From positions 310,001-374,000 of the forward strand of contig NZ_FMUH01000005.1 in assembly GCF_900101025.1 (NCBI RefSeq): a stretch of DNA of 64,000 bases, written 5' to 3'. Source of the stretch: Klenkia marina. GTDB taxonomy: Bacteria > Actinomycetota > Actinomycetes > Mycobacteriales > Geodermatophilaceae. Below are positions 1-64,000 of this stretch, piece by piece; position 1 is the stretch's first letter, and the number at the start of each line of letters is the position of its first letter. The position numbers and the translations under genes were made by a program. The notes beneath the pieces are model-generated. The model was not told where the DNA came from. It did no database searches and saw only the letters and a program-made list of their open reading frames with translations.

Positions 1-1294
1 GCTGACCCTCCTCGAGGTCGCGGAAGCCACCGCGGTCGGCGATGGCCGAGAAGTGCACGAACACGTCGGCGCTGCCGTCGTCGGGGGCGATGAAGCCGAA
101 GCCCTTCTCGCCGTGGAACCACTTCACGGTGCCGCCCTGCCCGCCCTCGATCGGCACCGGCACCGCCCGGGCCTCGCTGCGCGAGCGCTCTCGCGGGGTG
201 GACCGACCGGGGTCGCGCCGCGCCTCGCGGCGGGCCGGGTCGCGGCGCGGCGGCGGACCGGCGGAGTCCAGCGGCCGGACGACGTCGGCCTGCGGACCTC
301 GGTCGCCCGTGCTGGCGGCGAACTCGACGCGCTGGCCCTCCTCGAGGTCGCCGTAGCCGCCGTCGTCCTCGATCGCCGAGAAGTGCACGAACACGTCGCG
401 CGAGCCGTCGTCGGGCTCGACGAACCCGAAGCCCTTGTCGGCGTTGAAGAAGCGCACGGTGCCCTGCTGCAGACCCGAGCCGCGGCCACCGCCGGCACCG
501 CCCGGGAGCGGCTGCACGTGGGTGGCCTGCCAGCCCCGGTCGCCCTGGGTGGCCTCGAACTCGACCCGCTGGCCCTCGGCGAGGTCGCGGTAGCCGCCGT
601 CGTCGACGATCGCGGAGAAGTGCACGAAGACGTCGTCACCGCCGTCGTCGGGGGTGATGAACCCGAAGCCCTTGTCGCCGTTGAAGAACCGCACGGTGGC
701 CTGCGGCAGGCCGGAGCCGGCGTCGTACCCGCCGCCACCGCCACCGCCGCCTGCCAGCGGCTCGACGTGGGTGGCGGACAGGCCGCGCTCGCCCTCGGTG
801 GCCTCGAACAGCACCCGCTGGCCCTCGTCGAGGCTGCGGTAGCCGCCGTCGTCGACGATCGCGGAGAAGTGCACGAAGACGTCGTCGCCACCGGCGTCGG
901 GGGTGATGAACCCGAAGCCCTTGTCGCCGTTGAAGAACCGCACGGTGCCCTCGGCGCCGCCGCCGGACGAGCGCGGGGCCTCACGACGCGGCGCCTCGCG
1001 ACGGGGTGCGCGCTCCTCGCGCCGGGGCCCACGGTCGTCGCGCCGGACCTCCCGCGACTGCGAGCGGTCGACCTGCACCGGCGGACCGCCCAGCGGGCTC
1101 ACCCGGTCGGCCTGCAGGCCGCGCTGACCCGGGCTGGCCTCGTACTCGACGCGCGCGCCCTCGTCGAGGCTGCGGAACCCACCGGTGTCCTCGATGGCCG
1201 AGAAGTGCACGAAGACGTCCTCACCACCGTCGTCGGGCCCGATGAAACCGAACCCCTTCTCGGCGTTGAACCACTTCACGAACCCCTGCGGCAT
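1..1294 (-). CDS. Multi-domain cold-shock protein, at least five tandem CSDs (partial)
   Basis: At least 431 residues; the 3' end lies outside the window. It is built from tandem cold-shock domains, the OB fold that binds single-stranded RNA or DNA. Five copies lie at about residues 1-68, 116-180, 199-263, 278-342 and from 388 on. Each keeps an RNP1-type KGFGF core and an RNP2-type VFVHF core. Linkers are Arg/Pro-rich after domains 1 and 4 and Gly-rich after 2 and 3. The ATG was chosen because AGGAG lies 6 nt upstream and domain 1 starts at once. Ordinary bacterial Csp proteins are one domain of about 67-70 residues, so the architecture is unusual. An RNA-chaperone role is inferred from the fold only. 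Confidence 0.93.
587..698. repeat. Intragenic repeat unit A (CSD3)
   Basis: Pairs with 836-947. By eye the two 112-bp blocks differ at only three positions (offset 249 bp, 83 codons). Each encodes the first two thirds of a cold-shock domain. Confidence 0.9.
836..947. repeat. Intragenic repeat unit B (CSD2)
   Basis: Near-identical partner of 587-698 (109 of 112 bases match). It suggests recent domain duplication or gene conversion inside the poly-CSD gene. Confidence 0.9.
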
Positions 1295-1364
1295 GCCCTG
1301 CTCCTGCACTCGACTGCACTGCGAAACCTGTGTGTGTACCCGACCAGCGTCCCATCCGGCACGG

Positions 1365-2513
1365 TCACCCCTCCGCAGGGTGCACCGGCCGGGGTGCCAG
1401 CACCAGGCAGAGCGCCCCGATGGCGGCCAGCAACCAGAGGCTGATGAACCGGTAGACCACGACGGCCGGGACCGCCTGGGCGGCCGGGAGGCCCGCGGCG
1501 ACCAGGGCGGAGGCGACCGCCGCCTCGACCACCCCGATGCCCCCCGGCGTGAGCCGGGTGGAGGAGACCAGGGCGCCGGCGGCGAAGGCCAGCGCGGCTC
1601 CCCGCAGGGAGAGCTCGGCACCGACGGCGTGCACCGCGAACAGCAGGCACAGCGCGTCGAGCACCCAGTTCGCCAGCGCCAGCAGACCGGCCGCCACCGC
1701 GTTGCGCGCCCCCGGGCGGATCGACCCTAGCGAGGTGAGGGCGTCGTCGACGGCCGGGCCCACGACGGCCGGGCGCAGCACGCGGAACCAGCGCGACAGC
1801 GGCGCCAGCACGGTCATGAGCAGCTTGACGACGAGGTTCTTGGCCTCGGCGCTGCGGGTGACCGCGAGCAGCGTGAGCACGGGGACGACGGCGGCCACCG
1901 ACGCCAGCGACGCGACCACCGCGCCCACCGTGCTGCCCGTCGCCGCCGAGCTCACCGCCACGACCGCGGCCAGGGCCACCGTCGAGCAGACCCCCGACAC
2001 GGCGAGGGTCCAGCTCACCAGGACGGCGTTGTTGCCCAGGTCGCGCATGCGCCGGAAGCCGTAGGCCACGCTCGCCGCCGACCCCGCCAGCGGAAGGCCG
2101 ACGGCGATCGCGTTGCCGCCGTACACGGTGGCGGTGAGGCTGCCCTGCGGCGCGACCCCGCCGCCCGACCGCAGCAGCAGCTGCTGCTGCCACACCAGGC
2201 ACTGCATCGACAGCAGCTGGACGGCGACCGCCGCCAGCGCCCAGCGGGGGTCGGTGGACGCGATCGTGGCGAACCAGCCCAGGACCGACTGCCGGAACAC
2301 CACCACGGCCACCACGGCACCGACCGCGAGGAGCACGCCCAGCACCGGGCGCCACCAGCGGGCCACCGGACCGCGCCCGGACCCGGGACCGTCGTCCTGC
2401 CCGCTGTCGGGAGTGCCGGCCGGGAGACCCTCCGGGGCACCCTCGGCCGCCGGGCCACCCGGCCGTTCCAGGTCCGGGCCGCCCGGGTGCACCGGATCGG
2501 GGCCGTCGGTCAT
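1365..2513 (-). CDS. Lysylphosphatidylglycerol synthase-type transmembrane (flippase-like) protein
   Basis: 382-residue integral membrane protein of the LPG_synthase_TM type (PF03706 family), the membrane domain of MprF-like lipid flippases found alone in many actinobacteria. The first 50 residues are Gly/Pro/Asp-rich and probably cytoplasmic. About eight hydrophobic helices follow, with the family-type segment [13 protein letters not shown] near the C-terminus. No soluble synthase domain is present, so lipid aminoacylation is unlikely and lipid or polyprenyl translocation is the best guess. The ATG lacks a clear Shine-Dalgarno. The gene is divergent from rnj and runs toward the cold-shock gene. 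Confidence 0.75.
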
Positions 2514-2714
2514 CACCGCAGACCGTAGCGACACCGCGCCCCCGCGGTCGGCCTGCTGACCCGTGGGGGTGAGAGGTGACCGGGCTGGTCGTCCCGTCGT
2601 CACCGGGAGATCATCCGCCGTCCACCACCCGCCCGCCCGGCGGACCCGCCGTCCACCCGACCGCGCACGCCGCCGCGCGCGGCAGCCGCGACCGGTCCTG
2701 TCGGTGGGGCCCCG

Positions 2715-2720
2715 TAGCGT
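2715..2720 (+). promoter_or_regulatory. -10 element of a leaderless promoter (rnj)
   Basis: TAGCGT lies 7 nt before the ATG at 2728 with no Shine-Dalgarno between, so transcription should begin at or next to the start codon. Confidence 0.6.
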
Positions 2721-2727
2721 GGGACCC

Positions 2728-4413
2728 ATGAGCCGCACGCACCCCGAGCTGAAGACCCCGCCGCCCCTCCCGGAGGGGGGCCTGCGGATCGTCGCGCTCG
2801 GCGGTCTCGGCGAGATCGGCCGCAACATGACCGTCTTCGAGCACGAGGGCAAGCTGCTGGTCGTCGACTGCGGCGTGCTGTTCCCCGAGGAGCACCAGCC
2901 CGGCGTCGACGTCATCCTCCCCGACTTCACGTCCATCCGTGACCGCATGGACGACATCGAGGCCATCGTCCTCACCCACGGCCACGAGGACCACATCGGC
3001 GGCGTGCCCTACCTGCTGCGCGAGCGGCGCGACATCCCGCTGGTGGGCTCCAAGCTCACCCTGGCCTTCATCTCGGCCAAGCTCGAGGAGCACCGGATCA
3101 AGCCGGTGCTGCGCGAGGTCGCCGAGGGCGACCGCGTGCCCTTCGGCCCCTTCGAGACCGAGTTCCTCGCGGTCAACCACTCGATCCCCGACGCGCTGGC
3201 CGTCGCCATCCGCACCGCGGCCGGCATCGTGCTGCACACCGGCGACTTCAAGATGGACCAGTTCCCCCTCGACCAGCGGATCACCGACCTGCGCGGCTTC
3301 GCCCGGTTGGGCGAGGAGGGCGTCGACCTCTTCCTCACCGACTCCACCAACGCCGAGGTCCCCGGCTTCACCCTCAGCGAGGGCGACCTGGTGCCGGCCA
3401 TCGAGACGGTGTTCCGCACCGCCCCGAAGCGGGTCATCGTCTCCAGCTTCGCCAGCCACGTGCACCGCATCCAGCAGGTGCTCAACGCCGCGCACGCGCA
3501 CGGCCGCAAGGTGGCCTTCGTGGGCCGCTCGATGGTGCGCAACATGGGCATCGCCCGCGAGCTGGGCTACCTCGACGTCCCCCAGGGCCTGGTCGTCGAC
3601 CTCAAGCAGATGGACAAGCTGCCCCCCGACCAGGTGTGCGTGATCTGCACCGGGTCGCAGGGCGAGCCGATGGCCGCCCTGTCGCGCATGGCCAACCGCG
3701 ACCACGTCATCCGCATCTCCGAGGGCGACACGGTCCTCATGGCCAGCTCGCTCATCCCGGGCAACGAGAACGCGATCTACCGCATCATCAACGAGCTCAC
3801 CCGCTGGGGCGCGAACGTCGTGCACAAGGGCAACGCCAAGGTGCACGTGTCCGGGCACGCCAGCGCCGGCGAGCTCGTCTACTGCTACAACATCGTCAAG
3901 CCGCGCAACGTCATGCCGGTGCACGGCGAGTGGCGGCACCTGAAGGCCAACGGCGAGCTGGCCATCAAGACCGGCGTGCACCCGCGCGGCGTCGTCCTCG
4001 CCGAGGACGGCAACGTCGTCGACCTGGTCAACGGCAAGGTCCGCATCACCGGCAAGGTCAGCGCCGGCAACGTCTACGTCGACGGGGCCACCGTGGGCGG
4101 TGCGACCGAGGCCTCGCTGAAGGACCGGCGCAACCTGGCCGAGGAGGGCGTCATCACGGTGGTCGCCATCGTCGACGCCGACACCGGCCTGCTGGCCGAG
4201 CCGCCGGACTTCCTGGCCCGCGGCTTCGTGCACGACGAGGGCACCTTCGACGGCGTGGTCCCGCTGATCGAGAAGGCGCTCGCCAAGGCGGCCGAGGAGG
4301 GCGTGGGCGGCGCGCTGCAGCTCGAGCAGCTCATCACCCGCGCGGTCGCGCAGTGGGCGCACCGCAACGGCCGCCGCAGCCCGATGATCATCCCCGTCGT
4401 CATCGACGCCTAG
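2728..4413 (+). CDS. rnj: Ribonuclease J
   Basis: 561 residues, full length for actinobacterial RNase J, the metallo-beta-lactamase/beta-CASP ribonuclease with 5'-3' exonuclease and endonuclease activity in mRNA decay and rRNA maturation. The zinc motif LTHGHEDHIGG is at about residue 80. Further family signatures are HTGDFKMD, the aspartate in LTDSTNAE and the beta-CASP segment HVSGHAS. The C-terminal domain follows and is complete. The ATG at 2728 is preceded by TAGCGT at 7 nt and no ribosome-binding site, which points to a leaderless message. Upstream in-frame codons are ignored because similarity starts near this Met. A hairpin follows the stop. Confidence 0.97.
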   Translation: MSRTHPELKTPPPLPEGGLRIVALGGLGEIGRNMTVFEHEGKLLVVDCGVLFPEEHQPGVDVILPDFTSIRDRMDDIEAIVLTHGHEDHIGGVPYLLRERRDIPLVGSKLTLAFISAKLEEHRIKPVLREVAEGDRVPFGPFETEFLAVNHSIPDALAVAIRTAAGIVLHTGDFKMDQFPLDQRITDLRGFARLGEEGVDLFLTDSTNAEVPGFTLSEGDLVPAIETVFRTAPKRVIVSSFASHVHRIQQVLNAAHAHGRKVAFVGRSMVRNMGIARELGYLDVPQGLVVDLKQMDKLPPDQVCVICTGSQGEPMAALSRMANRDHVIRISEGDTVLMASSLIPGNENAIYRIINELTRWGANVVHKGNAKVHVSGHASAGELVYCYNIVKPRNVMPVHGEWRHLKANGELAIKTGVHPRGVVLAEDGNVVDLVNGKVRITGKVSAGNVYVDGATVGGATEASLKDRRNLAEEGVITVVAIVDADTGLLAEPPDFLARGFVHDEGTFDGVVPLIEKALAKAAEEGVGGALQLEQLITRAVAQWAHRNGRRSPMIIPVVIDA

Positions 4414-4427
4414 CGACGTGCTGGAAC

Positions 4428-4484
4428 GGCCCCCTCGCAGGGGCCCACGGCGCGCGGAGCGCGTCGTGGGGGGCGAGGGGGTCC
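4428..4484. terminator. Bidirectional hairpin terminator
   Basis: Outer stem CCCCCTCGC/GCGAGGGGG (4430-4438 and 4473-4481) with a second inner stem, lying between the convergent ends of rnj and the small gene at 4486. Confidence 0.7.
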
Positions 4485-4485
4485 T

Positions 4486-4791
4486 TCAGGCTGCGCGGCC
4501 GTACCAGGAGTCGAGCAGCACCTGGCGCACGGCCACCGGCAGTGCGTTCCAGCGCAGCAGGGCGGCGCGCTCGGGCTGCTGGCTCGTGCGGGCCAGCCGG
4601 CCGAGCTCGCGGACGCGGTGCGCCGGTCGTGCCGTCGCCCCGCGTCCGCCGACGAGGCGGAGGGTGGCGATCGGCCCGGTCAGGGCCTGGCACAGGGAGT
4701 CGTACGCCGCCGTGATCGCGGCCTGGTGCGCGGGGTCGGACCAGTGCGGGCATCGCCCGGGGTGTCCGACGGAGGCTGCGTGAGCGCTCAT
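4486..4791 (-). CDS. Hypothetical small protein
   Basis: 101 residues, not recognised. The N-terminal part holds two His/Cys-containing turns (GHPGRCPHW and DPAH); the rest is helical and Arg/Leu-rich, ending SWYGRAA. No signal peptide or membrane helix is seen. The ATG at 4791 was chosen because upstream in-frame sequence overlaps the ECF promoter region on the other strand. It is divergent from the ECF sigma gene. Coding is supported by open frame and GC third-position bias only. Confidence 0.5.
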   Translation of the reverse strand: MSAHAASVGHPGRCPHWSDPAHQAAITAAYDSLCQALTGPIATLRLVGGRGATARPAHRVRELGRLARTSQQPERAALLRWNALPVAVRQVLLDSWYGRAA

Positions 4792-4869
4792 GCCTGATGT
4801 ATCGGTAGCGCACAGCCGGATCGTGACCACCTCGTGACCGGGGTCGGGCAGGGCGAGGCGAGCGCTCGA

Positions 4870-4897
4870 TGAACGTCGCGGCCTCGGCGCCCGTACA
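4870..4897 (+). promoter_or_regulatory. Predicted ECF-sigma promoter (autoregulation)
   Basis: TGAACG (4870-4875), a 16-nt spacer, then CGTACA (4892-4897, within CCGTACACCC). The same two boxes at the same spacing occur before the CHRD gene at 6170-6197. The -35 resembles the ECF-type GAAC core. Inferred to be read by the adjacent sigma factor. Confidence 0.65.
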
Positions 4898-4924
4898 CCC
4901 ACGGACACGACGGGAGGGTGCGGC

Positions 4925-5500
4925 ATGGTGGGACGGCTGACGGGGCGCTCCCCTCGGGCGCGCGCACCGGTGCCGGGGCCCGTCGAGGCCCTCGAGGCCT
5001 TCGAGGCCCGGGCCGCCTACGCAGCGCACGGCGCCGAGCTCTACCGGTTCGCCCTGCGCCAGCTGGGCGACGACGGCGCGGCCCAGGACGTCGTGCAGGA
5101 GGTGTTCCTCCGCGCCTGGCGGGCGGCGGACTCCTACGACCCCCAGCTGGCCGGGCTGCGCACCTGGTTGTTCGCCATCGCCCGCAACGTCGTGGTCGAC
5201 GAGGCCCGCCGGTTCGCCGTGCGCCCCTGGCAGCGTGCGCTGGACGGCGACGCGGGGCACGACGTCCCGGTCGACGTCGGGCTCGACGAGACGTTGGTCG
5301 ACGCCTGGGTGGTGGAGGAGGCGCTGGGCCGGTTGGGCACCGACCACCGCGTCGCCATCGTGCAGACGCACCTGCTGGGGCGGCCGCACGGGGAGGTCGC
5401 CGCCGAACTGGGCATCCCGGTGGGCACACTGCGCAGTCGGGTCTTCTACGGGCTCAAGGCGCTCCGGTTGGCGCTGGAGGAGATGGGGGTGGAGCCGTGA
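4925..5500 (+). CDS. ECF-family RNA polymerase sigma factor
   Basis: 191 residues with the two domains of group 4 sigma-70 factors. Sigma2 covers about residues 30-95 (core-binding and -10 segment VVQEVFLRAWRAADSY, then TWLFAIARNVVVDEAR). Sigma4 covers about 130-185 (HGEVAAELGIPVGTLRSRV helix-turn-helix). The ATG is preceded by GGGAGG at 6 nt. The stop overlaps the GTG of the downstream anti-sigma gene, so the pair is co-translated. The promoter at 4870-4897 matches the one before the CHRD gene, indicating autoregulation and a local regulon. The inducing signal is unknown. Confidence 0.92.
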   Translation: MVGRLTGRSPRARAPVPGPVEALEAFEARAAYAAHGAELYRFALRQLGDDGAAQDVVQEVFLRAWRAADSYDPQLAGLRTWLFAIARNVVVDEARRFAVRPWQRALDGDAGHDVPVDVGLDETLVDAWVVEEALGRLGTDHRVAIVQTHLLGRPHGEVAAELGIPVGTLRSRVFYGLKALRLALEEMGVEP

Positions 5501-6153
5501 GCACGCACCGCGACCTGCGCGAGCAGCTCGGCGTCTACGCACTCGGGCACGGCACACCCGCCGAGCGGACCGCCGTGCGCGCCCACCTCGACGGCTGCGC
5601 CTCCTGCCGCGCCGAGCTGGCCGACCTCGCGCCGCTGCGCGACCGGCTGGCCGCGGTCGACCCCGCCCGCGTCGACGACCTGCCGGGGCCACCGGCACAC
5701 CTCGGGGACCGTGTGCTGGCCGGCATCGCCGCCGAGCGGGCGACCGTCCCGGTACCGCTGCACCGACGCCGCTGGGCCGCGGCGGTCGCCGCGGCCGGGA
5801 TCGCCGCGGCCGGCTTCGGGGTCGGCTGGCTGGTCCGGCCGGTGCCCGAGCCCCCGCCCCTGGAACCGGTGGCGGTGCAGGTGGCGGTCCCGGAGGTCCA
5901 GGCCACCGCGGACGTCGTCCCGCACACCTGGGGCATGGAGGTGCAGCTGCACGGCGCGGGCTTCGCCGCCGGTGAGGTGTACCGGGCCCAGGTGACCGAG
6001 GACGACGGCCGGGTGGTGTCCGCCGGGGAGTTCATCGGCACCGGCCCGGCCGAGATGGTCTGCAACCTGAACAGCTCGGTGCTGCGGGCCGACGCGGCGT
6101 CCTTCGAGGTCCTGGACAGCTCCGGCGCGGTCGTGCTCACCTCGTCGCTCTGA
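5497..6153 (+). CDS. Transmembrane zinc-type anti-sigma factor
   Basis: 218 residues. The cytoplasmic N-terminus carries the H-x3-C-x2-C motif of zinc-binding anti-sigma domains (His30, Cys34, Cys37). One membrane helix follows at about residues 93-113, then an extracytoplasmic domain of about 100 residues whose fold I do not recognise. GTG start overlaps the sigma stop (GTGA), with GGAG just upstream. By family precedent it holds the ECF sigma factor inactive at the membrane and releases it on a signal sensed outside, perhaps by regulated proteolysis. The target inferred from promoter matching is the CHRD-sortase pair downstream. Confidence 0.85.
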   Translation: MSTHRDLREQLGVYALGHGTPAERTAVRAHLDGCASCRAELADLAPLRDRLAAVDPARVDDLPGPPAHLGDRVLAGIAAERATVPVPLHRRRWAAAVAAAGIAAAGFGVGWLVRPVPEPPPLEPVAVQVAVPEVQATADVVPHTWGMEVQLHGAGFAAGEVYRAQVTEDDGRVVSAGEFIGTGPAEMVCNLNSSVLRADAASFEVLDSSGAVVLTSSL

Positions 6154-6169
6154 GGACCGCGCGAGGCGG

Positions 6170-6197
6170 TGAACGCACCCGGGGTGGGCGCCGTACA
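6170..6197 (+). promoter_or_regulatory. Predicted ECF-sigma promoter of the CHRD-sortase pair
   Basis: TGAACG (6170-6175), 16-nt spacer, CGTACA (6192-6197). Boxes and spacing are identical to those before the sigma gene at 4870-4897; only the spacers differ. Confidence 0.65.
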
Positions 6198-6235
6198 CCC
6201 CGGGGACAGCGACCACCGAGCACTGGAGCCCGACG

Positions 6236-6961
6236 ATGTCCCGCACCCGCACCCGCACCGCCCTCCTGCGCACCGCCGTCGTCACCGGCGCCGCCGGAGC
6301 ACTGGCCCTGACCGCCGTGGGGCCCGCGGCAGCCGAGACCGAGGTCGCCGAGCCGGCCACCTTCACCAGCGCGTTCACCGCGATGGCCACCCCCGACACG
6401 GTGATCGACAACGACGGGGTGGCCACCCCGGGTGAGCCCGGTGCCAGCGGCACCTTCACCTACCGGATCAACTCCGACACCGAGGTGATCTGCTACGACA
6501 TCAGCCTCACCGGCGTCACCCCGCCCTACCAGTCGCCGGCGAAGACCGCGACGCACATCCACGAGGCGGCCGCCGGGCAGGCCGGGCCGCCCCGGATCGC
6601 GTTCCCGAACCCCGAGGACGACGGCACCGGTCGCCTCGTGAGCTCGGGGTGCCTGCAGGGCCCCTTCACCACCGGCGTGGCCCCGGACGGAACCGACACC
6701 GGTCAGGGCTTCACCCTCGACCAGATCGAGGCGAACCCGTCGGCGTTCTTCACCGACACCCACACGTCGGCCTACGCCGCCGGTGCGGTGCGCGGGCAGT
6801 TGACGGAGATCCCCGTCGGCGGTGTCGAGACCGGCGCCGGTGGCACGAGCGCAGCCGCCGACCAGGGGTCCACGGGGACCGTGGTCGCATCGGTCGGTGC
6901 CGCTGCCCTGCTGGCCGGCGGCGGCGCGGTCGCCCTGCGTCGTCGGGCGCAGCAGCAGTGA
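6236..6961 (+). CDS. Secreted CHRD-domain protein with C-terminal membrane anchor
   Basis: 241 residues. Sec signal peptide at residues 1-33 (cleavage after AAA), then a CHRD domain, the beta-rich fold named after chordin, to about residue 195. Family marks include THIHEAAAG and the terminal AGAVRGQL. A Gly/Ser/Ala linker leads to a hydrophobic helix at about 214-233 and a basic RRRAQQQ tail. No LPXTG-like sorting motif precedes the helix, so it may simply be membrane-anchored even though a sortase gene overlaps its stop. GGAG precedes the ATG. The ECF-type promoter at 6170-6197 places it in the sigma regulon. Function is unknown. Confidence 0.85.
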   Translation: MSRTRTRTALLRTAVVTGAAGALALTAVGPAAAETEVAEPATFTSAFTAMATPDTVIDNDGVATPGEPGASGTFTYRINSDTEVICYDISLTGVTPPYQSPAKTATHIHEAAAGQAGPPRIAFPNPEDDGTGRLVSSGCLQGPFTTGVAPDGTDTGQGFTLDQIEANPSAFFTDTHTSAYAAGAVRGQLTEIPVGGVETGAGGTSAAADQGSTGTVVASVGAAALLAGGGAVALRRRAQQQ

Positions 6962-7608
6962 CCTCCCGCGGGCTCCGTCCCCTCGTGCTGGCCGTCGGCG
7001 CCGTGCTGGCCCTCTCGGCCTGCGCGGGGGCGACGGAGCCCGCGGCCGCGCCCCCGCCGTCCTCCCCCGCTCCGTCCTCCCCCGCTCCGTCCTCCCCCGG
7101 CCCGTCCCCACCCGCTGCCCCATCCGCTGCGACCCCGCCCACGTCGTCCCTGGACCCCGCCGCCGTGCCCGAGCCGACCGCCGTCCGGATCCCGGCCCTC
7201 GGGGTGGACCAGGACCTGATCGGCCTCGGGGTCGCCACGGACGGCACGGCCGAGGTGCCCGAGGACTTCTCCGACGTCGCCTGGTTCGCCCCCGGCGGCC
7301 GGCCGGGCTCGCGCGGTCCGACGGTGCTGATGGGCCACGTCGACTCCACCGCCGGCCCCGCGGTGTTCTACGAGCTGCGCGACCTCACCCCCGGGGACAC
7401 CGTCGAGCTGACCACCGCCGACGGCTCGGTGGCGACCTACACCGTCACCGGGACCGAGCAGGTCGCCAAGGACACGTTCCCGACCGCCGCGGTGTTCGGC
7501 GCGACGACCGAGGACGTGCTGCGGTTGATCACCTGCACCGGCGCCTTCGACGCCGGTGCCCGCAGCTACACCGACAACCTGGTGGTGACCGCGGCCCGCA
7601 CGGGCTGA
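6958..7608 (+). CDS. Class F-type sortase, predicted lipoprotein
   Basis: 216 residues. The N-terminus is a lipoprotein signal with lipobox LSAC (Cys22). A Pro/Ser-rich linker with repeated PAPSS units runs to about residue 65, then the sortase domain. The catalytic triad is visible: His127 in LMGHVDS, Cys193 in ITCTG, Arg202 in GARSY. GTG start overlaps the CHRD stop (GTGA), so the two are translationally coupled. Sortases are transpeptidases or proteases at the outer membrane face; here the substrate is unknown because the neighbour lacks a recognisable sorting signal. Confidence 0.88.
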   Translation: MTSRGLRPLVLAVGAVLALSACAGATEPAAAPPPSSPAPSSPAPSSPGPSPPAAPSAATPPTSSLDPAAVPEPTAVRIPALGVDQDLIGLGVATDGTAEVPEDFSDVAWFAPGGRPGSRGPTVLMGHVDSTAGPAVFYELRDLTPGDTVELTTADGSVATYTVTGTEQVAKDTFPTAAVFGATTEDVLRLITCTGAFDAGARSYTDNLVVTAARTG

Positions 7609-7609
7609 G

Positions 7610-7615
7610 TAGGGT
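7610..7615 (+). promoter_or_regulatory. -10 element of a leaderless promoter (pdxY)
   Basis: TAGGGT ends 8 nt before the GTG at 7624; no Shine-Dalgarno is present. Confidence 0.6.
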
Positions 7616-7623
7616 CCCGGGCC

Positions 7624-8475
7624 GTGGCGAACGTCCTCTCGATCCAGTCCCACGTGGCCTACGGGCACGTCGGCAACGCCTCCGCGGTGTTCCCCCTCCA
7701 GCGGCTGGGGCACGAGGTCTGGCCGGTGCACACCGTCCAGTTCTCCAACCACACCGGCTACGGCTCGTGGACCGGGCGCGTGTTCGACGGCCAGGCCGTC
7801 GACGAGGTGGTCGACGGCATCGCCGCCCGCGGCGTGCTGGGCAGCTGCGACGCCGTGCTCTCGGGCTACCTGGGCTCGGCCGACATCGGGCACGCGGTCG
7901 TCGGCACCGTCGCCCGGGTGCGGGCTGCCAACCCCGCCGCCGTCTACTGCTGCGACCCGGTCATCGGCGACGTCGGGCGCGGGGTGTTCGTCCGCCCCGG
8001 CATCGCCGAGTTCATGCGCGATGTCGCCGTCCCGGCCGCCGACGTGGTCACCCCGAACCACTTCGAGCTCGACCTGCTCACCGGGCGGACAACGACCACC
8101 CTCCCGCAGGTCCTGGAGGCGGTCACCGCGCTCCAGGCGACCGGCCCCCGTGTCGTGCTGGTGACCAGCCTGGACGTCGAGGACACCCCCGACGACGCCG
8201 TCGACCTGCTGGCCGCCGAGGGCGGGCGGGCCTGGCGGGTGCGCACCCCGGAGCTCGGCCTGTCGGTCAACGGCGCCGGCGACGCGATCGCCGCGCTGTT
8301 CCTGGCGCACTGGATGTCCACCGGGTCGGCCGCCCAGGCCCTGGGCGCGGCGGCCTCCTCGGTGTTCGGGCTGCTGCGCATGACCGCCGAGGCCGGCAGC
8401 CGCGAGATCCTCACCGTCGCGGCCCAGGAGGAGTTCGTCGCGCCCAGCCGCACCTTCGAGGTCACCGAGATCTGA
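7624..8475 (+). CDS. pdxY: Pyridoxal kinase, PdxY type
   Basis: 283 residues, full length for the PdxY/PdxK branch of the ribokinase superfamily, which phosphorylates pyridoxal to PLP in the B6 salvage pathway. Seen: N-terminal VLSIQSHVAYGHVGN substrate-binding segment, the TPNHFELDLLTG stretch, and the NGAGDA anion-hole/catalytic Asp motif near residue 220. GTG start 8 nt after TAGGGT, hence probably leaderless. It stands 15 bp after the sortase gene but with its own promoter. Confidence 0.93.
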   Translation: MANVLSIQSHVAYGHVGNASAVFPLQRLGHEVWPVHTVQFSNHTGYGSWTGRVFDGQAVDEVVDGIAARGVLGSCDAVLSGYLGSADIGHAVVGTVARVRAANPAAVYCCDPVIGDVGRGVFVRPGIAEFMRDVAVPAADVVTPNHFELDLLTGRTTTTLPQVLEAVTALQATGPRVVLVTSLDVEDTPDDAVDLLAAEGGRAWRVRTPELGLSVNGAGDAIAALFLAHWMSTGSAAQALGAAASSVFGLLRMTAEAGSREILTVAAQEEFVAPSRTFEVTEI

Positions 8476-8567
8476 TCGGGTCGTCCGACTGGGACGCTTG
8501 ACCCAGAGCGTCCTCCGGGCCACCCTCTCCCCAGCGGGCCGACCGGTGCGCGGGTGAGGAGCAGGAC

Positions 8568-9764
8568 ATGACCGCACCGGGCACCGCCACCCCGGCCACC
8601 TCCACCGGGGCGCGGGCGCTGGTCGTGGCCTTCTGCGCGCTGGTGGCAGCCACCCAGGTGCTGTGGCTGACCTTCTCCCCCGTCAGCGCCGAGTCCGCCG
8701 CGGCCCTGGGCGTCGGCAGCGGCGCGGTCGCCAACCTGGCCGCGGTCAACCCGCTGCTGTTCGTGCTCCTCGCCCTCCCCGCCGGCCGCTGGCTGGACCG
8801 CTCGCTGGTGCCGGCGCTGACCACGGGGGCCGCGCTGACCGTCGGCGGCGCCGTGGTGCGTGCGCTCGCCGCGGACTCCTACGCCGTGGTGCTGACCGGA
8901 CAGGTGGTGCTCTCGCTGGGTCAACCGCTGGTGCTCGGCGCCACCACGGTGGTCGCCGTCCGCTACGTCTCCCCCGCCGGCCGCACCGCCGCCATCGCCG
9001 CCGCGAGCGCCGGGCAGTTCGTCGGCATCCTGGTCGCCGCCCTGGTCGCCCAGCCGGCCGTCGACGCCGTCGGGGTGGGCGGTCTGGTGCGCGCCGAGGC
9101 CGTCGCGGTCGCGGCGGTGGGGCTGGTGTTCGTCGTCCTCGCCCGGCGGGTGGGGCCGCGGTCAGAGGCCGGCGCGGCGCCCGACGCCCCGGCCGGGCGG
9201 CTGCGCCCGGACCGGCTGCTGGTCGGCCTGGCGGTGATGCTCTTCGTCGGGGTGGGGGTGTTCAACGCCGTCGCCACCTGGCTGGACGCCGTGCTCGACG
9301 ACCTCGGCGCCCCCGGTCGCGCCGGCGTGCTCATCGCGGCCATGACCGTCGCCGGCATCGTCGGTGCGGCCGTGCTGCCGGCCCTGGCCGCCGCCCGCGA
9401 CCGGCGCCGCACGGTGCTGCTGGTCGCCGCGCTGACCAGCGCGGTCGGGCTCGCGGTCGCCGCGGCGGTCCCCCGGACGGCCGGGGCGACGGTGCTCGTC
9501 GTCGTCCTCCCGCTGGTCGGGTTCGTGCTCCTGGCCGGGCTGCCGGTGGCCCTCGAGTGGGCCGAGCTGCACGTGGGCGCGGCCCGCGCGGCCCGGGCGA
9601 CCAGCCTGCTGCTGCTGGCCGGCAACGCCGGCGGGGTCGTGCTGGTGCTGGCCGCCGAGGTCACCGGCGGCCGCGCGGCGCCCACCCTGCTGCTGCTCGC
9701 CCTGCTCTCTCTGCCGGCGCTGGCCGCCGCCTGGTCGCTGCCCCGCCGGGTTCAGTCCTCGTAG
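8568..9764 (+). CDS. MFS transporter
   Basis: 398 residues with about 12 hydrophobic helices and the major facilitator motif-A-like loop AGRWLDRS between helices 2 and 3. GAGGAG precedes the ATG by 6 nt. No substrate can be assigned; the general shape is that of small-molecule efflux or uptake MFS carriers. Its 3' end overlaps the end of the convergent TIGR03943 gene by 13 bp. Confidence 0.8.
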   Translation: MTAPGTATPATSTGARALVVAFCALVAATQVLWLTFSPVSAESAAALGVGSGAVANLAAVNPLLFVLLALPAGRWLDRSLVPALTTGAALTVGGAVVRALAADSYAVVLTGQVVLSLGQPLVLGATTVVAVRYVSPAGRTAAIAAASAGQFVGILVAALVAQPAVDAVGVGGLVRAEAVAVAAVGLVFVVLARRVGPRSEAGAAPDAPAGRLRPDRLLVGLAVMLFVGVGVFNAVATWLDAVLDDLGAPGRAGVLIAAMTVAGIVGAAVLPALAAARDRRRTVLLVAALTSAVGLAVAAAVPRTAGATVLVVVLPLVGFVLLAGLPVALEWAELHVGAARAARATSLLLLAGNAGGVVLVLAAEVTGGRAAPTLLLLALLSLPALAAAWSLPRRVQSS

Positions 9765-10444
9765 CCGTCGGCCGGCGGGTCCACCGGGGTCATCGAGACG
9801 GGCACCAGGGCCGGCTCCGGGTAGCCCTCCGAGGGGTGCGGCAGCGAGGGCGTGTGCTCCCCCACCACCTCGACCCACTGGTCGGCGACCCCCTCGACCT
9901 CGCCGTCGAGCACCACCCGGACGGCGCTCGCGTCGGCGGCGCAGCACGCGATGCGGATGCGCGTGAGGTACCAGCCGCCGTCCTCCCGCGGGGACAGGAA
10001 GCCGACCAGCCGGATGCTGCGGCCCTCCAGCGGCGAGGTGTCGCTCTGCTGCGTGCGGATGGCGTAGCCCGACAACGTCATGGTGCGGTGGCTCTGCCCG
10101 GGGTCGTCGGCGCCGATGCCCAACGGGGCGTCGCCCTCGACCGCGACCACCGGGGCGGCCTGCCGCTGCGCGGTGAACGACCCCAGCGGCCCCGGGGCCA
10201 CCACCAGCAGGACGGCGACCGGCGCCAGCAGCAACCAGGCGACCCGCGGCCCCGGGTGCTCGGGCCCGCCGGGCCGCGTGCGCAGCGCACCGAGCACCCC
10301 CACCGCGAGCACGACCGCACCCGCCGCGACCAGCAGCGGCCGGAACCCCGCCTGCACGTAGGCCAGGTGGCCCTGCCCGAGCGACACCCGCAGGGTCACC
10401 CCGCCCAGCAGCACGAGCAGGAGGTGCTGGGTCAGCCGGTTCAC
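9752..10444 (-). CDS. TIGR03943-family membrane protein
   Basis: 230 residues. Two or three N-terminal membrane helices precede an extracytoplasmic domain with the family's central region MTLSGYAIR and the ACCAADA cysteine pair. This family (COG3689) is nearly always encoded next to a COG0701 permease, as here; the GTG start overlaps the permease stop by 4 nt. As I recall, such pairs are linked to zinc or other metal stress in several bacteria. The exact role is unknown. Confidence 0.82.
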   Translation of the reverse strand: MNRLTQHLLLVLLGGVTLRVSLGQGHLAYVQAGFRPLLVAAGAVVLAVGVLGALRTRPGGPEHPGPRVAWLLLAPVAVLLVVAPGPLGSFTAQRQAAPVVAVEGDAPLGIGADDPGQSHRTMTLSGYAIRTQQSDTSPLEGRSIRLVGFLSPREDGGWYLTRIRIACCAADASAVRVVLDGEVEGVADQWVEVVGEHTPSLPHPSEGYPEPALVPVSMTPVDPPADGYED

Positions 10445-11418
10445 AGCAGCCACCAGCCGACCAGCGCGGCCGCGGCGACCGCCACCACGAAGGTGGTGGG
10501 GGCGAACCGCACGGCGAAGCGGCGACCGAAGGTGCCGGTCTGCAGCGCGACCAGCTTGACGTCGACGGCGGGGCCGACCACCAGGAAGGCCAACCGGGCG
10601 GTGAGCGAGAACGAGGTCAGCCCGGCGGCGACGAACGCGTCGGCCTCCGAGCAGATCGCCAGCAGCACCGCCAACGCGGCCAGCACGAGCACGGCGAGCA
10701 CCGGCTCGGCGGCCACACCGTCGAGCCACGACCGCGGGACGACCACGTTGAGCGTGGCCGCGGTGAGCCCGCCGACCACCAGGAAGCCGCCGGCGTGCAC
10801 CAGGTCGTGCTGGACGACGGACAGGAACGCGGCGGCCCGGCCGGTGCCCGGCGGGTGCTCGTGGCGCGGTGGCAGCTGCAGCCACCGCCCGCGGCCGAAC
10901 GCCGACCACAGCCAGCCCATCACCAGCGCGACCGCCAGCGACGCCAGGAACCGGGCCACGACCATCTCGGGGTCGTCGGGGAACGCGACCGCCGTGGCCA
11001 CCAGCACCACCGGGTTGATCGCCGGCGCCGAGAGCAGGAAGGCCAGCGCCGCGGCCGGGGTGACCCCGCGGCGCACCAGGCTGCCGGCGACCGGCACCGA
11101 GGCGCACTCGCACCCGGGCAGGACCAGGCCGGCGGCGCCGGCGACCGGGACGGCCAGCGCGGGCCGGCGGGGCAGGGCGCGGGCGAAGAACGAGGGCGGC
11201 ACGAGCGTGCTGATCGCCGCCGACAGCAGCACGCCGAGCACCAGGAACGGCAGCGCCTGCAGGCACACCGCGACGAAGACCGTCGACCAGGCCTGCACGG
11301 CCGGGGCGTCGAAGGCGCCGGGGGCGAGGAACCGTGCGGCCACCACGACGAGCAGCAGACCCACGAGCACGTCGGTGGACCGCAGCCGCGGCGCCGCCAC
11401 CTGTACCTGCGTGCGCAC
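10441..11418 (-). CDS. COG0701/DUF318-family permease (ArsP-like)
   Basis: 325 residues with about eight membrane helices. The signature GCECASVPVAGSL of the DUF318/ArsP_1 permeases is present, as is a second conserved SEADAFVAAG segment. The family includes ArsP organoarsenical exporters and uncharacterised metal-linked permeases. The GTG at 11418 was chosen because AAGGAGG lies just upstream; an ATG at 11439 is the alternative. It forms an operon with the TIGR03943 gene. The setting beside CtpC and Zur-type genes suggests a transition-metal substrate, which is inference. Confidence 0.8.
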   Translation of the reverse strand: MRTQVQVAAPRLRSTDVLVGLLLVVVAARFLAPGAFDAPAVQAWSTVFVAVCLQALPFLVLGVLLSAAISTLVPPSFFARALPRRPALAVPVAGAAGLVLPGCECASVPVAGSLVRRGVTPAAALAFLLSAPAINPVVLVATAVAFPDDPEMVVARFLASLAVALVMGWLWSAFGRGRWLQLPPRHEHPPGTGRAAAFLSVVQHDLVHAGGFLVVGGLTAATLNVVVPRSWLDGVAAEPVLAVLVLAALAVLLAICSEADAFVAAGLTSFSLTARLAFLVVGPAVDVKLVALQTGTFGRRFAVRFAPTTFVVAVAAAALVGWWLL

Positions 11419-11500
11419 CCCGCCTCCTTCGATGAACATGGTTCCCACTACCGTGACCGCGCACAGCCTCGCACGTCCATCGCCGAACCAGGAGCGCCCC

Positions 11501-11812
11501 GTGGCCGAAGCACCGAAGTCCCGCACCTCCCGCACCGGGGGCCTGCTCCGCAAGGCCGCCGGGACCGTCGCCACCGGCGTGGTCGGCGTCGTGGTCGTCC
11601 GCGCCGCCGAGGGCGGGGACGCCGGCAGCCTGCCGAAGAAGGTCGCCGTCGCGGCCACCAAGCTCGGCATCCTGGGCGCCCGCCGGGCCGAGCGGGTGGT
11701 CGAGAAGACCCGCCTGGCCGCCGGCGACGTGCGGGCGCAGGCCTACGCCGACCTCGGCGAGCAGGCTCCCCCGCCGGCCGAGCGCACCGCCGGGCACGAC
11801 CACAGCCACTGA
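11501..11812 (+). CDS. PacL-like DUF1490 protein, partner of the P-type ATPase
   Basis: 103 residues. A Gly/Val-rich hydrophobic helix (about residues 21-34) is followed by a charged helical region and a His-rich end, GHDHSH. This matches the DUF1490/PacL family of mycobacteria, small membrane proteins encoded directly before CtpC/CtpG/CtpV-type ATPases, which bind metal through a C-terminal Asp/His motif and help the pump. GTG start with CAGGAG 6 nt upstream. Its stop overlaps the ATPase ATG (TGATG). Divergent from the permease operon. Confidence 0.82.
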   Translation: MAEAPKSRTSRTGGLLRKAAGTVATGVVGVVVVRAAEGGDAGSLPKKVAVAATKLGILGARRAERVVEKTRLAAGDVRAQAYADLGEQAPPPAERTAGHDHSH

Positions 11813-13977
11813 TGCCTGCCCCGTCCGCCGCCGAGGTCCCCGTGCTCGTCGCCGACGCCGGCGGGCGGGTGCGGCTGCACGCCCCCTGGCTCGTCGGGTC
11901 GCCCTCGCGCGCCGTGCTCGTCGAGGACGCCGTCGCCGACGTGGTCGGGGTGCTCGCCGTCCAGGCGTTCCCGGTGACCGGCCACGTGGTCGTGTGGACC
12001 GAAACCGGTGTCGACCGGGCCACCGTCCTCACCGCGGTCGCCGCCGTCGCCGAGCGGCCGGCCGACGCCGTCGTGGCCCGCGCGCCGCGCTCGGCCGACG
12101 TGGGCAACGGCGAGCTGCTGCGCATCGCCGTCGGCGGGGCCGCGCTGGTGCTGCTCGGCGTCCGGCGCTACGTGCTCGGCCGCCCGCCGGTGCTGTCCGG
12201 GCGGAGCCGGCTGGCGGCCACCGCGATCACCGTCTTCACCGGCTACCCGTTCATGAAGGGCGCCGTCGGCGCGCTCACCGGCGAGCGGACGGCGGGCACC
12301 GACGCCCTGGTCACCGCCGCGACCATCGCCAGCCTGCTGCTGCGGGAGAACGTCGTCGCGCTCACCGTGCTGTGGCTGCTCAACATCGGCGAGTGGCTGC
12401 AGGACCTCACCCTGCGCCGCACCCGCAACGCCATCTCCGCACTGCTGGCCGGCACCGAGTCCACCGCCTGGGTGATCGTGCCCGGCGAGGGCGGCGAGCC
12501 CGACGTCGAGCGCCAGGTCGACCTGGCCCGGCTGCGCGTGGGCGACCTCGTCGTCGTGCACGAGCAGGCCACCGTCGCCGTCGACGGCACCGTGGTCGAG
12601 GGCGAGGGCGTCGTCGACCAGGCCGCGATCACCGGGGAACCCCTGCCGGTCACCGTGCGGGCCGGCTCGACCGTGCACGCCGGCTCGGTCAACCTGCGCG
12701 GGCGCGTCGTCGTGCGCGCCTCGGCCACCGGCACCGACACGGCGATCGGCCGGATCATCGCCCGGGTCGAGCAGGCCCAGGACGACCGCGCCCCCATCCA
12801 GACCGTCGGCGACGAGTTCTCCCGCCGCTTCGTGCCGGCGTCCTTCGCCCTGGCCGCGCTCACCTGGCTGGTGACCCGCGACGTGCGCCGGGCCATGACC
12901 ATGCTGCTGGTCGCCTGCCCCTGCGCGGTCGGGCTCTCGACCCCCACCGCGGTCAGCGCGGCGATCGGCAACGGCGCCTCGCGCGGGGTGCTCATCAAGG
13001 GCGGCGCGCACCTCGAGGCGGCCGGCCGGGTCGACGCCGTCGTGTTCGACAAGACCGGCACGCTCACCGTGGGGCGCCCGGTGGTCACCAACGTCGTGTC
13101 CTTCGCGCCCGACTGGACGCCAGAGCAGGTGCTCGGCTACGCGGCCTCCTCGGAGATCCACTCGCGGCACCCGCTGGCCCAGGCGGTCATCCGCTCCACC
13201 GAGGAGCGCCACGTCTTCATCCCGCCGCACGAGGAGTGCGAGGTGCTGCTCGGGCTCGGCATGCGCACCCAGGCCGACGGCCGCGTGCTGCTGCTGGGCA
13301 GCGAGGCGCTCATGGCGGCCGAGGGCGTGCCGGTGCCCGCGGACGCCGTCCGCTGGCTGGCCGACCTCCGCGCGCAGACCGAGACCCCGCTGCTGCTGGC
13401 CGTCGACGGCGAGCTGGTCGGGCTCATCAGCCTGCGCGACGAGGTGCGGCCCGAGACCCCCGAGGTGCTCGCCCGGCTGCGGGCCACCGGCGTGCGGCGC
13501 ATCGTCATGCTCACCGGCGACCACGCCACCGCGGCCGCCGCGGTGGCCGCGGAGCTGGGCATCGACGAGTGGCGGGCCGAGGTGCTGCCGGAGGACAAGC
13601 AGGACGTCGTCCGGGCGCTGCAGGCCGAGGGGCACGTGGTCGCGGTGGTCGGCGACGGCACCAACGACGCCCCCGCCCTGGCCAGCGCCGACATCGGCAT
13701 CGCCATGGGTGTCTCCGGCACCGACGTGGCCGTGGAGACCGCCGACGTCGCGCTCGTGGGCGACGACCTGCGGCACCTGCTCGACCTGCGCGACCTCGGC
13801 GACCGCACGCTGCACATCGTGCGGCAGAACTACGGCATGTCGATCGCGGTCAACGGCGTCGGCCTGCTGGTGGCCGGCGGCGGCGCGCTGTCGCCGGTGC
13901 TGGCCGCGGTCCTGCACAACGCCAGCTCGGTGGCCGTGGCGGTCAACAGCGCCCGCCTGGTCCGCCACCGCCGCTGA
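11812..13977 (+). CDS. ctpC: P-type metal-exporting ATPase, CtpC-like
   Basis: 721 residues, close to mycobacterial CtpC. The membrane metal site is ACPCAVGLSTPT; the phosphorylated Asp lies in DKTGTLT; the actuator motif is TGEP and the hinge motifs are MLTGDH and GDGTNDAPAL. The N-terminal 80 residues lack any CxxC and seem to be a cysteine-free HMA-like domain. CtpC-type pumps export Zn or Mn; the adjacent Zur-regulated genes favour a zinc link but do not prove it. Co-translated with the PacL-like gene. A strong hairpin follows the stop. Confidence 0.92.
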   Translation: MPAPSAAEVPVLVADAGGRVRLHAPWLVGSPSRAVLVEDAVADVVGVLAVQAFPVTGHVVVWTETGVDRATVLTAVAAVAERPADAVVARAPRSADVGNGELLRIAVGGAALVLLGVRRYVLGRPPVLSGRSRLAATAITVFTGYPFMKGAVGALTGERTAGTDALVTAATIASLLLRENVVALTVLWLLNIGEWLQDLTLRRTRNAISALLAGTESTAWVIVPGEGGEPDVERQVDLARLRVGDLVVVHEQATVAVDGTVVEGEGVVDQAAITGEPLPVTVRAGSTVHAGSVNLRGRVVVRASATGTDTAIGRIIARVEQAQDDRAPIQTVGDEFSRRFVPASFALAALTWLVTRDVRRAMTMLLVACPCAVGLSTPTAVSAAIGNGASRGVLIKGGAHLEAAGRVDAVVFDKTGTLTVGRPVVTNVVSFAPDWTPEQVLGYAASSEIHSRHPLAQAVIRSTEERHVFIPPHEECEVLLGLGMRTQADGRVLLLGSEALMAAEGVPVPADAVRWLADLRAQTETPLLLAVDGELVGLISLRDEVRPETPEVLARLRATGVRRIVMLTGDHATAAAAVAAELGIDEWRAEVLPEDKQDVVRALQAEGHVVAVVGDGTNDAPALASADIGIAMGVSGTDVAVETADVALVGDDLRHLLDLRDLGDRTLHIVRQNYGMSIAVNGVGLLVAGGGALSPVLAAVLHNASSVAVAVNSARLVRHRR

Positions 13978-14002
13978 CGAACCGCCCCGCACCACGGGGC
14001 GA

Positions 14003-14051
14003 GGGAGCCCTTCCACCACGCACAGCTGCTCTGCACGGTGGAAGGGCTCCC
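14003..14051. terminator. Bidirectional hairpin terminator
   Basis: Perfect 15-bp stem GGGAGCCCTTCCACC/GGTGGAAGGGCTCCC between the convergent ends of ctpC and rpsR. Confidence 0.85.
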
Positions 14052-14071
14052 CCGCCCGGGACCGGTCGGGC

Positions 14072-14287
14072 TCAGCGGCCCTGGGTCGGGTGGGGCAGCA
14101 GGGCCATCTCGCGGGCGTTCTTGATCGCGCGGGCGACCTGGCGGTGCGCCTTCGGGTCCAGGCCGGTCACCCGGCGGGCGCGGATCTTGCCGCGGTCGCT
14201 GATGAAGGTCCGCAGCACGGCGGCGTCCTTCCAGTCGACCGGGCCGTCGAGGCGGCGCTCCTTGCGCGGCCGCGGGGCGGGCTTCAC
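14072..14287 (-). CDS. rpsR: 30S ribosomal protein bS18, zinc-free paralogue
   Basis: 71 residues with no cysteine, so it is the zinc-independent (C-minus) form. It keeps the bS18 core [17 protein letters not shown] and the following [13 protein letters not shown] start overlaps the rpsN stop (GTGA). It is last gene of the Zur-type rpmB-rpmG-rpsN-rpsR operon, made under zinc limitation to replace the zinc-ribbon versions in the ribosome. Confidence 0.95.
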
Positions 14288-14583
14288 CAGCTGGCCTTGG
14301 TGACGCCGGGCAGCTCGCCGCGGTGGGCCATCTCGCGCATGCGCACCCGGGAGAGCCCGAAGGCGCGGAGGTGGCCGCGGGGGCGGCCGTCGGACACGTC
14401 GCGGTTGCGCACCCGGGTGGCCGAGGCGTCGCGGGGCATGCGCTGCAGGGCGGACACGGCGGCGGCGCGCTGGGCGTCGTCCCCGGTGCGCAGCTGCTCC
14501 TTGAGCTCGGCGCGGCGCTCTGCCCACCGGGCGACGACGAGCTTGCGCTGCTCGTTCTTGGCGATCTTCGAGGTCTTGGCCAT
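14284..14583 (-). CDS. rpsN: 30S ribosomal protein uS14, long zinc-free form
   Basis: 99 residues beginning [13 protein letters not shown]. This is the long form of uS14 without the CxxC zinc ribbon of the short form. It lies within the C-minus ribosomal operon, 1 bp after the rpmG stop, and overlaps rpsR by 4 nt. Confidence 0.96.
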
Positions 14584-14584
14584 G

Positions 14585-14752
14585 TCAGCGCTCCTCCTTG
14601 AACTCGACGTGCCTGCGGACGACGGGGTCGTACTTGCGCAGCACGAGCCGGTCGGGGTCGTTGCGGCGGTTCTTGCGGGTCACGTAGGTGTAGCCGGTGC
14701 CGGCCGTGCTCTTGAGCTTGATGACGGGCCGGACGTCGGTCGCGCGGGCCAT
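14585..14752 (-). CDS. rpmG: 50S ribosomal protein bL33, zinc-free form
   Basis: 55 residues, no cysteine: [20 protein letters not shown] followed by [17 protein letters not shown]-minus form. The ATG overlaps the rpmB stop by one base (TGATG), showing translational coupling. Confidence 0.95.
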
Positions 14753-14988
14753 CAGCGGCCCGCCCGCTCGCGCTTGATCCGCGCCCAGACGGCCTCGATG
14801 CCCTGCACGTCGACGGTCCTGATGCCGCGCACCGAGACCGTCAGCCGCACGTAGCGGTTCTCGCTGGGCACCCAGAAGCGCTTGCGCTGCAGGTTGGGGT
14901 CGAAGCGGCGGTTGGTCCGCCGGTGGGAGTGGCTCACGGCCTTGCCGAACGTCGGACGGCGACCGGTCACCTCGCAGAAGGTGGTCAT
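14752..14988 (-). CDS. rpmB: 50S ribosomal protein bL28, zinc-free form
   Basis: 78 residues starting [15 protein letters not shown]. One cysteine only, so no zinc ribbon. It keeps the [15 protein letters not shown] core. It is first gene of the C-minus operon. TACGGT on the coding strand lies 8 nt before the ATG (no Shine-Dalgarno), and a Zur-type palindrome sits immediately upstream of that -10. Confidence 0.96.
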
Positions 14989-14996
14989 GGCGGCTG

Positions 14997-15002
14997 ACCG
15001 TA
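14997..15002 (-). promoter_or_regulatory. -10 element of a leaderless promoter (rpmB)
   Basis: TACGGT on the minus strand, 8 nt before the ATG at 14988, directly next to the Zur palindrome. Confidence 0.6.
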
Positions 15003-15004
15003 CA

Positions 15005-15017
15005 TGACAATGATTGT
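15005..15017. promoter_or_regulatory. Zur box shared by divergent rpmB and mrf operons
   Basis: GACAATGATTGTC is a perfect inverted repeat around a central G. In context, TGACAATGATTGTCG closely matches actinobacterial Zur sites (TGAAAATGATTTTCA-like). It covers the -10/-35 spacer of rpmB and the predicted -35 of mrf, so one bound dimer pair could silence both directions when zinc is plentiful. Confidence 0.85.
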
Positions 15018-15027
15018 CGTTCGCGTG

Positions 15028-15033
15028 TAGTGT
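15028..15033 (+). promoter_or_regulatory. -10 element of a leaderless promoter (mrf)
   Basis: TAGTGT ends 8 nt before the ATG at 15042; no Shine-Dalgarno is present. Confidence 0.6.
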
Positions 15034-15041
15034 GGAGACCC

Positions 15042-16280
15042 ATGAGCCGAACCCCGCTGGTCCTCGTGGCCGGCCTGCACCGAGAGCACACCGCCCGCGC
15101 CGCGGCCGACCTCCGGCGTGCCCACCCGGGCACCGTCGTGGTCCACCACGACGTGCGCGGGCTGGCCGAGGGCGTCGTCGAGCGCACCGTCCGCGACGCC
15201 TCCGGCGAGACCCGCACGGCGCTCGAGCTGGCCCACGGCTGCCTCTCCTGCACCCTCCGCCTGGACGTGCTGCCCCTGCTGCGCGAGCTGGCCGCGCGCC
15301 CCGACGTCGAGCGCGTCGTGCTCGAGCTCGACCCGGCCCTGGAGGCCGAGAGCCTCTGCGTGGCCCTCGACGCACTGGTGCTCGACGACGGCTCCACCGC
15401 GGCCGAGGCGGTGCAGGTGGAGGCGGTGGTCGCCGTCCTGGAGACCGCGACCTGGCTGGAGGACGTGACCGGCGAGGCCGTGCTGGCCGAGCGCGGCATG
15501 GCCGCCACCGCCGACGACGAGCGCACCGTCGCCCAGGTGCTGCTGGGGCTCACCGGCTTCGCCGACGTCGTCCTCCTGGCCGGTCCGGCCGTCGACGACT
15601 GGACGGCGGCCCGGCTGCACGCCGCGCTGGGGCGCTGGGTGCCCGCGGCCCGGGTCGGCTCGGTCGAGCACTGGCGACCTGCACGGGTGCTCGCCGGGCT
15701 CCCCCGGACCGCTCGCCGCGGCCGGGTGCGGCACCCGCACGACGCCCAGCTCTCCGGGCAGCCCCCGCTGGAGGCCGACGCCGGGCTGGAGCTGGTGCGG
15801 TTCTCCGCCCGCCGTCCCTTCCACCCCGAGCGGCTGCACGAGGCCTTCGACGTCCTGCTCGACGGCGTCGTCGGCACCCGGGGCCGGCTGTGGCTGGCCA
15901 CCCAGCACGAGCACGCGGTGTGGCTGGAGTCCGCCGGCGGCGGCCTGCAGCTGGGGGACGCCGGTCAGTGGCTGGCCACCTTGGGGGACGACGCCGAGCT
16001 CTGGGCGCAGGTCGACGACGAGCGTCGGGTGGCCGCCGCGCTGCGCTGGGACCCGGTGCACGGCGACCGCGACACCGAGCTCGTCGTCCTCACCCACCGG
16101 CAGCCCGCCGAGGCCATCACCGCCGCCCTCACCGACGCCCTGCTCACCGACGCCGAGCTCGCGCTCGGCGTCGAGGGCTGGCGCACGTTCGTCGACCCCT
16201 TCGGCGAGCAGCACACCGACCCCTGCGAGGCATCCAGCCCCGCCGACCCCGCCACCCACCTCAGCGAGGAGAACCGATGA
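15042..16280 (+). CDS. mrf: Mrf-like CobW-family protein (ribosome hibernation factor recruiter)
   Basis: 412 residues of the COG0523/CobW family, closest in pattern to mycobacterial Mrf, which recruits the hibernation factor MPY to C-minus ribosomes when zinc is low. The metal-binding segment is [10 protein letters not shown]. The region where COG0523 proteins have a Walker A (GxxGxGKT) reads [15 protein letters not shown], without Lys-Thr/Ser, so classic GTP binding is doubtful; Mtb Rv0106, as I recall it, is similarly altered. The C-terminal [13 protein letters not shown] and TRGRLWLAT match the CobW C domain. Downstream rpmE2 overlaps the stop (ATGA). Confidence 0.88.
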
Positions 16281-16549
16281 GAACCGGCATCCACCCCACC
16301 TACCGCACGGTCGTCTTCCGCGACGCCGCCACCGGCACGCTGATCCGTACCCGGTCGACGATCGCCACCGACCAGACCGTCGAGCTGGACGGCGAGACCC
16401 TGCCGCTGGTCGCCGTCGACACCAGCGCGGCCTCGCACCCGTTCTGGACCGGCAGCGCCCGGGTGCTGGACACCGCGGGCCGGGTGGAGAAGTTCAACGC
16501 CCGGTACGGGCAACGGGATGCAGCCCGCCACGGGAATCGTGCGCGCTGA
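16277..16549 (+). CDS. rpmE2: 50S ribosomal protein bL31, type B (zinc-free)
   Basis: 90 residues: [20 protein letters not shown] then the type-B core ASHPFWTG and KFNARYG. No cysteines, so zinc-independent. The ATG overlaps the mrf stop. It belongs to the Zur-controlled mrf operon. Confidence 0.95.
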
Positions 16550-16713
16550 TGGCCGTCCCGAAGCGGCGCACGTCGCGGTCGAACACCCGGCACCGGCGCT
16601 CGCAGTGGAAGGCCACCCCGCCCGATCTGGTCCCGCTCACCGTCGACGGCGTCCGGCACCTGGTCCCCCGCCGGCTGGTCGCGGCCGTCCGGCGGGGGTA
16701 CCTGCAGCCCTGA
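16549..16713 (+). CDS. rpmF: 50S ribosomal protein bL32, zinc-free form
   Basis: 54 residues beginning [20 protein letters not shown], the diagnostic bL32 N-terminus. The second half lacks the usual CxxC pair and ends RRGYLQP. The ATG overlaps the rpmE2 stop (TGATG). Last gene of the mrf operon. Confidence 0.93.
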
Positions 16714-16726
16714 GCGGGTGCGCCCC

Positions 16727-17722
16727 CTACCGAGCGGCGAGGGCGGCCGCCACCAGCGGCGTGAGGTTCTCGGCCAGGTAGGGGGCCGACAGCACGGAGT
16801 TGTAGCTCATGGCGCCCCGGACGTCGCCGGCGTCGACGACCATCCCGCCGCGCGCCACGACCGGCACCTGGGCGAGCACCGGGTCGGCCTCCACGGTGGC
16901 CACCGCGTCGGGGTCGGTCAGCACCAGCAGCACGTCGGCGTCCAGCAGGTCGAGGCGCTCGGCGGACACGTCGACGTAGAAGCTGTCGCCGGTGTCCTGG
17001 TCGGTGATCGCGGCTGGCAGCTGCATGCCCAGCTCGCCGAGGGCCCGGCCGCGGGCGTCGGCGGGCAGGAACGCGTAGAACTGCCCGCCCGAGTACAGCG
17101 CCGCGACGCCGGTCGCCCCCTCGATCTCGGGGTGGGCCGCCACGGCGTCGGCGAAGGCCTGGTCGGCGGCGGCGATGAGCTCCTCGCCGCGGTCGACCTC
17201 GCCGACGGCCTGGGCGATCATGCGGGTGGCGGTGTCGCGGTCCACGCCGTAGGCCACGGTGCCCTCCGGCCGCACCAGGGTGGGCGCGATCGCGGAGAGC
17301 TGTTCGTACACCGGCTCGTCGAACCCGGCGGAGACCCCCACGATCAGGTCGGGCCGCAGGGCGGCGACGGCCTCGACGTCGACCTCGCTGCTGGTGAGGA
17401 CCTCGGGCTCGGCGCCGCCGAGGAGGTCCTGCGCCCACGGCCCGACGCCGTTCGTGTCGGCGTAGAACACGAACGGGGTGACCGCCAGCGGCACCACGCC
17501 CATCCCCAGCAGCGGGTCGGAGTCGGTGACGCCGAGCGCGACCACCCGCTCCGGCTTCGCGGGGACGGTGGTCTCGCCCCAGATGTGCTCGACGGTCACC
17601 GGGAAGGCTGCGTCGTCGGCGGCGGCCGGTGCGTCACCACCGGTGTCGGTGCTGCCTCCGCAGGCGGAGAGCGCGAGCGCGGCGACGGCGAGGATCGTGG
17701 TCAGGGAGGCGCGGCGAGTCAC
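16727..17722 (-). CDS. Iron-siderophore ABC transporter substrate-binding lipoprotein
   Basis: 331 residues. Lipoprotein signal with lipobox LSAC (Cys21), then a class III periplasmic-binding fold: the N-lobe begins PERVVALGVTDSDPLLGMG and the RPDLIVGVSAGF segment is typical of FhuD/FepB-like proteins. It should capture a ferric siderophore for an ABC importer encoded elsewhere. GTG start with AAGGG 5 nt upstream. An IdeR/DtxR-type box lies about 40 bp upstream. The 3' end is 13 bp from convergent rpmF. Confidence 0.9.
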   Translation of the reverse strand: MTRRASLTTILAVAALALSACGGSTDTGGDAPAAADDAAFPVTVEHIWGETTVPAKPERVVALGVTDSDPLLGMGVVPLAVTPFVFYADTNGVGPWAQDLLGGAEPEVLTSSEVDVEAVAALRPDLIVGVSAGFDEPVYEQLSAIAPTLVRPEGTVAYGVDRDTATRMIAQAVGEVDRGEELIAAADQAFADAVAAHPEIEGATGVAALYSGGQFYAFLPADARGRALGELGMQLPAAITDQDTGDSFYVDVSAERLDLLDADVLLVLTDPDAVATVEADPVLAQVPVVARGGMVVDAGDVRGAMSYNSVLSAPYLAENLTPLVAAALAAR

Positions 17723-17761
17723 GGAAGCCCTTCGAACGGCACTGCCGGGACCCTCCCGGTC

Positions 17762-17776
17762 AGGTGAGGCTCACCT
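17762..17776 (-). promoter_or_regulatory. DtxR/IdeR-type iron box
   Basis: AGGTGAGGCTCACCT, a 15-bp inverted repeat with one central mismatch. Read on the minus strand with flanks it is TTAGGTGAGCCTCACCT, close to the IdeR consensus TTAGGTTAGGCTAACCT. It sits in the promoter region of the siderophore-binding protein. Confidence 0.85.
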
Positions 17777-17842
17777 AAGCACAGCCTCGGCGCCGATCCG
17801 GGAGCGGGCCACCGTCGGCGACGTCCGGCCACCCCGGCCCGG

Positions 17843-18658
17843 TCAGCCGGGCAGCTGCTCGGCAAGGCGGCGGAGGTCGCGCTCGGCGTCCGGTTCCAGC
17901 GGCAGGTCGGCGAGGACCGCCAGCACCTCCTCGCGCTCGAGGCCCTCGGCCAGCAGCGCGGCCAGCACGCGGTCCACCGCCGTGGCCGGGATGGGTGCGG
18001 GCTCGGCGGCCACCGCGGCCCGGGCGAGGAAGCGCACCGCGGAGAGGTCCTCCGCCGGTGCCGGCGGAGCAGGCACGGCGGCGCGGGTCATCGACTCCGC
18101 GGCCCGCACCAGCGACAGGGGCACGCCCTCGGTCTCCACCAGCGCCAGCGGGGTGTCACCGATGGCGGCGAGCACCAGGTGCTCGGCCACGATGCGCAGC
18201 GGCGCCTCCCACTCCCCCGCCCGCACCACCGCGACCGCGTCGTCGGCGTCCTCCCCGACGTCGTCGGCCAGCTCCACCCACGCGCCGGGCCGGGCGGCCC
18301 GCAGCCGGTCGGCGGCCAGCACGCACGTGGCCAGGACGAAGGGCTCCAGCACCTCGACGTCGAACCGGTCGGCGACCAGCCCGCCCCGGTCGTCGGCCAT
18401 GTTGAGCGCGTCCCGGAAGCTGCCGGGCACCGCGTCGCCGAGGTCGAGCCGGCCGGTCTCCTCGTCGCCGAGCACCTGGCCGTTCTCGGCGCGCACGCCC
18501 ACCGTCGTCCCGGTCGCCACCAGTCGGCCCCGGCGGCGGGCACGGTGCGGGCGGTCGCCCGTGCCCACGGCCCACGCGCACGCCTCGGCCACGAGTGCGG
18601 CGCTGCGCTCGCGCAGCACCTCCCGGGTCAGCAACGACATCTCGTCGATCTCGAACAC
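17843..18658 (-). CDS. Hypothetical protein
   Basis: About 271 residues, not recognised. No signal peptide or membrane helix. The middle contains DLGDAVPGSFRDALNMADD and an acidic ELADDVGEDADDAV stretch; the C-terminal 70 residues are helical and Leu/Glu-rich (LLAEGLEREEVLAVLADLP). The start is uncertain: GTG at 18658 has GGAGG almost touching it, and the ATG at 18640 is the alternative. It is divergent from the SDR gene at 18704. Confidence 0.6.
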   Translation of the reverse strand: MFEIDEMSLLTREVLRERSAALVAEACAWAVGTGDRPHRARRRGRLVATGTTVGVRAENGQVLGDEETGRLDLGDAVPGSFRDALNMADDRGGLVADRFDVEVLEPFVLATCVLAADRLRAARPGAWVELADDVGEDADDAVAVVRAGEWEAPLRIVAEHLVLAAIGDTPLALVETEGVPLSLVRAAESMTRAAVPAPPAPAEDLSAVRFLARAAVAAEPAPIPATAVDRVLAALLAEGLEREEVLAVLADLPLEPDAERDLRRLAEQLPG

Positions 18659-18691
18659 CCCTCCAGGGTGCGCCCGCCCGCCACCGGTGCC

Positions 18692-18697
18692 TAGCGT
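18692..18697 (+). promoter_or_regulatory. -10 element of a leaderless promoter (SDR gene)
   Basis: TAGCGT ends 6 nt before the GTG at 18704; no Shine-Dalgarno is present. Confidence 0.6.
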
Positions 18698-18703
18698 GGG
18701 TGC

Positions 18704-19447
18704 GTGGACCTCCAGCTGACCGGGAAGCGTGCGCTGGTCACCGGGGCCGGGCGCGGCATCGGCAAGGCGGTGGCGCAGCGGTTGTCCGAGGAGGGCGCGC
18801 AGGTGGCCCTGCTGGCCCGCTCCCGCGACCAGCTCGACGCCACCGCCGCCGCGCTGCCCGGCCCGTCGCTGGTGCTGCCCGCCGACACCACCGACGACGC
18901 GGCCGTCCGCGCCGCGGTGGCCGCCGTGGCGGACGCCTGGGGTGGGGTCGACGTCCTGGTCAACGCGGCGGCGCGGCCGGCGTCGAGCGCCCCGGTGCCC
19001 GCGCTGGCCGACCTCGACGACGACGCCCTGCGCGTCGAGGTCGAGACCAAGGTGCTGGGCTACCTGCGCTGCGCCCGCGCCGTCGCCCCGCACATGGTGG
19101 CCGCCGGCTGGGGCCGCATCGTCAACGTCAGCGGCCTCAACGCCCGGGCCACCGGCAACCTGGTCGGCACGGTGCGCAACGTCGCGGTCGCGGCGATGAC
19201 CGCCAACCTGGCCGAGGAGCTCGGCCCGCACGGGGTCAACGTCACCGTCGTGCACCCCGGGCGCACCGTCACCGAGCGAACCCCCGCCGACGTCGCCACC
19301 GCCCCCGCGGCGACCCGCATCGGCCGGCTGGTGACCGCCGACGAGTTCGCCGACGTGGTGGCCTTCCTCTGCTCCCCGCGCAGCGTGGCCGTCACCGGCG
19401 ACGCCGTGGCCGCCGGCGGTGGCACCCCCGGGGTCGCGGTCTACTGA
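18704..19447 (+). CDS. Short-chain dehydrogenase/reductase family protein lacking the catalytic Tyr/Lys
   Basis: 247 residues with an SDR Rossmann fold: VTGAGRGIG dinucleotide motif near residue 12 and the VNAAA segment. The active-site serine is in NVSG, but where YxxxK should follow 13 residues later the sequence reads GTVRNVA, so Thr replaces Tyr and Val replaces Lys. The protein may bind nucleotide without classic catalysis, or act as a partner subunit. GTG start 6 nt after TAGCGT. Convergent with the HDOD gene, 7 bp apart. Confidence 0.85.
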   Translation: MDLQLTGKRALVTGAGRGIGKAVAQRLSEEGAQVALLARSRDQLDATAAALPGPSLVLPADTTDDAAVRAAVAAVADAWGGVDVLVNAAARPASSAPVPALADLDDDALRVEVETKVLGYLRCARAVAPHMVAAGWGRIVNVSGLNARATGNLVGTVRNVAVAAMTANLAEELGPHGVNVTVVHPGRTVTERTPADVATAPAATRIGRLVTADEFADVVAFLCSPRSVAVTGDAVAAGGGTPGVAVY

Positions 19448-19454
19448 GCCGCGC

Positions 19455-20420
19455 TCAGCTGCCCAGCGCGCGGCCCAGGTCGGCGGCCTCCGTGGCCACC
19501 CGGGCCAGCACCGGGCGAAGGTCGGACTCGCGGACCCGCCGGCAGCTGAGGTCCTCGACCGGCACCGGGACGTGGCCGGGCACGGTCAGCCGGTCGGTCA
19601 CCTCGAACGCGGTGCGCAGCAGGGCGCCGTCGATCGACTCGGGGTCGTCGAGCCCGAGCACGGGGCGCACCATGCCGTCGGGGAACCCCCAGTGCCGCAT
19701 GGCGGCCCCGGTCAGCTCCACCGAGTGGACGCCGAACCGCTCGAGCTCGGCAGCCCGCCGGGCGGCCGACCCGCGGTGCACGGCGACCTCGGCGTAGCCG
19801 GCCGGGTCGTGGTGGGTGAGCAGCGCGGTGCCCAGCAGGGCCAGCAACCCGGTGCACATCGCGTCCTGGGGCCGCTGCCCCACCCGCGGCGCGAGGGCCT
19901 CGCAGGCCAGCGCAAGGTGGGTGGTCGTCGTCCAGTGGTCCGGAGGCAGGCTGCCGTCCTCGTCGCTGGTCAGCGCGACGCTGGCCATCGACCGGACGGT
20001 CGCGAACCCGACCACCGTCACCGCGAACTGCAACGAGGAGACCCGGCCGCGCAGGCCGTAGAACGCCGAGTTGGCCAGCTTGAGCACCCGCCCGGTCAGC
20101 GCCGCGTCGGCGGCCAGCAGGCGGGCGACCTCGCGGGCCCCGGCGTCCTCGGCGTGGGTCAGCGCCACGATCTGGGCGGCCACCGGCCGCTGCGCCGAGA
20201 GCTCGTCGATGTGCGAGAGCACCTCGTGCGGGTCGAACCCCACGCCCGGCAGGAGCGCGGCGACCAGCTCGGCCTCGGTGGGCTCGCGCTCCTCGTCCAC
20301 CTCGATCAGCTCGACCTCGGCCACCTCGACGTCGCCCTCGGCCACCACGTCGACCGGCACGTCGTCCAGCACGTCGTCCACCACGTCGTCCAGCACGTCC
20401 ACCCCGTCCAGCTCCCTCAC
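19455..20420 (-). CDS. HDOD-domain signalling protein
   Basis: 321 residues. An acidic N-terminal stretch of DDV repeats (about residues 7-50) precedes an HDOD domain, a metal-free relative of HD phosphohydrolases, at about 60-260. Its core includes ARLLAADAALTGRVLKLANS. HDOD proteins act in signalling, often with cyclic-di-GMP enzymes. GTG start overlaps the stop of the upstream GGDEF-EAL gene (GTGA), so both are made together and probably act in one pathway. Confidence 0.85.
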   Translation of the reverse strand: MRELDGVDVLDDVVDDVLDDVPVDVVAEGDVEVAEVELIEVDEEREPTEAELVAALLPGVGFDPHEVLSHIDELSAQRPVAAQIVALTHAEDAGAREVARLLAADAALTGRVLKLANSAFYGLRGRVSSLQFAVTVVGFATVRSMASVALTSDEDGSLPPDHWTTTTHLALACEALAPRVGQRPQDAMCTGLLALLGTALLTHHDPAGYAEVAVHRGSAARRAAELERFGVHSVELTGAAMRHWGFPDGMVRPVLGLDDPESIDGALLRTAFEVTDRLTVPGHVPVPVEDLSCRRVRESDLRPVLARVATEAADLGRALGS

Positions 20421-22555
20421 CGCGCACGCCCGGCGAACCAGGTGGCGCACGCCGCGCCCGGCATCGGGCGCGCCACCCCGTAGCCCTGCAGGTGGGTCAC
20501 GCCCAGCTCCCGCAGCACCCGCGCCTGGTCCTCGGTCTCCACGCCCTCGGCGACCGAGGACAGCCCGAGCCCGGCGGCCAGCGCCGCCACCGCCCGGGTG
20601 ATCTCGGGGTGGCCCTCGGCCAGCTCCGACACGAACGACCGGTCGATCTTCAGGCAGTCCACCGGCAGCTGGCGCAGCAGCGCCAGCGACGAGTAGCCCG
20701 TGCCGAAGTCGTCGATGGCGATGGAGACGCCCAGCCCGCGCAGCCGCTCGAGCACGTGCGGGGCGCCGTCCGGGTCGCGCATGAGGGCCGACTCGGTCAG
20801 CTCCACGCAGATCCGCTCGATGCCGACGCCGTGCTCGCGCGCAGTGCGGGCCACCAGCTCGGGCAGGTGCTCGTCGAGCTGCAGCGCCGAGACGTTCACG
20901 TGCACCACCCGAGGGGCCAGCAGGCCCAGCTCGGCGTCCCACCGCGCGATCTGGCGGCAGGCCTCCTCGACGACGAACGCGCCGAGGGCGTCGATGAGCC
21001 CGCTCTCCTCGGCCAGCGGCACGAACACGTCGGGGCCGATGGCGCCGCGCACGGGGTGCGTCCAGCGGGCCAGCGCCTCGACGCCGACCGGCCGACCCGA
21101 CCCGGCGTCCACCAGCGGCTGGTAGGCCAGGGCCACCGCCCCGTCGTCCAGGGCGGCGCGCAGGTCGGCGACCAGCTGCAGCTTGTCCCGGGCGCGTCCG
21201 CGGGCGCCCTGGTCGAGCACCGAGACCCGGCCCTTGCCCCCGGCCTTGGCCTGGTACATGGCGATGTCGCAGTCGCGCACGAGCTCGTCGGCGTCGGCGT
21301 GGTCGGCGGTCTGCACGGTCACCCCGACGCTGACCCGCACGCCCACACCCACGCCGCCCAGCTGCACCGGGCGGGCCAGCTCGGCCGAGATCCGCTCGCC
21401 CAGCACCACGGCGCCGGCCTCGGACAGGTCCTCGCAGACCACCACGAACTCGTCGCCGCCGAACCGCACGACCAGGTCCGAGGGCCGGACGACGGACCGC
21501 AGCCGCTGCGCGACCTGGACCAGCAGCTGGTCGCCGGCGGCGTGCCCGAGCGAGTCGTTGACCACCTTGAAGTCGTCGACGTCGAGGAACAGGCACGACA
21601 ACCGGCCCGCGGCACCGGCCACGAAGCGCTCGGCGACGAACCCGGTGAGCCGGGTGCGGTTGGGCAGCCCGGTGAGCGGGTCGTGGGTGGCCTGGTGCTC
21701 CAGCTGGCTCTGGAAGGCCAGCCGCTCGGTGACGTCCTCGATGGTGGCCACGAACCCGCTGCCCAGCGCCGGGGTGTGCAGGTGCGACAGGCGCAGCACG
21801 GTGGTGCGGACGTCGCCGGCCCCGCGCAGCAGCCGGGCCCGGACGTCGGACGCCCCGCCCACCAGGGCGTCGGCGGCGGCGTCCAGGACGGCGTCGAGGT
21901 CCTCGGAGTGGACGACCGACAGCCAGCCGGTGCCCAGCAGCTCCTCGGCCTGGCGGTCCACCAACCGGCAGAAGGCGTCGTTGACGTGGGCCAACCGCAT
22001 GCCCTGCTCCGAGAGCAGCGTGGGCACCGGCGACCGCTCGGTCAGCGTGGTGAAGCGGCGTTCGTGCGCGGCCGCGGACTCGGCCAGCGCGCGCTCGGTG
22101 GCGCTGCGGGCCGGCTGGGCCGACAGCGTCCAGACCCCGGTGTCCGAGGAGGGCGTCGCGGTGACGTGCAGGTCGACCGGCACGCCGGTGCCCGACCGGG
22201 CCGACAGCTCGGCGACGGTCGAGCGCTCCCGGCGCAGCCACCCGCCGAAACCACCGGGCGGGGGCACCGGGAACAACCGGTCCAGCGCCATGCCCGGCAG
22301 GTCGCCGGCGGCGTGGCCGAACAGCTTCTCGGTGCCGGCGTTGCCCCAGCGCACGCGCACCTGCCCCCCGTCCGCGTCCGCCTCGGCCGCGATCACCAGC
22401 AGCGCGAGGTCGGTCGACACCGCGGCGGCGTGGACGACGGCGCGCGAGACCCGCGCGGCGTCGGCGGCCGAGCGCGCGGTGGAGGCGCCCGATCGCACCG
22501 AGGCTGGGCTCGGCCGTGTGCCCGGCACCGGAGGCGATGGCAGGGGGCGCAGCAC
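20417..22555 (-). CDS. PAS-GGDEF-EAL cyclic-di-GMP enzyme
   Basis: About 712 residues from the GTG at 22555; an open frame continues to 22702, so the start is uncertain. Order: two PAS-like sensor domains (about 45-150 and 165-285), GGDEF (about 295-455) with intact RFGGDEFVVV, and EAL (about 470-705) with GVEALARW, ELTESALM and DDFGTGYSS intact. Both cyclase and phosphodiesterase activities look possible. No membrane helix, so sensing is cytoplasmic. Coupled to the HDOD gene by a 4-nt overlap. Confidence 0.92.
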   Translation of the reverse strand: MLRPLPSPPVPGTRPSPASVRSGASTARSAADAARVSRAVVHAAAVSTDLALLVIAAEADADGGQVRVRWGNAGTEKLFGHAAGDLPGMALDRLFPVPPPGGFGGWLRRERSTVAELSARSGTGVPVDLHVTATPSSDTGVWTLSAQPARSATERALAESAAAHERRFTTLTERSPVPTLLSEQGMRLAHVNDAFCRLVDRQAEELLGTGWLSVVHSEDLDAVLDAAADALVGGASDVRARLLRGAGDVRTTVLRLSHLHTPALGSGFVATIEDVTERLAFQSQLEHQATHDPLTGLPNRTRLTGFVAERFVAGAAGRLSCLFLDVDDFKVVNDSLGHAAGDQLLVQVAQRLRSVVRPSDLVVRFGGDEFVVVCEDLSEAGAVVLGERISAELARPVQLGGVGVGVRVSVGVTVQTADHADADELVRDCDIAMYQAKAGGKGRVSVLDQGARGRARDKLQLVADLRAALDDGAVALAYQPLVDAGSGRPVGVEALARWTHPVRGAIGPDVFVPLAEESGLIDALGAFVVEEACRQIARWDAELGLLAPRVVHVNVSALQLDEHLPELVARTAREHGVGIERICVELTESALMRDPDGAPHVLERLRGLGVSIAIDDFGTGYSSLALLRQLPVDCLKIDRSFVSELAEGHPEITRAVAALAAGLGLSSVAEGVETEDQARVLRELGVTHLQGYGVARPMPGAACATWFAGRAR

Positions 22556-22722
22556 GGAGGTGGTGTCGGCGCACGGCGTCCCGGACTGGAGCCGGCGTGC
22601 GCCCGGGTCACCCGGACGGGGGGAGCCACCCGTCCCGCACCCGTGGTTACCGACGAGTAGTAGGTGTGGGATCGTCGGGGGCACGGTGCGCGACGTCGCC
22701 ACCGGAGGAGGAAGGGTCGTCC

Positions 22723-23901
<1,179 letters not shown>

Positions 23902-23907
23902 TCTGAC

Positions 23908-25056
23908 ATGGACTTCACCTTCGACACCGAGCAGCACGCCCTCCGCGAGGCCGTGGCCGGCCTGCTGCAGCGCGCCTACGACCCGGAGAAGCGCCGGGCC
24001 GTGACCAAGGACGACCCGGGCTTCGACGAGAAGACCTGGGCGCAGCTGGCCGAGATGGGCGTGCTGGGTCTGCCCTTCGCCGAGGCCGACGGCGGCATGG
24101 GCGCCGGGCACGCCGAGGTGGCCCTGGTGGCCGCCGAGATCGGCCGGGTGCTCGCCCCCGAGCCGTTCGTCGAGTCCGTGGTGCTGGCCGGTGGGTTGGT
24201 ATCGGCCGTCGGCACGGCCGAGCAGCGCGCCGAGCTGCTGGGCCCGCTGGCCGAGGGCAGCTCGCTCGTGGTGTTCGCGCACGCCGAGCCGGGCCACCGC
24301 TGGACGTCGTCGGCCACCGCCGTCACCGCCACGCGGTCGGGCGAGGGCTGGACCCTGTCCGGGGTCAAGGAGCCGGTGCCGTCCGGCGCCCGCGCCGACG
24401 TCCTCGTGGTGTCCGCCGCCGTCGAGGGCGGCACCGGGCTGTTCGTCGTCCGCGGGGACGCCACCGGGCTGACCCGCGACGGCTACCGCAGCCACGACGG
24501 CACCCGGGTGGCCCGGGTGACCCTCGACGGCACCCCCGCCGAGCTGCTCGGCGAGGGCACCGCCGACCGCGCGGGCGACGTCGAGCTGGCGCTGGCGCGG
24601 GCGAGCGTGGCCTACGCCCACGAGGCGGTCGGCGCCATGGAGACCGCGCTGCGCACCACCAGCGAGTACCTCAAGACCCGCAAGCAGTTCGGGGTGCCGC
24701 TGTCGCGCTTCCAGGCGCTGACCTTCCGGGCGGCCGACATGTACGTGTCGCTCGAGCTGGTCCGCAGCGTCGCGCTGTGGGCCACGATGGTCGTCGACGC
24801 CGAGGACTCCTCCCCCGAGGCCGTGCTCGCCGCGGCCGACCGGGCCCGGCTGCAGACCTCGAAGGCCGGCCGGCACATCGGCAAGGAGGCCATCCAGCTG
24901 CACGGCGGGATCGGCGTCACCGCCGAGTACTCGGTGGGGCACTACACCTCGCGGCTGACCGCCATCGACCACCTGCTGGGCGACGGCGCGTGGGCGACGA
25001 ACCGGCTGGCCGAGCGCGTCGACTCCTACGACACGGTCGAGGCCCTGCCCGCCTGA
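23908..25056 (+). CDS. Acyl-CoA dehydrogenase, subunit 2 of a pair
   Basis: 382 residues, more divergent than its partner. C-terminal domain features are TRKQFGVPLSRFQAL and QLHGGIGVTAEYSVGHY. The middle beta domain is weaker (LSGVKEPVPSGARAD). Six base pairs after the first dehydrogenase and followed by a strong terminator, so the two form one transcription unit. A heteromeric enzyme, as for mycobacterial FadE pairs in sterol side-chain breakdown, is inferred from layout. Confidence 0.9.
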   Translation: MDFTFDTEQHALREAVAGLLQRAYDPEKRRAVTKDDPGFDEKTWAQLAEMGVLGLPFAEADGGMGAGHAEVALVAAEIGRVLAPEPFVESVVLAGGLVSAVGTAEQRAELLGPLAEGSSLVVFAHAEPGHRWTSSATAVTATRSGEGWTLSGVKEPVPSGARADVLVVSAAVEGGTGLFVVRGDATGLTRDGYRSHDGTRVARVTLDGTPAELLGEGTADRAGDVELALARASVAYAHEAVGAMETALRTTSEYLKTRKQFGVPLSRFQALTFRAADMYVSLELVRSVALWATMVVDAEDSSPEAVLAAADRARLQTSKAGRHIGKEAIQLHGGIGVTAEYSVGHYTSRLTAIDHLLGDGAWATNRLAERVDSYDTVEALPA

Positions 25057-25062
25057 CCCCGC

Positions 25063-25112
25063 ACGCACGCAGAGCCCCGGTCCGCACGAGCGGACCGGGG
25101 CTCTGCGTGCGT
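25063..25112. terminator. Very strong bidirectional hairpin terminator
   Basis: Perfect 23-bp stem (25063-25085 with 25090-25112) around an ACGA tetraloop, between the convergent acyl-CoA dehydrogenase and YceI genes. Confidence 0.93.
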
Positions 25113-25113
25113 C

Positions 25114-25713
25114 TCAGGCCTGCCTGATGACCGAGACGTCGAACTCCAGCTGCACCTTGTCGCTGACCAGCACACCGCCGGTCTCCAGGGCGGCGTTCCA
25201 GACCAGGCCCCAGTCGCTGCGCTTGAGCGCCAGCGCCCCCTCGAAGCCCACCCGGGTGTTGCCGAAGGGGTCCAACGCGCTGCCCGTGAGGGTGAAGTCC
25301 ACCGCAACCGTGCGGGTCTGGCCCTTGATGGTCACGTCGCCGGTGACGGTGAACTCGTCGTCGTCGATCTGCTCGACCCCGGTGGAGACGAACGTGATCT
25401 CGGGGAACCGCTCGACGTCGAGGAAGTCCGCCGAGCGCAGGTGGGCGTCGCGGTCGGCCTGCCCGGTGTCCAGGCTGGCGGCGTCGATGCGCAGCTCGAC
25501 CGCACTGGCGGTCGGGTCGGCGACGTCGAGGTGTGCGGCACCCTCGAACCGGGTGAAGGTGCCGCGCACGGTGGTGACCATGGCGTGGCGGGCCCGGAAG
25601 CCGATGCGGGTGTGCGCCGCGTCGACGGCGTAGTCGCCGGACACGTCGCTGAGGGCAGAGGTGGCGTCGTCGAAGTCGGTCTCGCCGGCTCCGGTCGCGC
25701 GGTGCTTGGCCAC
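25114..25713 (-). CDS. YceI-family lipid-binding protein
   Basis: 199 residues. YceI domain (about 25-198), a lipocalin-like barrel that binds isoprenoid lipids: GDYAVDAAHTRIGFRARHA, HLRSADFLDVERFPEI and the end QLEFDVSV are family segments. No signal peptide, so it is cytoplasmic here, as in many actinobacteria. GTG start with GGGAGGA about 10 nt upstream. Confidence 0.92.
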   Translation of the reverse strand: MAKHRATGAGETDFDDATSALSDVSGDYAVDAAHTRIGFRARHAMVTTVRGTFTRFEGAAHLDVADPTASAVELRIDAASLDTGQADRDAHLRSADFLDVERFPEITFVSTGVEQIDDDEFTVTGDVTIKGQTRTVAVDFTLTGSALDPFGNTRVGFEGALALKRSDWGLVWNAALETGGVLVSDKVQLEFDVSVIRQA

Positions 25714-25790
25714 GGTGGACGGTCCTCCCAGGGTGTGCAAAACGACCCATTCTGACCCGTTCACCGTGACCGCGCACCGGCGGGCGGTGC

Positions 25791-26348
25791 TCAGCCCTCG
25801 GCGAACAGCTCCACGACGGCCCGCGAGAACGCCGGGACGTCGTCGGGGTTGCGGCTGGTGACCAGGTTGCCGTCGCGGCAGACCTCCTGGTCGACGACGG
25901 TCGCACCGCCCCGCCGGAGGTCCCCGCGGATGCTCGGGTAGGAGGTCAGGGTGCGCCCCTCGAGCACCCCGGCCTCCAGCAGCGTCCAGGGCGCGTGGCA
26001 GATGGCGGCCACCGGCTTGCCGGCGTCGAAGAACGCCGTGACGAAGGCCAGGGCGTCGGCGTCCTGGCGCAGGGTGTCGGGGTTGACGGCGCCGCCGGGC
26101 AGCAGCAGGCCGTCGTAGTCCCCCGGCGACACCTCGCCCACCAGGTGGTCGACGTCGTACAGGTCACCGGGGTGGATGTCGCCGTTGACGCCCTGGACGC
26201 GCCCGTCGTCCTCGACGCCGTCGGGCACCGAGAGCAGGTGCACGGTCGCGCCGGCCGCCTCCACCGCCTTGCGGGGTTCGTCGAGCTCGATCTGCTCGAC
26301 GCCCTGGGCGGCGAGGATCGCGATGGTCTTGCCGGTCAGTTCAGCCAT
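25791..26348 (-). CDS. DJ-1/PfpI-family type 1 glutamine amidotransferase-like protein
   Basis: 185 residues. The nucleophile elbow AICHAPW carries the conserved Cys. GLLLPGGAVNPDTLRQD and the early Glu in IELDEPR fit the PfpI branch, which includes glyoxalase-III/deglycase-like stress proteins. ATG at 26348. It lies downstream of the transglycosylase gene with a gap of about 40 bp. Confidence 0.9.
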   Translation of the reverse strand: MAELTGKTIAILAAQGVEQIELDEPRKAVEAAGATVHLLSVPDGVEDDGRVQGVNGDIHPGDLYDVDHLVGEVSPGDYDGLLLPGGAVNPDTLRQDADALAFVTAFFDAGKPVAAICHAPWTLLEAGVLEGRTLTSYPSIRGDLRRGGATVVDQEVCRDGNLVTSRNPDDVPAFSRAVVELFAEG

Positions 26349-26385
26349 GCCGGGGCGGGTGCCCCCACCACCGGCAGGCCGAAAC

Positions 26386-27234
26386 TCAGTACCAGCCGGT
26401 GGCCTCGGAGTGCGCCCAGCCACCGCACGGCGAGCCGTAGCGCTCGTCGAGGTAGATCAGCCCGGCGTCGATCTGGCGGAACCCGTTGGAGGTCTTGGCG
26501 ATCCCCGTGCCGGCCCAGGTCGAGTCCAGGAACTGCGGGATCCCGTAGGCGGTCGAGGTCGGGTTCTGCGCGGTCGGGTTCCAGCCGGACTCGCGGCCCC
26601 AGAGGTTCTCCAGGCACGAGAACTCGCGCTCGTCGCCACCCAGCTGCGCCAGGGCGTAGTCGTGGAAGTCCTGGGTGGTCGCGTTCTCCGCGGCGGCCTC
26701 GGCGGCGGCGGCGGCCTGTGCCTGGGCAGCGGCCGCGGCCTCGGCGGCGGCCTGCGCCTCGGCGGCGGCCTGGGCCTCCGCGGCGGCCTGGTCGGCGGCG
26801 GCCTGGGTCTGCGCGGCCGCGGCCTCGGAGTCCTCGCGCTGCGCGCGGCTGGCGGCCAGCTCCTGCAGGTGGCCCGACAGCTCGGTGGCGGCGGCGGTGG
26901 CGTCGGCCGGCGCGGTGATGCCCAGCTGGTCGGCGACGCTCACGGCCTGCTGCGCGGCGGGGTCGGCGGACTCGGCCTCGGCGGCCGGGCCGGTGCCGAG
27001 CAGGACGTTCACCAGGACGGCGCCGACGGCGGCCGCGGCCAGGTACATCGCCGGGCGGCGGGCGGGCACCAGCCGGTGGCGACCCCGGGCGACGGCGGCG
27101 ACGGTCTCCTCGGGGGTGGCGTCGGTCGCGGGCTCGGCGGTCGCGAGCTCGGCGGTCTCGGTGGTGGCGTCCGCCGAGGGGGCGGGCTGCGGACCGTCGT
27201 GGTCCGCGGGACGTGCGGTGTGGCGTGCGCTCAT
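26386..27234 (-). CDS. Lytic transglycosylase-like cell-wall protein under c-di-AMP riboswitch control
   Basis: 282 residues. A Thr/Ala/Glu-rich cytoplasmic stretch, one membrane helix at about 61-80, a long Ala/Gln/Glu-rich coiled coil (about 115-190), then an SLT-like domain at about 200-282. Catalytic Glu is expected in LWGRESGWNPTAQN; NPTSTAYGIPQFLDSTW follows. It should cleave peptidoglycan at the outer face. The 333-bp leader holds a c-di-AMP riboswitch, a class often found before actinobacterial wall hydrolases and resuscitation factors. Confidence 0.88.
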   Translation of the reverse strand: MSARHTARPADHDGPQPAPSADATTETAELATAEPATDATPEETVAAVARGRHRLVPARRPAMYLAAAAVGAVLVNVLLGTGPAAEAESADPAAQQAVSVADQLGITAPADATAAATELSGHLQELAASRAQREDSEAAAAQTQAAADQAAAEAQAAAEAQAAAEAAAAAQAQAAAAAEAAAENATTQDFHDYALAQLGGDEREFSCLENLWGRESGWNPTAQNPTSTAYGIPQFLDSTWAGTGIAKTSNGFRQIDAGLIYLDERYGSPCGGWAHSEATGWY

Positions 27235-27282
27235 GCGGGCGTGCGGGTCCTCGTCTTCCGGTGCGCCGACCGTGGCTGGTCG

Positions 27283-27455
27283 GTGCAGCCGCCTACCGGG
27301 TTAGCTGACGGGTTCGGGCGGGAAGCGGCCCTACCCGGCGTCGTCGCACCCTCGTGCTCGGTGCGGCCGGCGCCAGGATTCACCCCGGTGCTGCGGTGGG
27401 TCCCCGGTTCACCTCGTGCCACGGGCGGCGCTGCCCGGTGCGGTGACTCAGCGGC
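27283..27455 (-). ncRNA. Cyclic-di-AMP (ydaO/yuaA) riboswitch
   Basis: In the leader of the transglycosylase gene, read on the minus strand: GGGGTGAATCC, then GGGTAGGG, then CCCGAACCCGTCAGCTAACC and GGTAGGCGG. These are the conserved blocks of the ydaO class in the right order and spacing. The 5' boundary is approximate. In known examples the ligand turns the downstream gene off. The rest of the intergenic stretch to 27567 holds the promoter, not otherwise defined. Confidence 0.88.
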
Positions 27456-27567
27456 GTCCGGTGGGTCTCCCGGGGAGGGAGGTTCGGCCGACCGGACACG
27501 GCCACGTTACGAGCAGGTCACACGAGATGACAACCGCCCCACGCGAATTCCACAGGTGTTGTCCGCC

Positions 27568-28230
27568 TCAGGGCAGGCGCCACACCGTGGTGCGGCGCGC
27601 GGGGTCCACGCCGCTGTCGGCGACGTCGTAGCCGGCGACCTCGACCAGCGCCTCGGGAAGCTGCGACCGGCCGGGGTCGCCCACCAGCACGATCGCCCCG
27701 CGCACCCAGCCGGTGAACAGCCACGGCCGCACGCGGTCGGCCATCCGCAGGTCGTAGAAGACGTCGCCGGCCAGCACCACGTCGACCGTGCTCAACCGCG
27801 GCCCGCCCCAGTCGTCGTCCAGGACGTCACCCACCGGCTCGACCCCGCGCACGCCGTTGGCCGCCGCGTTGAGCGGGATGACGGCCAGCGCGTAGGGGTC
27901 GACGTCGCTGGCCAGCACCCGGTCGGCCCCCGCCAGCGCCGCGGCCACCGCCACCAGCCCGCTGCCGGCACCCAGGTCGAGCACGGTGCGACCGGCGACC
28001 AGGTCGGGGTGGTCGAGCACGTAGCGGGCCAGCCCCTGCCCGCCGATCCAGGCGGCGGCCCAGAACGGGGAGGCCTCCCCCGGCCCGGGGACCTCGCCCA
28101 CCCCGGCGGCGTCCTCCATGGCCTGCCACAGCGCCGCGACGTCGTCGGCCAGGTGCAGCACGACCTCGGGCACCAGCGGGGTGCGCACCAGCCGGGTGTG
28201 CTCGGCGAAGAAGCCGGCGGGGACGGTCAT
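27568..28230 (-). CDS. Class I SAM-dependent methyltransferase, METTL20/ETFB-lysine type
   Basis: 220 residues. SAM motif I is VLDLGAGSGLVAVAAA; upstream FWAAAWIGGQGLARYV and the post-motif DVFYD (D/ExFY) are hallmarks of the METTL20-like protein-lysine methyltransferases that modify electron-transfer flavoprotein beta. Substrate here is inference; acyl-CoA dehydrogenases lie nearby but ETF does not. ATG overlaps the MFS stop (ATGA). Confidence 0.78.
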   Translation of the reverse strand: MTVPAGFFAEHTRLVRTPLVPEVVLHLADDVAALWQAMEDAAGVGEVPGPGEASPFWAAAWIGGQGLARYVLDHPDLVAGRTVLDLGAGSGLVAVAAALAGADRVLASDVDPYALAVIPLNAAANGVRGVEPVGDVLDDDWGGPRLSTVDVVLAGDVFYDLRMADRVRPWLFTGWVRGAIVLVGDPGRSQLPEALVEVAGYDVADSGVDPARRTTVWRLP

Positions 28231-29525
28231 CGCCGGCGCACCCGGCTGAGCACCGCGGTGTAGAGCGGGGTGAGGACGACGCCGTCACCGGCCAGCCGGT
28301 CGCGCAGCCGGCGGCGGTGGGTCCACACCCCGACCAGCCCGACGGCCCAGAACAGGTACTGCACGGCGAAGGCCGCCTTGAACGAGCCGAGGTCGTAGGC
28401 GGTGGAGGAGCCGGGGGTGGTCGCGTCGAGCACGGCGCCCACCGCCAGCACGGTGAGCAGCGAGGCGACGAACCCGCCGATGTTGACCACCCCGGTGGCG
28501 CTGCCCAGCCGGTGGGCCGGGTTCCAGGTGCGGGCGTAGTCGAAACCGATCATCGAGCCGGGCCCGTTGGTCGCCAGGACCACCACCAGGACGACGAGCA
28601 GCCACAGCGGCGCCCGCCCGGGCCACAGCAGCACGACCGTCCAGGCCGTGGTCGTGGCGCCGGCGATGCCGAACACCAGCACCGACCGGCGCAGCGGCCA
28701 GCGCCCGCACAGCGCCCCCAGCAACGGGCCCACGCCCATGCCGACCACCACCAGCAGGGTGAGCAGGCCGGCCGCCGTCCCCGGGGAGAGGCCCTGGCCC
28801 AGCACGAGGAACGGGAACCCCCACAGGAGGGCGAAGACGGTGCCGGAGAACTGGGTCACCAGGTGCGTGTAGAGCCCGATGCGGGTGCCCGACTCGTGCC
28901 AGGCCCCGGCGAGGTTCTGCCAGATCTCGGCCCACCCCGCGGTCGGCGTCACCGGTGTGCCGGACGGGGCGTCGCGCAGCGCGACCAGCACCAGGACGGC
29001 GACCAGCACGCCCAGGGCGGCCGCCCCGGTGAAGGTGGCGGCCCAGGAGGTGCGGTGCAGCGCCTGCACCAGCGGGTAGGCGGCCGCGATCTGCCCGACC
29101 TGGCCGAGGATGCCGGTGAGCTGGGTGATCACCGGCACGGTGGGGCCGCTGAACCAGAGCGTCACCACCCGCAGCACGCTGATGAAGGTCATCGCGTCAC
29201 CGGCGCCGACCAGCACCCGCGCCCCGACCGCCGTCGGCACGTCGGTGGCCACCGCCAGCAGCAGCTGGCCGGCGGCCATCGTGAGCGCCCCGGCGACCAC
29301 CATCGTGCGCGAGCCGAACCGGTCCAGCGCGATGCCGACGGGCACCTGGAGGCCGGCGTAGACCGCCAGCTGCAGCACCAGGAAGAGGCTGACCGCCGAG
29401 GCGCCGGCCGAGAAGCGCTCCTGGGCGTCGACGGCGGCCACCCCGAGCGACCCGCGGTGGAAGACCGCGACCGCGTAGGCGAGCAACCCGACCAGCCACA
29501 CGACGTAGGCACGGCGGGAGTCCAC
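28227..29525 (-). CDS. MFS transporter
   Basis: 432 residues with 12 predicted helices. Early FHRGSLGVAAVDAQERF and the loop ALDRFGSRT fit the nitrate/nitrite-like and hexuronate-like MFS groups. No substrate assigned. GTG start; upstream CATCCT lies 5 nt before it. Coupled by 4 nt to the methyltransferase gene. Confidence 0.82.
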   Translation of the reverse strand: MDSRRAYVVWLVGLLAYAVAVFHRGSLGVAAVDAQERFSAGASAVSLFLVLQLAVYAGLQVPVGIALDRFGSRTMVVAGALTMAAGQLLLAVATDVPTAVGARVLVGAGDAMTFISVLRVVTLWFSGPTVPVITQLTGILGQVGQIAAAYPLVQALHRTSWAATFTGAAALGVLVAVLVLVALRDAPSGTPVTPTAGWAEIWQNLAGAWHESGTRIGLYTHLVTQFSGTVFALLWGFPFLVLGQGLSPGTAAGLLTLLVVVGMGVGPLLGALCGRWPLRRSVLVFGIAGATTTAWTVVLLWPGRAPLWLLVVLVVVLATNGPGSMIGFDYARTWNPAHRLGSATGVVNIGGFVASLLTVLAVGAVLDATTPGSSTAYDLGSFKAAFAVQYLFWAVGLVGVWTHRRRLRDRLAGDGVVLTPLYTAVLSRVRRR

Positions 29526-29627
29526 GGTTCAGGATGACACCGGCCGCCCCGCGGTTGTTCCCCCGGCCGGTGCGCGCCCGGAGCCGACGCTCCTCCGGGA
29601 TGCCGGACGACGCCCGGGGACGGCAGG

Positions 29628-30305
29628 ATGGCCGGCGTGCGGGAGGAGCTGGGGCGGGTGAGCGGACCGCACGGGGAGGTCGCCCTGTGGCGGCGCACCG
29701 CCGACGACGGCGCCGCGGTCACCGAGCTGGTCGTCGACGGCGTCTTCGCGATGGACGACGTCGACACCTCCACCGAGCGGGCCCTGGCGACCGAGGCCCT
29801 GGCCCGGGTCGACGGCGCCGAGCTGGCCGTCCTGGTCGGCGGCCTCGGGCTGGGGTGGACCGCCGCGTCCGTCCTCGCCTCGCCAGGAGTGGCCGAGGTG
29901 GTGGTCGTGGAGCTGGAGGACGCGCTGCTCCGGTGGGCCGCCACCGGTCTGCTGCCGGGGCTGCCCAGCATCTCCGACCCGCGGCTGGACCTCGTCGCCG
30001 GGGACGTCGCCTGCGCCTTCGAGCCCGACCGCTACGACGCGGTGCTCCTCGACGTCGACAACGGACCCGACTTCCTGGTGCACGGCACCAACGCCGGGCT
30101 CTACGGCGCCCCCGGGCTGGCCCGGGCACTGGCGGCGGTGCGCCCGGGCGGGGTGCTGGCCATCTGGTCGGCCGACCCCTCCCCCACCCTGCTGGCACGG
30201 CTGGCGCAGCTGCCCGACGCGGTCGACGCAGAGCAGCTCGTGCTCCCCGTCGAGCGCGACGGCCGCGTCTTCGAGTACGCGGTCCTCCTCGTGCGCCGCA
30301 ACTGA
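29628..30305 (+). CDS. Spermidine synthase-like methyltransferase-fold protein
   Basis: 225 residues. Rossmann core ELAVLVGGLGLGWTAASVLA, then VVVVELEDALLRWA and DAVLLDVDNGPDF, matching the spermidine synthase-like family of actinobacteria. The polyamine-site residues are not clearly complete, so the activity is uncertain. The ATG at 29628 or the GTG at 29637 may be used; CAGGAT ends 7 nt before the GTG. Confidence 0.75.
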   Translation: MAGVREELGRVSGPHGEVALWRRTADDGAAVTELVVDGVFAMDDVDTSTERALATEALARVDGAELAVLVGGLGLGWTAASVLASPGVAEVVVVELEDALLRWAATGLLPGLPSISDPRLDLVAGDVACAFEPDRYDAVLLDVDNGPDFLVHGTNAGLYGAPGLARALAAVRPGGVLAIWSADPSPTLLARLAQLPDAVDAEQLVLPVERDGRVFEYAVLLVRRN

Positions 30306-30309
30306 CTGC

Positions 30310-30324
30310 GTAAACCAGGTTTAC
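30310..30324. promoter_or_regulatory. Inverted repeat, possible operator
   Basis: GTAAACCAGGTTTAC, perfect 7-bp arms around a central A, 31 bp before the ATG at 30355. AT-rich islands like this are rare here, which supports a regulatory site. The cognate regulator is unknown. Confidence 0.5.
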
Positions 30325-30354
30325 CGCCCGACCGCGGCGGACACCTGCCCCAGC

Positions 30355-30573
30355 ATGACCGCACCGAACGACACCACCGAGACCCGCACCTTCGCCGACC
30401 TGGGCAAGGAGATGTGGTCCTACCTCACCGGCAAGGGCGCCGCCATCAACTACGAGTTCGTCGACATGACCGTCGAGGTGCCCCGCGAGATCGGCGCCGA
30501 CGCGCCCCGCGCCACCTGGAAGCTCAACGGCACGCTGCGCATCACCACCGCCGAGGGCGTCTCGCAGGGATGA
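30355..30573 (+). CDS. Hypothetical small protein
   Basis: 72 residues, not recognised. Contains FADLGKEMWSYLTGKGAAIN and a following strand-rich MTVEVPREIG and TWKLNGTLRI pattern. Soluble. Stop overlaps the next ATG (ATGA). Coding is supported by the overlap and by a palindromic site upstream. Confidence 0.65.
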   Translation: MTAPNDTTETRTFADLGKEMWSYLTGKGAAINYEFVDMTVEVPREIGADAPRATWKLNGTLRITTAEGVSQG

Positions 30574-31019
30574 CCGACCGCCTCGTCGTCCGGGCCGACC
30601 TCGAGGTGGTCGTCGGTGCCGTGACTGCCAGGCTCACCGGCGACGGGTCGGACCTCGTCCTCGCCGCGACGGACCCGCTCGCCCTGTGGCGGGCCGTCGT
30701 CGGCACACCGTGGCCGGCCGGGGCGACCCTGCGCCCCGGCCGCGCCGCGGTGGGCCGGCTCGGCACCGACCTCGCCCGGCACGGCCTCCACCTCGACGTC
30801 ACCGGCCCCCAGGGCCGGGTGGTCGAACTGGGCGCGGGGGTCTCCTCCCCCGTCGGACGGGCGCTCACCGGCTCCCCCGCCGTCCGCCCGGGCACACCGC
30901 GCACCGTCGCGGCCACCGTGGCCGCGACCTCCGGGGCCGGACGACGTCCGGCCCTCCGGGTCTGTTGGGCAGCCGCCGCCCTGGCCGCGGTGCTCTGGGC
31001 GGTCCGCCGCCGTCGCTGA
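30570..31019 (+). CDS. Hypothetical tail-anchored protein
   Basis: 149 residues. The N-terminal 100 residues are soluble beta/alpha; the end is one hydrophobic helix (CWAAAALAAVLWAV) closed by RRRR, typical of a C-terminal membrane anchor. Not recognised. Translationally coupled to the 72-residue protein before it, so the two likely act together. Confidence 0.65.
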   Translation: MTDRLVVRADLEVVVGAVTARLTGDGSDLVLAATDPLALWRAVVGTPWPAGATLRPGRAAVGRLGTDLARHGLHLDVTGPQGRVVELGAGVSSPVGRALTGSPAVRPGTPRTVAATVAATSGAGRRPALRVCWAAAALAAVLWAVRRRR

Positions 31020-31038
31020 CCGTCGCCACGGCTCGACC

Positions 31039-31503
31039 TCAGCCGCTCGCGGCGATGTCGGCCAGCCACTCCTCCGCTGCGCCGAGCAGCGTCCCGACGG
31101 TGACGTCGAGCGGCACCCCGCCGCCCACCTGCTCCGCCGTGACCGGGTCGGTCCACGCGGCCGGCCCGGTCAGGTGCACCCGCAGCAGCCGTCGGTCCCC
31201 CCGGGCGTCGTCCAGCACCCAGGACAGCGTCGGGTCCGCGGCCAGCAACCCGGTGCCCAGCAGCCCGCCGGGTCGCTCGGCCACCGCCCGCAACCAGGAG
31301 CCGAGCTGGTTGCCCTCCCACGGCGTCAGGCACGGCTCACGGAACACCCACCCCCGGCCGTCCGCGGTGCGCACCTCGCCGCGCACCAGCAACCAGGTCT
31401 GCGCCCAGTCCGCCCGGTCCAGCTCGACCGCCCGCACCTCCACCGCCTGCCGACGCAGCACCCGCAGGTCCAGCCACGCCCCGTCGGCCGACGCGAGTCT
31501 CAT
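31039..31503 (-). CDS. WapI-family-like protein
   Basis: 154 residues. The sequence WLLVRGEVRTADGRGWVF then REPCLTPWEGNQLGSWL resembles the WapI immunity-protein family (a PCLxxWE core followed by a WL helix). That family name derives from B. subtilis WapI; here no toxin is seen nearby, so an immunity role is not shown. The ATG overlaps the ankyrin gene stop. Convergent with 30570-31019. Confidence 0.6.
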   Translation of the reverse strand: MRLASADGAWLDLRVLRRQAVEVRAVELDRADWAQTWLLVRGEVRTADGRGWVFREPCLTPWEGNQLGSWLRAVAERPGGLLGTGLLAADPTLSWVLDDARGDRRLLRVHLTGPAAWTDPVTAEQVGGGVPLDVTVGTLLGAAEEWLADIAASG

Positions 31504-31892
31504 CCCGGGCGCCGGTCGAGCAGCGCGGTCATGTCCGCGAGCCCGAAGAACGCCGCGGTCTCCCGTGCACTGGGCGAGCCGTGGTCGGGGTCGGCCCCGG
31601 CGTCGAGCAGCGCGGTCACCGACGGCACCGACCGCCGGAACACCGCGGCCGCCAGGGCGGTCTGCCCGCGGTCGTTGACCCGTGCGTGGTCGGCCCCCAG
31701 CTGCAGCAGCCGCACGACGGTGGCCGGGTGGTCGCGGTACGCCGCCAGGATCAGCAGGGTGTCGCCGGAACCGTTGGTGAGGTTCGCCGGCACCCCGGCC
31801 GACACGTACTCCGCCACCTCGTCGGTGGCCCCGCTGCGGGCCAGGTCGAACACCCGCCCGGCGAGGGCGACGACGTCGGGGTCCGTGCTCAC
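31500..31892 (-). CDS. Ankyrin-repeat protein
   Basis: 130 residues with about three ankyrin repeats: GSGDTLLILAAYRDHPATVV, then DRGQTALAAAVFRRSVPSV, then a partial repeat at ADPDHGSPSARETAAFFG. Protein-protein interaction module, cytoplasmic. GTG start overlaps the pentapeptide gene stop and its own stop overlaps the WapI-like ATG, giving a three-gene coupled operon. Confidence 0.88.
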   Translation of the reverse strand: MSTDPDVVALAGRVFDLARSGATDEVAEYVSAGVPANLTNGSGDTLLILAAYRDHPATVVRLLQLGADHARVNDRGQTALAAAVFRRSVPSVTALLDAGADPDHGSPSARETAAFFGLADMTALLDRRPG

Positions 31893-32716
31893 GGCGCACC
31901 CCCCGTCCAGTGCGCCGGGCGCGGCACGCCGACGTCGAGCCGGGTGACCCGGTCGCCGACTGCGGCCTCCAGCTGCGCCGAGGTCACGAACAGCGCGCCG
32001 CGCAGGTCGGCGCCGCCCAGCCGGGCCCCCCGCAGATCGGCGCCGGTGAGGTCGGCCAGCCGCAGGTCCGCCCGCCGCAGGTCGGCACCCAGCAGCACCG
32101 CCCCGCGCAGCGAGGCGCCGCGCAGGTCCGCCCCGGCGAGCGCGCCACCCACCAGGTCCGCCCCCCGCAGGTCGCGGGGCCGGGCCACCGAGCGCCGGGC
32201 GTGCTCGCTGGCCCGGGTCAGCAGCCCGTTCACCTGGGCCCGCACGGCCCCGACCGGCTCCTCCCGCAGCTGCTCGACGTCGCCGGCCACCCGTCGGGCC
32301 AGCTCGTCGTCGGCGCGGGCCAGCTGCCCGGCCAGACCCCCGGGCAGGTCCAGGGCGCGCGCCGCACGGACCAACCAGCGCAGCTCCTGCAGCGCCCGCA
32401 CCACCGGGAACACGGTGGCCACCTGGTGCAGCTCGGCCCGGTCACCCCGGTCCAGACCGGGCCACACGTGCTGCGTGACGTGCTGGCCGGCCCCGAAGCA
32501 GTCGTAGACCACGCACCCCGGGAAGCCCCGCTCACGCAGCACGGGGTGGATGCCGCAGCGGTCGTCGGCCCCGAGGTTGGGGCACGCCGTCTCGGCGGGC
32601 TTGTCCAGGGCGAAGTCCGCGCCCCGGGAGAAGGCGGGGACGACGCAGCACAACGCCGCGCACCGGCTGCAGTCGGCACGCAGGTCGTCGACGACCACCC
32701 TGTTCACCGGGGCCAC
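31889..32716 (-). CDS. Cysteine-rich pentapeptide-repeat protein
   Basis: 275 residues. N-terminus has clustered cysteines (CSRCAALCC, then CPN, CGIH and GCVVYDCFGAGQ), which look like a metal or Fe-S site. Middle is helical. C-terminal 75 residues are pentapeptide repeats (ADLRGASLRGAVLLGADLRR), the right-handed beta helix. This combination recurs in streptomycetes as proteins of unknown role. GTG at 32716; a second GTG at 32707 is possible. Confidence 0.85.
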   Translation of the reverse strand: MAPVNRVVVDDLRADCSRCAALCCVVPAFSRGADFALDKPAETACPNLGADDRCGIHPVLRERGFPGCVVYDCFGAGQHVTQHVWPGLDRGDRAELHQVATVFPVVRALQELRWLVRAARALDLPGGLAGQLARADDELARRVAGDVEQLREEPVGAVRAQVNGLLTRASEHARRSVARPRDLRGADLVGGALAGADLRGASLRGAVLLGADLRRADLRLADLTGADLRGARLGGADLRGALFVTSAQLEAAVGDRVTRLDVGVPRPAHWTGGAP

Positions 32717-32744
32717 CCCGCTGCGGTCCGCCGTCGGGGGTCGT

Positions 32745-33497
32745 TCACCGGGCCACGCGGTCGGTCAGCCCCAGCACGTGCTCCCACGCGTCGTCGCAGG
32801 CCGCGGCCCACTCGGCGAACCCGCGGTCGAAGAACGAGTGCGGCGCCCCGTCGTAGACCGGGGCGTCGACGTCGGCGCCGGCGGCCCGCATGCGGTCGGC
32901 CAGGGCGAGCTGGTCCTCGACCGGGGTGGCCGAGTCGGCCCCGGCGATGAGCATGACGGTGGGCAGCGCGGCGCGGTCGGCGGCCTCGCCCACCCGACCG
33001 GGCTGACCGTAGAAGCCGGCGCACCCGGCCAGGTCGACGCCTCCCGCGGCCAACCGCCAGGCGTGGCTGCCGCCCAGGCAGAAGCCGACCACCACCACCG
33101 GGAGGTCGGGGGACGTGCGCGAGCGCAGGTAGGCGACGGCTGCGGCGACGTCGGCGTCGACCCCCTCGTCGGTCATGAGGGGGACGTGCGCGCCCCAGTC
33201 GAAGTCCTCCTCGCGGGTGCCGGTGGCCGGCCGCCCGGCGGTGCGGCCGAACCAGTCGACCGCGACCGCCGGCAGACCCGCCTCGGCGAACCGCTCGGCC
33301 AGGGCCACGTAGAAGGGGTGCAGGCCCCGGACGTCGGGCAGCACGACGACGCCGGCCCGGGCGGGTGCGGCCGGGGCGGCGAACGCGGCGGAGAACTCGG
33401 TGCCGTCGGCGGAGGCCAGCGCCAGGGTGCCGCGCTCGGCGACGTCACCGGCGGGACGGGGCGCGGCGGGTGGGCGACTGTCGTGGCTGTGGCACAT
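32745..33497 (-). CDS. Dienelactone hydrolase-family protein
   Basis: 250 residues, alpha/beta hydrolase. Nucleophile Cys in GFCLGGSHAW, Asp in GADSATPVE and His in GAPHSFFD form the Cys-Asp-His triad of dienelactone hydrolases. N-terminal MCHSHDSRPP is an unusual His/Cys start. The aromatic-degradation role is not supported by neighbours; many members are general esterases. Confidence 0.88.
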   Translation of the reverse strand: MCHSHDSRPPAAPRPAGDVAERGTLALASADGTEFSAAFAAPAAPARAGVVVLPDVRGLHPFYVALAERFAEAGLPAVAVDWFGRTAGRPATGTREEDFDWGAHVPLMTDEGVDADVAAAVAYLRSRTSPDLPVVVVGFCLGGSHAWRLAAGGVDLAGCAGFYGQPGRVGEAADRAALPTVMLIAGADSATPVEDQLALADRMRAAGADVDAPVYDGAPHSFFDRGFAEWAAACDDAWEHVLGLTDRVAR

Positions 33498-33545
33498 GCC
33501 CCGTTCCTACCCCCGGTGCCGCCCGTCCGCCGGGTCGGGGGGACC

Positions 33546-34079
33546 TCAGGTGTCGGACGCGTCGTCCTGCCGCTCGGCCCGGCCGCCGAACACCTCGGCG
33601 GCGTGCTGCCGACGGGCCTCACCCAGCCACCGGTGCTGCCGGTCGGCCTGCTCGACCAGCCGGGTGACGAGACCGGCGTCGATGCGGTTGTCGACCTCCG
33701 ACAGCCCCAGCAGGGTCTCGAACCCGGCGCGCTTGAGCAGCACCGCGCCGGTGAGGAACTCGAACTCGATGACCGTGCTCAGCGGCGAGCGCCCCAGGCG
33801 GCCGTCGGGCTTGAGCCGGGAGAGCTTCTCGGCCACCCGCACCACCAGCTGCTTCACGCGGTTGGGCCGGATGCCCACCGCGGTCATCGTGGCGGCCAGG
33901 GCCGCGCGCTCCTCCTGCAGCTCGGCGAGCAGCTCGCGCAGCTGCGGCTCGTAGGCGTCGTCGACGTGGTGGTCCAGCATCCGCCGGACCAGCCCGATGC
34001 CGCCCGCGGACGCCGCGAGGTGGTCGTTGCAGTAGATGCGCAGGGCGTCGCCGTCCACGGTGGTGTCCACGCGGTCCAT
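33546..34079 (-). CDS. Hypothetical helical protein, divergent from the HTH-MurA gene
   Basis: 177 residues, almost all helix. IYCNDHLAASAGGIGLVRRM and the Glu/Leu-rich ELLAELQEERAAL recall ferritin-like or four-helix bundles, but no metal ligands can be assigned safely. ATG at 34079 chosen for its position after a GGAGGG-type site; a longer frame to 34160 would run into the shared promoter. It shares a 58-bp promoter region with the HTH-MurA gene. Confidence 0.7.
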   Translation of the reverse strand: MDRVDTTVDGDALRIYCNDHLAASAGGIGLVRRMLDHHVDDAYEPQLRELLAELQEERAALAATMTAVGIRPNRVKQLVVRVAEKLSRLKPDGRLGRSPLSTVIEFEFLTGAVLLKRAGFETLLGLSEVDNRIDAGLVTRLVEQADRQHRWLGEARRQHAAEVFGGRAERQDDASDT

Positions 34080-34108
34080 CCTTGCGGCCCTCCGCCTCGT
34101 CCGCAGGC

Positions 34109-34124
34109 ATCTCACATCTGAGAT
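34109..34124. promoter_or_regulatory. Palindromic operator in the HTH-MurA divergent promoter
   Basis: ATCTCA-N4-TGAGAT touches the -10 TATCGT (34124-34129) of the HTH-MurA gene. It is a likely binding site for the XRE-type HTH that this gene encodes, allowing autoregulation and control of the divergent gene. Confidence 0.6.
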
Positions 34125-34129
34125 ATCGT
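34124..34129 (+). promoter_or_regulatory. -10 element of a leaderless promoter (HTH-MurA)
   Basis: TATCGT ends 8 nt before the ATG at 34138; no Shine-Dalgarno is present. Confidence 0.65.
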
Positions 34130-34137
34130 CGTCGCCG

Positions 34138-35682
34138 ATGTCCCTCACCGAAGAAGCCACCGGTCAGTCCCTGCGCCAGATCGGCACGCTCGTCCGCGAC
34201 GCGCGCCGCCACCACGGGCTGACCCAGACCCAGTTGGCCGAGCGGCTGGGCACGAGCCAGAGCGCGATCGCCCGCATCGAGCAGGGGGCGCAGAACCTCA
34301 CCCTCGAGCTGCTCGGCCGGCTCTCCGCCGCCCTCGACAGCGAGCTCATCACCGTCGGCCGCGGCGGCCCGACCCACCTGCGGGTCACCGGCGCCCGGCC
34401 CCTGTCGGGCTCGGTGGTGGTCAAGAGCAGCAAGAACGCCGCCGTCGCGCTGCTGTGCGCCTCGCTGCTCAACCGCGGCACCACGACGCTGCGCAACGTC
34501 GCCCGCATCGTCGAGGTCGAGCGCATCCTCGACGTGCTGCGCTCGATCGGCGTGCAGGCCACCTGGGACGCCGCCGGCAAGGACCTCACCATCGTCGTGC
34601 CCGCGGAGCTCGACCTGGCCGGCATCGACGCCGACGCCGCCCGGCGCACCCGCAGCATCATCATGTTCCTGGGCCCGCTCCTGCACCGCGAGCCCACCTT
34701 CGAGCTGCCCTACGCCGGCGGCTGCGACCTCGGCACGCGCACCATCGAGCCGCACATGATCGCGCTGCGCCCGTTCGGTCTCGAGATCGAGGCGCACGCC
34801 GGCGCCTACCACGCCCGGGTGGCCGCGCCCGAGGCCCGCGACCGCACCATCGTGCTGACCGAGCGCGGCGACACCGTCACCGAGAACGCGCTGCTGGCCG
34901 CGGCCCGCCACGAGGGCACCACCACCATCCGCAACGCCAGCCCGAACTACATGGTCCAGGACCTCTGCCTCTACCTCGAGCTGCTCGGCGTGCGCATCGA
35001 CGGCTTCGGCACCACCACCCTGGTCGTGCACGGCCGCGCCGAGCTCGACGCCGACGTCGACTACACCCCCAGCGAGGACCCGGTCGAGGCCATGAGCCTG
35101 CTGACCGCGGGCATCGTGACCGGGTCCGAGCTCACGGTGCGCCGCGCGCCCATCGAGTTCCTGGAGATCGAGCTGGCCATCCTCGGCGAGATGGGGCTGC
35201 GCTACGACCTCTCCCCCGAGTACCCCGCCGACAACGGCCGCACCCGGCTGGTGGACATCACCCTGCACCCCTCGACGCTCAAGGCGCCGATCGACAAGGT
35301 GCACCCGATGCCCTTCCCGGGCCTCAACATCGACAACCTGCCGTTCTTCGCGGTCATCGCGGCGACGGCCACCGGCGGCACGCTCATCCACGACTGGGTC
35401 TACGACAACCGCGCGATCCACCTGTCCGACCTCACCCGGCTGGGCGCCGACGTGCGCCTGCTGGACCCGCACCGCGTGCTGGTCACCGGCCCCACCCACT
35501 GGTCGGCCGCCGAGATCGTCTGCCCGCCCGCGCTGCGCCCGGCGGTCTGCATCCTGCTGGCCATGCTGGCGTGCAAGGGCACCTCGGTGCTGCGCAACGT
35601 CGACATCATCGCCCGCGGCTACGAGCAGCTCTACGAACGGCTGGTCGAGATGGGCGCGCAGATCGAGGTCTTCAGCGACTGA
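34138..35682 (+). CDS. XRE-type HTH fused to UDP-GlcNAc 1-carboxyvinyltransferase (MurA-like)
   Basis: 514 residues. Residues 12-70 are a helix-turn-helix: REAR-like start LVRDARRHHGLTQTQLAERL then GTSQSAIARIEQG. Residues 78-510 are an EPSP synthase/MurA domain: KSSKNAAVALL with the catalytic Lys99-Asn100, and Cys196 in GGCDLGTRTIEPH, equivalent to the PEP-binding loop Cys of MurA. MurA makes the first committed step of peptidoglycan synthesis; a DNA-binding version could act as a sensor or regulator instead. Similar fusions occur in other actinobacteria, as I recall, without known role. Coupled to the RCC1 gene by one base. Confidence 0.9.
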   Translation: MSLTEEATGQSLRQIGTLVRDARRHHGLTQTQLAERLGTSQSAIARIEQGAQNLTLELLGRLSAALDSELITVGRGGPTHLRVTGARPLSGSVVVKSSKNAAVALLCASLLNRGTTTLRNVARIVEVERILDVLRSIGVQATWDAAGKDLTIVVPAELDLAGIDADAARRTRSIIMFLGPLLHREPTFELPYAGGCDLGTRTIEPHMIALRPFGLEIEAHAGAYHARVAAPEARDRTIVLTERGDTVTENALLAAARHEGTTTIRNASPNYMVQDLCLYLELLGVRIDGFGTTTLVVHGRAELDADVDYTPSEDPVEAMSLLTAGIVTGSELTVRRAPIEFLEIELAILGEMGLRYDLSPEYPADNGRTRLVDITLHPSTLKAPIDKVHPMPFPGLNIDNLPFFAVIAATATGGTLIHDWVYDNRAIHLSDLTRLGADVRLLDPHRVLVTGPTHWSAAEIVCPPALRPAVCILLAMLACKGTSVLRNVDIIARGYEQLYERLVEMGAQIEVFSD

Positions 35683-36515
35683 TGCCGCCCCGCGCCCGGA
35701 TCGCCGCGGGCCGGCGGCACTCGGTCGGCCTGCGCGCCGACGGCCGGGTGCTGGTCGCCGGCCGCCGCGGGTCCGAGGAGGGCCGGACGGCGGACTGGAC
35801 CGACGTGGTGTCCGTCGCCGTCGGGTCGGTGCACACCGCGGCCAACACCGGGCGCAGCCACACCGTCGGGCTGCGGTCGGACGGCACGGTGCTGGCCACC
35901 GGGTGGGACGGCGACGGCCAGTGCGCGGTGGGCGGCTGGCGCGACGTGGTGGCCGTGGCCGCGGGCTGGCGCCGCACCCTGGCCGTGCTGGCCGACGGCA
36001 CGGCCCGGGCGGTCGGCCGGCGCACCGACGGCGCCTGCGACGTCGAGGGGTGGGACCGGCTGCGCGCCACCGCGGCCGGTGATTGGCACTCCGTCGGCCT
36101 CCGGGACGACGGCACCGTGCTGGCTGCCGGTCTCGACCGGCGCGGCCAGTGCGACGTGGGCGGGTGGCGCGAGGTCGTCGCGGTGTCGGCCGGGACGCTG
36201 CACACCGTGGGCCTGACGGCGGCCGGCCGGGTGCTGACCGCCGGCGGTCCGGCCGGCGCGGGGACCGACCGGTGGCACGGGGTGGTCGGGGTGTCCGCCG
36301 GGAGCCACCACACGGTCGGGGTGCTCGGCGACGGCACGGTGCTGGCCGTCGGCGACGACGGCCACGGGCAGTGCGCGGTCGGCGGGTGGCGCGACGTCGT
36401 GGCCGTGGCCGCCGGGTCGGCGCACACCCTGGGCCTGCGGGCCGACGGCACCGTGCTGGCCGTCGGGGCCGCGCAGGACGGGCGCTGCGGGACCGACGGC
36501 TGGCAGCTGGGCTGA
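35682..36515 (+). CDS. RCC1-repeat beta-propeller protein
   Basis: 277 residues made of about six RCC1-like repeats, each of the form GWRDVVAVAAG followed by HTVGL and DGTVLAVG. This predicts a seven-blade-like propeller used for protein binding. No signal peptide. The ATG overlaps the stop of the HTH-MurA gene (TGATG), so it is made with it and probably binds it or a shared partner. Stop is 4 bp from the convergent membrane gene. Confidence 0.88.
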   Translation: MPPRARIAAGRRHSVGLRADGRVLVAGRRGSEEGRTADWTDVVSVAVGSVHTAANTGRSHTVGLRSDGTVLATGWDGDGQCAVGGWRDVVAVAAGWRRTLAVLADGTARAVGRRTDGACDVEGWDRLRATAAGDWHSVGLRDDGTVLAAGLDRRGQCDVGGWREVVAVSAGTLHTVGLTAAGRVLTAGGPAGAGTDRWHGVVGVSAGSHHTVGVLGDGTVLAVGDDGHGQCAVGGWRDVVAVAAGSAHTLGLRADGTVLAVGAAQDGRCGTDGWQLG

Positions 36516-36519
36516 GGGG

Positions 36520-37140
36520 TCAGCCGCGGGCGAGGACGGCGACCCCGGCGCACGCAGCGGCCCACAGCACGCTGGTGAGCGTGCCGATGATGAAGCGCTC
36601 GGCCGCCGGGGTCTCCTTGAGCGCCTGGAACCGGCCCAGGCCCTTGATCGCCAGCACCACCGGCAGGCCCTCGGGCCACCCGGCCAGCATCGTCGCGGCC
36701 AGCGCCAGCCGCTCGAGGACCCCGATCCACGACCCACCGCGCAGCACGTCGGGGTCGGCGATGCCCGCCATGCCGGGCCGCTGCCCCCCGACCGGCGACG
36801 TGGTCGTGGGAGGGCCGGTCAGCGCCGAGACCGCCCGGGTGGGGTCGGCGGCGGCGAGGACGGCGGTCACCACCGGTCCCCCGCCGAGCCCGGCGGCCAC
36901 CACGGCGGCGATCGCGACGGCGGAGCGCAGCCACGGCGTGGGCGGGGCCGCGGCCCAGGCCAGCGCGGCCGCCGCGGCCACCAGTCCGGCGAGCGCGAAG
37001 GCGGCCCAGGGCGTCGCCGGCTCCCGGCGGTGGGCCACGAGCTCGCGCCCGCGCGGGACGCGGCCGGTCTCGGCCCGCCGCAGCACCGCCGCGCCCAGCG
37101 CGCCGGCCAGGACGAGCAGGACCAGGGCCGCCAGCGTCAC
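36520..37140 (-). CDS. Hypothetical membrane protein
   Basis: 206 residues with four predicted membrane helices and a long Pro/Gly/Thr loop in the middle. The end LKETPAAERFIIGTLTSVLW is conserved-looking. Not recognised. GTG start overlaps the stop of the SatD-like gene (GTGA); such membrane/SatD-like pairs exist in actinobacteria. Confidence 0.7.
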   Translation of the reverse strand: MTLAALVLLVLAGALGAAVLRRAETGRVPRGRELVAHRREPATPWAAFALAGLVAAAAALAWAAAPPTPWLRSAVAIAAVVAAGLGGGPVVTAVLAAADPTRAVSALTGPPTTTSPVGGQRPGMAGIADPDVLRGGSWIGVLERLALAATMLAGWPEGLPVVLAIKGLGRFQALKETPAAERFIIGTLTSVLWAAACAGVAVLARG

Positions 37141-37727
37141 CGGCCGCCCTCCGCCCGGGCCAGGAGCCGGGCCAGCACGGGGTGCAGGTCGTGCTCCACG
37201 TCGACGGCCGCGGCGGCCAGCCGCTGCCCGACCGCCTGGCGGGTGATGCCCAGCCGGGCCCCGGCCTCGGCCTGGGTGCACCCGGCGGCGACCAGGTCGA
37301 TGGCCTCCCACGCCTGCGGGCTGCGGCGCTGGAGGAGGACGGTCAGCACGGTGGCCACCGCCTGGGCGTCGGCCGCGGCGACGTCGTCGGCACCCTCGAC
37401 GGCCACCCGTGAGGGGCGCTGCTTGGCCACGTCGACCGCCCGCCGGGCGGCGAGGAAGGCCGGGCCGGTCGCGGCCCGGGTCGAGTCCGGCAACGGGGTC
37501 TGGACCGGGCCGGCACCGATGCCCACGCTCCAGCCGCCCGCCCGGGCCAGCCGGCACAGCACGTCGACGACCACGGCCGGGTGCCCGACCACCCCCTGGA
37601 ACTCGTCACCGGCGGTGCGCTCGAAGTCCAGCAGCACCGGGGCGTCGGCGAGCGCGTCCAGCGCCGCGGACACCCGGTCGGGGCCACGCCGGCTGGCTCG
37701 CTGGTCGACGGTGAGCACGAAGGGCAC
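37137..37727 (-). CDS. SatD-like protein with C-terminal helix-turn-helix
   Basis: 196 residues. N-terminal VPFVLTVDQRASRRGPDRV and FERTAGDEFQG resemble the SatD family; C-terminal TQAEAGARLGITRQAVGQRL is a clear helix-turn-helix. Likely a DNA-binding regulator of the membrane gene it overlaps. GTG start with CATGCT ending 6 nt before and TTGCAC 18 bp further up. The family call is moderate. Confidence 0.6.
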   Translation of the reverse strand: MPFVLTVDQRASRRGPDRVSAALDALADAPVLLDFERTAGDEFQGVVGHPAVVVDVLCRLARAGGWSVGIGAGPVQTPLPDSTRAATGPAFLAARRAVDVAKQRPSRVAVEGADDVAAADAQAVATVLTVLLQRRSPQAWEAIDLVAAGCTQAEAGARLGITRQAVGQRLAAAAVDVEHDLHPVLARLLARAEGGR

Positions 37728-37766
37728 CAGGCAAGCATGACACCTTTCCCTACGCCTGTGCAAGCC

Positions 37767-38234
37767 TCAGGGCTTGTCGGTCAGCTCCGGCGGGAAGCCA
37801 CCGGTCGCCACCGGACCCCAGCGCACCGGCGTGACCCGGATGAGCGACTTGCCCTGCCGGTGCATCGCCTCGCGGTACTCGTCCCAGTCGGGGTGCTCGC
37901 CGCTGATCGAGCGGAAGTACTCGACCAGCGGCTCCACCGACTCGGGCAGGTCGAGCACCTCGGCGGTGCCGTCGACCTGCACCCAGGGGCCGTCGAAGTC
38001 GTCGGACAGCACCACCACGGTGACCCGCGGGTCCCGCCGGGCGTTCCTGGACTTCGCGCGCTGCGGGTAGGTGGACACCACGATGCGCCCCTCGGCGTCG
38101 ACCCCGCAGCTGACCGGCGAGATCTGCGGCTCGCCGTCGGCGCGGCGGGTCATCAGCAACGCCTTGTGCCGGGGGCGGAGGAACGTGAGCAGGCCGTCGC
38201 GGTCGACCCGGTCGGCGGTGGCGGTCTTCGGCAT
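37767..38234 (-). CDS. PPOX-class F420-dependent flavin/deazaflavin oxidoreductase
   Basis: 155 residues, split-barrel fold. RHKALLMTRRADGEPQISPV and the strand VVSTYPQRAKSRNARRDPRV are typical of actinobacterial PPOX/F420 enzymes. Substrate unknown. ATG 6 nt after TAGCGT on the minus strand, a leaderless layout. Confidence 0.88.
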   Translation of the reverse strand: MPKTATADRVDRDGLLTFLRPRHKALLMTRRADGEPQISPVSCGVDAEGRIVVSTYPQRAKSRNARRDPRVTVVVLSDDFDGPWVQVDGTAEVLDLPESVEPLVEYFRSISGEHPDWDEYREAMHRQGKSLIRVTPVRWGPVATGGFPPELTDKP

Positions 38235-38240
38235 GCCCGG

Positions 38241-38246
38241 ACGCTA
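38241..38246 (-). promoter_or_regulatory. -10 element of a leaderless promoter (PPOX gene)
   Basis: TAGCGT on the minus strand ends 6 nt before the ATG at 38234. Confidence 0.6.
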
Positions 38247-38339
38247 CGACGGGCCACCGACTCCCCGCCCGTCGGCCCGATCCCCCGCCCGGGGGGTTCC
38301 CGACCGGTGCCCGAACACCAGGTGTGCTCCGATAGCGGC

Positions 38340-39635
38340 ATGGCCGACGCCCAGCAGGAGAACGACGAGCGCACCGGGGACACCCCCGTGGCGCACACGG
38401 GCGCCACCAGGATGCCCCCGGCCGACTTCCACGACGAGTCCGGCGAGCCACCCTCGGAGACCAGCGCCCCGGTGCCCGCCCTCGACCGCGGTCCCCGGCT
38501 GGCCGCGGCCAGCCGGGTGCTGGCCACCTTCTCGTGGCGGCTGCTGCTGGTCACCGGGGCCGTCGTCGTCATCGGCTACGTGCTGGGCGTGCTGTGGTCC
38601 TCGGTGCTGCTGCCCGTCGTCCTCGGGCTCCTGTTCTCCACCGTCATGTGGCCGCTGGCCCGGCTGCTGCGCGGCCGGCTGCGGTTCCCGCCCGCGCTGG
38701 CGGCCATCACCTCGGTGGTGCTGTTCCTCGGCGCGGTCATCGGCATCTTCGCCGCGATCGCCCCGTCGGTCGTCGCCCAGGTCGACGAGCTCTCCGGCGG
38801 GGTCACCGACGGCCTGGAGAGCGTGCAGGACTGGCTGTCCGGCCCACCGTTCAACCTTGGCCAGGAGCAGATCGGCACCTACGTCGACCAGGCCATCGAC
38901 CAGCTGCAGTCCAGCGCCGGCGACATCGCCAACCTGGCGCTGACCGGCGCGGGCGCCATCGGCACGGGCCTGGTCAACGTCGTCCTCGCGCTGGTGCTCA
39001 CCTTCTTCTTCCTCAAGGACGGCCCCCGCTTCCTGCCCTGGTTGGCGGCGCAGACCGGTCCGCAGGCCGCCCCGCACGTCGCCGAGCTGTCGCACCGCAG
39101 CTGGCGCACGCTGTCGGAGTTCATCCGCCAGCAGGCCCTGGTCGGCGCGATCGACGCCCTGGGCATCGGCCTGGGGCTGCTGGTCCTCGGCGTGCCGCTC
39201 GTGCTGCCGCTGGCGGTCATCACGTTCTTCGCGGCCTTCGTGCCGATCATCGGTGCCTTCGTGGCCGGCGGCTTCGCGGTGCTCATCGCGCTGGTCAGCA
39301 ACGGGTTCAGCACGGCCGTGTGGGTGCTGGTCGTCGTGGTGGTCGTGCAGCAGGTCGAGGGCAACGTGCTCCAGCCCATCCTGCAGGGCCGTGGCCTCAA
39401 GCTGCACGCCGGCGTCGTCATCCTCGCCGTGACCGCCGGCTCCAGCCTGGCCGGCATCATCGGCGCGTTCCTGGCCGTGCCGGTGGCGGCCCTGCTCGCC
39501 GTCGGCTACCGGTACGCCCGCGACCAGCTCGACGGCCGGCACCCCGAGCGCGACGACGACGGCCGCGTGCCCGAGCTGGTGGGCGACGCCGACGGCGCCC
39601 GCCTCACCCGCAGCGCGGACCCGGTCGCCGACTGA
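38340..39635 (+). CDS. AI-2E-family transporter
   Basis: 431 residues. A 60-residue acidic N-terminus precedes about eight membrane helices with the family's cytoplasmic/extracytoplasmic domain in the middle (DELSGGVTDGLESVQDWL). Conserved FVPIIGAFVAGG and QQVEGNVLQPILQGR identify the family (TqsA/YdiK-like). Function in actinobacteria is unproven; some members are Na/H antiporter-like. Ends 1 bp from the convergent DUF3253 gene. Confidence 0.88.
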   Translation: MADAQQENDERTGDTPVAHTGATRMPPADFHDESGEPPSETSAPVPALDRGPRLAAASRVLATFSWRLLLVTGAVVVIGYVLGVLWSSVLLPVVLGLLFSTVMWPLARLLRGRLRFPPALAAITSVVLFLGAVIGIFAAIAPSVVAQVDELSGGVTDGLESVQDWLSGPPFNLGQEQIGTYVDQAIDQLQSSAGDIANLALTGAGAIGTGLVNVVLALVLTFFFLKDGPRFLPWLAAQTGPQAAPHVAELSHRSWRTLSEFIRQQALVGAIDALGIGLGLLVLGVPLVLPLAVITFFAAFVPIIGAFVAGGFAVLIALVSNGFSTAVWVLVVVVVVQQVEGNVLQPILQGRGLKLHAGVVILAVTAGSSLAGIIGAFLAVPVAALLAVGYRYARDQLDGRHPERDDDGRVPELVGDADGARLTRSADPVAD

Positions 39636-39636
39636 C

Positions 39637-39888
39637 CTACCGCGGGCGGCGGATCCGCACCGGCCCGCGGGCGGTGGCGACGTCGACCACCTCGCCGCGC
39701 TGGGTGACCTGCACCCGGCCCTGCGCAGCCAGCTCACCGGCGGCGGCGCGGGCGTCGTCCATCAGCTCGCGCCAGCCGTCGGGGTCGACCGCGCGGGCGG
39801 CGTCGGACGGGCAGATCGAAGACGTCGGGGCCCGCGCGTCGAGCAGCTCCTCGATGCGCCGGGCCAGCTGGTCGGTCGACGCGCTCAC
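39637..39888 (-). CDS. DUF3253 protein
   Basis: 83 residues. SSICPSDAARAVDPDGWREL and VTQRGEVVDVATARGPVRI match DUF3253, a small winged-helix-like family of unknown role. The GTG at 39888 was chosen because upstream sequence is Pro-rich and not family-like. Confidence 0.8.
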   Translation of the reverse strand: MSASTDQLARRIEELLDARAPTSSICPSDAARAVDPDGWRELMDDARAAAGELAAQGRVQVTQRGEVVDVATARGPVRIRRPR

Positions 39889-40016
39889 CGATCCAGGGTG
39901 CGCGCCGGGCGGTTCGAGCGCCATCGGGGGCACCATGGGAATGCCCGGCCACCCGGCGGAGCTTCACCGGGCGGACCGTCGAACCACCCGTCGGACCACG
40001 AGGAGAGGACCCGACC

Positions 40017-40943
40017 GTGCCCCCACGTCCCGAGGACCTCGTCGAGCTGCTGCCCGCCCACGAGCGGCTCGTCGAGCGCACCGCCGCCGACGAGCTCGTG
40101 CTCGTGCACGACCTGGCCGGTGAGTTCGACGCCGCGCACGCCGGCGCCCTGGCCGGGGCGCACCTGCTGGCCAGCCTGCCGCACGAGGTCATCGCCCGGT
40201 TCGACGCCGACGCACTGGTCGACTACCGCGGGCACCGGCCGCGGATCACCTTCGCCGGTGACCACTACGAGTCCTTCGCCGCACCCGAGATCACCCTGTA
40301 CGCGGTCGACGACGACGGGGGCACCCCGTTCCTCCTGCTGCACGGCGCCGAGCCCGACTTCGCCTGGGAACGGTTCACCGCCGCCGTCCTGGGCCTGGTC
40401 GAGACCCTCGGCGTGACCCGCATGGTCATGCTGCAGGCCATCCCGATGCCCGTGCCGCACACCCGCCCGGTCACGGTGACCGCGCACGCCACGCGGCGCG
40501 AGCTCATCGCCAGCTACCCGGTCTACTGGGGCGAGATGCGCATCCCCGGCAGCGCGGGCGCCCTGCTCGAGCTGCGCGCCGGGGAGGCCGGGGTCGACGC
40601 GCTCGGCGTCGCCGCGCACGTCCCGCACTACCTGGCGTCGGCGACCTACCCGGCCGCCTCGCTCACCCTGCTCGAGCACCTCGGTCAGCTCACCGGCCTG
40701 CACCTGCCGACCGAGACGCTCGAGGAGGCCGCCCGGGCCAACCGCACCGAGGTCGACGCCCAGATCGGGCGCTCGGAGGAGAACACCGCCGTGGTGGCCC
40801 AGCTGGAGGCGCAGTTCGACAGCTTCTCCGCCGCCCGCGAGGGTGCCGGGTTGCTCGGCTCGTCGGGCGAGATCCCCTCGGGCGAGGAGATGGCCGACCA
40901 GATCGAGGCCTTCCTCGCCGAGCAGGACCGCAAGCGCGACTAG
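40017..40943 (+). CDS. PAC2-family protein (proteasome-assembly-chaperone fold)
   Basis: 308 residues. PAC2 domain over residues 20-230: LVLVHDLAGEFDAAHAGALA, ARFDADALVDYRGHRP and HVPHYLASATYP. Helical, acidic C-terminus. Actinobacteria with proteasomes commonly carry such proteins, but the role is not settled. GTG start with GAGGAGAGG upstream. Overlaps the convergent MFS gene end by 4 bp. Confidence 0.9.
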   Translation: MPPRPEDLVELLPAHERLVERTAADELVLVHDLAGEFDAAHAGALAGAHLLASLPHEVIARFDADALVDYRGHRPRITFAGDHYESFAAPEITLYAVDDDGGTPFLLLHGAEPDFAWERFTAAVLGLVETLGVTRMVMLQAIPMPVPHTRPVTVTAHATRRELIASYPVYWGEMRIPGSAGALLELRAGEAGVDALGVAAHVPHYLASATYPAASLTLLEHLGQLTGLHLPTETLEEAARANRTEVDAQIGRSEENTAVVAQLEAQFDSFSAAREGAGLLGSSGEIPSGEEMADQIEAFLAEQDRKRD

Positions 40944-42217
40944 GCGCTGCCCCGGGTCACGGCGAACGCCGCCGCACCCAGGGCGCCGACCGCGGCGAAC
41001 AGGTAGAAGCCCCACGGGAACGCGATGCCGGCGGTCACCAGGCCGCCGGTGAGCAGCGGGCCGCTGATCGCACCGACCCGGCCCACGCCGGCCGACCAGC
41101 CCAGCGCGGTGGCCCGCACGTGCGGTGGGTGGTTCGCGCTGGTGAAGGCGTAGACGAGCACCTGGGCGCTGAACACGAAGCAGCCGGTCAGGAAGACCAT
41201 GACGTAGATGCCGGCCAGCGGGAGCCGGATGGACAGCAGCGCCAGGAAGACCGCCCCGGCGGCGAACCAGGCCAGCCCGGCGCGTCGGGCCCCGACCCGG
41301 TCGGCCACCTGGCCGGCGACGAGCAGGCCCACGATCGCGCCGACGTTGAGCACGAGCAGGAAGGTCAGGGCCGCACCGAGGTCGTAGCCCGCCTCGCGCA
41401 TGATCGTCGGCAGCCAGCTGTTGAGGCCGTAGACCAGCAGCAGCCCCATGAACGAGGTGACCGCGATGGCCAGGGTCGTGCGCAGGTACTGCGGGGAGAA
41501 CAGGGTGCGCAGCGTGGCCCCGGCCGACGTCGGCTCGGGTGCGGCGTCGGCGGGCTCGAGCTGCAGGCCGTAGGCGGCCGCGATCTGCTCGGCCTCGGCG
41601 CGCCGCCCGTGCGCGACCAGGTACCCGGGCGACTCCGGCAGGTGGCGCAGCATGAGCGGGACGAGGACGACGGCCGGCAGCGCCCCGACGACGAACATCC
41701 AGCGCCACCCCAGCGGCTCGACCACCACGATGGCCAGGGCAGCGGTGGCCACCGCACCCACGTGGTAGCCGGTCATCACCGTGGTGGTGGCCCGCCCGGC
41801 GCGGTTGCTGAACTCGTTGACCAGCGCGATCGCGGTGGGCAGCGCGCCGCCCAGCCCCACCCCGGCGAGGAACCGCAGCCCGCCGAACACCCCGGCGTTC
41901 GGGGCGGCGGCGCAGGCCAGGGTGAGCAGCGAGAAGGCCGTCACCGCGCCGATGAGCACCCGGCGCCGGCCGAGCACGTCGGTGAGCGCCCCGAGCGAGA
42001 GCGCCCCGATGGTCATCCCCACGAGGCCGGCCGTGACGACGGCCGTCGCCCCGGTCCCCGACAGCCCGAAGCCCTCGGGGGTCAGCAGCGTGGGGACGAC
42101 GGTGCCGACGACGACGAGGTCGAACCCGTCGAGGACCACGGCGATCCAGCAGAGCGGGGCCACCCACCCCGCGGCTCGGGCCACCGCCGGTCGATCCTTG
42201 CGCGCGGAGCTGGGCAC
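40940..42217 (-). CDS. MFS transporter, aromatic acid:H+ symporter type
   Basis: 425 residues, 12 helices. VVLDGFDLVVVGTVVPTL in helix 1 carries the DGxD pattern of the AAHS group (PcaK/BenK), and GALTDVLGRRRVLI is motif A. RHLPESPGYLVAHGR fits the central loop. Likely carries an aromatic acid; no catabolic genes are adjacent. GTG start with GGAGG 6 nt upstream. Confidence 0.85.
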   Translation of the reverse strand: MPSSARKDRPAVARAAGWVAPLCWIAVVLDGFDLVVVGTVVPTLLTPEGFGLSGTGATAVVTAGLVGMTIGALSLGALTDVLGRRRVLIGAVTAFSLLTLACAAAPNAGVFGGLRFLAGVGLGGALPTAIALVNEFSNRAGRATTTVMTGYHVGAVATAALAIVVVEPLGWRWMFVVGALPAVVLVPLMLRHLPESPGYLVAHGRRAEAEQIAAAYGLQLEPADAAPEPTSAGATLRTLFSPQYLRTTLAIAVTSFMGLLLVYGLNSWLPTIMREAGYDLGAALTFLLVLNVGAIVGLLVAGQVADRVGARRAGLAWFAAGAVFLALLSIRLPLAGIYVMVFLTGCFVFSAQVLVYAFTSANHPPHVRATALGWSAGVGRVGAISGPLLTGGLVTAGIAFPWGFYLFAAVGALGAAAFAVTRGSA

Positions 42218-42262
42218 GGGCTGCCTCCGGGGTGTCGACGCTGACCCGCCGACCCTAGGAAC

Positions 42263-42301
42263 CTGCTGGGCGCTCCGGCACCTCGAGCTTCTGCCCAGCA
42301 G
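42263..42301 (-). terminator. Hairpin after purU
   Basis: Stem CTGCTGGGC/GCCCAGCAG (42263-42271 and 42293-42301) between the purU stop and the MFS gene. Confidence 0.6.
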
Positions 42302-42307
42302 AACCGT

Positions 42308-43165
<858 letters not shown>

Positions 43166-43188
43166 GGGAGGGGATGATCCCAGACGCG

Positions 43189-44073
43189 TCAGGGCAGGTC
43201 GGCGGGCTCCCCGGTCGTGAAGAGGTCGCCGTGCTGCTCGATGCGGGCCAGCACGTCGTCGGTGTCGAACACCAGCGGCCCGTCGAGCTCCTCCCAGGTC
43301 ACCGGGGTGGACACGGTGGCCCCGGCCCGGGCGCGCAGCGAGTAGGGCGCGACGGTGGTCTTGGCGGTGTTGTTCTGGCTCCAGTCGACCAGCACCTTGC
43401 CCGGGCGCAGCACCTTCTCCATGCGCCACACGACGTCGTCCGGCGTCTCCTCGGTGAGCGCCTGGGCCAGCGCCTTGGCGTACCTCGACGGGTGGTCGGG
43501 GTCGGTGCAGCGGATCGGTGCGTAGACCTGCAGGCCCTTGGAGCCCGAGGTCTTCACCACCGGGTCCAGGCCGTCGTCCACCAGCCGCTCGCGCAGCCGC
43601 AGCGCCAGGGCGGCGCACTCGGCCACCCCGGTGCCCGGCCCGGGGTCGAGGTCGAGCACCAGCAGGTCGGGCAGCTGCGGCACGCCCTCGTCGTCGACCC
43701 GCCACTGCGGCACGTGCAGCTCGAGCGCGGCCAGGTTGGCCGACCAGGCGAGGTCGGGGACGTCGGTGAGCAGCACCATGTCCAACGTCTCGCGGTCCTT
43801 GGTGGAGCCCGGCGCCGGGACCACCACGTGCTGCACCCACGACGGCGCATGCCGGGCGTTGTTCTTCTCGAAGAAGGAGGCGCCCTCGACCCCGTGCGGC
43901 CAGCGGGTGAACGTGACCGGCCGCCCGGCCAGGTGCGGCAGCAGCACCGGCGCGACCTGCACGTAGTACTGGATCACCTGCGCCTTGGTGACGCCCACCT
44001 CGGGGAAGAGCACCTTGTCCAGGTTCGAGACCTCGAGCTGCCGCCCGCCGATCGACACCCGCTGCCGGGTCAC
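43189..44073 (-). CDS. LigD-type primase-polymerase domain protein (PolDom)
   Basis: 294 residues, a free-standing archaeo-eukaryotic primase fold like the polymerase domain of LigD. Key segments: TFTRWPHGVEGASFFEKN, catalytic aspartates in LVLDLDPGPGTG, TSGSKGLQVYAPI, and DWSQNNTAKTTVAPYSLRAR. Adds short patches at double-strand breaks in non-homologous end joining. GTG start overlaps the ligase stop (GTGA). Confidence 0.93.
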   Translation of the reverse strand: MTRQRVSIGGRQLEVSNLDKVLFPEVGVTKAQVIQYYVQVAPVLLPHLAGRPVTFTRWPHGVEGASFFEKNNARHAPSWVQHVVVPAPGSTKDRETLDMVLLTDVPDLAWSANLAALELHVPQWRVDDEGVPQLPDLLVLDLDPGPGTGVAECAALALRLRERLVDDGLDPVVKTSGSKGLQVYAPIRCTDPDHPSRYAKALAQALTEETPDDVVWRMEKVLRPGKVLVDWSQNNTAKTTVAPYSLRARAGATVSTPVTWEELDGPLVFDTDDVLARIEQHGDLFTTGEPADLP

Positions 44074-45020
44074 TCGGGCACCACCGCGGTCGGGGCGACG
44101 TCCTCGCGCAGGCCGCGCCAGGCCGGGTGCCGCAGGTGCCCGTCGCCGGTCCAGCCGGCGAACACGACCTCGCCGACCAGGTCGGGCTCGACCCAGTGCG
44201 CCTCGCGGACGACGTCGGCGGGCACCTCCCCGGCGAACGGGGAGGACGACCGGCCGGTCACGTCGCGGGCGAGCTCGCGCAGCGCCCGGTCGGTGAACCC
44301 GGTGCCCACCCGCCCGGCGTAGCGCAGGCCGTCGGGCCCCTGGACGCCGACCAGCAGGGAGCCGATGCCACCGGCCCGGCGCCCGTTGCCCGGCCGCCAC
44401 CCGCCGACCACGACCGACTGGTGCTGCACGTTCTTGACCTTCAGCCACTCGGGGCCGCGGCCACCGGGGCGGTACGGCGAGGCCAGCCGCTTGGCCACGA
44501 CGCCCTCCAGCCCGTGCTCCCGGCTGGCCGCCTGCACCCCGGCGCCGTCGGCGTCGAACCACGGCGTGGGGCTCCACCGCCGGGCGGCGGGTTCGAGGGT
44601 GTCCAGCAGTTCGCGGCGCTCCCGGTAGGGCCGGTCCAGCAGCGGCACCCCGTCCAGCGCCAGCAGGTCGAACACGAAGTAGGAGGCCGGCACCTGCCGG
44701 GCCGTGCGGGCGACCTCGGGACCGGTCAGGTGCATGCGCTGCTGCAGCAGGCCGAAGTCCGGGCGGCCCTGCGCGTCCAGCGCGACCACCTCGCCGTCGA
44801 GCACGGCGTCCCGGTCGGCGAGCGAGGCCGGCAGCGCGGCCAGCTCGGGGTAGCGCTCGGTCACGTCGGTACCGCTGCGGGCCCGCAGCCGCAGCGCGCC
44901 GGCGCGCACGTGGGCCAGCACCCGGACGCCGTCCCACTTGAACTCGTAGGCCCACCCGTCGTCGGTGCGGGGCAGCTCCCCGGCAACCGCGAGCATCGGC
45001 CGGGTGGACTCGTCCACCAC
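44070..45020 (-). CDS. ATP-dependent DNA ligase (LigC/LigD ligase-domain type)
   Basis: 316 residues. Adenylated Lys28 in motif I (EFKWDGVR); motif III SYFVFDLLALDG; motif IV EGVVAKR; motif V EWLKVKN; OB-fold C-terminus complete. It seals ends in Ku-dependent repair. It lies between Ku and the polymerase gene, 1 bp after the Ku stop. The nuclease (phosphoesterase) domain of full LigD is absent from this window. Confidence 0.93.
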   Translation of the reverse strand: MVDESTRPMLAVAGELPRTDDGWAYEFKWDGVRVLAHVRAGALRLRARSGTDVTERYPELAALPASLADRDAVLDGEVVALDAQGRPDFGLLQQRMHLTGPEVARTARQVPASYFVFDLLALDGVPLLDRPYRERRELLDTLEPAARRWSPTPWFDADGAGVQAASREHGLEGVVAKRLASPYRPGGRGPEWLKVKNVQHQSVVVGGWRPGNGRRAGGIGSLLVGVQGPDGLRYAGRVGTGFTDRALRELARDVTGRSSSPFAGEVPADVVREAHWVEPDLVGEVVFAGWTGDGHLRHPAWRGLREDVAPTAVVPE

Positions 45021-45021
45021 C

Positions 45022-45951
45022 TCAGGCGGACTTCGACGCGGCGGCCTTCTTCGCCGGTGCCTTCTTCGCCGGCGCGGCCTTCTTCGCGGCGGCCTTCTTC
45101 GCCGGGGCCTTCTTCGCGGGGGCCTTGTCCGCGGGGGCGTCGTCGGAGGAGTCGTCCTCGTCGGCGGGGGGCTTCTTGCCGGCCTTCTCCACGCTGCGCC
45201 GCAGCGCGCTCATCAGGTCGACCACCGAGCCGTCGTCCTCGTCGTCCTCGACCTCCTCGGGCCGGACGACGTCACCCCCGGCCTGCTTGGCCTCCAGGAG
45301 CTTGGCCATGGCCTCCTTGTAGTCGTCGGTGAACACCGACGGGTCGAAGGTGCCGCTCATGGTCGAGATCAGCGACTCGGCCATCTTCAGCTCGGCGGGC
45401 TTGGCGGTGACGTCCTCGTCGAGGAACCCGAACTCCGGCGTCCGGATCTCGTCGGGCCAGCGCATGGTGTGCAGCACCAGCAGCCCGTCCCGCACGCGCA
45501 GCGCGGCCAGCGACTCGCGCTGCCGGATCGCGATCTTGGTGATCGCGACCTGGCCGGCGTTCTCCAGCGCGGTGCGCAGCAGCACGTAGGGCCGCGCCGC
45601 GGTGCCCTCGGGCTCGAGGTAGTAGGTCTTCTCGAAGTGGATCGGGTCGATCTCGGACTGCTCGACGAACTGCAGCACCTCGATCTCGTGGGTGCTGCCC
45701 AGCGGCAGCTCCTCCATGTCGGCGTCGGTGAGCACCACCAGCTCGCCGTTGGGCAGCTCGAAGCCCTTGGCGATGTCGCGGTACTCGATCTCCTCGCCGT
45801 CGACCGAGCAGACCCGGCGGTACTTGACCCGGCCGCCGTCGGTCTTGTGCACCTGGTGGAACTTGACGTCGTGGTCCTCGGTGGCCGAGTACAGCTTCAC
45901 GGCGATCGAGACCAGCCCGAAGGAGACCGCGCCCTTCCAGATCGACCGCAT
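45022..45951 (-). CDS. ku: Ku DNA end-binding protein
   Basis: 309 residues. Ku core begins MRSIWKGAVSFGLVSIAVKL and holds HQVHKTDGGRVKYRRVC and LVLHTMRWPDEIR. The last 45 residues are an acidic stretch followed by KKAPAKKA-type Lys/Ala repeats, a DNA-binding extension common in actinobacterial Ku. GAGAGGGA precedes the ATG. Heads the ku-ligase-polymerase operon. Confidence 0.96.
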   Translation of the reverse strand: MRSIWKGAVSFGLVSIAVKLYSATEDHDVKFHQVHKTDGGRVKYRRVCSVDGEEIEYRDIAKGFELPNGELVVLTDADMEELPLGSTHEIEVLQFVEQSEIDPIHFEKTYYLEPEGTAARPYVLLRTALENAGQVAITKIAIRQRESLAALRVRDGLLVLHTMRWPDEIRTPEFGFLDEDVTAKPAELKMAESLISTMSGTFDPSVFTDDYKEAMAKLLEAKQAGGDVVRPEEVEDDEDDGSVVDLMSALRRSVEKAGKKPPADEDDSSDDAPADKAPAKKAPAKKAAAKKAAPAKKAPAKKAAASKSA

Positions 45952-46024
45952 GCCTTCGTCCCTCTCGTCGTCGTCCTGATCAGCCTAGGGGCGTCCGGGC
46001 CCGTCCACCCGGTCCGACCACCCC

Positions 46025-46552
46025 CTACGAGTCGGTGACGTCGGACTGGAGCTTGTCGTAGGCGAACTGCCCCACGTCGGCGCCGGCGACGATGGTCATG
46101 ACCAGCCCGGCCAGCCGGGTGGCCCGCGGTGCGGCCACGTAGGACAGCACGAAACCCGTGCCGATCCACTGGGCCAGGCAGAACGGGCACGTGACCAGCT
46201 CGCCCACCGCGTGCTTCCAGCCCCCGTGCTCGCGGATCCCCTCGGCGAGCTCCGCCTCGCCCGACGTCCCCTCGAAGCGGGTGAAGGGGGCACGCAGCGG
46301 GCTGGTCACCGGGTCCTTGGCGACAGTGCGGGCGAGCCGGAAGGTGCCGACGGTGAGCAGCAGGGCGTCACCGAGCGGTATCCGCTCGGGCAGCGGGCGA
46401 CCCGTCGCCCGCAACGCCGCCGCACCCGCCGCGGTGAGCGCGCCGTAGACCCCCATCGCGCCCAGCAGACCGCCGAGCGGTCGCTGCTCCCCGTGGGCGT
46501 ACTGCTCCTGCTGCGTGCGGGCCCAGGACCCGACCTTCTCCGTGACCGACAT
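46025..46552 (-). CDS. DUF1360 membrane protein
   Basis: 175 residues. Two to four hydrophobic helices and the family motif TCPFCLAQW. RLARTVAKDPVTSPLRAPF is also typical. Related to sporulation YjcZ-like DUF1360 proteins by name only; function unknown. Its promoter GTGTGA-N15-GGGTAG (46563-46589, minus strand) looks SigF-type, so it may be a stress gene. Confidence 0.85.
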   Translation of the reverse strand: MSVTEKVGSWARTQQEQYAHGEQRPLGGLLGAMGVYGALTAAGAAALRATGRPLPERIPLGDALLLTVGTFRLARTVAKDPVTSPLRAPFTRFEGTSGEAELAEGIREHGGWKHAVGELVTCPFCLAQWIGTGFVLSYVAAPRATRLAGLVMTIVAGADVGQFAYDKLQSDVTDS

Positions 46553-46562
46553 ACCGGGCGCG

Positions 46563-46589
46563 CTACCCGGGCCGGGAGGGGGCTCACAC
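46563..46589 (-). promoter_or_regulatory. SigF/SigB-like promoter (DUF1360 gene)
   Basis: On the minus strand GTGTGA, 15-nt spacer, GGGTAG; ATG 10 nt after the -10. The same form occurs on the other strand at 46593-46619. Confidence 0.6.
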
Positions 46590-46592
46590 CGG

Positions 46593-46619
46593 GTGTGGAC
46601 GACGCGACCGCGGGGGTAG
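46593..46619 (+). promoter_or_regulatory. SigF/SigB-like promoter (DUF5709 gene)
   Basis: GTGTGG (46593-46598), 15-nt spacer, GGGTAG (46614-46619); ATG 9 nt downstream. Near the actinobacterial SigF form GTTT/GTGT-N15-GGGTA. Confidence 0.6.
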
Positions 46620-46628
46620 GGGGCCACC

Positions 46629-47042
46629 ATGACGCAGCCCGAGGGCCAGACCGCCCGCGACCAGTTCCCCGAGGACGCCGGGATCCCCGAGATCGCCGAC
46701 GACACGCCCGAGGCCGCCCTGGCCGAGGACCCCCAGTTCGCCCCCGACATGGGCCGGGAGACCGCCGGCGCCAGCGTCGACTTCGGCACCACCGCCGCCG
46801 AGCAGGCCGAGGGCGAGCCGCTCGACGGCCGGCTGGCCCGCGAGGAGCCCGACGTCGACGCCGACGCCGGGGTGCGCCCGGCCGCCGACCCCGACGGCCC
46901 CGCCCTGCAGCTCGACCAGGACGGCGAGCCGCTCACCAGCTCCGGCACCGACTCGGTGGGCGACGACGTCCTGGCCTCCGGCGAGGCACCGACCGGCGGC
47001 GAGGGGCCCGAGGAGCGGGCGGTGCACCCGCTCGAGGGCTGA
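46629..47042 (+). CDS. DUF5709 protein, acidic and probably disordered
   Basis: 137 residues, very acidic and Gly/Pro-rich, with DGRLAREEPDVDAD as the DUF5709 core. No signal or membrane segment. Likely disordered. Members are common small stress-related proteins in actinobacteria; the SigF-like promoter agrees. No Shine-Dalgarno: ATG is 9 nt after the -10. Confidence 0.8.
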   Translation: MTQPEGQTARDQFPEDAGIPEIADDTPEAALAEDPQFAPDMGRETAGASVDFGTTAAEQAEGEPLDGRLAREEPDVDADAGVRPAADPDGPALQLDQDGEPLTSSGTDSVGDDVLASGEAPTGGEGPEERAVHPLEG

Positions 47043-47243
47043 CCACGCCACTGGACGGCCCGGGGTTGTGGCCCGCCCCGGCCCTGTCTAGGGTCCGGGC
47101 GGGCGGTTCAGCAGCCAGCCGTCCGGCTCCACCGTCCGGCCGTCCACTCCGGGCCCGCCGGCGTCGGGGATCCCCCGAGCCAGGTACGTTGTAAGCGCTC
47201 ATGTGCGCCCACCGGGCCACGCCGCTGAGAGGAGCTCCTGTCC

Positions 47244-47645
47244 GTGACCTCATCTGACCTGCCCGCCGAGGGGCAGCGCGACTCGTCGGCTCCGGCCGAC
47301 ACCGCCGACGCGCCCTTCGACGACGTGATCACGCTGTCGACGTCCACGGACGCCGACGGCAAGGTCACGGTGACGGTCGTGGGCGAGGTGGACACCTTCA
47401 CCGCACCGGTGCTGCGGGCCTCGCTGGACACCCAGCTGGAGCAGCAGCCCGAGCAGCTGGTCATCGACCTCTGCGGGGTCCAGTTCCTCGGCTCCGCCGG
47501 TCTCGCCGTCCTCGTCGAGACCCAGAAGTCGGCCCGCGCGCGCGAGGTCGGCCTCACGCTCGTCGCCTCCACCCGTGCGGTCACCCGCCCGCTGGAGGTC
47601 ACCGGCCTGATCGACCTGTTCACCATCGTCGACGGCAACGCCTGA
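47244..47645 (+). CDS. STAS-domain anti-sigma factor antagonist
   Basis: 133 residues. A 30-residue flexible N-terminus, then a STAS domain: VTVVGEVDTFTAPVLRASLD and the phospho-acceptor region CGVQFLGSAGLAVLVE, where Ser in GSAG is the predicted phosphorylation site. Should bind an RsbW-like kinase and free a SigF-type sigma factor; such genes lie 2-3 kb away. GTG start with GAGAGGAG upstream. A hairpin follows. Confidence 0.92.
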   Translation: MTSSDLPAEGQRDSSAPADTADAPFDDVITLSTSTDADGKVTVTVVGEVDTFTAPVLRASLDTQLEQQPEQLVIDLCGVQFLGSAGLAVLVETQKSARAREVGLTLVASTRAVTRPLEVTGLIDLFTIVDGNA

Positions 47646-47661
47646 TCCGTCGTCCCACCGG

Positions 47662-47692
47662 GGACCCCGTCGCCCACCGGGTGACGGGGTCC
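47662..47692. terminator. Bidirectional hairpin terminator
   Basis: Stem GGACCCCGTC/GACGGGGTCC (47662-47671 and 47683-47692) between the convergent STAS and topoisomerase IB genes. Confidence 0.85.
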
Positions 47693-47711
47693 TCGGCGTC
47701 GTGGGGGTCCG

Positions 47712-48719
47712 TCAGGCCGACAGCAGGGCGCAGACGGCCGCCTCGACCACCCGCTGGCGTTCCCGGTCGTCCCCGGCCCCGGCCGCCTCGGTGAGGGCGG
47801 CGCCGATGGTCTCGCCGTGCTCGAACCGGTCCACCACCCTCGGGTCGACGTAGCTGGCCTTGCAGACGGCCGGGGTGTTGCCCAGCTGGTCGGAGACCGC
47901 CCGGTACGCGGTCCGCACGGCCCTGGTGCGGCCGGTGGCCGAGGTGGGCGGTGGGGCCTGGCCCAGCAGCACGGCCATGAGCACCGTCGCCGTCCACGTG
48001 CGGAAGTCCTTCGCGGTGATCTCGGCGCCGGACACCTCGCGCAGGTAGGCGTTGACGTCGTCGCTGTGCACGTCGCGCCACGAGCCGTCGTCGTTCTGCC
48101 AGGCCAGCAGCTCCTCGCCGGCCGACCGGGGCCGCTCGAGCAGCTGGCGCACGACGGTCGCGGTGGCGGCGTCGGCGACCTCGATCTCGCGCTGCTTGCC
48201 GCCCTTGGCCAGGTAGCAGAAGGCCACCGCCCGACCCCGCACCTCGACGTGGTCACGGCGCAGCGTGGCCAGGCCGTAGGTGCCGTTGTCCTCGGTGTAC
48301 TGGTCGCTGCCGACCCGGAAGGCGCCGAGGTCCAGCAGGCGCACGGCGGCCGCCAGCACCCGCTCCCGGCCCAGCCCGCGGCGGCGCAGGGCCGCTGCCA
48401 CCTCGTCACGGACGTCGGGCAGCTGGTGGCTGATCTCGAGCACCCGCTCGTGCTTGGCCGCGTCGCGCTGCACCCGCCACTGGTCGTGGTAGCGGTACTG
48501 GCGCCGGCCGGCCGCATCGGTGCCGACGGCCTGGATGTGGCCGTGCGGCCACGGGCAGATCCACACGTCGCGCCAGGCCGGCGGGATCGCCAGACCCTCG
48601 ACGCGCACCCGGCGGTCGTCCCGGATGAGCGCGCCGTCCTCGTCGTAGAACGCCCAGCCGCGGCCGGCACCGCGCCGGGTCCACCCGGGGGCGTGCACGT
48701 CACTGCGCCGCAGCCTCAC
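47712..48719 (-). CDS. DNA topoisomerase IB
   Basis: 335 residues, poxvirus-like type IB enzyme of bacteria. N-domain segment IPPAWRDVWICPWPHGHIQA binds DNA. Catalytic residues lie in TYGLATLRRDH, LAKGGK and DFRTW; the DNA-linked Tyr is in ASYVDPRVVD. Relaxes supercoils of either sign. GTG start at 48719. Near the Ku/ligase and SigF genes but not in their operons. Confidence 0.93.
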   Translation of the reverse strand: MRLRRSDVHAPGWTRRGAGRGWAFYDEDGALIRDDRRVRVEGLAIPPAWRDVWICPWPHGHIQAVGTDAAGRRQYRYHDQWRVQRDAAKHERVLEISHQLPDVRDEVAAALRRRGLGRERVLAAAVRLLDLGAFRVGSDQYTEDNGTYGLATLRRDHVEVRGRAVAFCYLAKGGKQREIEVADAATATVVRQLLERPRSAGEELLAWQNDDGSWRDVHSDDVNAYLREVSGAEITAKDFRTWTATVLMAVLLGQAPPPTSATGRTRAVRTAYRAVSDQLGNTPAVCKASYVDPRVVDRFEHGETIGAALTEAAGAGDDRERQRVVEAAVCALLSA

Positions 48720-48777
48720 CCCGGAGCAGGTGGGCAGCGGCGGCCGGGGTCAAACCTGCGCCACCCCCCGCGGGTGA

Positions 48778-49524
48778 TCAGTCCAGCAGCGGCACGCCGG
48801 CCCGGCGCAGCTGCTCGCGGACCGGACCGGGCGGCGGGAGCACCCGCAGCGCCCACCCGTTGGCCCGGCCGATGGCCGCGACCTCGGCGACCACGGCGAC
48901 CACCCCCGCGGCCACCTCGCTAACGGCCCGCAGGTCCAGCTCGGTGGCCACCACCCCGCCCCGGGAGCCCTCGAGCAGCCGCAGCCGGACAGCGGCGGCC
49001 GCGTCGTCGTCCAGCCCGCCGGAGGCGACCACGCGGGGCAGTGGGCCCGACCGGTCCACGCGCAGCGCCCCGAGGTCGTCTCCGCTCGCCGTGGCCCGCT
49101 CCGGCAGTGCCCGCGCGGGCACGCGCAGGCGCACGGTCGTGCCGGACCGGCCGCGGTCGACCTCGACGTCCTCGAGCAGCTGGTGCATGATCATCAGCCC
49201 GCGCCCCCGGTCGCCCGGGTCCGCGTCGGGGGTGCGCCAGGTGCCCCGGTCGCTGACCTCCGCGACCACGCGGCCGTCGGCACCGCGGGCGACCCGCACG
49301 AGCATGGGGCCCGGTTCGTCCTCGGGGTAGGCGTGGTCGACGGCGTTCGCGCACGCCTCCCCGACGGCCACCTGCAGCGCACCCACCACGTCGGGCGCCA
49401 CACCGGCGCCGGCGAGCCAGCGCCCCACCGCGCGACGCACCGCGGACAGGGCCGCCGCGTCGGCGGGGAGGTCCAGCGCCAGGGGCTCGGCGCGGGGGTA
49501 CGGGCTCCCCGGGGCGTCGGTCAT
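48778..49524 (-). CDS. RsbW-like kinase fused to a STAS-like domain
   Basis: 248 residues. Residues 15-140 are a HATPase_c_2 serine-kinase/anti-sigma domain: N-box VAVGEACANAVDHAYP and G-box VSDRGTW then GRGLMIMHQLLEDVEV. Residues 165-248 resemble a STAS domain (ASGGLDDDAAAAVRLRLLEG; ATELDLRAVSEVAAGVV). A single-chain switch and antagonist is unusual; it may control the SigF-family factor encoded divergently. ATG at 49524, no clear Shine-Dalgarno. Confidence 0.8.
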   Translation of the reverse strand: MTDAPGSPYPRAEPLALDLPADAAALSAVRRAVGRWLAGAGVAPDVVGALQVAVGEACANAVDHAYPEDEPGPMLVRVARGADGRVVAEVSDRGTWRTPDADPGDRGRGLMIMHQLLEDVEVDRGRSGTTVRLRVPARALPERATASGDDLGALRVDRSGPLPRVVASGGLDDDAAAAVRLRLLEGSRGGVVATELDLRAVSEVAAGVVAVVAEVAAIGRANGWALRVLPPPGPVREQLRRAGVPLLD

Positions 49525-49665
49525 CGTCAGACATCCCACCGCAGCCCGCCGCACCCGGCAACCGCGGAGGACCACCAGCCGGGCGGGCTCGACGGTCGTA
49601 CGGGAGGATGGGCCCGGCCCTCGACCGTCTCGGGCGGCCGACGACAGTGAGGAGCGAACCAGCCC

Positions 49666-50154
49666 ATGGTCGACACGACCGGTGGCGCCGCCGCGCGCCG
49701 CACCGAACGCCTCGAGCTCCGGGTGCCCACGTCCCGCACCCAGCTGCCCGCGGTGCGCGCGATGACCGGCGACCTGGCGATGCGCATGGACTTCGACCTC
49801 GACGCGGTCGAGGACCTCCGCCTGGCGGTCGACGAGGCCAGCGCCACCCTCTCCTCGGTCGCCCTGCCCGGCACGCCGTTGGTGACGGTGTTCGAGACCG
49901 GCCCGACCGGGCTGACCATCCAGGCCTGGGTGGCCACCACCGAGGGCACCGACGTCCCCCGCGACGGCTTCGGCTGGGCGGTCATCGCCGCGCTCGTCGA
50001 CTCCGTCGACGCCGGCCCCTCGACCCAGGCGCAGGTCCCGGCCGGCGACGGCTCCTCGGCGGCCGTGGCCACCATCACCCTGACCAAGGAGCTCCCGGCG
50101 GCCCTGCCCACCGCGGCCGCAGGCGGAAACGCCGACCTCCCGGTCACTCGGTGA
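49666..50154 (+). CDS. RsbW/UsfX-like anti-sigma factor
   Basis: 162 residues with the HATPase-like fold of anti-SigF factors: LELRVPTSRTQLPAVRAMTG, and LRLAVDEASATLSS where the N-box Asn is not seen, as in weak or inactive kinases. GFGWAVIAALVDSV is the G-box-like end. Overlaps the sigma gene start (GTGA), the standard layout for usfX-sigF. GGAG upstream of the ATG. Confidence 0.85.
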   Translation: MVDTTGGAAARRTERLELRVPTSRTQLPAVRAMTGDLAMRMDFDLDAVEDLRLAVDEASATLSSVALPGTPLVTVFETGPTGLTIQAWVATTEGTDVPRDGFGWAVIAALVDSVDAGPSTQAQVPAGDGSSAAVATITLTKELPAALPTAAAGGNADLPVTR

Positions 50155-51134
50155 CCCGACTGACCACCTTCCCCAGCCCCAGCTCCGACGTGGATGCCGT
50201 GACGAGACCCGAGAACGAACCGACACCCGACACCACCCCCGTCCTCCCCACCGCCCCGGGGGCGGCCGACACCGAGGTCGACCAGGCCGAGGTGGACGCC
50301 GACGTCGCCGAGGCCGAAGCCGTCGTGGCCGACCAGGCGCCCCCCAAGGAGCCCGCCGCACCGGTCTCGGAGAACCGCAAGCGGGCCGAGCGCACCGCCC
50401 CCCTGTTCGTCGAGCTGGCCTCCCTCGACCCCGAGGACCCCCGCCGCGAGCGCCTGCGCGAGATCCTGGTCGAGGAGCACCTCCCCCTGGTGCGGCACTT
50501 CGCCCGCCGGTTCAGCAACCGCGGCGAGCCCTTCGACGACCTGCTCCAGGTCGGCACGCTGGGTCTCATCGCGGCCATCGACCGCTTCGACCCCACCCGG
50601 GGCGTGGAGTTCCTGTCCTTCGCCGTCCCGACCATCACCGGGGAGATCAAGCGGCACTTCCGCGACCAGGGCTGGTCGGTGCGGGTACCGCGGCGCCTGC
50701 AGGAGCTGCACCTGTCGCTGAACGCCGCGGTGGGCGAGCTGGCGCAGAAGAACGGCCGTGCGCCGAACCCGTCGGAGCTCGCCGAGTACCTCGGCATCCC
50801 CCGCTCGGAGGTGCTCGAGGGCCTGCAGGTGGCCAACGCCTACCGCTCCTCGTCGCTGGACGAGCGGCTCTCGGGTGAGGACGACTCCCCCACCCTGGCG
50901 GCCACGCTGGGCCAGGAGGACGCCGCCCTGGAGGGCGTGGAGTACCGCGAGTCCCTGCAGCCGCTGCTTGCCACCATCCCCGCCCGCGAGCGCCGCATCC
51001 TCATCCTGCGGTTCTTCGGCAACATGACCCAGTCGCAGATCGCCGCCGACATCGGCATCTCGCAGATGCACGTCTCGCGCCTGCTGGCCCAGACCCTGGC
51101 CAAGCTCCGCGAGGGCCTGCTCAAGGACGAGTAG
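50151..51134 (+). CDS. sigF: SigF/SigB-family RNA polymerase sigma factor
   Basis: 327 residues from the overlapping GTG, with a 70-residue acidic Pro/Ala-rich extension before the usual SigF body. Region 2 is GTLGLIAAIDRFDPTRG and EFLSFAVPTITGEIKRHFRD; region 3 LSLNAAVGELAQKNGRAPNP; region 4 ERRILILRFFGNMTQSQIAA and DIGISQMHVSRLL. Controls general stress genes; the promoter pair at 46563-46619 is a plausible target. A later start (near 50190-50202) is possible. Confidence 0.93.
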   Translation: MTRLTTFPSPSSDVDAVTRPENEPTPDTTPVLPTAPGAADTEVDQAEVDADVAEAEAVVADQAPPKEPAAPVSENRKRAERTAPLFVELASLDPEDPRRERLREILVEEHLPLVRHFARRFSNRGEPFDDLLQVGTLGLIAAIDRFDPTRGVEFLSFAVPTITGEIKRHFRDQGWSVRVPRRLQELHLSLNAAVGELAQKNGRAPNPSELAEYLGIPRSEVLEGLQVANAYRSSSLDERLSGEDDSPTLAATLGQEDAALEGVEYRESLQPLLATIPARERRILILRFFGNMTQSQIAADIGISQMHVSRLLAQTLAKLREGLLKDE

Positions 51135-51164
51135 CCCGCCCTCTGCCGCGCACGGCCGCGGCGC

Positions 51165-51224
51165 CGTCACACGACGATGGGGACCCACTTCGGGCTCGAC
51201 GTGGGTCCCCGTCGTCGTGTGACG
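51165..51224. terminator. Very strong bidirectional hairpin terminator
   Basis: 24-bp stem with one G-U type wobble (51165-51188 with 51201-51224) and a 12-nt loop, between the convergent sigF and SPFH genes. Confidence 0.93.
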
Positions 51225-51240
51225 GGTGCGGTGGAGCCGA

Positions 51241-52638
51241 TCAGCGGCCCTGGTAGCCCGGCGGTGGGCCCTGCTGGTAGCCGGGCGGGGGGCCCTGCTG
51301 CGGGTTCTGCCACTGCGGGGGCGGGCCGCCGTATCCGCCACCCTGCCCCTGCTCGCCCTGCTGTCCGTGCTGAGGCCCCTGCTGGCCGTACGGCGACGGC
51401 GGCACCGGGGCGTCGTCGTCCGCGTCGGGGGCGTTGCGCGGGTCGGCCGCGGCACCGGACTCGCGGACGTCGGCAGTCAGCTCGGCCAGCGACGGCGTGC
51501 TGGGGATCTGCGGGTGCGGGGTCTCCGGCGCCGCGTCGGCCAGCGAGCTCATCTCGATGCGCGCCTCGGGCTGGTCGGCGGCCTTGGGCAGGGCCGACTC
51601 GAACCAGTCGGCGGTGTCCAGCTTCTGCGCCGGCGCCGACGTCTCGGCCTGGGTGCCGTCGACGTCGAGCCACGAGCGCTTGCCGCCGCCCTCGCCGTCG
51701 CCACCGCGCCCGGCGCCGCCGAGGTTGGCCAGCCCCTCCAGCGCCTGGGAGAACTCGCTGGGCACGATCCACATCTTGTTGGCGTCGCCCTGCGCGATCT
51801 TGGGCAGCGTCTGCAGGTACTGGTAGGCCAGCAGGCCCTGGTCGGGCTTGCCGTCGTGGATGGCCTGGAACACCGTCTCGATCGACTTGGCCTGGCCCTG
51901 GGCCTGCAGGAACAGCGCAGCGCGCTCGCCCTCGGCGCGCAGGATGCGCGACTGCCGCTCGGCCTCGGCCTCGAGGATCGCGGCCTGCTTGTGGCCCTCG
52001 GCGGCAAGGATCTGGCTGGCCTTCTGGCCCTCGGCGGTCATGATCGCCGACTGCCGCTGACCCTCGGCGGTGAGGATCGTGGCGCGCTTGTCGCGGTCGG
52101 CGCGCATCTGCTTCTCCATCGAGTCCTGGATGGACAGCGGCGGGTCGATGGCCTTGATCTCGACGCGGGCGACGCGCAGGCCCCAGGGGCCGGTGGTGCC
52201 GTCGAGCACCGCGCGCAGCTGCGAGTTGATGCCGTCGCGGCCGGTCAGCGCGCCCTCGAGGTTGAGCCCGCCGACGACGTTGCGCAGCGTCGTGGTGGTG
52301 AGCTGCTCCATGCCGGTGATGTAGTTGGCGATGCCGTAGACGGCCAGCCGCGGGTCGGTCACCTGGAAGTAGACGACGGTGTCGATGCCGACCTGCAGGT
52401 TGTCGGCGGTGATCACCGGCTGCGGCGGGAAGCTGATGACCTGCTCGCGCAGGTCGATGGTGGCCCGCACGCGGTCGGCGAAGGGCACGAGGATGGCCAG
52501 GCCGGGGCTCAGGGTGCGGCTGTAGCGGCCGAAGCGCTCGATGACCTTGGCCTGCGCCTGCGGGACGATCGTGACGCTCTTGGCGAGCACGATGACCACC
52601 AGGACGGCGATCACGAGGAGTGCGATGAGGGCTTCCAC
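51241..52638 (-). CDS. SPFH/Band 7 membrane scaffold protein
   Basis: 465 residues. One N-terminal helix (about 1-20), SPFH domain (about 25-190: IVPQAQAKVIERFGRYSRTL; DIDTV-like VGIDTVVYFQVTDPRLAVYG), a Glu/Ala coiled coil with repeated ILxAEGxxQ units (about 190-270), then a long Pro/Gln/Gly-rich disordered tail ending in PPPGYQQ repeats. Stomatin-like proteins form membrane microdomains. With NfeD upstream it makes the classic SPFH-NfeD pair. GTG start, AGGAG upstream. Confidence 0.92.
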   Translation of the reverse strand: MEALIALLVIAVLVVIVLAKSVTIVPQAQAKVIERFGRYSRTLSPGLAILVPFADRVRATIDLREQVISFPPQPVITADNLQVGIDTVVYFQVTDPRLAVYGIANYITGMEQLTTTTLRNVVGGLNLEGALTGRDGINSQLRAVLDGTTGPWGLRVARVEIKAIDPPLSIQDSMEKQMRADRDKRATILTAEGQRQSAIMTAEGQKASQILAAEGHKQAAILEAEAERQSRILRAEGERAALFLQAQGQAKSIETVFQAIHDGKPDQGLLAYQYLQTLPKIAQGDANKMWIVPSEFSQALEGLANLGGAGRGGDGEGGGKRSWLDVDGTQAETSAPAQKLDTADWFESALPKAADQPEARIEMSSLADAAPETPHPQIPSTPSLAELTADVRESGAAADPRNAPDADDDAPVPPSPYGQQGPQHGQQGEQGQGGGYGGPPPQWQNPQQGPPPGYQQGPPPGYQGR

Positions 52639-52716
52639 GGGCGGGGCGCTCCTGACGTCGGCTGGATGATCACCACCGATACTGCCCGCTGCGGTTCTGC
52701 CAGGCCACTCGCCAGG

Positions 52717-53148
52717 TCAGGCGCGCGACACGTAGGCGATCGGGCCCTCGATCTGCACGATGCGCACGACCTGGCCGACGTCGTAGGCCTCGCCGTCGAG
52801 CTGGGTGCGGGCCGACCACTCGTCGTGGCCCATGCGCACCTGGCCCGCGGTGCCGGTGACGCGTTCGCTGACCTCGGCGGTGCGGCCGACGTAGACCTCG
52901 ACACCGTCGATCTGCTCGGGGGTGCGCTGGGTGAGGTGGCGCTTCGCGACCGGCCGGACGACCAGCAGCAGCCCCAGCGACACGACGACGAACGCCGCCA
53001 CCTGCAGCCAGACCGCGCCACCCAGCAGCGCGACGCCCATGCCGCCGAGCGCCCCGCCGGCGAGCATCAGCAGCACGAGGTCCAGGCTGGCCACCTCGCC
53101 CGCGGTGAACAGGCCGGCCGCGATCAACCACAGCAACCACGCACCCAT
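52717..53148 (-). CDS. NfeD-family protein
   Basis: 143 residues. Three to four membrane helices in the first 70 residues (WLLWLIAAGLFTAGE), then an OB-like domain, VYVGRTAEVSERVTGTAGQV, to the end. Truncated form without the ClpP-like domain, the usual partner of SPFH proteins. The SPFH gene lies 78 bp downstream. Confidence 0.9.
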   Translation of the reverse strand: MGAWLLWLIAAGLFTAGEVASLDLVLLMLAGGALGGMGVALLGGAVWLQVAAFVVVSLGLLLVVRPVAKRHLTQRTPEQIDGVEVYVGRTAEVSERVTGTAGQVRMGHDEWSARTQLDGEAYDVGQVVRIVQIEGPIAYVSRA

Positions 53149-53189
53149 GGCCCGAGTCTGGCAGAGCGGCACCCGCCCTGGGGGCCGCC

Positions 53190-53195
53190 TACCCT
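53190..53195 (+). promoter_or_regulatory. -10 element of a leaderless promoter (53203 gene)
   Basis: TACCCT ends 7 nt before the GTG at 53203. Confidence 0.55.
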
Positions 53196-53202
53196 CGACC
53201 GG

Positions 53203-53955
53203 GTGCCCGATCTCAGGACCCGCCGCGCCGCCGGTGACCCCGCTGGACGCCTGGCCGCCTGGTCCACCGCCTGGCTGGGTGGCCGGGTGCCCTACGACGA
53301 CGCCCTCGAGGCGGTGACCGGCGAGCGGGCGCACGTGGTGCTCGGCCCCGGCGCCCCCCGACCCCTGGGTGAGGTGCTGACGTCGCTGCGCGGCCGCGGC
53401 GAGCGCCGCCTGCGCCTCGTGCTGCCGGTGCCCGGCGACGTGCACGGCCTGCCGCCGCTGCCCGGGCTGGCCGCCGACGCCGTCGAGGCGGGCCAGGCCG
53501 TCGTGGGCGACTCGCTGGTCCTGCTCCCGTCTGCCGCGACCACCGAGACGGTGCAGTGGACGGCGCTCGACCTGCCCGCCGGCTGCCTGGCCCCGCCGCC
53601 GGTCGAGGGCACCCTGCGCGCCTTGTCCGGCCGGCTCGACCTGGCCGTCGGCGACGCCGCCCGCACCCTGGCCGGGCTGGACCTGGCCCGCTGGCACCCC
53701 GAGGTCCCCGCGCTGCTCGCCGGGCTGGCCGGCCGCGCCGAGGACCCGGGCCTCCCGCCCGACACCGACCCGGTGGCGGTCTCGGTGCTCACCCGCGCCC
53801 GCCGGCTGGCCACCGTGCTCGACCTGGCGCTGGCGGACTCCCCCGGAGCCGCCGTCACCGCGGGTCAGATGGCCGCGCGGGAGGACGCCCTGCGCCCGCT
53901 CGGCGACGCCGTCCGTGAGGCCACCACCGCCGTCTGGAACTGGCTCCCCCGCTAG
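53203..53955 (+). CDS. Hypothetical protein
   Basis: 250 residues, soluble. RLAAWSTAWLGGRVPYDDAL and LRGRGERRLRLVLPVPGDVH look conserved, but I recognise no family. GTG start follows TACCCT by 7 nt. Between NfeD (divergent) and ferrochelatase (convergent). Confidence 0.75.
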   Translation: MPDLRTRRAAGDPAGRLAAWSTAWLGGRVPYDDALEAVTGERAHVVLGPGAPRPLGEVLTSLRGRGERRLRLVLPVPGDVHGLPPLPGLAADAVEAGQAVVGDSLVLLPSAATTETVQWTALDLPAGCLAPPPVEGTLRALSGRLDLAVGDAARTLAGLDLARWHPEVPALLAGLAGRAEDPGLPPDTDPVAVSVLTRARRLATVLDLALADSPGAAVTAGQMAAREDALRPLGDAVREATTAVWNWLPR

Positions 53956-53979
53956 CCGCCCCACCGCCTGGCGGGTGGG

Positions 53980-55167
53980 TCAGCCGGCGGACGGCCGGGC
54001 GGCGTCGGGGCGCCCTGCGGGGCGCTGGACGAAGCAGCAGCTGGCCGGGCAGTTGGTGCCCAGCCGCGGCTCGCCCCCGGCCCGGCGCTCGGCGAGCAGC
54101 TCGACCAGCGAGCGCACGAACGCCGGGTGGGTGCCCGCCGTCGCCGCCCGGGCGAAGGCGAGCCCGAGCTCCTCCGCGGTCTCCTTCGCCTCGTTGTCGA
54201 GGTCCCAGATCACCTCGAGGTGGTCGGAGATGAACCCCACCGGGAAGACCACGACCGCCTTCTCCCCCGCGGCGGACAGCGCCTGCAGGTGGTCGTTGAC
54301 GTCGGGCTCGAGCCACGGCACCGACGGCGGGCCCGACCGCGACTGCCACACCAGGTCGAACGACCGTCCCGGCGCCACGCGGTCGACGGTCAGCCGCGCG
54401 GCCGTCTCGAGCTCGCGCTCGTAGGTGTGGCCCTGCGGCCCGGCGACGTCGGCCATGGCGTTCGGGATGCTGTGCGCGGTGGCGACCAGTCGCGCGCCGT
54501 CGCGCAGGTCGGCGGGCAGCTCAGCCAGGGCGGCGGCGAGCGCGTCGGCGTTGGCCTTCACGAAGCCCTCGGCGTCGAAGTAGTGCGGCAGCTTCTCCGC
54601 CGTCGGGCCGGTGGGGCCGTCGGGGTCGGACTCGAGCGCGACGCGGGCCCGGGCGACGTCCTCGTGGTACTGCCGGCAGCCGGAGAACGAGGCGTAGGCC
54701 GACGTGGCGAGCACGTAGGCGTGCTCGATGCCGTCGTCGGCCATCTCGCGCCAGACGTCCTCGACGTAGGGCGCCCAGTTGCGGTTGCCCCAGTACACGG
54801 GCAGGTCGACGCCCGCGCCGCGCAGGGCCGCCACCAGCGCCTTGTTCTGCTCGTTGATCGGGCTGACGCCGTCGAAGTGGTGGTAGTGCTCGGCCACCGA
54901 CTCCAGGCGCTCGCGCGGGATGCCCCGGCCACGGGTGACGTTCTCCAGGAACGGCATGACCTGCTCGTGGCCCTCGGGACCGCCGAAGCCGAGCACGAGC
55001 AGAGCCTCGCGCCGCCCGGCCGGGGCCGGCTCGGCGCCCGGGACGACGCCGCCGTTGTTGCGGGCGGCCAGCGAGGGCTCGGCGTCAGGACGCTGCCCCT
55101 CGGGGGTGATCGACACCCCGTCGGGCAGCGGGTGGGCGGGTCGTGCGGGCAGGAGCTGTTCGGTCAC
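53980..55167 (-). CDS. cpfC: Coproporphyrin III ferrochelatase (HemH/CpfC), Fe-S type
   Basis: 395 residues. Ferrochelatase core: LLVLGFGGPEGHEQVMPFLE, HFDGVSPINEQNKAL, YWGNRNWAPYVEDV, TAHSIPNAMAD and GFISDHLEVIWDLDNEAKE with the catalytic His. Cysteines for the [2Fe-2S] cluster are at FSGCRQYHED and the C-terminal NCPASCC, as in mycobacteria. A 45-residue extension precedes the core. Inserts iron into coproporphyrin III in the actinobacterial haem route. GTG start at 55167. Confidence 0.93.
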   Translation of the reverse strand: MTEQLLPARPAHPLPDGVSITPEGQRPDAEPSLAARNNGGVVPGAEPAPAGRREALLVLGFGGPEGHEQVMPFLENVTRGRGIPRERLESVAEHYHHFDGVSPINEQNKALVAALRGAGVDLPVYWGNRNWAPYVEDVWREMADDGIEHAYVLATSAYASFSGCRQYHEDVARARVALESDPDGPTGPTAEKLPHYFDAEGFVKANADALAAALAELPADLRDGARLVATAHSIPNAMADVAGPQGHTYERELETAARLTVDRVAPGRSFDLVWQSRSGPPSVPWLEPDVNDHLQALSAAGEKAVVVFPVGFISDHLEVIWDLDNEAKETAEELGLAFARAATAGTHPAFVRSLVELLAERRAGGEPRLGTNCPASCCFVQRPAGRPDAARPSAG

Positions 55168-55174
55168 CGCCCAG

Positions 55175-55951
55175 TCATACCCCGACGGCGTGGAACCCGC
55201 CGTCCACGTGCACGATCTCACCCGTGGTCGCGGGGAACCACTCGCTCAGCAGCGCCACGATGGCCTTGCCCGAGGGCTCGGTGTCGGTGACCGACCAGCC
55301 CAGCGGGGCCTTGGCCTCCCAGGCCTCCTCGAACTGCGAGCTGCCCGGGATCGACTTCATCGCCATCGTGCGCAGCGGGCCGGCGGCGACCAGGTTCACC
55401 CGGACGCCGTCGGGGCCCAGCTCGCGGGCCAGGTAGCGGGAGGTGGACTCCAGCGCGGCCTTGGCCGCCCCCATCCAGCCGTAGACCGGCCAGGCGACGG
55501 TGGCGTCGAAGGTGAGCCCCACGACCGAGGCCCGCTCGCCGAACAGCGGGCGGCAGGCCTGCGTCAGCGACGCCAGCGACCACGTGGAGACCTGGAACGC
55601 GGTGGCGGCGTGCTCCCACGCGACCTCGGGGAAGCCCTCGCCCATGGCCTCCTGCGGGGCGAACCCGATGGAGTGCACGACACCGTCGAGCTGGGCACCC
55701 TCGGGCATGACCTCGCGCAGCCGGTCGGCCAGCGTGGCCAGGTGCTCGGTGTTGGTGACGTCGAGCTCGACCACCGCGGCCTCCTGCGGGAGCCGCTTCG
55801 CGATGCGCTGGCACAGGCTGAGCGCCCGGCCGAAGTTCGACAGGATCACCGTGGCGCCCTGCTCCTGCGCGATGCGCGCCGCCGAGAAGGCGATCGACGC
55901 CTCGGTCAGCACGCCTGCGATCAGGACCGTCTTGCCCTCGAGGATGCCCAT
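55175..55951 (-). CDS. fabI: Enoyl-ACP reductase, InhA/FabI type
   Basis: 258 residues. N-terminal LIAGVLTEASIAFSAARIAQ nucleotide-binding segment as in InhA, and the Yx6K active-site pair in VYGWMGAAKAAL with the preceding Phe in FDATVAWP. Reduces enoyl-ACP with NADH in fatty acid elongation. Lies 2 bp after fabG, the same order as mycobacterial fabG1-inhA. It overlaps no other gene; ferrochelatase follows after 7 bp. Confidence 0.95.
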   Translation of the reverse strand: MGILEGKTVLIAGVLTEASIAFSAARIAQEQGATVILSNFGRALSLCQRIAKRLPQEAAVVELDVTNTEHLATLADRLREVMPEGAQLDGVVHSIGFAPQEAMGEGFPEVAWEHAATAFQVSTWSLASLTQACRPLFGERASVVGLTFDATVAWPVYGWMGAAKAALESTSRYLARELGPDGVRVNLVAAGPLRTMAMKSIPGSSQFEEAWEAKAPLGWSVTDTEPSGKAIVALLSEWFPATTGEIVHVDGGFHAVGV

Positions 55952-55953
55952 GC

Positions 55954-57029
<1,076 letters not shown>

Positions 57030-57049
<20 letters not shown>

Positions 57050-57380
57050 GGGCCGCCAGGCACACCGCGCCCCAGAACGCGGCGAAGCCCACGACCTTGG
57101 CCTGGGTGTCCCGGCCGCGCAGGGCCACCCCGAGCACGGCGGCGTCACCCCAGTCGCTGGCCACCCGGGCGCCCACGGCGGCCCGTCGCGGCGCACCGGC
57201 CGGGGCGAGCACCATGGCCAGCCCGATGGCGGTGTCCCGGACCCCGACGAGGCGGGTGAGCGTGCGGTTGTCCTGGTTGCGCGACAGGCCGGAGGGTCGC
57301 TGCAGGATCTCGGGCTTCGCGACCAGGGCCATCGAGTAGGCGGCGGTGGCCGCCCCGGTCAGGGTGGTGAGAGCGGGCAC
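57030..57380 (-). CDS. Hypothetical membrane protein
   Basis: 116 residues, three or four short helices with NQDNRTLTRLVGVRDTAIGL between. Not recognised. GTG start with GGAGG 7 nt upstream. Overlaps the end of the STAS-like gene. Confidence 0.65.
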
Positions 57381-57567
57381 GGTAGGTCCTCCGGGAGGTC
57401 GGTCGACGTGGGCTGCCCGCTGGCTGGGGCCCTCGCCACCTACCCGGGCCGGTGGGGAGTACGCGCCCGCGGTCAGGTAGCGCTACGGATGGGCGGCGCC
57501 ACCGCGCCGGGCACCGTGGTCGGGGCGGACGCACCCGGCGTCCGGCGTACCCACGGAGGACGACGTG

Positions 57568-57861
57568 ATGAGCACGAACCCGATGAAGAACAAGAACACC
57601 GCCGCCTTCTTCGCCCAGGCCGCGATCGCGTTCGGGGTGAGCGCAGTGGGCCTGATGATCGGGATCGCCTACCTGCCGCTGGACGTCTGGCAGCGCCTGT
57701 TCCTCGGCATGACCGGCCTGTTCGTCATCACCTCGTCGTTCACGCTCGCGAAGGTCATCCGCGACGCGCAGGAGGGCTCGACCGTGCTGTCGCGGATCGA
57801 CGAGGCCCGGCTGGAGCGGATGCTCGCCGAGCACGACCCGTACCGCGCCCCGCAGCTGTGA
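57568..57861 (+). CDS. YiaAB-type two-helix membrane protein
   Basis: 97 residues. AAFFAQAAIAFGVSAVGLMI and QRLFLGMTGLFVITSSFTLA are the paired helices of the YiaA/YiaB family (PF05360). GGAGG lies 8 nt before the ATG at 57568; the GTG at 57565 is the alternative. Function unknown, often stress-linked. Its last 107 bp overlap the VanZ-like gene on the other strand. Confidence 0.85.
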   Translation: MSTNPMKNKNTAAFFAQAAIAFGVSAVGLMIGIAYLPLDVWQRLFLGMTGLFVITSSFTLAKVIRDAQEGSTVLSRIDEARLERMLAEHDPYRAPQL

Positions 57862-58315
57862 GCGCGAGCCAGCCCAGCACGGCGCCCAGCACCGCGCCGG
57901 TGGAGTTGGCGACCCAGTCACCTGTGTCGCAGGCCCGCCCGAGCAGCGGGACGACCGCCTGCACCAGCTCGATCGCCGCCGACAGCACCGACGCACCGAC
58001 CGCGGCGACGACGGGCCGGCGCCACGCGGCGGTCGCCACCAGCACCGGGACGGCGAACAGCAGCACGTTGGCCAGCGGCTCGACGGCACCGAGGTCGGGC
58101 CACCCGGTCGCGACGGCACAGCGCACCCCGCCGTCGGTCGGCCAGGCCGGGGCCAGCGTGAGGACCACCACGGGCACCGCTGCGAGCAGCGCGAGCCGCC
58201 GGGCGGTGCGGGGTCGCCCGGCCAGCCAGGCGGCCAGCGGTGGGCCGAGCACGAGCAGGGCGACCAGGCCCGCCGTCGTCGTCCAGCTGTGCGCGATCAG
58301 CCAGCTGGTGGTCAC
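57755..58315 (-). CDS. VanZ-like membrane protein
   Basis: 186 residues. Four to five helices, with LAPAWPTDGGVRC and the VanZ-type ELVQAVVPLLGRACDTGDWV then NSTGAVLGAVLGW. Tail after residue 155 is Arg/Ala-rich and lies inside the YiaAB coding region, so the true end of useful sequence is about there. GTG start. Confidence 0.75.
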   Translation of the reverse strand: MTTSWLIAHSWTTTAGLVALLVLGPPLAAWLAGRPRTARRLALLAAVPVVVLTLAPAWPTDGGVRCAVATGWPDLGAVEPLANVLLFAVPVLVATAAWRRPVVAAVGASVLSAAIELVQAVVPLLGRACDTGDWVANSTGAVLGAVLGWLALTAAGRGTGRARRASAPAGPRRSATARSSPPARRG

Positions 58316-58418
58316 GGGGACCCGCGGTGGTCGGTCATGACCCGAGCCTCGCCGCCGCCGGCGTCGCGCACATCCACCTGCGGTGCCGACCGGGCTCCAC
58401 CCGTGGGGGGAGCGCGAC

Positions 58419-59639
58419 TCAGCCGGCGCGGCGGGTGCGGGACGCCTCGGCGAGCTCGGCCAGCAGCGCTTCGGTGGTGGGCAGGTCGACGCAGGCGTCG
58501 GTGACGCTCTGGCCGTAGGCGAGGGCGCCGGGCGCCGTCCGGTCGAGGTCCTGACGGCCGGCGACCAGGTTGCTCTCGACCATCACCCCGCGGATGCCCT
58601 GCTCGCCGCCGGCGATCTGCCCGGCCAGGTCGCGCACCACCTGGATCTGGCGCAGGTGGTCCTTCTGGCTGTTCCCGTGCGAGGCGTCGACGACCAGCAC
58701 CTCGGGCAGCCCGCGGGCGGCCAGCCGGCGCTTGGTGTCGGCGACGTGCGCGGCGGAGTAGTTCGGGCCCTGGGCGTCCCCGCGCAGGATGACGTGCCCG
58801 GTGTCGTTGCCGGTCGTGCCCAGCTGCGCGGACACCCCGTGCCGGTCGACGCCGAGGAAGTCGTGGCCGGACCGCGCCGAGATGATCGCCGAGACGGCGA
58901 CGTCGATGCTGCCCTCGGGCGAGTTCTTGAACCCGACCACGGAGGAGAAGCCCGAGACGCGCTCACGGGCGGTCTGGTCGGTGACGTTGCGGGCACCGAC
59001 GCCGTTGTAGGTGACCAGGCCGTCGACGTACTGCGGCGTGAGCGCGTTCAGCGGCTCGGCCGCGACCGGGACGCCGAGCCCGGTGATCTCGGCCATGAGC
59101 ATGCGGGTGGCGACCAGGCCGACGCTGATCCGGCTGGACCCGTCGAGGAACGGGTCGTAGGCGAAGCCCTTCCAGTCGACCTCGGTGCGCGGCTTCTCGG
59201 TGTAGGTGCGCATGACGATCTCGAGGTCCGCGCCGTGCCGCTCGCGCATCGCGGCCAGGAACTGCGCGTACTCCAGCGCGGCCACCGGGTCGTGGATCGA
59301 GCAGGGGCCGGCGATGACGGCCAGCCGGTCGTCGGCCCCGCGGACGACGTCGCCCACCGCCCGCCGTCCGGCTCTCGTCGTGGCGGCCGACGCCGCCGTC
59401 AGCGGGACCAGTGCGGCGACCGCGGCCGGGGTGACGACGGCGCTGGCGCCGGTGATCCGCTGGTCGACCAGGTCGCCGGGGTCCACGGCGTCACCCGGTG
59501 CGATGCCCAGGGCCGCCTGGACAGCGGGCAGCAGCTCGGCGTGCGTGGCGTCGACCCGGTCGTTGACCCGCTGCTGCACCTCGAGCAGCGCCTCGGCAAT
59601 GCGGGTGGCGGTGGGCAGGAGCTCCTCGGGCGCAGGCAC
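58419..59639 (-). CDS. aroG: 3-deoxy-7-phosphoheptulonate (DAHP) synthase, class I
   Basis: 406 residues. The TIM barrel shows AGPCSIHD, TEKPRTEVDWKGFAYDPF, VGFKNSPEGSIDVAVSAI, LRGDAQGPNYS, VVDASHGNSQKDH and GVMVESNLVAG, the class I signature set. An N-terminal extension of about 85 residues precedes the barrel. First step of aromatic amino acid synthesis; allosteric control cannot be read from sequence. GTG start 8 nt after TAACCT, hence leaderless. Confidence 0.95.
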   Translation of the reverse strand: MPAPEELLPTATRIAEALLEVQQRVNDRVDATHAELLPAVQAALGIAPGDAVDPGDLVDQRITGASAVVTPAAVAALVPLTAASAATTRAGRRAVGDVVRGADDRLAVIAGPCSIHDPVAALEYAQFLAAMRERHGADLEIVMRTYTEKPRTEVDWKGFAYDPFLDGSSRISVGLVATRMLMAEITGLGVPVAAEPLNALTPQYVDGLVTYNGVGARNVTDQTARERVSGFSSVVGFKNSPEGSIDVAVSAIISARSGHDFLGVDRHGVSAQLGTTGNDTGHVILRGDAQGPNYSAAHVADTKRRLAARGLPEVLVVDASHGNSQKDHLRQIQVVRDLAGQIAGGEQGIRGVMVESNLVAGRQDLDRTAPGALAYGQSVTDACVDLPTTEALLAELAEASRTRRAG

Positions 59640-59647
59640 GGGGGGCG

Positions 59648-59653
59648 AGGTTA
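59648..59653 (-). promoter_or_regulatory. -10 element of a leaderless promoter (aroG)
   Basis: TAACCT on the minus strand ends 8 nt before the GTG at 59639. Confidence 0.55.
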
Positions 59654-59714
59654 CCGGCTCGGGCCACGCGGCCCGGACCGCTTGGTGCCTGCAACGACCT
59701 GCGAGCCTGGGACC

Positions 59715-61130
59715 GTGACCACGACTGCCCCACCCCGCGCCCTGGTTCCGGTCCTGGTCTTCGTGGGCACCGTCGTCGCGGTCATCAGCAGCCTCGGGGC
59801 GCCGCTGGTCCCGGCGATCGCCGCCTCGACCGGGGCGACGCTGCCCGACGCCCAGTGGGCGCTCACGGTGACCCTCCTGGTCGGGGCGGTCGCCACCCCC
59901 GTGGTCGGCCGCCTGGGCGACGGCCCGCACCGGCGCACGGTCGTGCTCGTCGTCCTGGGCGTGGTCACCGTCGGCGGGGTGCTGGCGGCCCTGCCGCTGG
60001 GCCTGGGGTGGCTGGTCGCCGGCCGCGGTCTGCAGGGGGTCGGGCTCGGCCTGACGCCGCTGGCGATGGCCACGGCGCGGGAGGCGCTCGAGGGTGAGCG
60101 CTCGCGTGCCACGGTGGCCGCGCTGTCCATCACCGTGGTCGCCGGACTGGGGGTCGGCTACCCGCTCGCCGGTCTCGTCGCCGAGCTCGGCGGCGTCCAC
60201 GCCGCCTTCTGGGCCGGCGCCGCCGTGAGCGCGGCCGCGCTGGTGGCCTCGGCGGCGGTGCTGCCGCGCTCGCGTACGTCGACCACGCGCTCCCTGGACG
60301 TCGTCGGCGCCCTGCTGCTGGGCGCCGGGTTGGCCGGCGTGCTCCTCGGCCTCGGCGAGGCCGAGGCGTGGGGCTGGACGTCGGTGCGCACCTGGGGGCT
60401 GATCGTCGGGTCCCTCGTGGTGCTGGCGTGCTGGGCCCGGTGGGAACTGCGGACGCCGGCGCCCCTGGTCGACCTGCGCCTCGCCCGTGGGCGCACCGCC
60501 GCCACCGCCCACTCCGCGGCGCTGCTCGTCGGGCTGTCGAACTACCTGCTGCTCGTCACGGTCCCCGTGCTCGTGCAGTCCCCGCGGGCCGGCGGCCCCG
60601 GTCTGGGCCAGTCCGTCCTGGTCGCCGGCCTGGCCCTGCTGCCGTTCTCCGCGGCCAGCGTGCTGGGTGGCCGGCTCGCCCGGGTGCTCTCCGACCGTGG
60701 CCGCAGCTCCGCGGTCCTCCCCGTCGCGGCCGTGGTGCAGGCCGGGGCCTTCGTGCTGTTCGGCCTCCTGCCCCCGGACCTGTGGCAGGTGCTCGTCGTG
60801 ATGGCCGTGGCCGGGCTCGGGGTCGGCGCCGCCTTCGCCGCCTTCCCGGCGATGGTCATCTCCGCCGTGCCCCCGTCGGAGACCGGCAGCGCCACCAGCC
60901 TCAACCAGGTGCTGCGCTACGTGGGCTTCGCGCTCGGCAGCGCGGTGGCCGCCACCGTCCTGGCGGCCGCCACACCCAGCGGCGCCGTCGAGCCCGGGCG
61001 CGCCGGCTACGCCACGATCGCCGTCCTCGGGGCAGCGGTCTGCCTGCTGACCGCCGTCGTCGCCCGGCTGCTCCCGCGCGCCGCGCGACCCCCGCTCCCG
61101 GTGGTCCGCAGCGGTGCACCGCGTTCTTGA
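59715..61130 (+). CDS. MFS transporter, DHA2-like drug efflux type
   Basis: 471 residues, 13-14 helices with VVGRLGDGPHRRTVVL motif A and the GRGLQGVGLGLTPLAMATAR motif-C region typical of the 14-helix EmrB/QacA group. GTG start. The stop codon is inside the first TetR operator (61129-61140). Efflux of an unknown compound is likely. Confidence 0.85.
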   Translation: MTTTAPPRALVPVLVFVGTVVAVISSLGAPLVPAIAASTGATLPDAQWALTVTLLVGAVATPVVGRLGDGPHRRTVVLVVLGVVTVGGVLAALPLGLGWLVAGRGLQGVGLGLTPLAMATAREALEGERSRATVAALSITVVAGLGVGYPLAGLVAELGGVHAAFWAGAAVSAAALVASAAVLPRSRTSTTRSLDVVGALLLGAGLAGVLLGLGEAEAWGWTSVRTWGLIVGSLVVLACWARWELRTPAPLVDLRLARGRTAATAHSAALLVGLSNYLLLVTVPVLVQSPRAGGPGLGQSVLVAGLALLPFSAASVLGGRLARVLSDRGRSSAVLPVAAVVQAGAFVLFGLLPPDLWQVLVVMAVAGLGVGAAFAAFPAMVISAVPPSETGSATSLNQVLRYVGFALGSAVAATVLAAATPSGAVEPGRAGYATIAVLGAAVCLLTAVVARLLPRAARPPLPVVRSGAPRS

Positions 61131-61156
61131 CCGTTCGGTCCACATCGGCGTACGTT
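61127..61156 (+). promoter_or_regulatory. Promoter of the SDR/TetR pair
   Basis: TTGACC (61127-61132), 18-bp spacer, TACGTT (61151-61156). Operator 1 overlaps the -35 and operator 2 lies just past the -10. Confidence 0.6.
61129..61140. promoter_or_regulatory. TetR-type operator 1
   Basis: GACCGTTCGGTC, near-palindromic. Repeated 31 bp downstream with one change. Confidence 0.7.
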
Positions 61157-61159
61157 CGG

Positions 61160-61171
61160 GACCGTTCAGTC
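61160..61171. promoter_or_regulatory. TetR-type operator 2
   Basis: GACCGTTCAGTC, 31 bp after operator 1 (about three helical turns), so both sites face the same side of DNA. Confidence 0.7.
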
Positions 61172-61195
61172 AACAACCCCTGATCGGAGATCACC

Positions 61196-61942
61196 ATGAG
61201 TGCAGCACTGGCCGGCCGGACCGCCCTCGTGACCGGCGGGACGTCGGGGATCGGCCTGGCCGTCGTCCGCCGCTTCGTCGCCGAGGGCGCCCACGTGGTC
61301 GTCACCGGACGGCGTCCGGAGCAGCTCGACGCCGTGGCGGCCGAGCTCGGCGACGCGGTGACCACCGTCCGCGCCGATGCCTCCGACCCCGCCGACGTGG
61401 CCGCGCTGTTCGAGGCCGTCGCCGCCCGAGGCACCGGCCTGGACGCCGTGCACGTCAACGCCGGGGTCGGCGAGCTCAAGCCGCTGGCCGAGGTCACCCC
61501 CGAGGACGTCGACACCGCCTTCGGCACGAACGTGCGCGGCACCGTCCTCACCGTGCAGGGGGCGCTGCCCTTCCTGGTCGAGGGGGCCGCCGTCGTCGTC
61601 ACCGGGTCCACCGCCGCATCGGGGACCGAGCCCGGCTTCGGCCTCTACGGCGGGTCCAAGGCGGCCATCGCCACCATGACCCGCACCTGGGCCGCCGAGC
61701 TCGCCCCGCGCGGCGTGCGCATCAACACCGTCGTGCCTGGGCCGACCGAGACCCCCGGGCTGAAGGGCCTGGTCCCCGGCGGGGGCGACGCCCTGGTCGA
61801 GCAGATCGCGGCCGGTCTGCCCTTCGGTCGCTTGCTGCGCCCCGAGGAGGTCGCGGCCGCCGTGCTGTTCCTGGTGTCCGACCAGAGCTCGGGCATGACC
61901 GGCAGCGAGCTCCTCGTCGACGGCGGGGCCACGATCGCCTGA
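61196..61942 (+). CDS. Short-chain dehydrogenase/reductase
   Basis: 248 residues, complete SDR: VTGGTSGIG, NAGVGELKPLAEV, catalytic Ser in VTGSTAAS and YGGSK. CGGAG precedes the ATG. Followed by the TetR gene and preceded by TetR operators, so its expression is probably induced by the regulator's ligand. Substrate unknown. Confidence 0.93.
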   Translation: MSAALAGRTALVTGGTSGIGLAVVRRFVAEGAHVVVTGRRPEQLDAVAAELGDAVTTVRADASDPADVAALFEAVAARGTGLDAVHVNAGVGELKPLAEVTPEDVDTAFGTNVRGTVLTVQGALPFLVEGAAVVVTGSTAASGTEPGFGLYGGSKAAIATMTRTWAAELAPRGVRINTVVPGPTETPGLKGLVPGGGDALVEQIAAGLPFGRLLRPEEVAAAVLFLVSDQSSGMTGSELLVDGGATIA

Positions 61943-61988
61943 GGCACCGTGCCGCAGGATGGGCGACACCCGCGACCAGGAGGAGACC

Positions 61989-62618
61989 ATGGCCAGACCC
62001 CGCGCCTTCGACGAGGCCGACGTCGTCGCCCGCGCACGCCGGGCCTTCGCCGAGACCGGCTTCGCGGGGACCTCGCTGGACGCGCTGCTGGAGGCGACCG
62101 GCCTGGCCCGGCAGAGCCTCTACAACGCCTTCGGCGGCAAGAAGGAGCTCTTCATGCGCGCCTTCCTCAGCGACACCGCCGAGGCCGTCGACGCCGTGGA
62201 GGCGGTGCGGCACGGGTCGGACAGCCCGATCACCCGCATCCGGGCGCAGCTGGTCAAGGTCGCCGTCGAGCACGGCGGAGCGCAGGCGGCTCCCTCGCTG
62301 TTCTCCCGCACCGCCGTCGAGCTCGCGGCGCGGGACGCCGAGGTCGCCTCGACGGTCGCCACGGCGTTCGGCGCGATGCAGGCGCACTACGCGGCCTGCA
62401 TCGCCGAGGCCCAGGCCGCCGGGGAGGTCGACGCCGAGGCCGACGCCGACGCGCTCGGGGCCTTCTTCGTGGCGCTGATCGAGGGCATGTCGACGCTGGG
62501 CGGCTCCGGCGTCCCCCGCGCCACCCTGCTGCAGATCGGCCTGTCGAGCATGGCGGCCATCCCCGTCACCGCCCTCGGCCGCGACCACCTCGGCACCGAG
62601 GACGGCGACTGGTCCTGA
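61989..62618 (+). CDS. TetR-family transcriptional regulator
   Basis: 209 residues. N-terminal HTH: ARRAFAETGFAGTSLDALLE then TGLARQSLYNAFGGKKELF. Helical ligand-binding domain follows. AGGAGG lies 5-10 nt before the ATG. Co-transcribed with the SDR gene; expected to bind the operators at 61129 and 61160 and so control its own operon. Confidence 0.93.
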   Translation: MARPRAFDEADVVARARRAFAETGFAGTSLDALLEATGLARQSLYNAFGGKKELFMRAFLSDTAEAVDAVEAVRHGSDSPITRIRAQLVKVAVEHGGAQAAPSLFSRTAVELAARDAEVASTVATAFGAMQAHYAACIAEAQAAGEVDAEADADALGAFFVALIEGMSTLGGSGVPRATLLQIGLSSMAAIPVTALGRDHLGTEDGDWS

Positions 62619-62621
62619 ACC

Positions 62622-63044
62622 TCATCCCCGCGCCGGGACCGCCCGCTGCAGCACGGCGACGGCTGCGGCCGCGACGGCGAGGTGCATGACCACGAGCGCC
62701 ACGGCCGTGCCCCAGGTCGCGGCACCGACCAGCGCCAGGCCGACGTCGGGGACCACGGTCAGCGCCAGCACGCCCGGCACCACCCGTGCGAGCAGACGGG
62801 CCGGGTGGGGCGAGCGGCGCACCACCCACGACCACACCGCCGTCCCTGCCAGGACACCCACCACGGAGAACGTCACGTAGCTGGCCGGCTGCAGCTGCAC
62901 GGCGTCGGCCGGCGCCCCCAGCGCCACGGCCAGGACGGCGACGACCGCGGCCGCGAGGACCCCGGCGAGGGCGGCCCCTGCGCCCGCTCGCACCACCCTG
63001 CGGGTCGGCACGGAGGGACGGACGGGCGTCTGCAGTTCGGTCAT
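62622..63044 (-). CDS. DUF6069-like four-helix membrane protein
   Basis: 140 residues, four membrane helices. VQLQPASYVTFSVVGVLAGT and VVPDVGLALVGAATWGTAVA resemble DUF6069. Function unknown. CAGGCT ends 7 nt before the ATG. Convergent with the TetR gene, 3 bp apart. Confidence 0.7.
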   Translation of the reverse strand: MTELQTPVRPSVPTRRVVRAGAGAALAGVLAAAVVAVLAVALGAPADAVQLQPASYVTFSVVGVLAGTAVWSWVVRRSPHPARLLARVVPGVLALTVVPDVGLALVGAATWGTAVALVVMHLAVAAAAVAVLQRAVPARG

Positions 63045-63173
63045 GCCGGTCAGCCTGCTGAGCGGGCAGCCGTGCGTCGTCCTCCGTGCGGCGTCACCTG
63101 CGACGCACCTGCGTACTCGTGCCGGTGTACGCCGTGCCCCACGCCCTCGTCACCGGACGGCGGCCGCGGGCCC

Positions 63174-63179
63174 TAGCCT
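63174..63179 (+). promoter_or_regulatory. -10 element of a leaderless promoter (quinone oxidoreductase)
   Basis: TAGCCT ends 7 nt before the ATG at 63187. Confidence 0.6.
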
Positions 63180-63186
63180 CGGCGGC

Positions 63187-64000
63187 ATGCGTGCCGTGCA
63201 GATCACCCGCTTCGGCGGCCCCGAGGTCCTCGACGTCGTCGACCTCCCCGACCCCACCCCGGCCGACGGCCAGCAGCTGTACCGGGTCACCGCGTCGGGG
63301 GTGAACTACGCCGACACCCACCAGGTCGAGGACTCGTACCTCGCCAAGCAGGAGCTGCCGCTCGTGCCGGGTGCCGAGTTCGTGGGCACGCCGGTGGACG
63401 GCGGCGAGCGCGTCGTCGGCCTGCTGCTGGGCGGCGGGGGCTACGCCGACACCGTCGCCACCGACCCGCGCATGACCTGGCCCGTGCCCGACGGGGTCTC
63501 CGACGAGCAGGCGCTGTCGCTGGTGCTGCAGGGCACCACCGCCTGGCACCTGCTGCGCACCTCCACCCACCTGGCGGCCGGTGAGTCGGTCGTGGTGATG
63601 GCCGGTGCGGGCGGTGTGGGCACGCTGGCCATCCAGCTCGCGAAGCGGTGGGGCGCCGGCCGGGTCATCGCCACGGCGTCCTCGGCCGAGAAGCGGGCGC
63701 TGGCCGAGGAGCTCGGGGCCGACGCCACCGTCGATCCCGCACTGGCCGACGACGACCCCAAGGCCTTCACCGCCGCGCTGCGCGAGGCCAACGGCGGGAA
63801 GCGCGTGGACGTCGTCCTGGAGATGACCGGCGGGAAGGTCTTCGACGGCGCCCTGTCGGCGCTGGCCCCGTTCGGCCGCATCGCCGCCTACGGCATGGCC
63901 TCCCGCGAGGCGGCCTCGGCCGTGGCCCCGGCGTCGCTCATGGGCACCAGCCGCGCCGTCGTCGGGTTCTGGCTGGCGCACTGCACCGCGCGGCCCGAGA
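63187..64000 (+). CDS. Quinone oxidoreductase-like zinc-free MDR protein (partial)
   Basis: First 271 residues; the end lies past the window. MRAVQITRFGGPEVLDVVDL start and the Rossmann motif AGAGGVGTLAIQLAKRWGA identify the QOR branch of medium-chain dehydrogenases. No zinc-binding Cys/His set is seen. NADPH-dependent reduction of quinones or enones. ATG 7 nt after TAGCCT. Confidence 0.92.
   Translation, partial: MRAVQITRFGGPEVLDVVDLPDPTPADGQQLYRVTASGVNYADTHQVEDSYLAKQELPLVPGAEFVGTPVDGGERVVGLLLGGGGYADTVATDPRMTWPVPDGVSDEQALSLVLQGTTAWHLLRTSTHLAAGESVVVMAGAGGVGTLAIQLAKRWGAGRVIATASSAEKRALAEELGADATVDPALADDDPKAFTAALREANGGKRVDVVLEMTGGKVFDGALSALAPFGRIAAYGMASREAASAVAPASLMGTSRAVVGFWLAHCTARPE

Follow-up and report, generated by a model that had tools for sequence, protein, structure and literature searches.

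The window analysed here, a stretch of 64,000 nucleotides, lies on a contig of the 4.2-Mb genome of Klenkia marina. Its left edge cuts a minus-strand open reading frame that starts with an ATG at position 1294, stays open to the edge and ends 65 bases beyond it, in the adjoining part of the contig (L010). Extending the frame in this way, as the sequence-only reading of the window had proposed, yields a complete gene for a protein of 452 residues. The start is supported by a conserved GCAGGAG six bases 5' of the ATG, which is identical in nine of nine aligned Klenkia loci and recurs in all eight loci displayed from other genera. Scans for a sigma-70-like promoter and for a terminator found neither; note that such scans are uninformative in DNA this rich in GC.

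Table 1. Coordinates of the five-domain gene, its parts and the features discussed with it. Positions are those of the window unless a locus (L) is given; residues are those of the 452-residue protein; CSD, cold-shock domain.
Feature	Position	Strand	Remarks
Five-CSD gene, 452 aa	1..1294	-	last 65 bases including stop beyond left edge; whole gene L010:9936-11294
Likely ribosome-binding site GCAGGAG	1301..1307	-	conserved upstream of the ATG
CSD 1, residues 4-68	1091..1285	-	
Linker 1, residues 69-115	950..1090	-	47 aa; 13 Arg, 6 Pro; pI 11.5; disorder predicted for most of it
CSD 2, residues 116-180	755..949	-	
Linker 2, residues 181-198	701..754	-	Gly 10/18
CSD 3, residues 199-263	506..700	-	89% DNA identity to CSD 2
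Linker 3, residues 264-277	464..505	-	Gly 7/14
CSD 4, residues 278-343	266..463	-	
Linker 4, residues 344-387	134..265	-	44 aa; 11 Arg, 8 Pro; pI 11.8
CSD 5, residues 388-452	1..133	-	cut by the window edge; whole in L010
LPG_synthase_TM protein	1365-2534	-	Pfam; upstream of the array gene; start codon uncertain
RNase J	2728-4413	+	Pfam; divergent from the array gene, 1.4 kb away
Second-type four-CSD proteins, other actinomycete families	L165:4847-6244; L166:4714-6297; L179:961-1989		

The product consists of exactly five CspA-type cold-shock domains (CSDs, D1 to D5) and four linkers. The Pfam CSD model (PF00313) matches five stretches, the whole protein scoring 414 bits where the curated cut-off is 27, and each of the five has an intact RNP1 and RNP2, which places the protein in this family and sharpens the original claim of at least five tandem CSDs with intact RNP motifs. 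Weaker Pfam matches (OB_RNB, TOTE S1/CSD, CusF, CSDE1 and DUF5666) coincide with the same OB-fold stretches. Chance is excluded for the individual domains, each of which was recovered separately in the genome with E values from 3.6e-26 to 1.4e-23. Since only three residues precede the first CSD and the last one forms the C-terminus, the chain is made almost wholly of CSDs and linkers.

We further checked those residues of the domain face that, from the Csp literature, we take to bind nucleic acid (K13, F15, F17, F28, H30, F31, an aromatic at 40, and position 8). All five CSDs of the window protein keep the first six as well as the aromatic at 40, with position 8 being Trp in D1 and D5 and Phe in D2 to D4. 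Across 88 array domains from 21 Geodermatophilaceae proteins, F15, F17, F28 and H30 never vary; 86 have K13, and 86 likewise have an aromatic residue at position 31. Position 8 is Phe in 36 of the 88 and Arg in eight. Judging by these residues, Phe or Arg in place of Trp may make for weaker binding.

Between the domains stand spacers of 14-47 residues, in which the Arg/Pro-rich and Gly-rich segments noticed at first sight could be assigned: linkers 1 and 4 are Arg/Pro-rich and basic (net charge +4 and +5), and linkers 2 and 3 are Gly-rich. The CSDs themselves are acidic (pI 4.2-4.7, net charge -5 to -9). An AlphaFold2 model of the part inside the window (431 residues, nine alignment rows) contains strands of five barrels, the fifth of them truncated, and pLDDT falls below 50 at residues 74-112, 182-194, 266-274 and 344-378, that is, at most linker residues. 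With a mean pLDDT of 62.7 and a pTM of 0.27 the model is weak and uninformative about contacts between domains; barrels joined by linkers predicted to be disordered nonetheless fit beads on a flexible string. This alternation of acidic domains with basic and Gly-rich linkers, together with the predicted disorder and the likewise R-, D- and G-rich linkers of arrays in other genera, might be read as the mark of a condensate scaffold, in which acidic CSDs, Arg- and Gly-rich linkers and RNA would assemble into liquid-like ribonucleoprotein bodies under stress. Given that the linkers are short and the protein as a whole is acidic (pI 4.8), we consider such a role unlikely.

How does this layout compare with known cold-shock systems? 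A passage in a review describes bacterial Csps as single-CSD proteins as a rule (PMC7825780). Taken one at a time, the Klenkia domains resemble CspA/CspB-type Csps in family, RNP1/RNP2, size and predicted strands, and single bacterial Csps of this type (1mjc, 1csp, 5o6f) match best among the solved chains. However, a classical Csp has about 70 residues and one domain, whereas the Klenkia protein strings five CSDs together with charged and Gly-rich linkers over 452 residues. More than one CSD per bacterial chain is also found in Alphaproteobacteria, where a passage on Caulobacter CspD describes a two-CSD protein (PMC4830024), set apart from the Klenkia protein by that description in domain number, two versus five. 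Among the 79 loci kept from a scan of species genomes (see below), nine carry two-CSD open reading frames, eight of them under alphaproteobacterial names, with best segments 30-47% identical to the window protein. A Clostridium sp. cold-shock protein is named, in a single sentence, as having canonical and non-canonical CSDs (PMC7383231), so that by this description there is precedent for a single bacterial chain with several CSD-like domains. Its non-canonical type, for which we see no space in the Klenkia protein, sets it apart.

The closest eukaryotic parallel is UNR/CSDE1, to which the sequence-only reading had likened the layout. As a passage in the same paper has it, UNR holds five canonical CSDs interleaved with four non-canonical ones that restrict the orientation and spacing of the domains (PMC7383231). 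The likeness holds for the five canonical, RNA-binding CSDs per chain and, going by that passage, ends there: the Klenkia spacers are shorter than a CSD and predicted to be disordered, which at 14-47 residues leaves no room for UNR-type non-canonical CSDs, and the Pfam CSDE1 model (PF23456) scores 19.7 bits, below its cut-off of 27. Homology with UNR was rejected on these grounds and because the domains are of the bacterial CspA type; the resemblance appears superficial and is best read as convergent. The shared count of five canonical domains does invite the idea of an UNR-like post-transcriptional regulator that reads a defined multi-site RNA pattern and governs how a few mRNAs are translated or degraded, perhaps together with RNase J, although the sub-threshold CSDE1 score already speaks against it. 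We return to this idea once the evidence on domain divergence and gene neighbourhood has been given.

In the open literature, going by titles and abstract openings among the matches listed, we found no paper on bacterial proteins that have at least three CSDs; searches for tandem, multiple or three-to-five CSDs returned eukaryotic or unrelated papers only, again by titles and abstract openings, which does not prove absence from print. Bacterial multi-CSD proteins surely have entries in sequence databases, annotated as cold-shock proteins.

Within Klenkia, the five domains are present in all nine genomes searched, in seven as a single open frame. One of the other two (G007) has the gene split across two contig ends, and in G005, a one-contig assembly, the fifth CSD is out of frame with the first four (L168:4956-6400), the frame change in linker 4 being genuine or else the result of misassembly. 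The genome of the window itself has no frameshift that would split the repeats. Across 15 pairs among six Klenkia genes, the domains have a median dN of 0.055, dS of 0.245 and dN/dS of 0.22, and the linkers 0.20, 0.52 and 0.42; by these substitution ratios the gene is under purifying selection. The seven closest loci in the scan of species genomes, with best-segment identities of 76-86%, come from six Klenkia records and Modestobacter sp. Leaf380. The latter (G004; L046, L169) has a five-CSD array and the Klenkia gene order and is probably misnamed.

Beyond Klenkia, arrays of three to five CSDs occur in 16 of 22 Geodermatophilaceae genomes, all 16 that passed a threshold of E 1e-32 in this sample having been confirmed as arrays by domain counting. 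Domain number varies by genus. Klenkia has five CSDs per open frame; there are four in two Modestobacter records and in genus g6, which includes one of these records, four in g2 (three genomes) and g9 (one genome), and three in g4 (four genomes) and g3 (one genome). The six family genomes below the threshold represent g5, g7, g8, g10, g11 and g12, one each, the g5 genome being 79% complete. Absence from six of 22 implies that the function of the array is dispensable or is met by single Csps.

The wider searches covered 35 to 60 genomes each, with the same threshold, which could miss divergent short arrays. At least five of 41 genomes in the order sample carry four- or five-domain arrays, three of them inside the family and two (G044, G049) outside. 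A further genome, G043, passes with one CSD and an Arg/Asp-rich tail that stops at an apparent contig end; as a second CSD stands at another contig end, its array may be split. Five of 60 genomes pass in the class sample, and the four other than the genome of the window hold four, four, four and three CSDs. In the phylum sample the genome of the window alone passes (1 of 60). The layout is thus unusual for bacteria, as had been supposed (four of 59 other class-sample genomes and none of 59 other phylum-sample genomes at E 1e-32), and such arrays are not common in the phylum sample, which would have undone the point if it were otherwise. Phyla other than its own were covered solely by a pattern scan, in which the window protein was run against 84,980 species genomes; it found 140 relatives, of which 79 loci were kept. 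Nine of these have four or five CSDs, all under the names Klenkia or Modestobacter, nine have two, and 61 have at most one, a weak second domain being liable to be missed at the threshold used. Note that the scan under-counts divergent arrays because it requires exact peptide patterns of the window protein. An origin from mobile elements or phages was rejected: when 72,556 plasmid and 50,697 phage records were searched by tblastn, the top-scoring stretch per record, among the matches listed (the best 40 of 1805 plasmid and best 20 of 72 phage matching records), always spans fewer than 280 bases, a single domain. All in all, the five-CSD protein is real, conserved, unusual for bacteria and built of ordinary parts.

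How did the arrays come to differ in length? In eight Klenkia proteins, D2 and D3 share 88-96% DNA identity and other pairs within a protein 71-83%, while CSDs at the same position average 91-93% across species. D1, D4 and D5 each cluster with the CSDs of the same position; between D2 and D3 homogenisation is partial, as they mix by species in a tree of DNA sequences and mostly separate in a protein tree of the same domains, which makes a conversion or re-duplication likely, albeit an incomplete one. In a wider tree, D2 of the window protein pairs with its own D3 (support 0.83), and the 89% DNA identity of the two points to a recent duplication or conversion. Keep in mind throughout that the domains have only 60-odd residues and that supports are FastTree local values. 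All eight Modestobacter domains fall into one clade (0.87) and D2 to D4 of g2 into another (0.77), so arrays in these genera have partly expanded separately, and a clade of Klenkia D1 with g2 D1 (0.94) speaks for a common first domain. By pattern, G171, G148, G154 and G010 have a domain in which the loop preceding VFVH is shortened. D2 of G154 and D2 of G010 group with D2 of g4 (0.84), but D3 of G171 groups with D3 of g9 (0.88) instead, leaving a class-wide ancestral array no more than hinted at. G044, G049 and G147 share a second array type, found in other families of the same actinomycete class and having four CSDs per chain; these are divergent and position-specific, lack the aromatic at position 31, are joined by Ala/Pro-rich linkers and group by position with supports of 0.98-1.0 at each position.

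Such turnover raises the question of whether domain number matters at all. Imagine that an array did merely what a single Csp does: copy number would then drift with little consequence as the DNA repeats recombined. Copy numbers of three, four or five by genus, the family genomes that go without an array, the homogenised D2 and D3 and the displaced fifth domain of G005 would all fit. Yet five domains recur in nine of nine Klenkia genomes, positional identity is retained by D1, D4 and D5, and selection is purifying, which makes redundant accretion improbable, the least favoured of the explanations we weighed.

The same comparison bears on the idea of a specific regulator, against which the likeness of the domains within an array speaks (71-96% DNA identity in the eight Klenkia proteins). 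In its favour is the neighbourhood: the order RNase J, LPG_synthase_TM, array gene is found in eight of nine Klenkia genomes, the RNase J being confirmed by Pfam, and the 5.6-kb contig of the ninth (G008) has LPG_synthase_TM and stops short of RNase J. However, RNase J lies on the opposite strand, the loci searched from other genera (6-11 kb) show neither gene next to the array, and no other neighbour common across genera was found among the loci compared. As the two genes, among these loci, adjoin the array only in Klenkia, we rejected the neighbourhood as a functional clue and see in it no evidence for a partnership with RNase J. A dedicated regulator of the UNR kind is therefore doubtful.

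The most economical reading that remains is of a protein that acts on its own as a multivalent chaperone for RNA, or for other single strands; to this we would give a probability of about 60%. Five OB-fold CSDs with intact RNA-binding faces, tethered by disordered linkers, would enable one molecule to bind an mRNA at several places, or more than one RNA, with greater avidity than a single Csp. Bound RNA would be kept unfolded and, as each CSD presumably binds weakly, released again, and a flexible string should confer avidity for long single strands, or for several at once, without imposing a fixed geometry. The Arg-rich linkers 1 and 4 would offset the acidity of the CSDs and probably add contacts to the backbone. 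Internal duplication and conversion, in setting domain number at three, four or five by genus, may then have tuned valence rather than specificity. What the sequences show is the architecture, the intact binding residues, conservation, selection, domain turnover and the predicted disorder of the linkers; RNA binding, chaperoning, avidity, linker contacts, targets and a part in the response to cold or another stress are inferred. A bolder extrapolation, which we put forward tentatively, is that Actinobacteria evolved, independently of eukaryotes, a multi-CSD family whose valence is tuned by duplication and whose members serve as multivalent RNA-holding scaffolds, possibly forming condensates, under environmental stress.

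The usual view of bacterial Csps is of RNA chaperones that are weak and have one domain, and the proteins considered here make up a natural series of one, two, three, four and five domains. Since its units are similar and its linkers variable, the effect of valence on chaperoning becomes testable in proteins that selection has kept. The array also constitutes a bacterial parallel to the multi-CSD proteins of eukaryotes, one that does without folded spacer domains.

Two minor observations may be added. The two-CSD open reading frame of a metagenome-assembled genome binned as Anaerolineae (L055:3971-4582) equals that of an alphaproteobacterial one (L056:187-798) in length and domain positions, possibly through a binning error or transfer. 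To the left of the window, a convergent plus-strand open reading frame of 587 residues (L010:8156-9919), which has no Pfam match at 1e-4, was found in the available stretches of four of nine Klenkia genomes, in copies 46-52% identical to the one next to the window.
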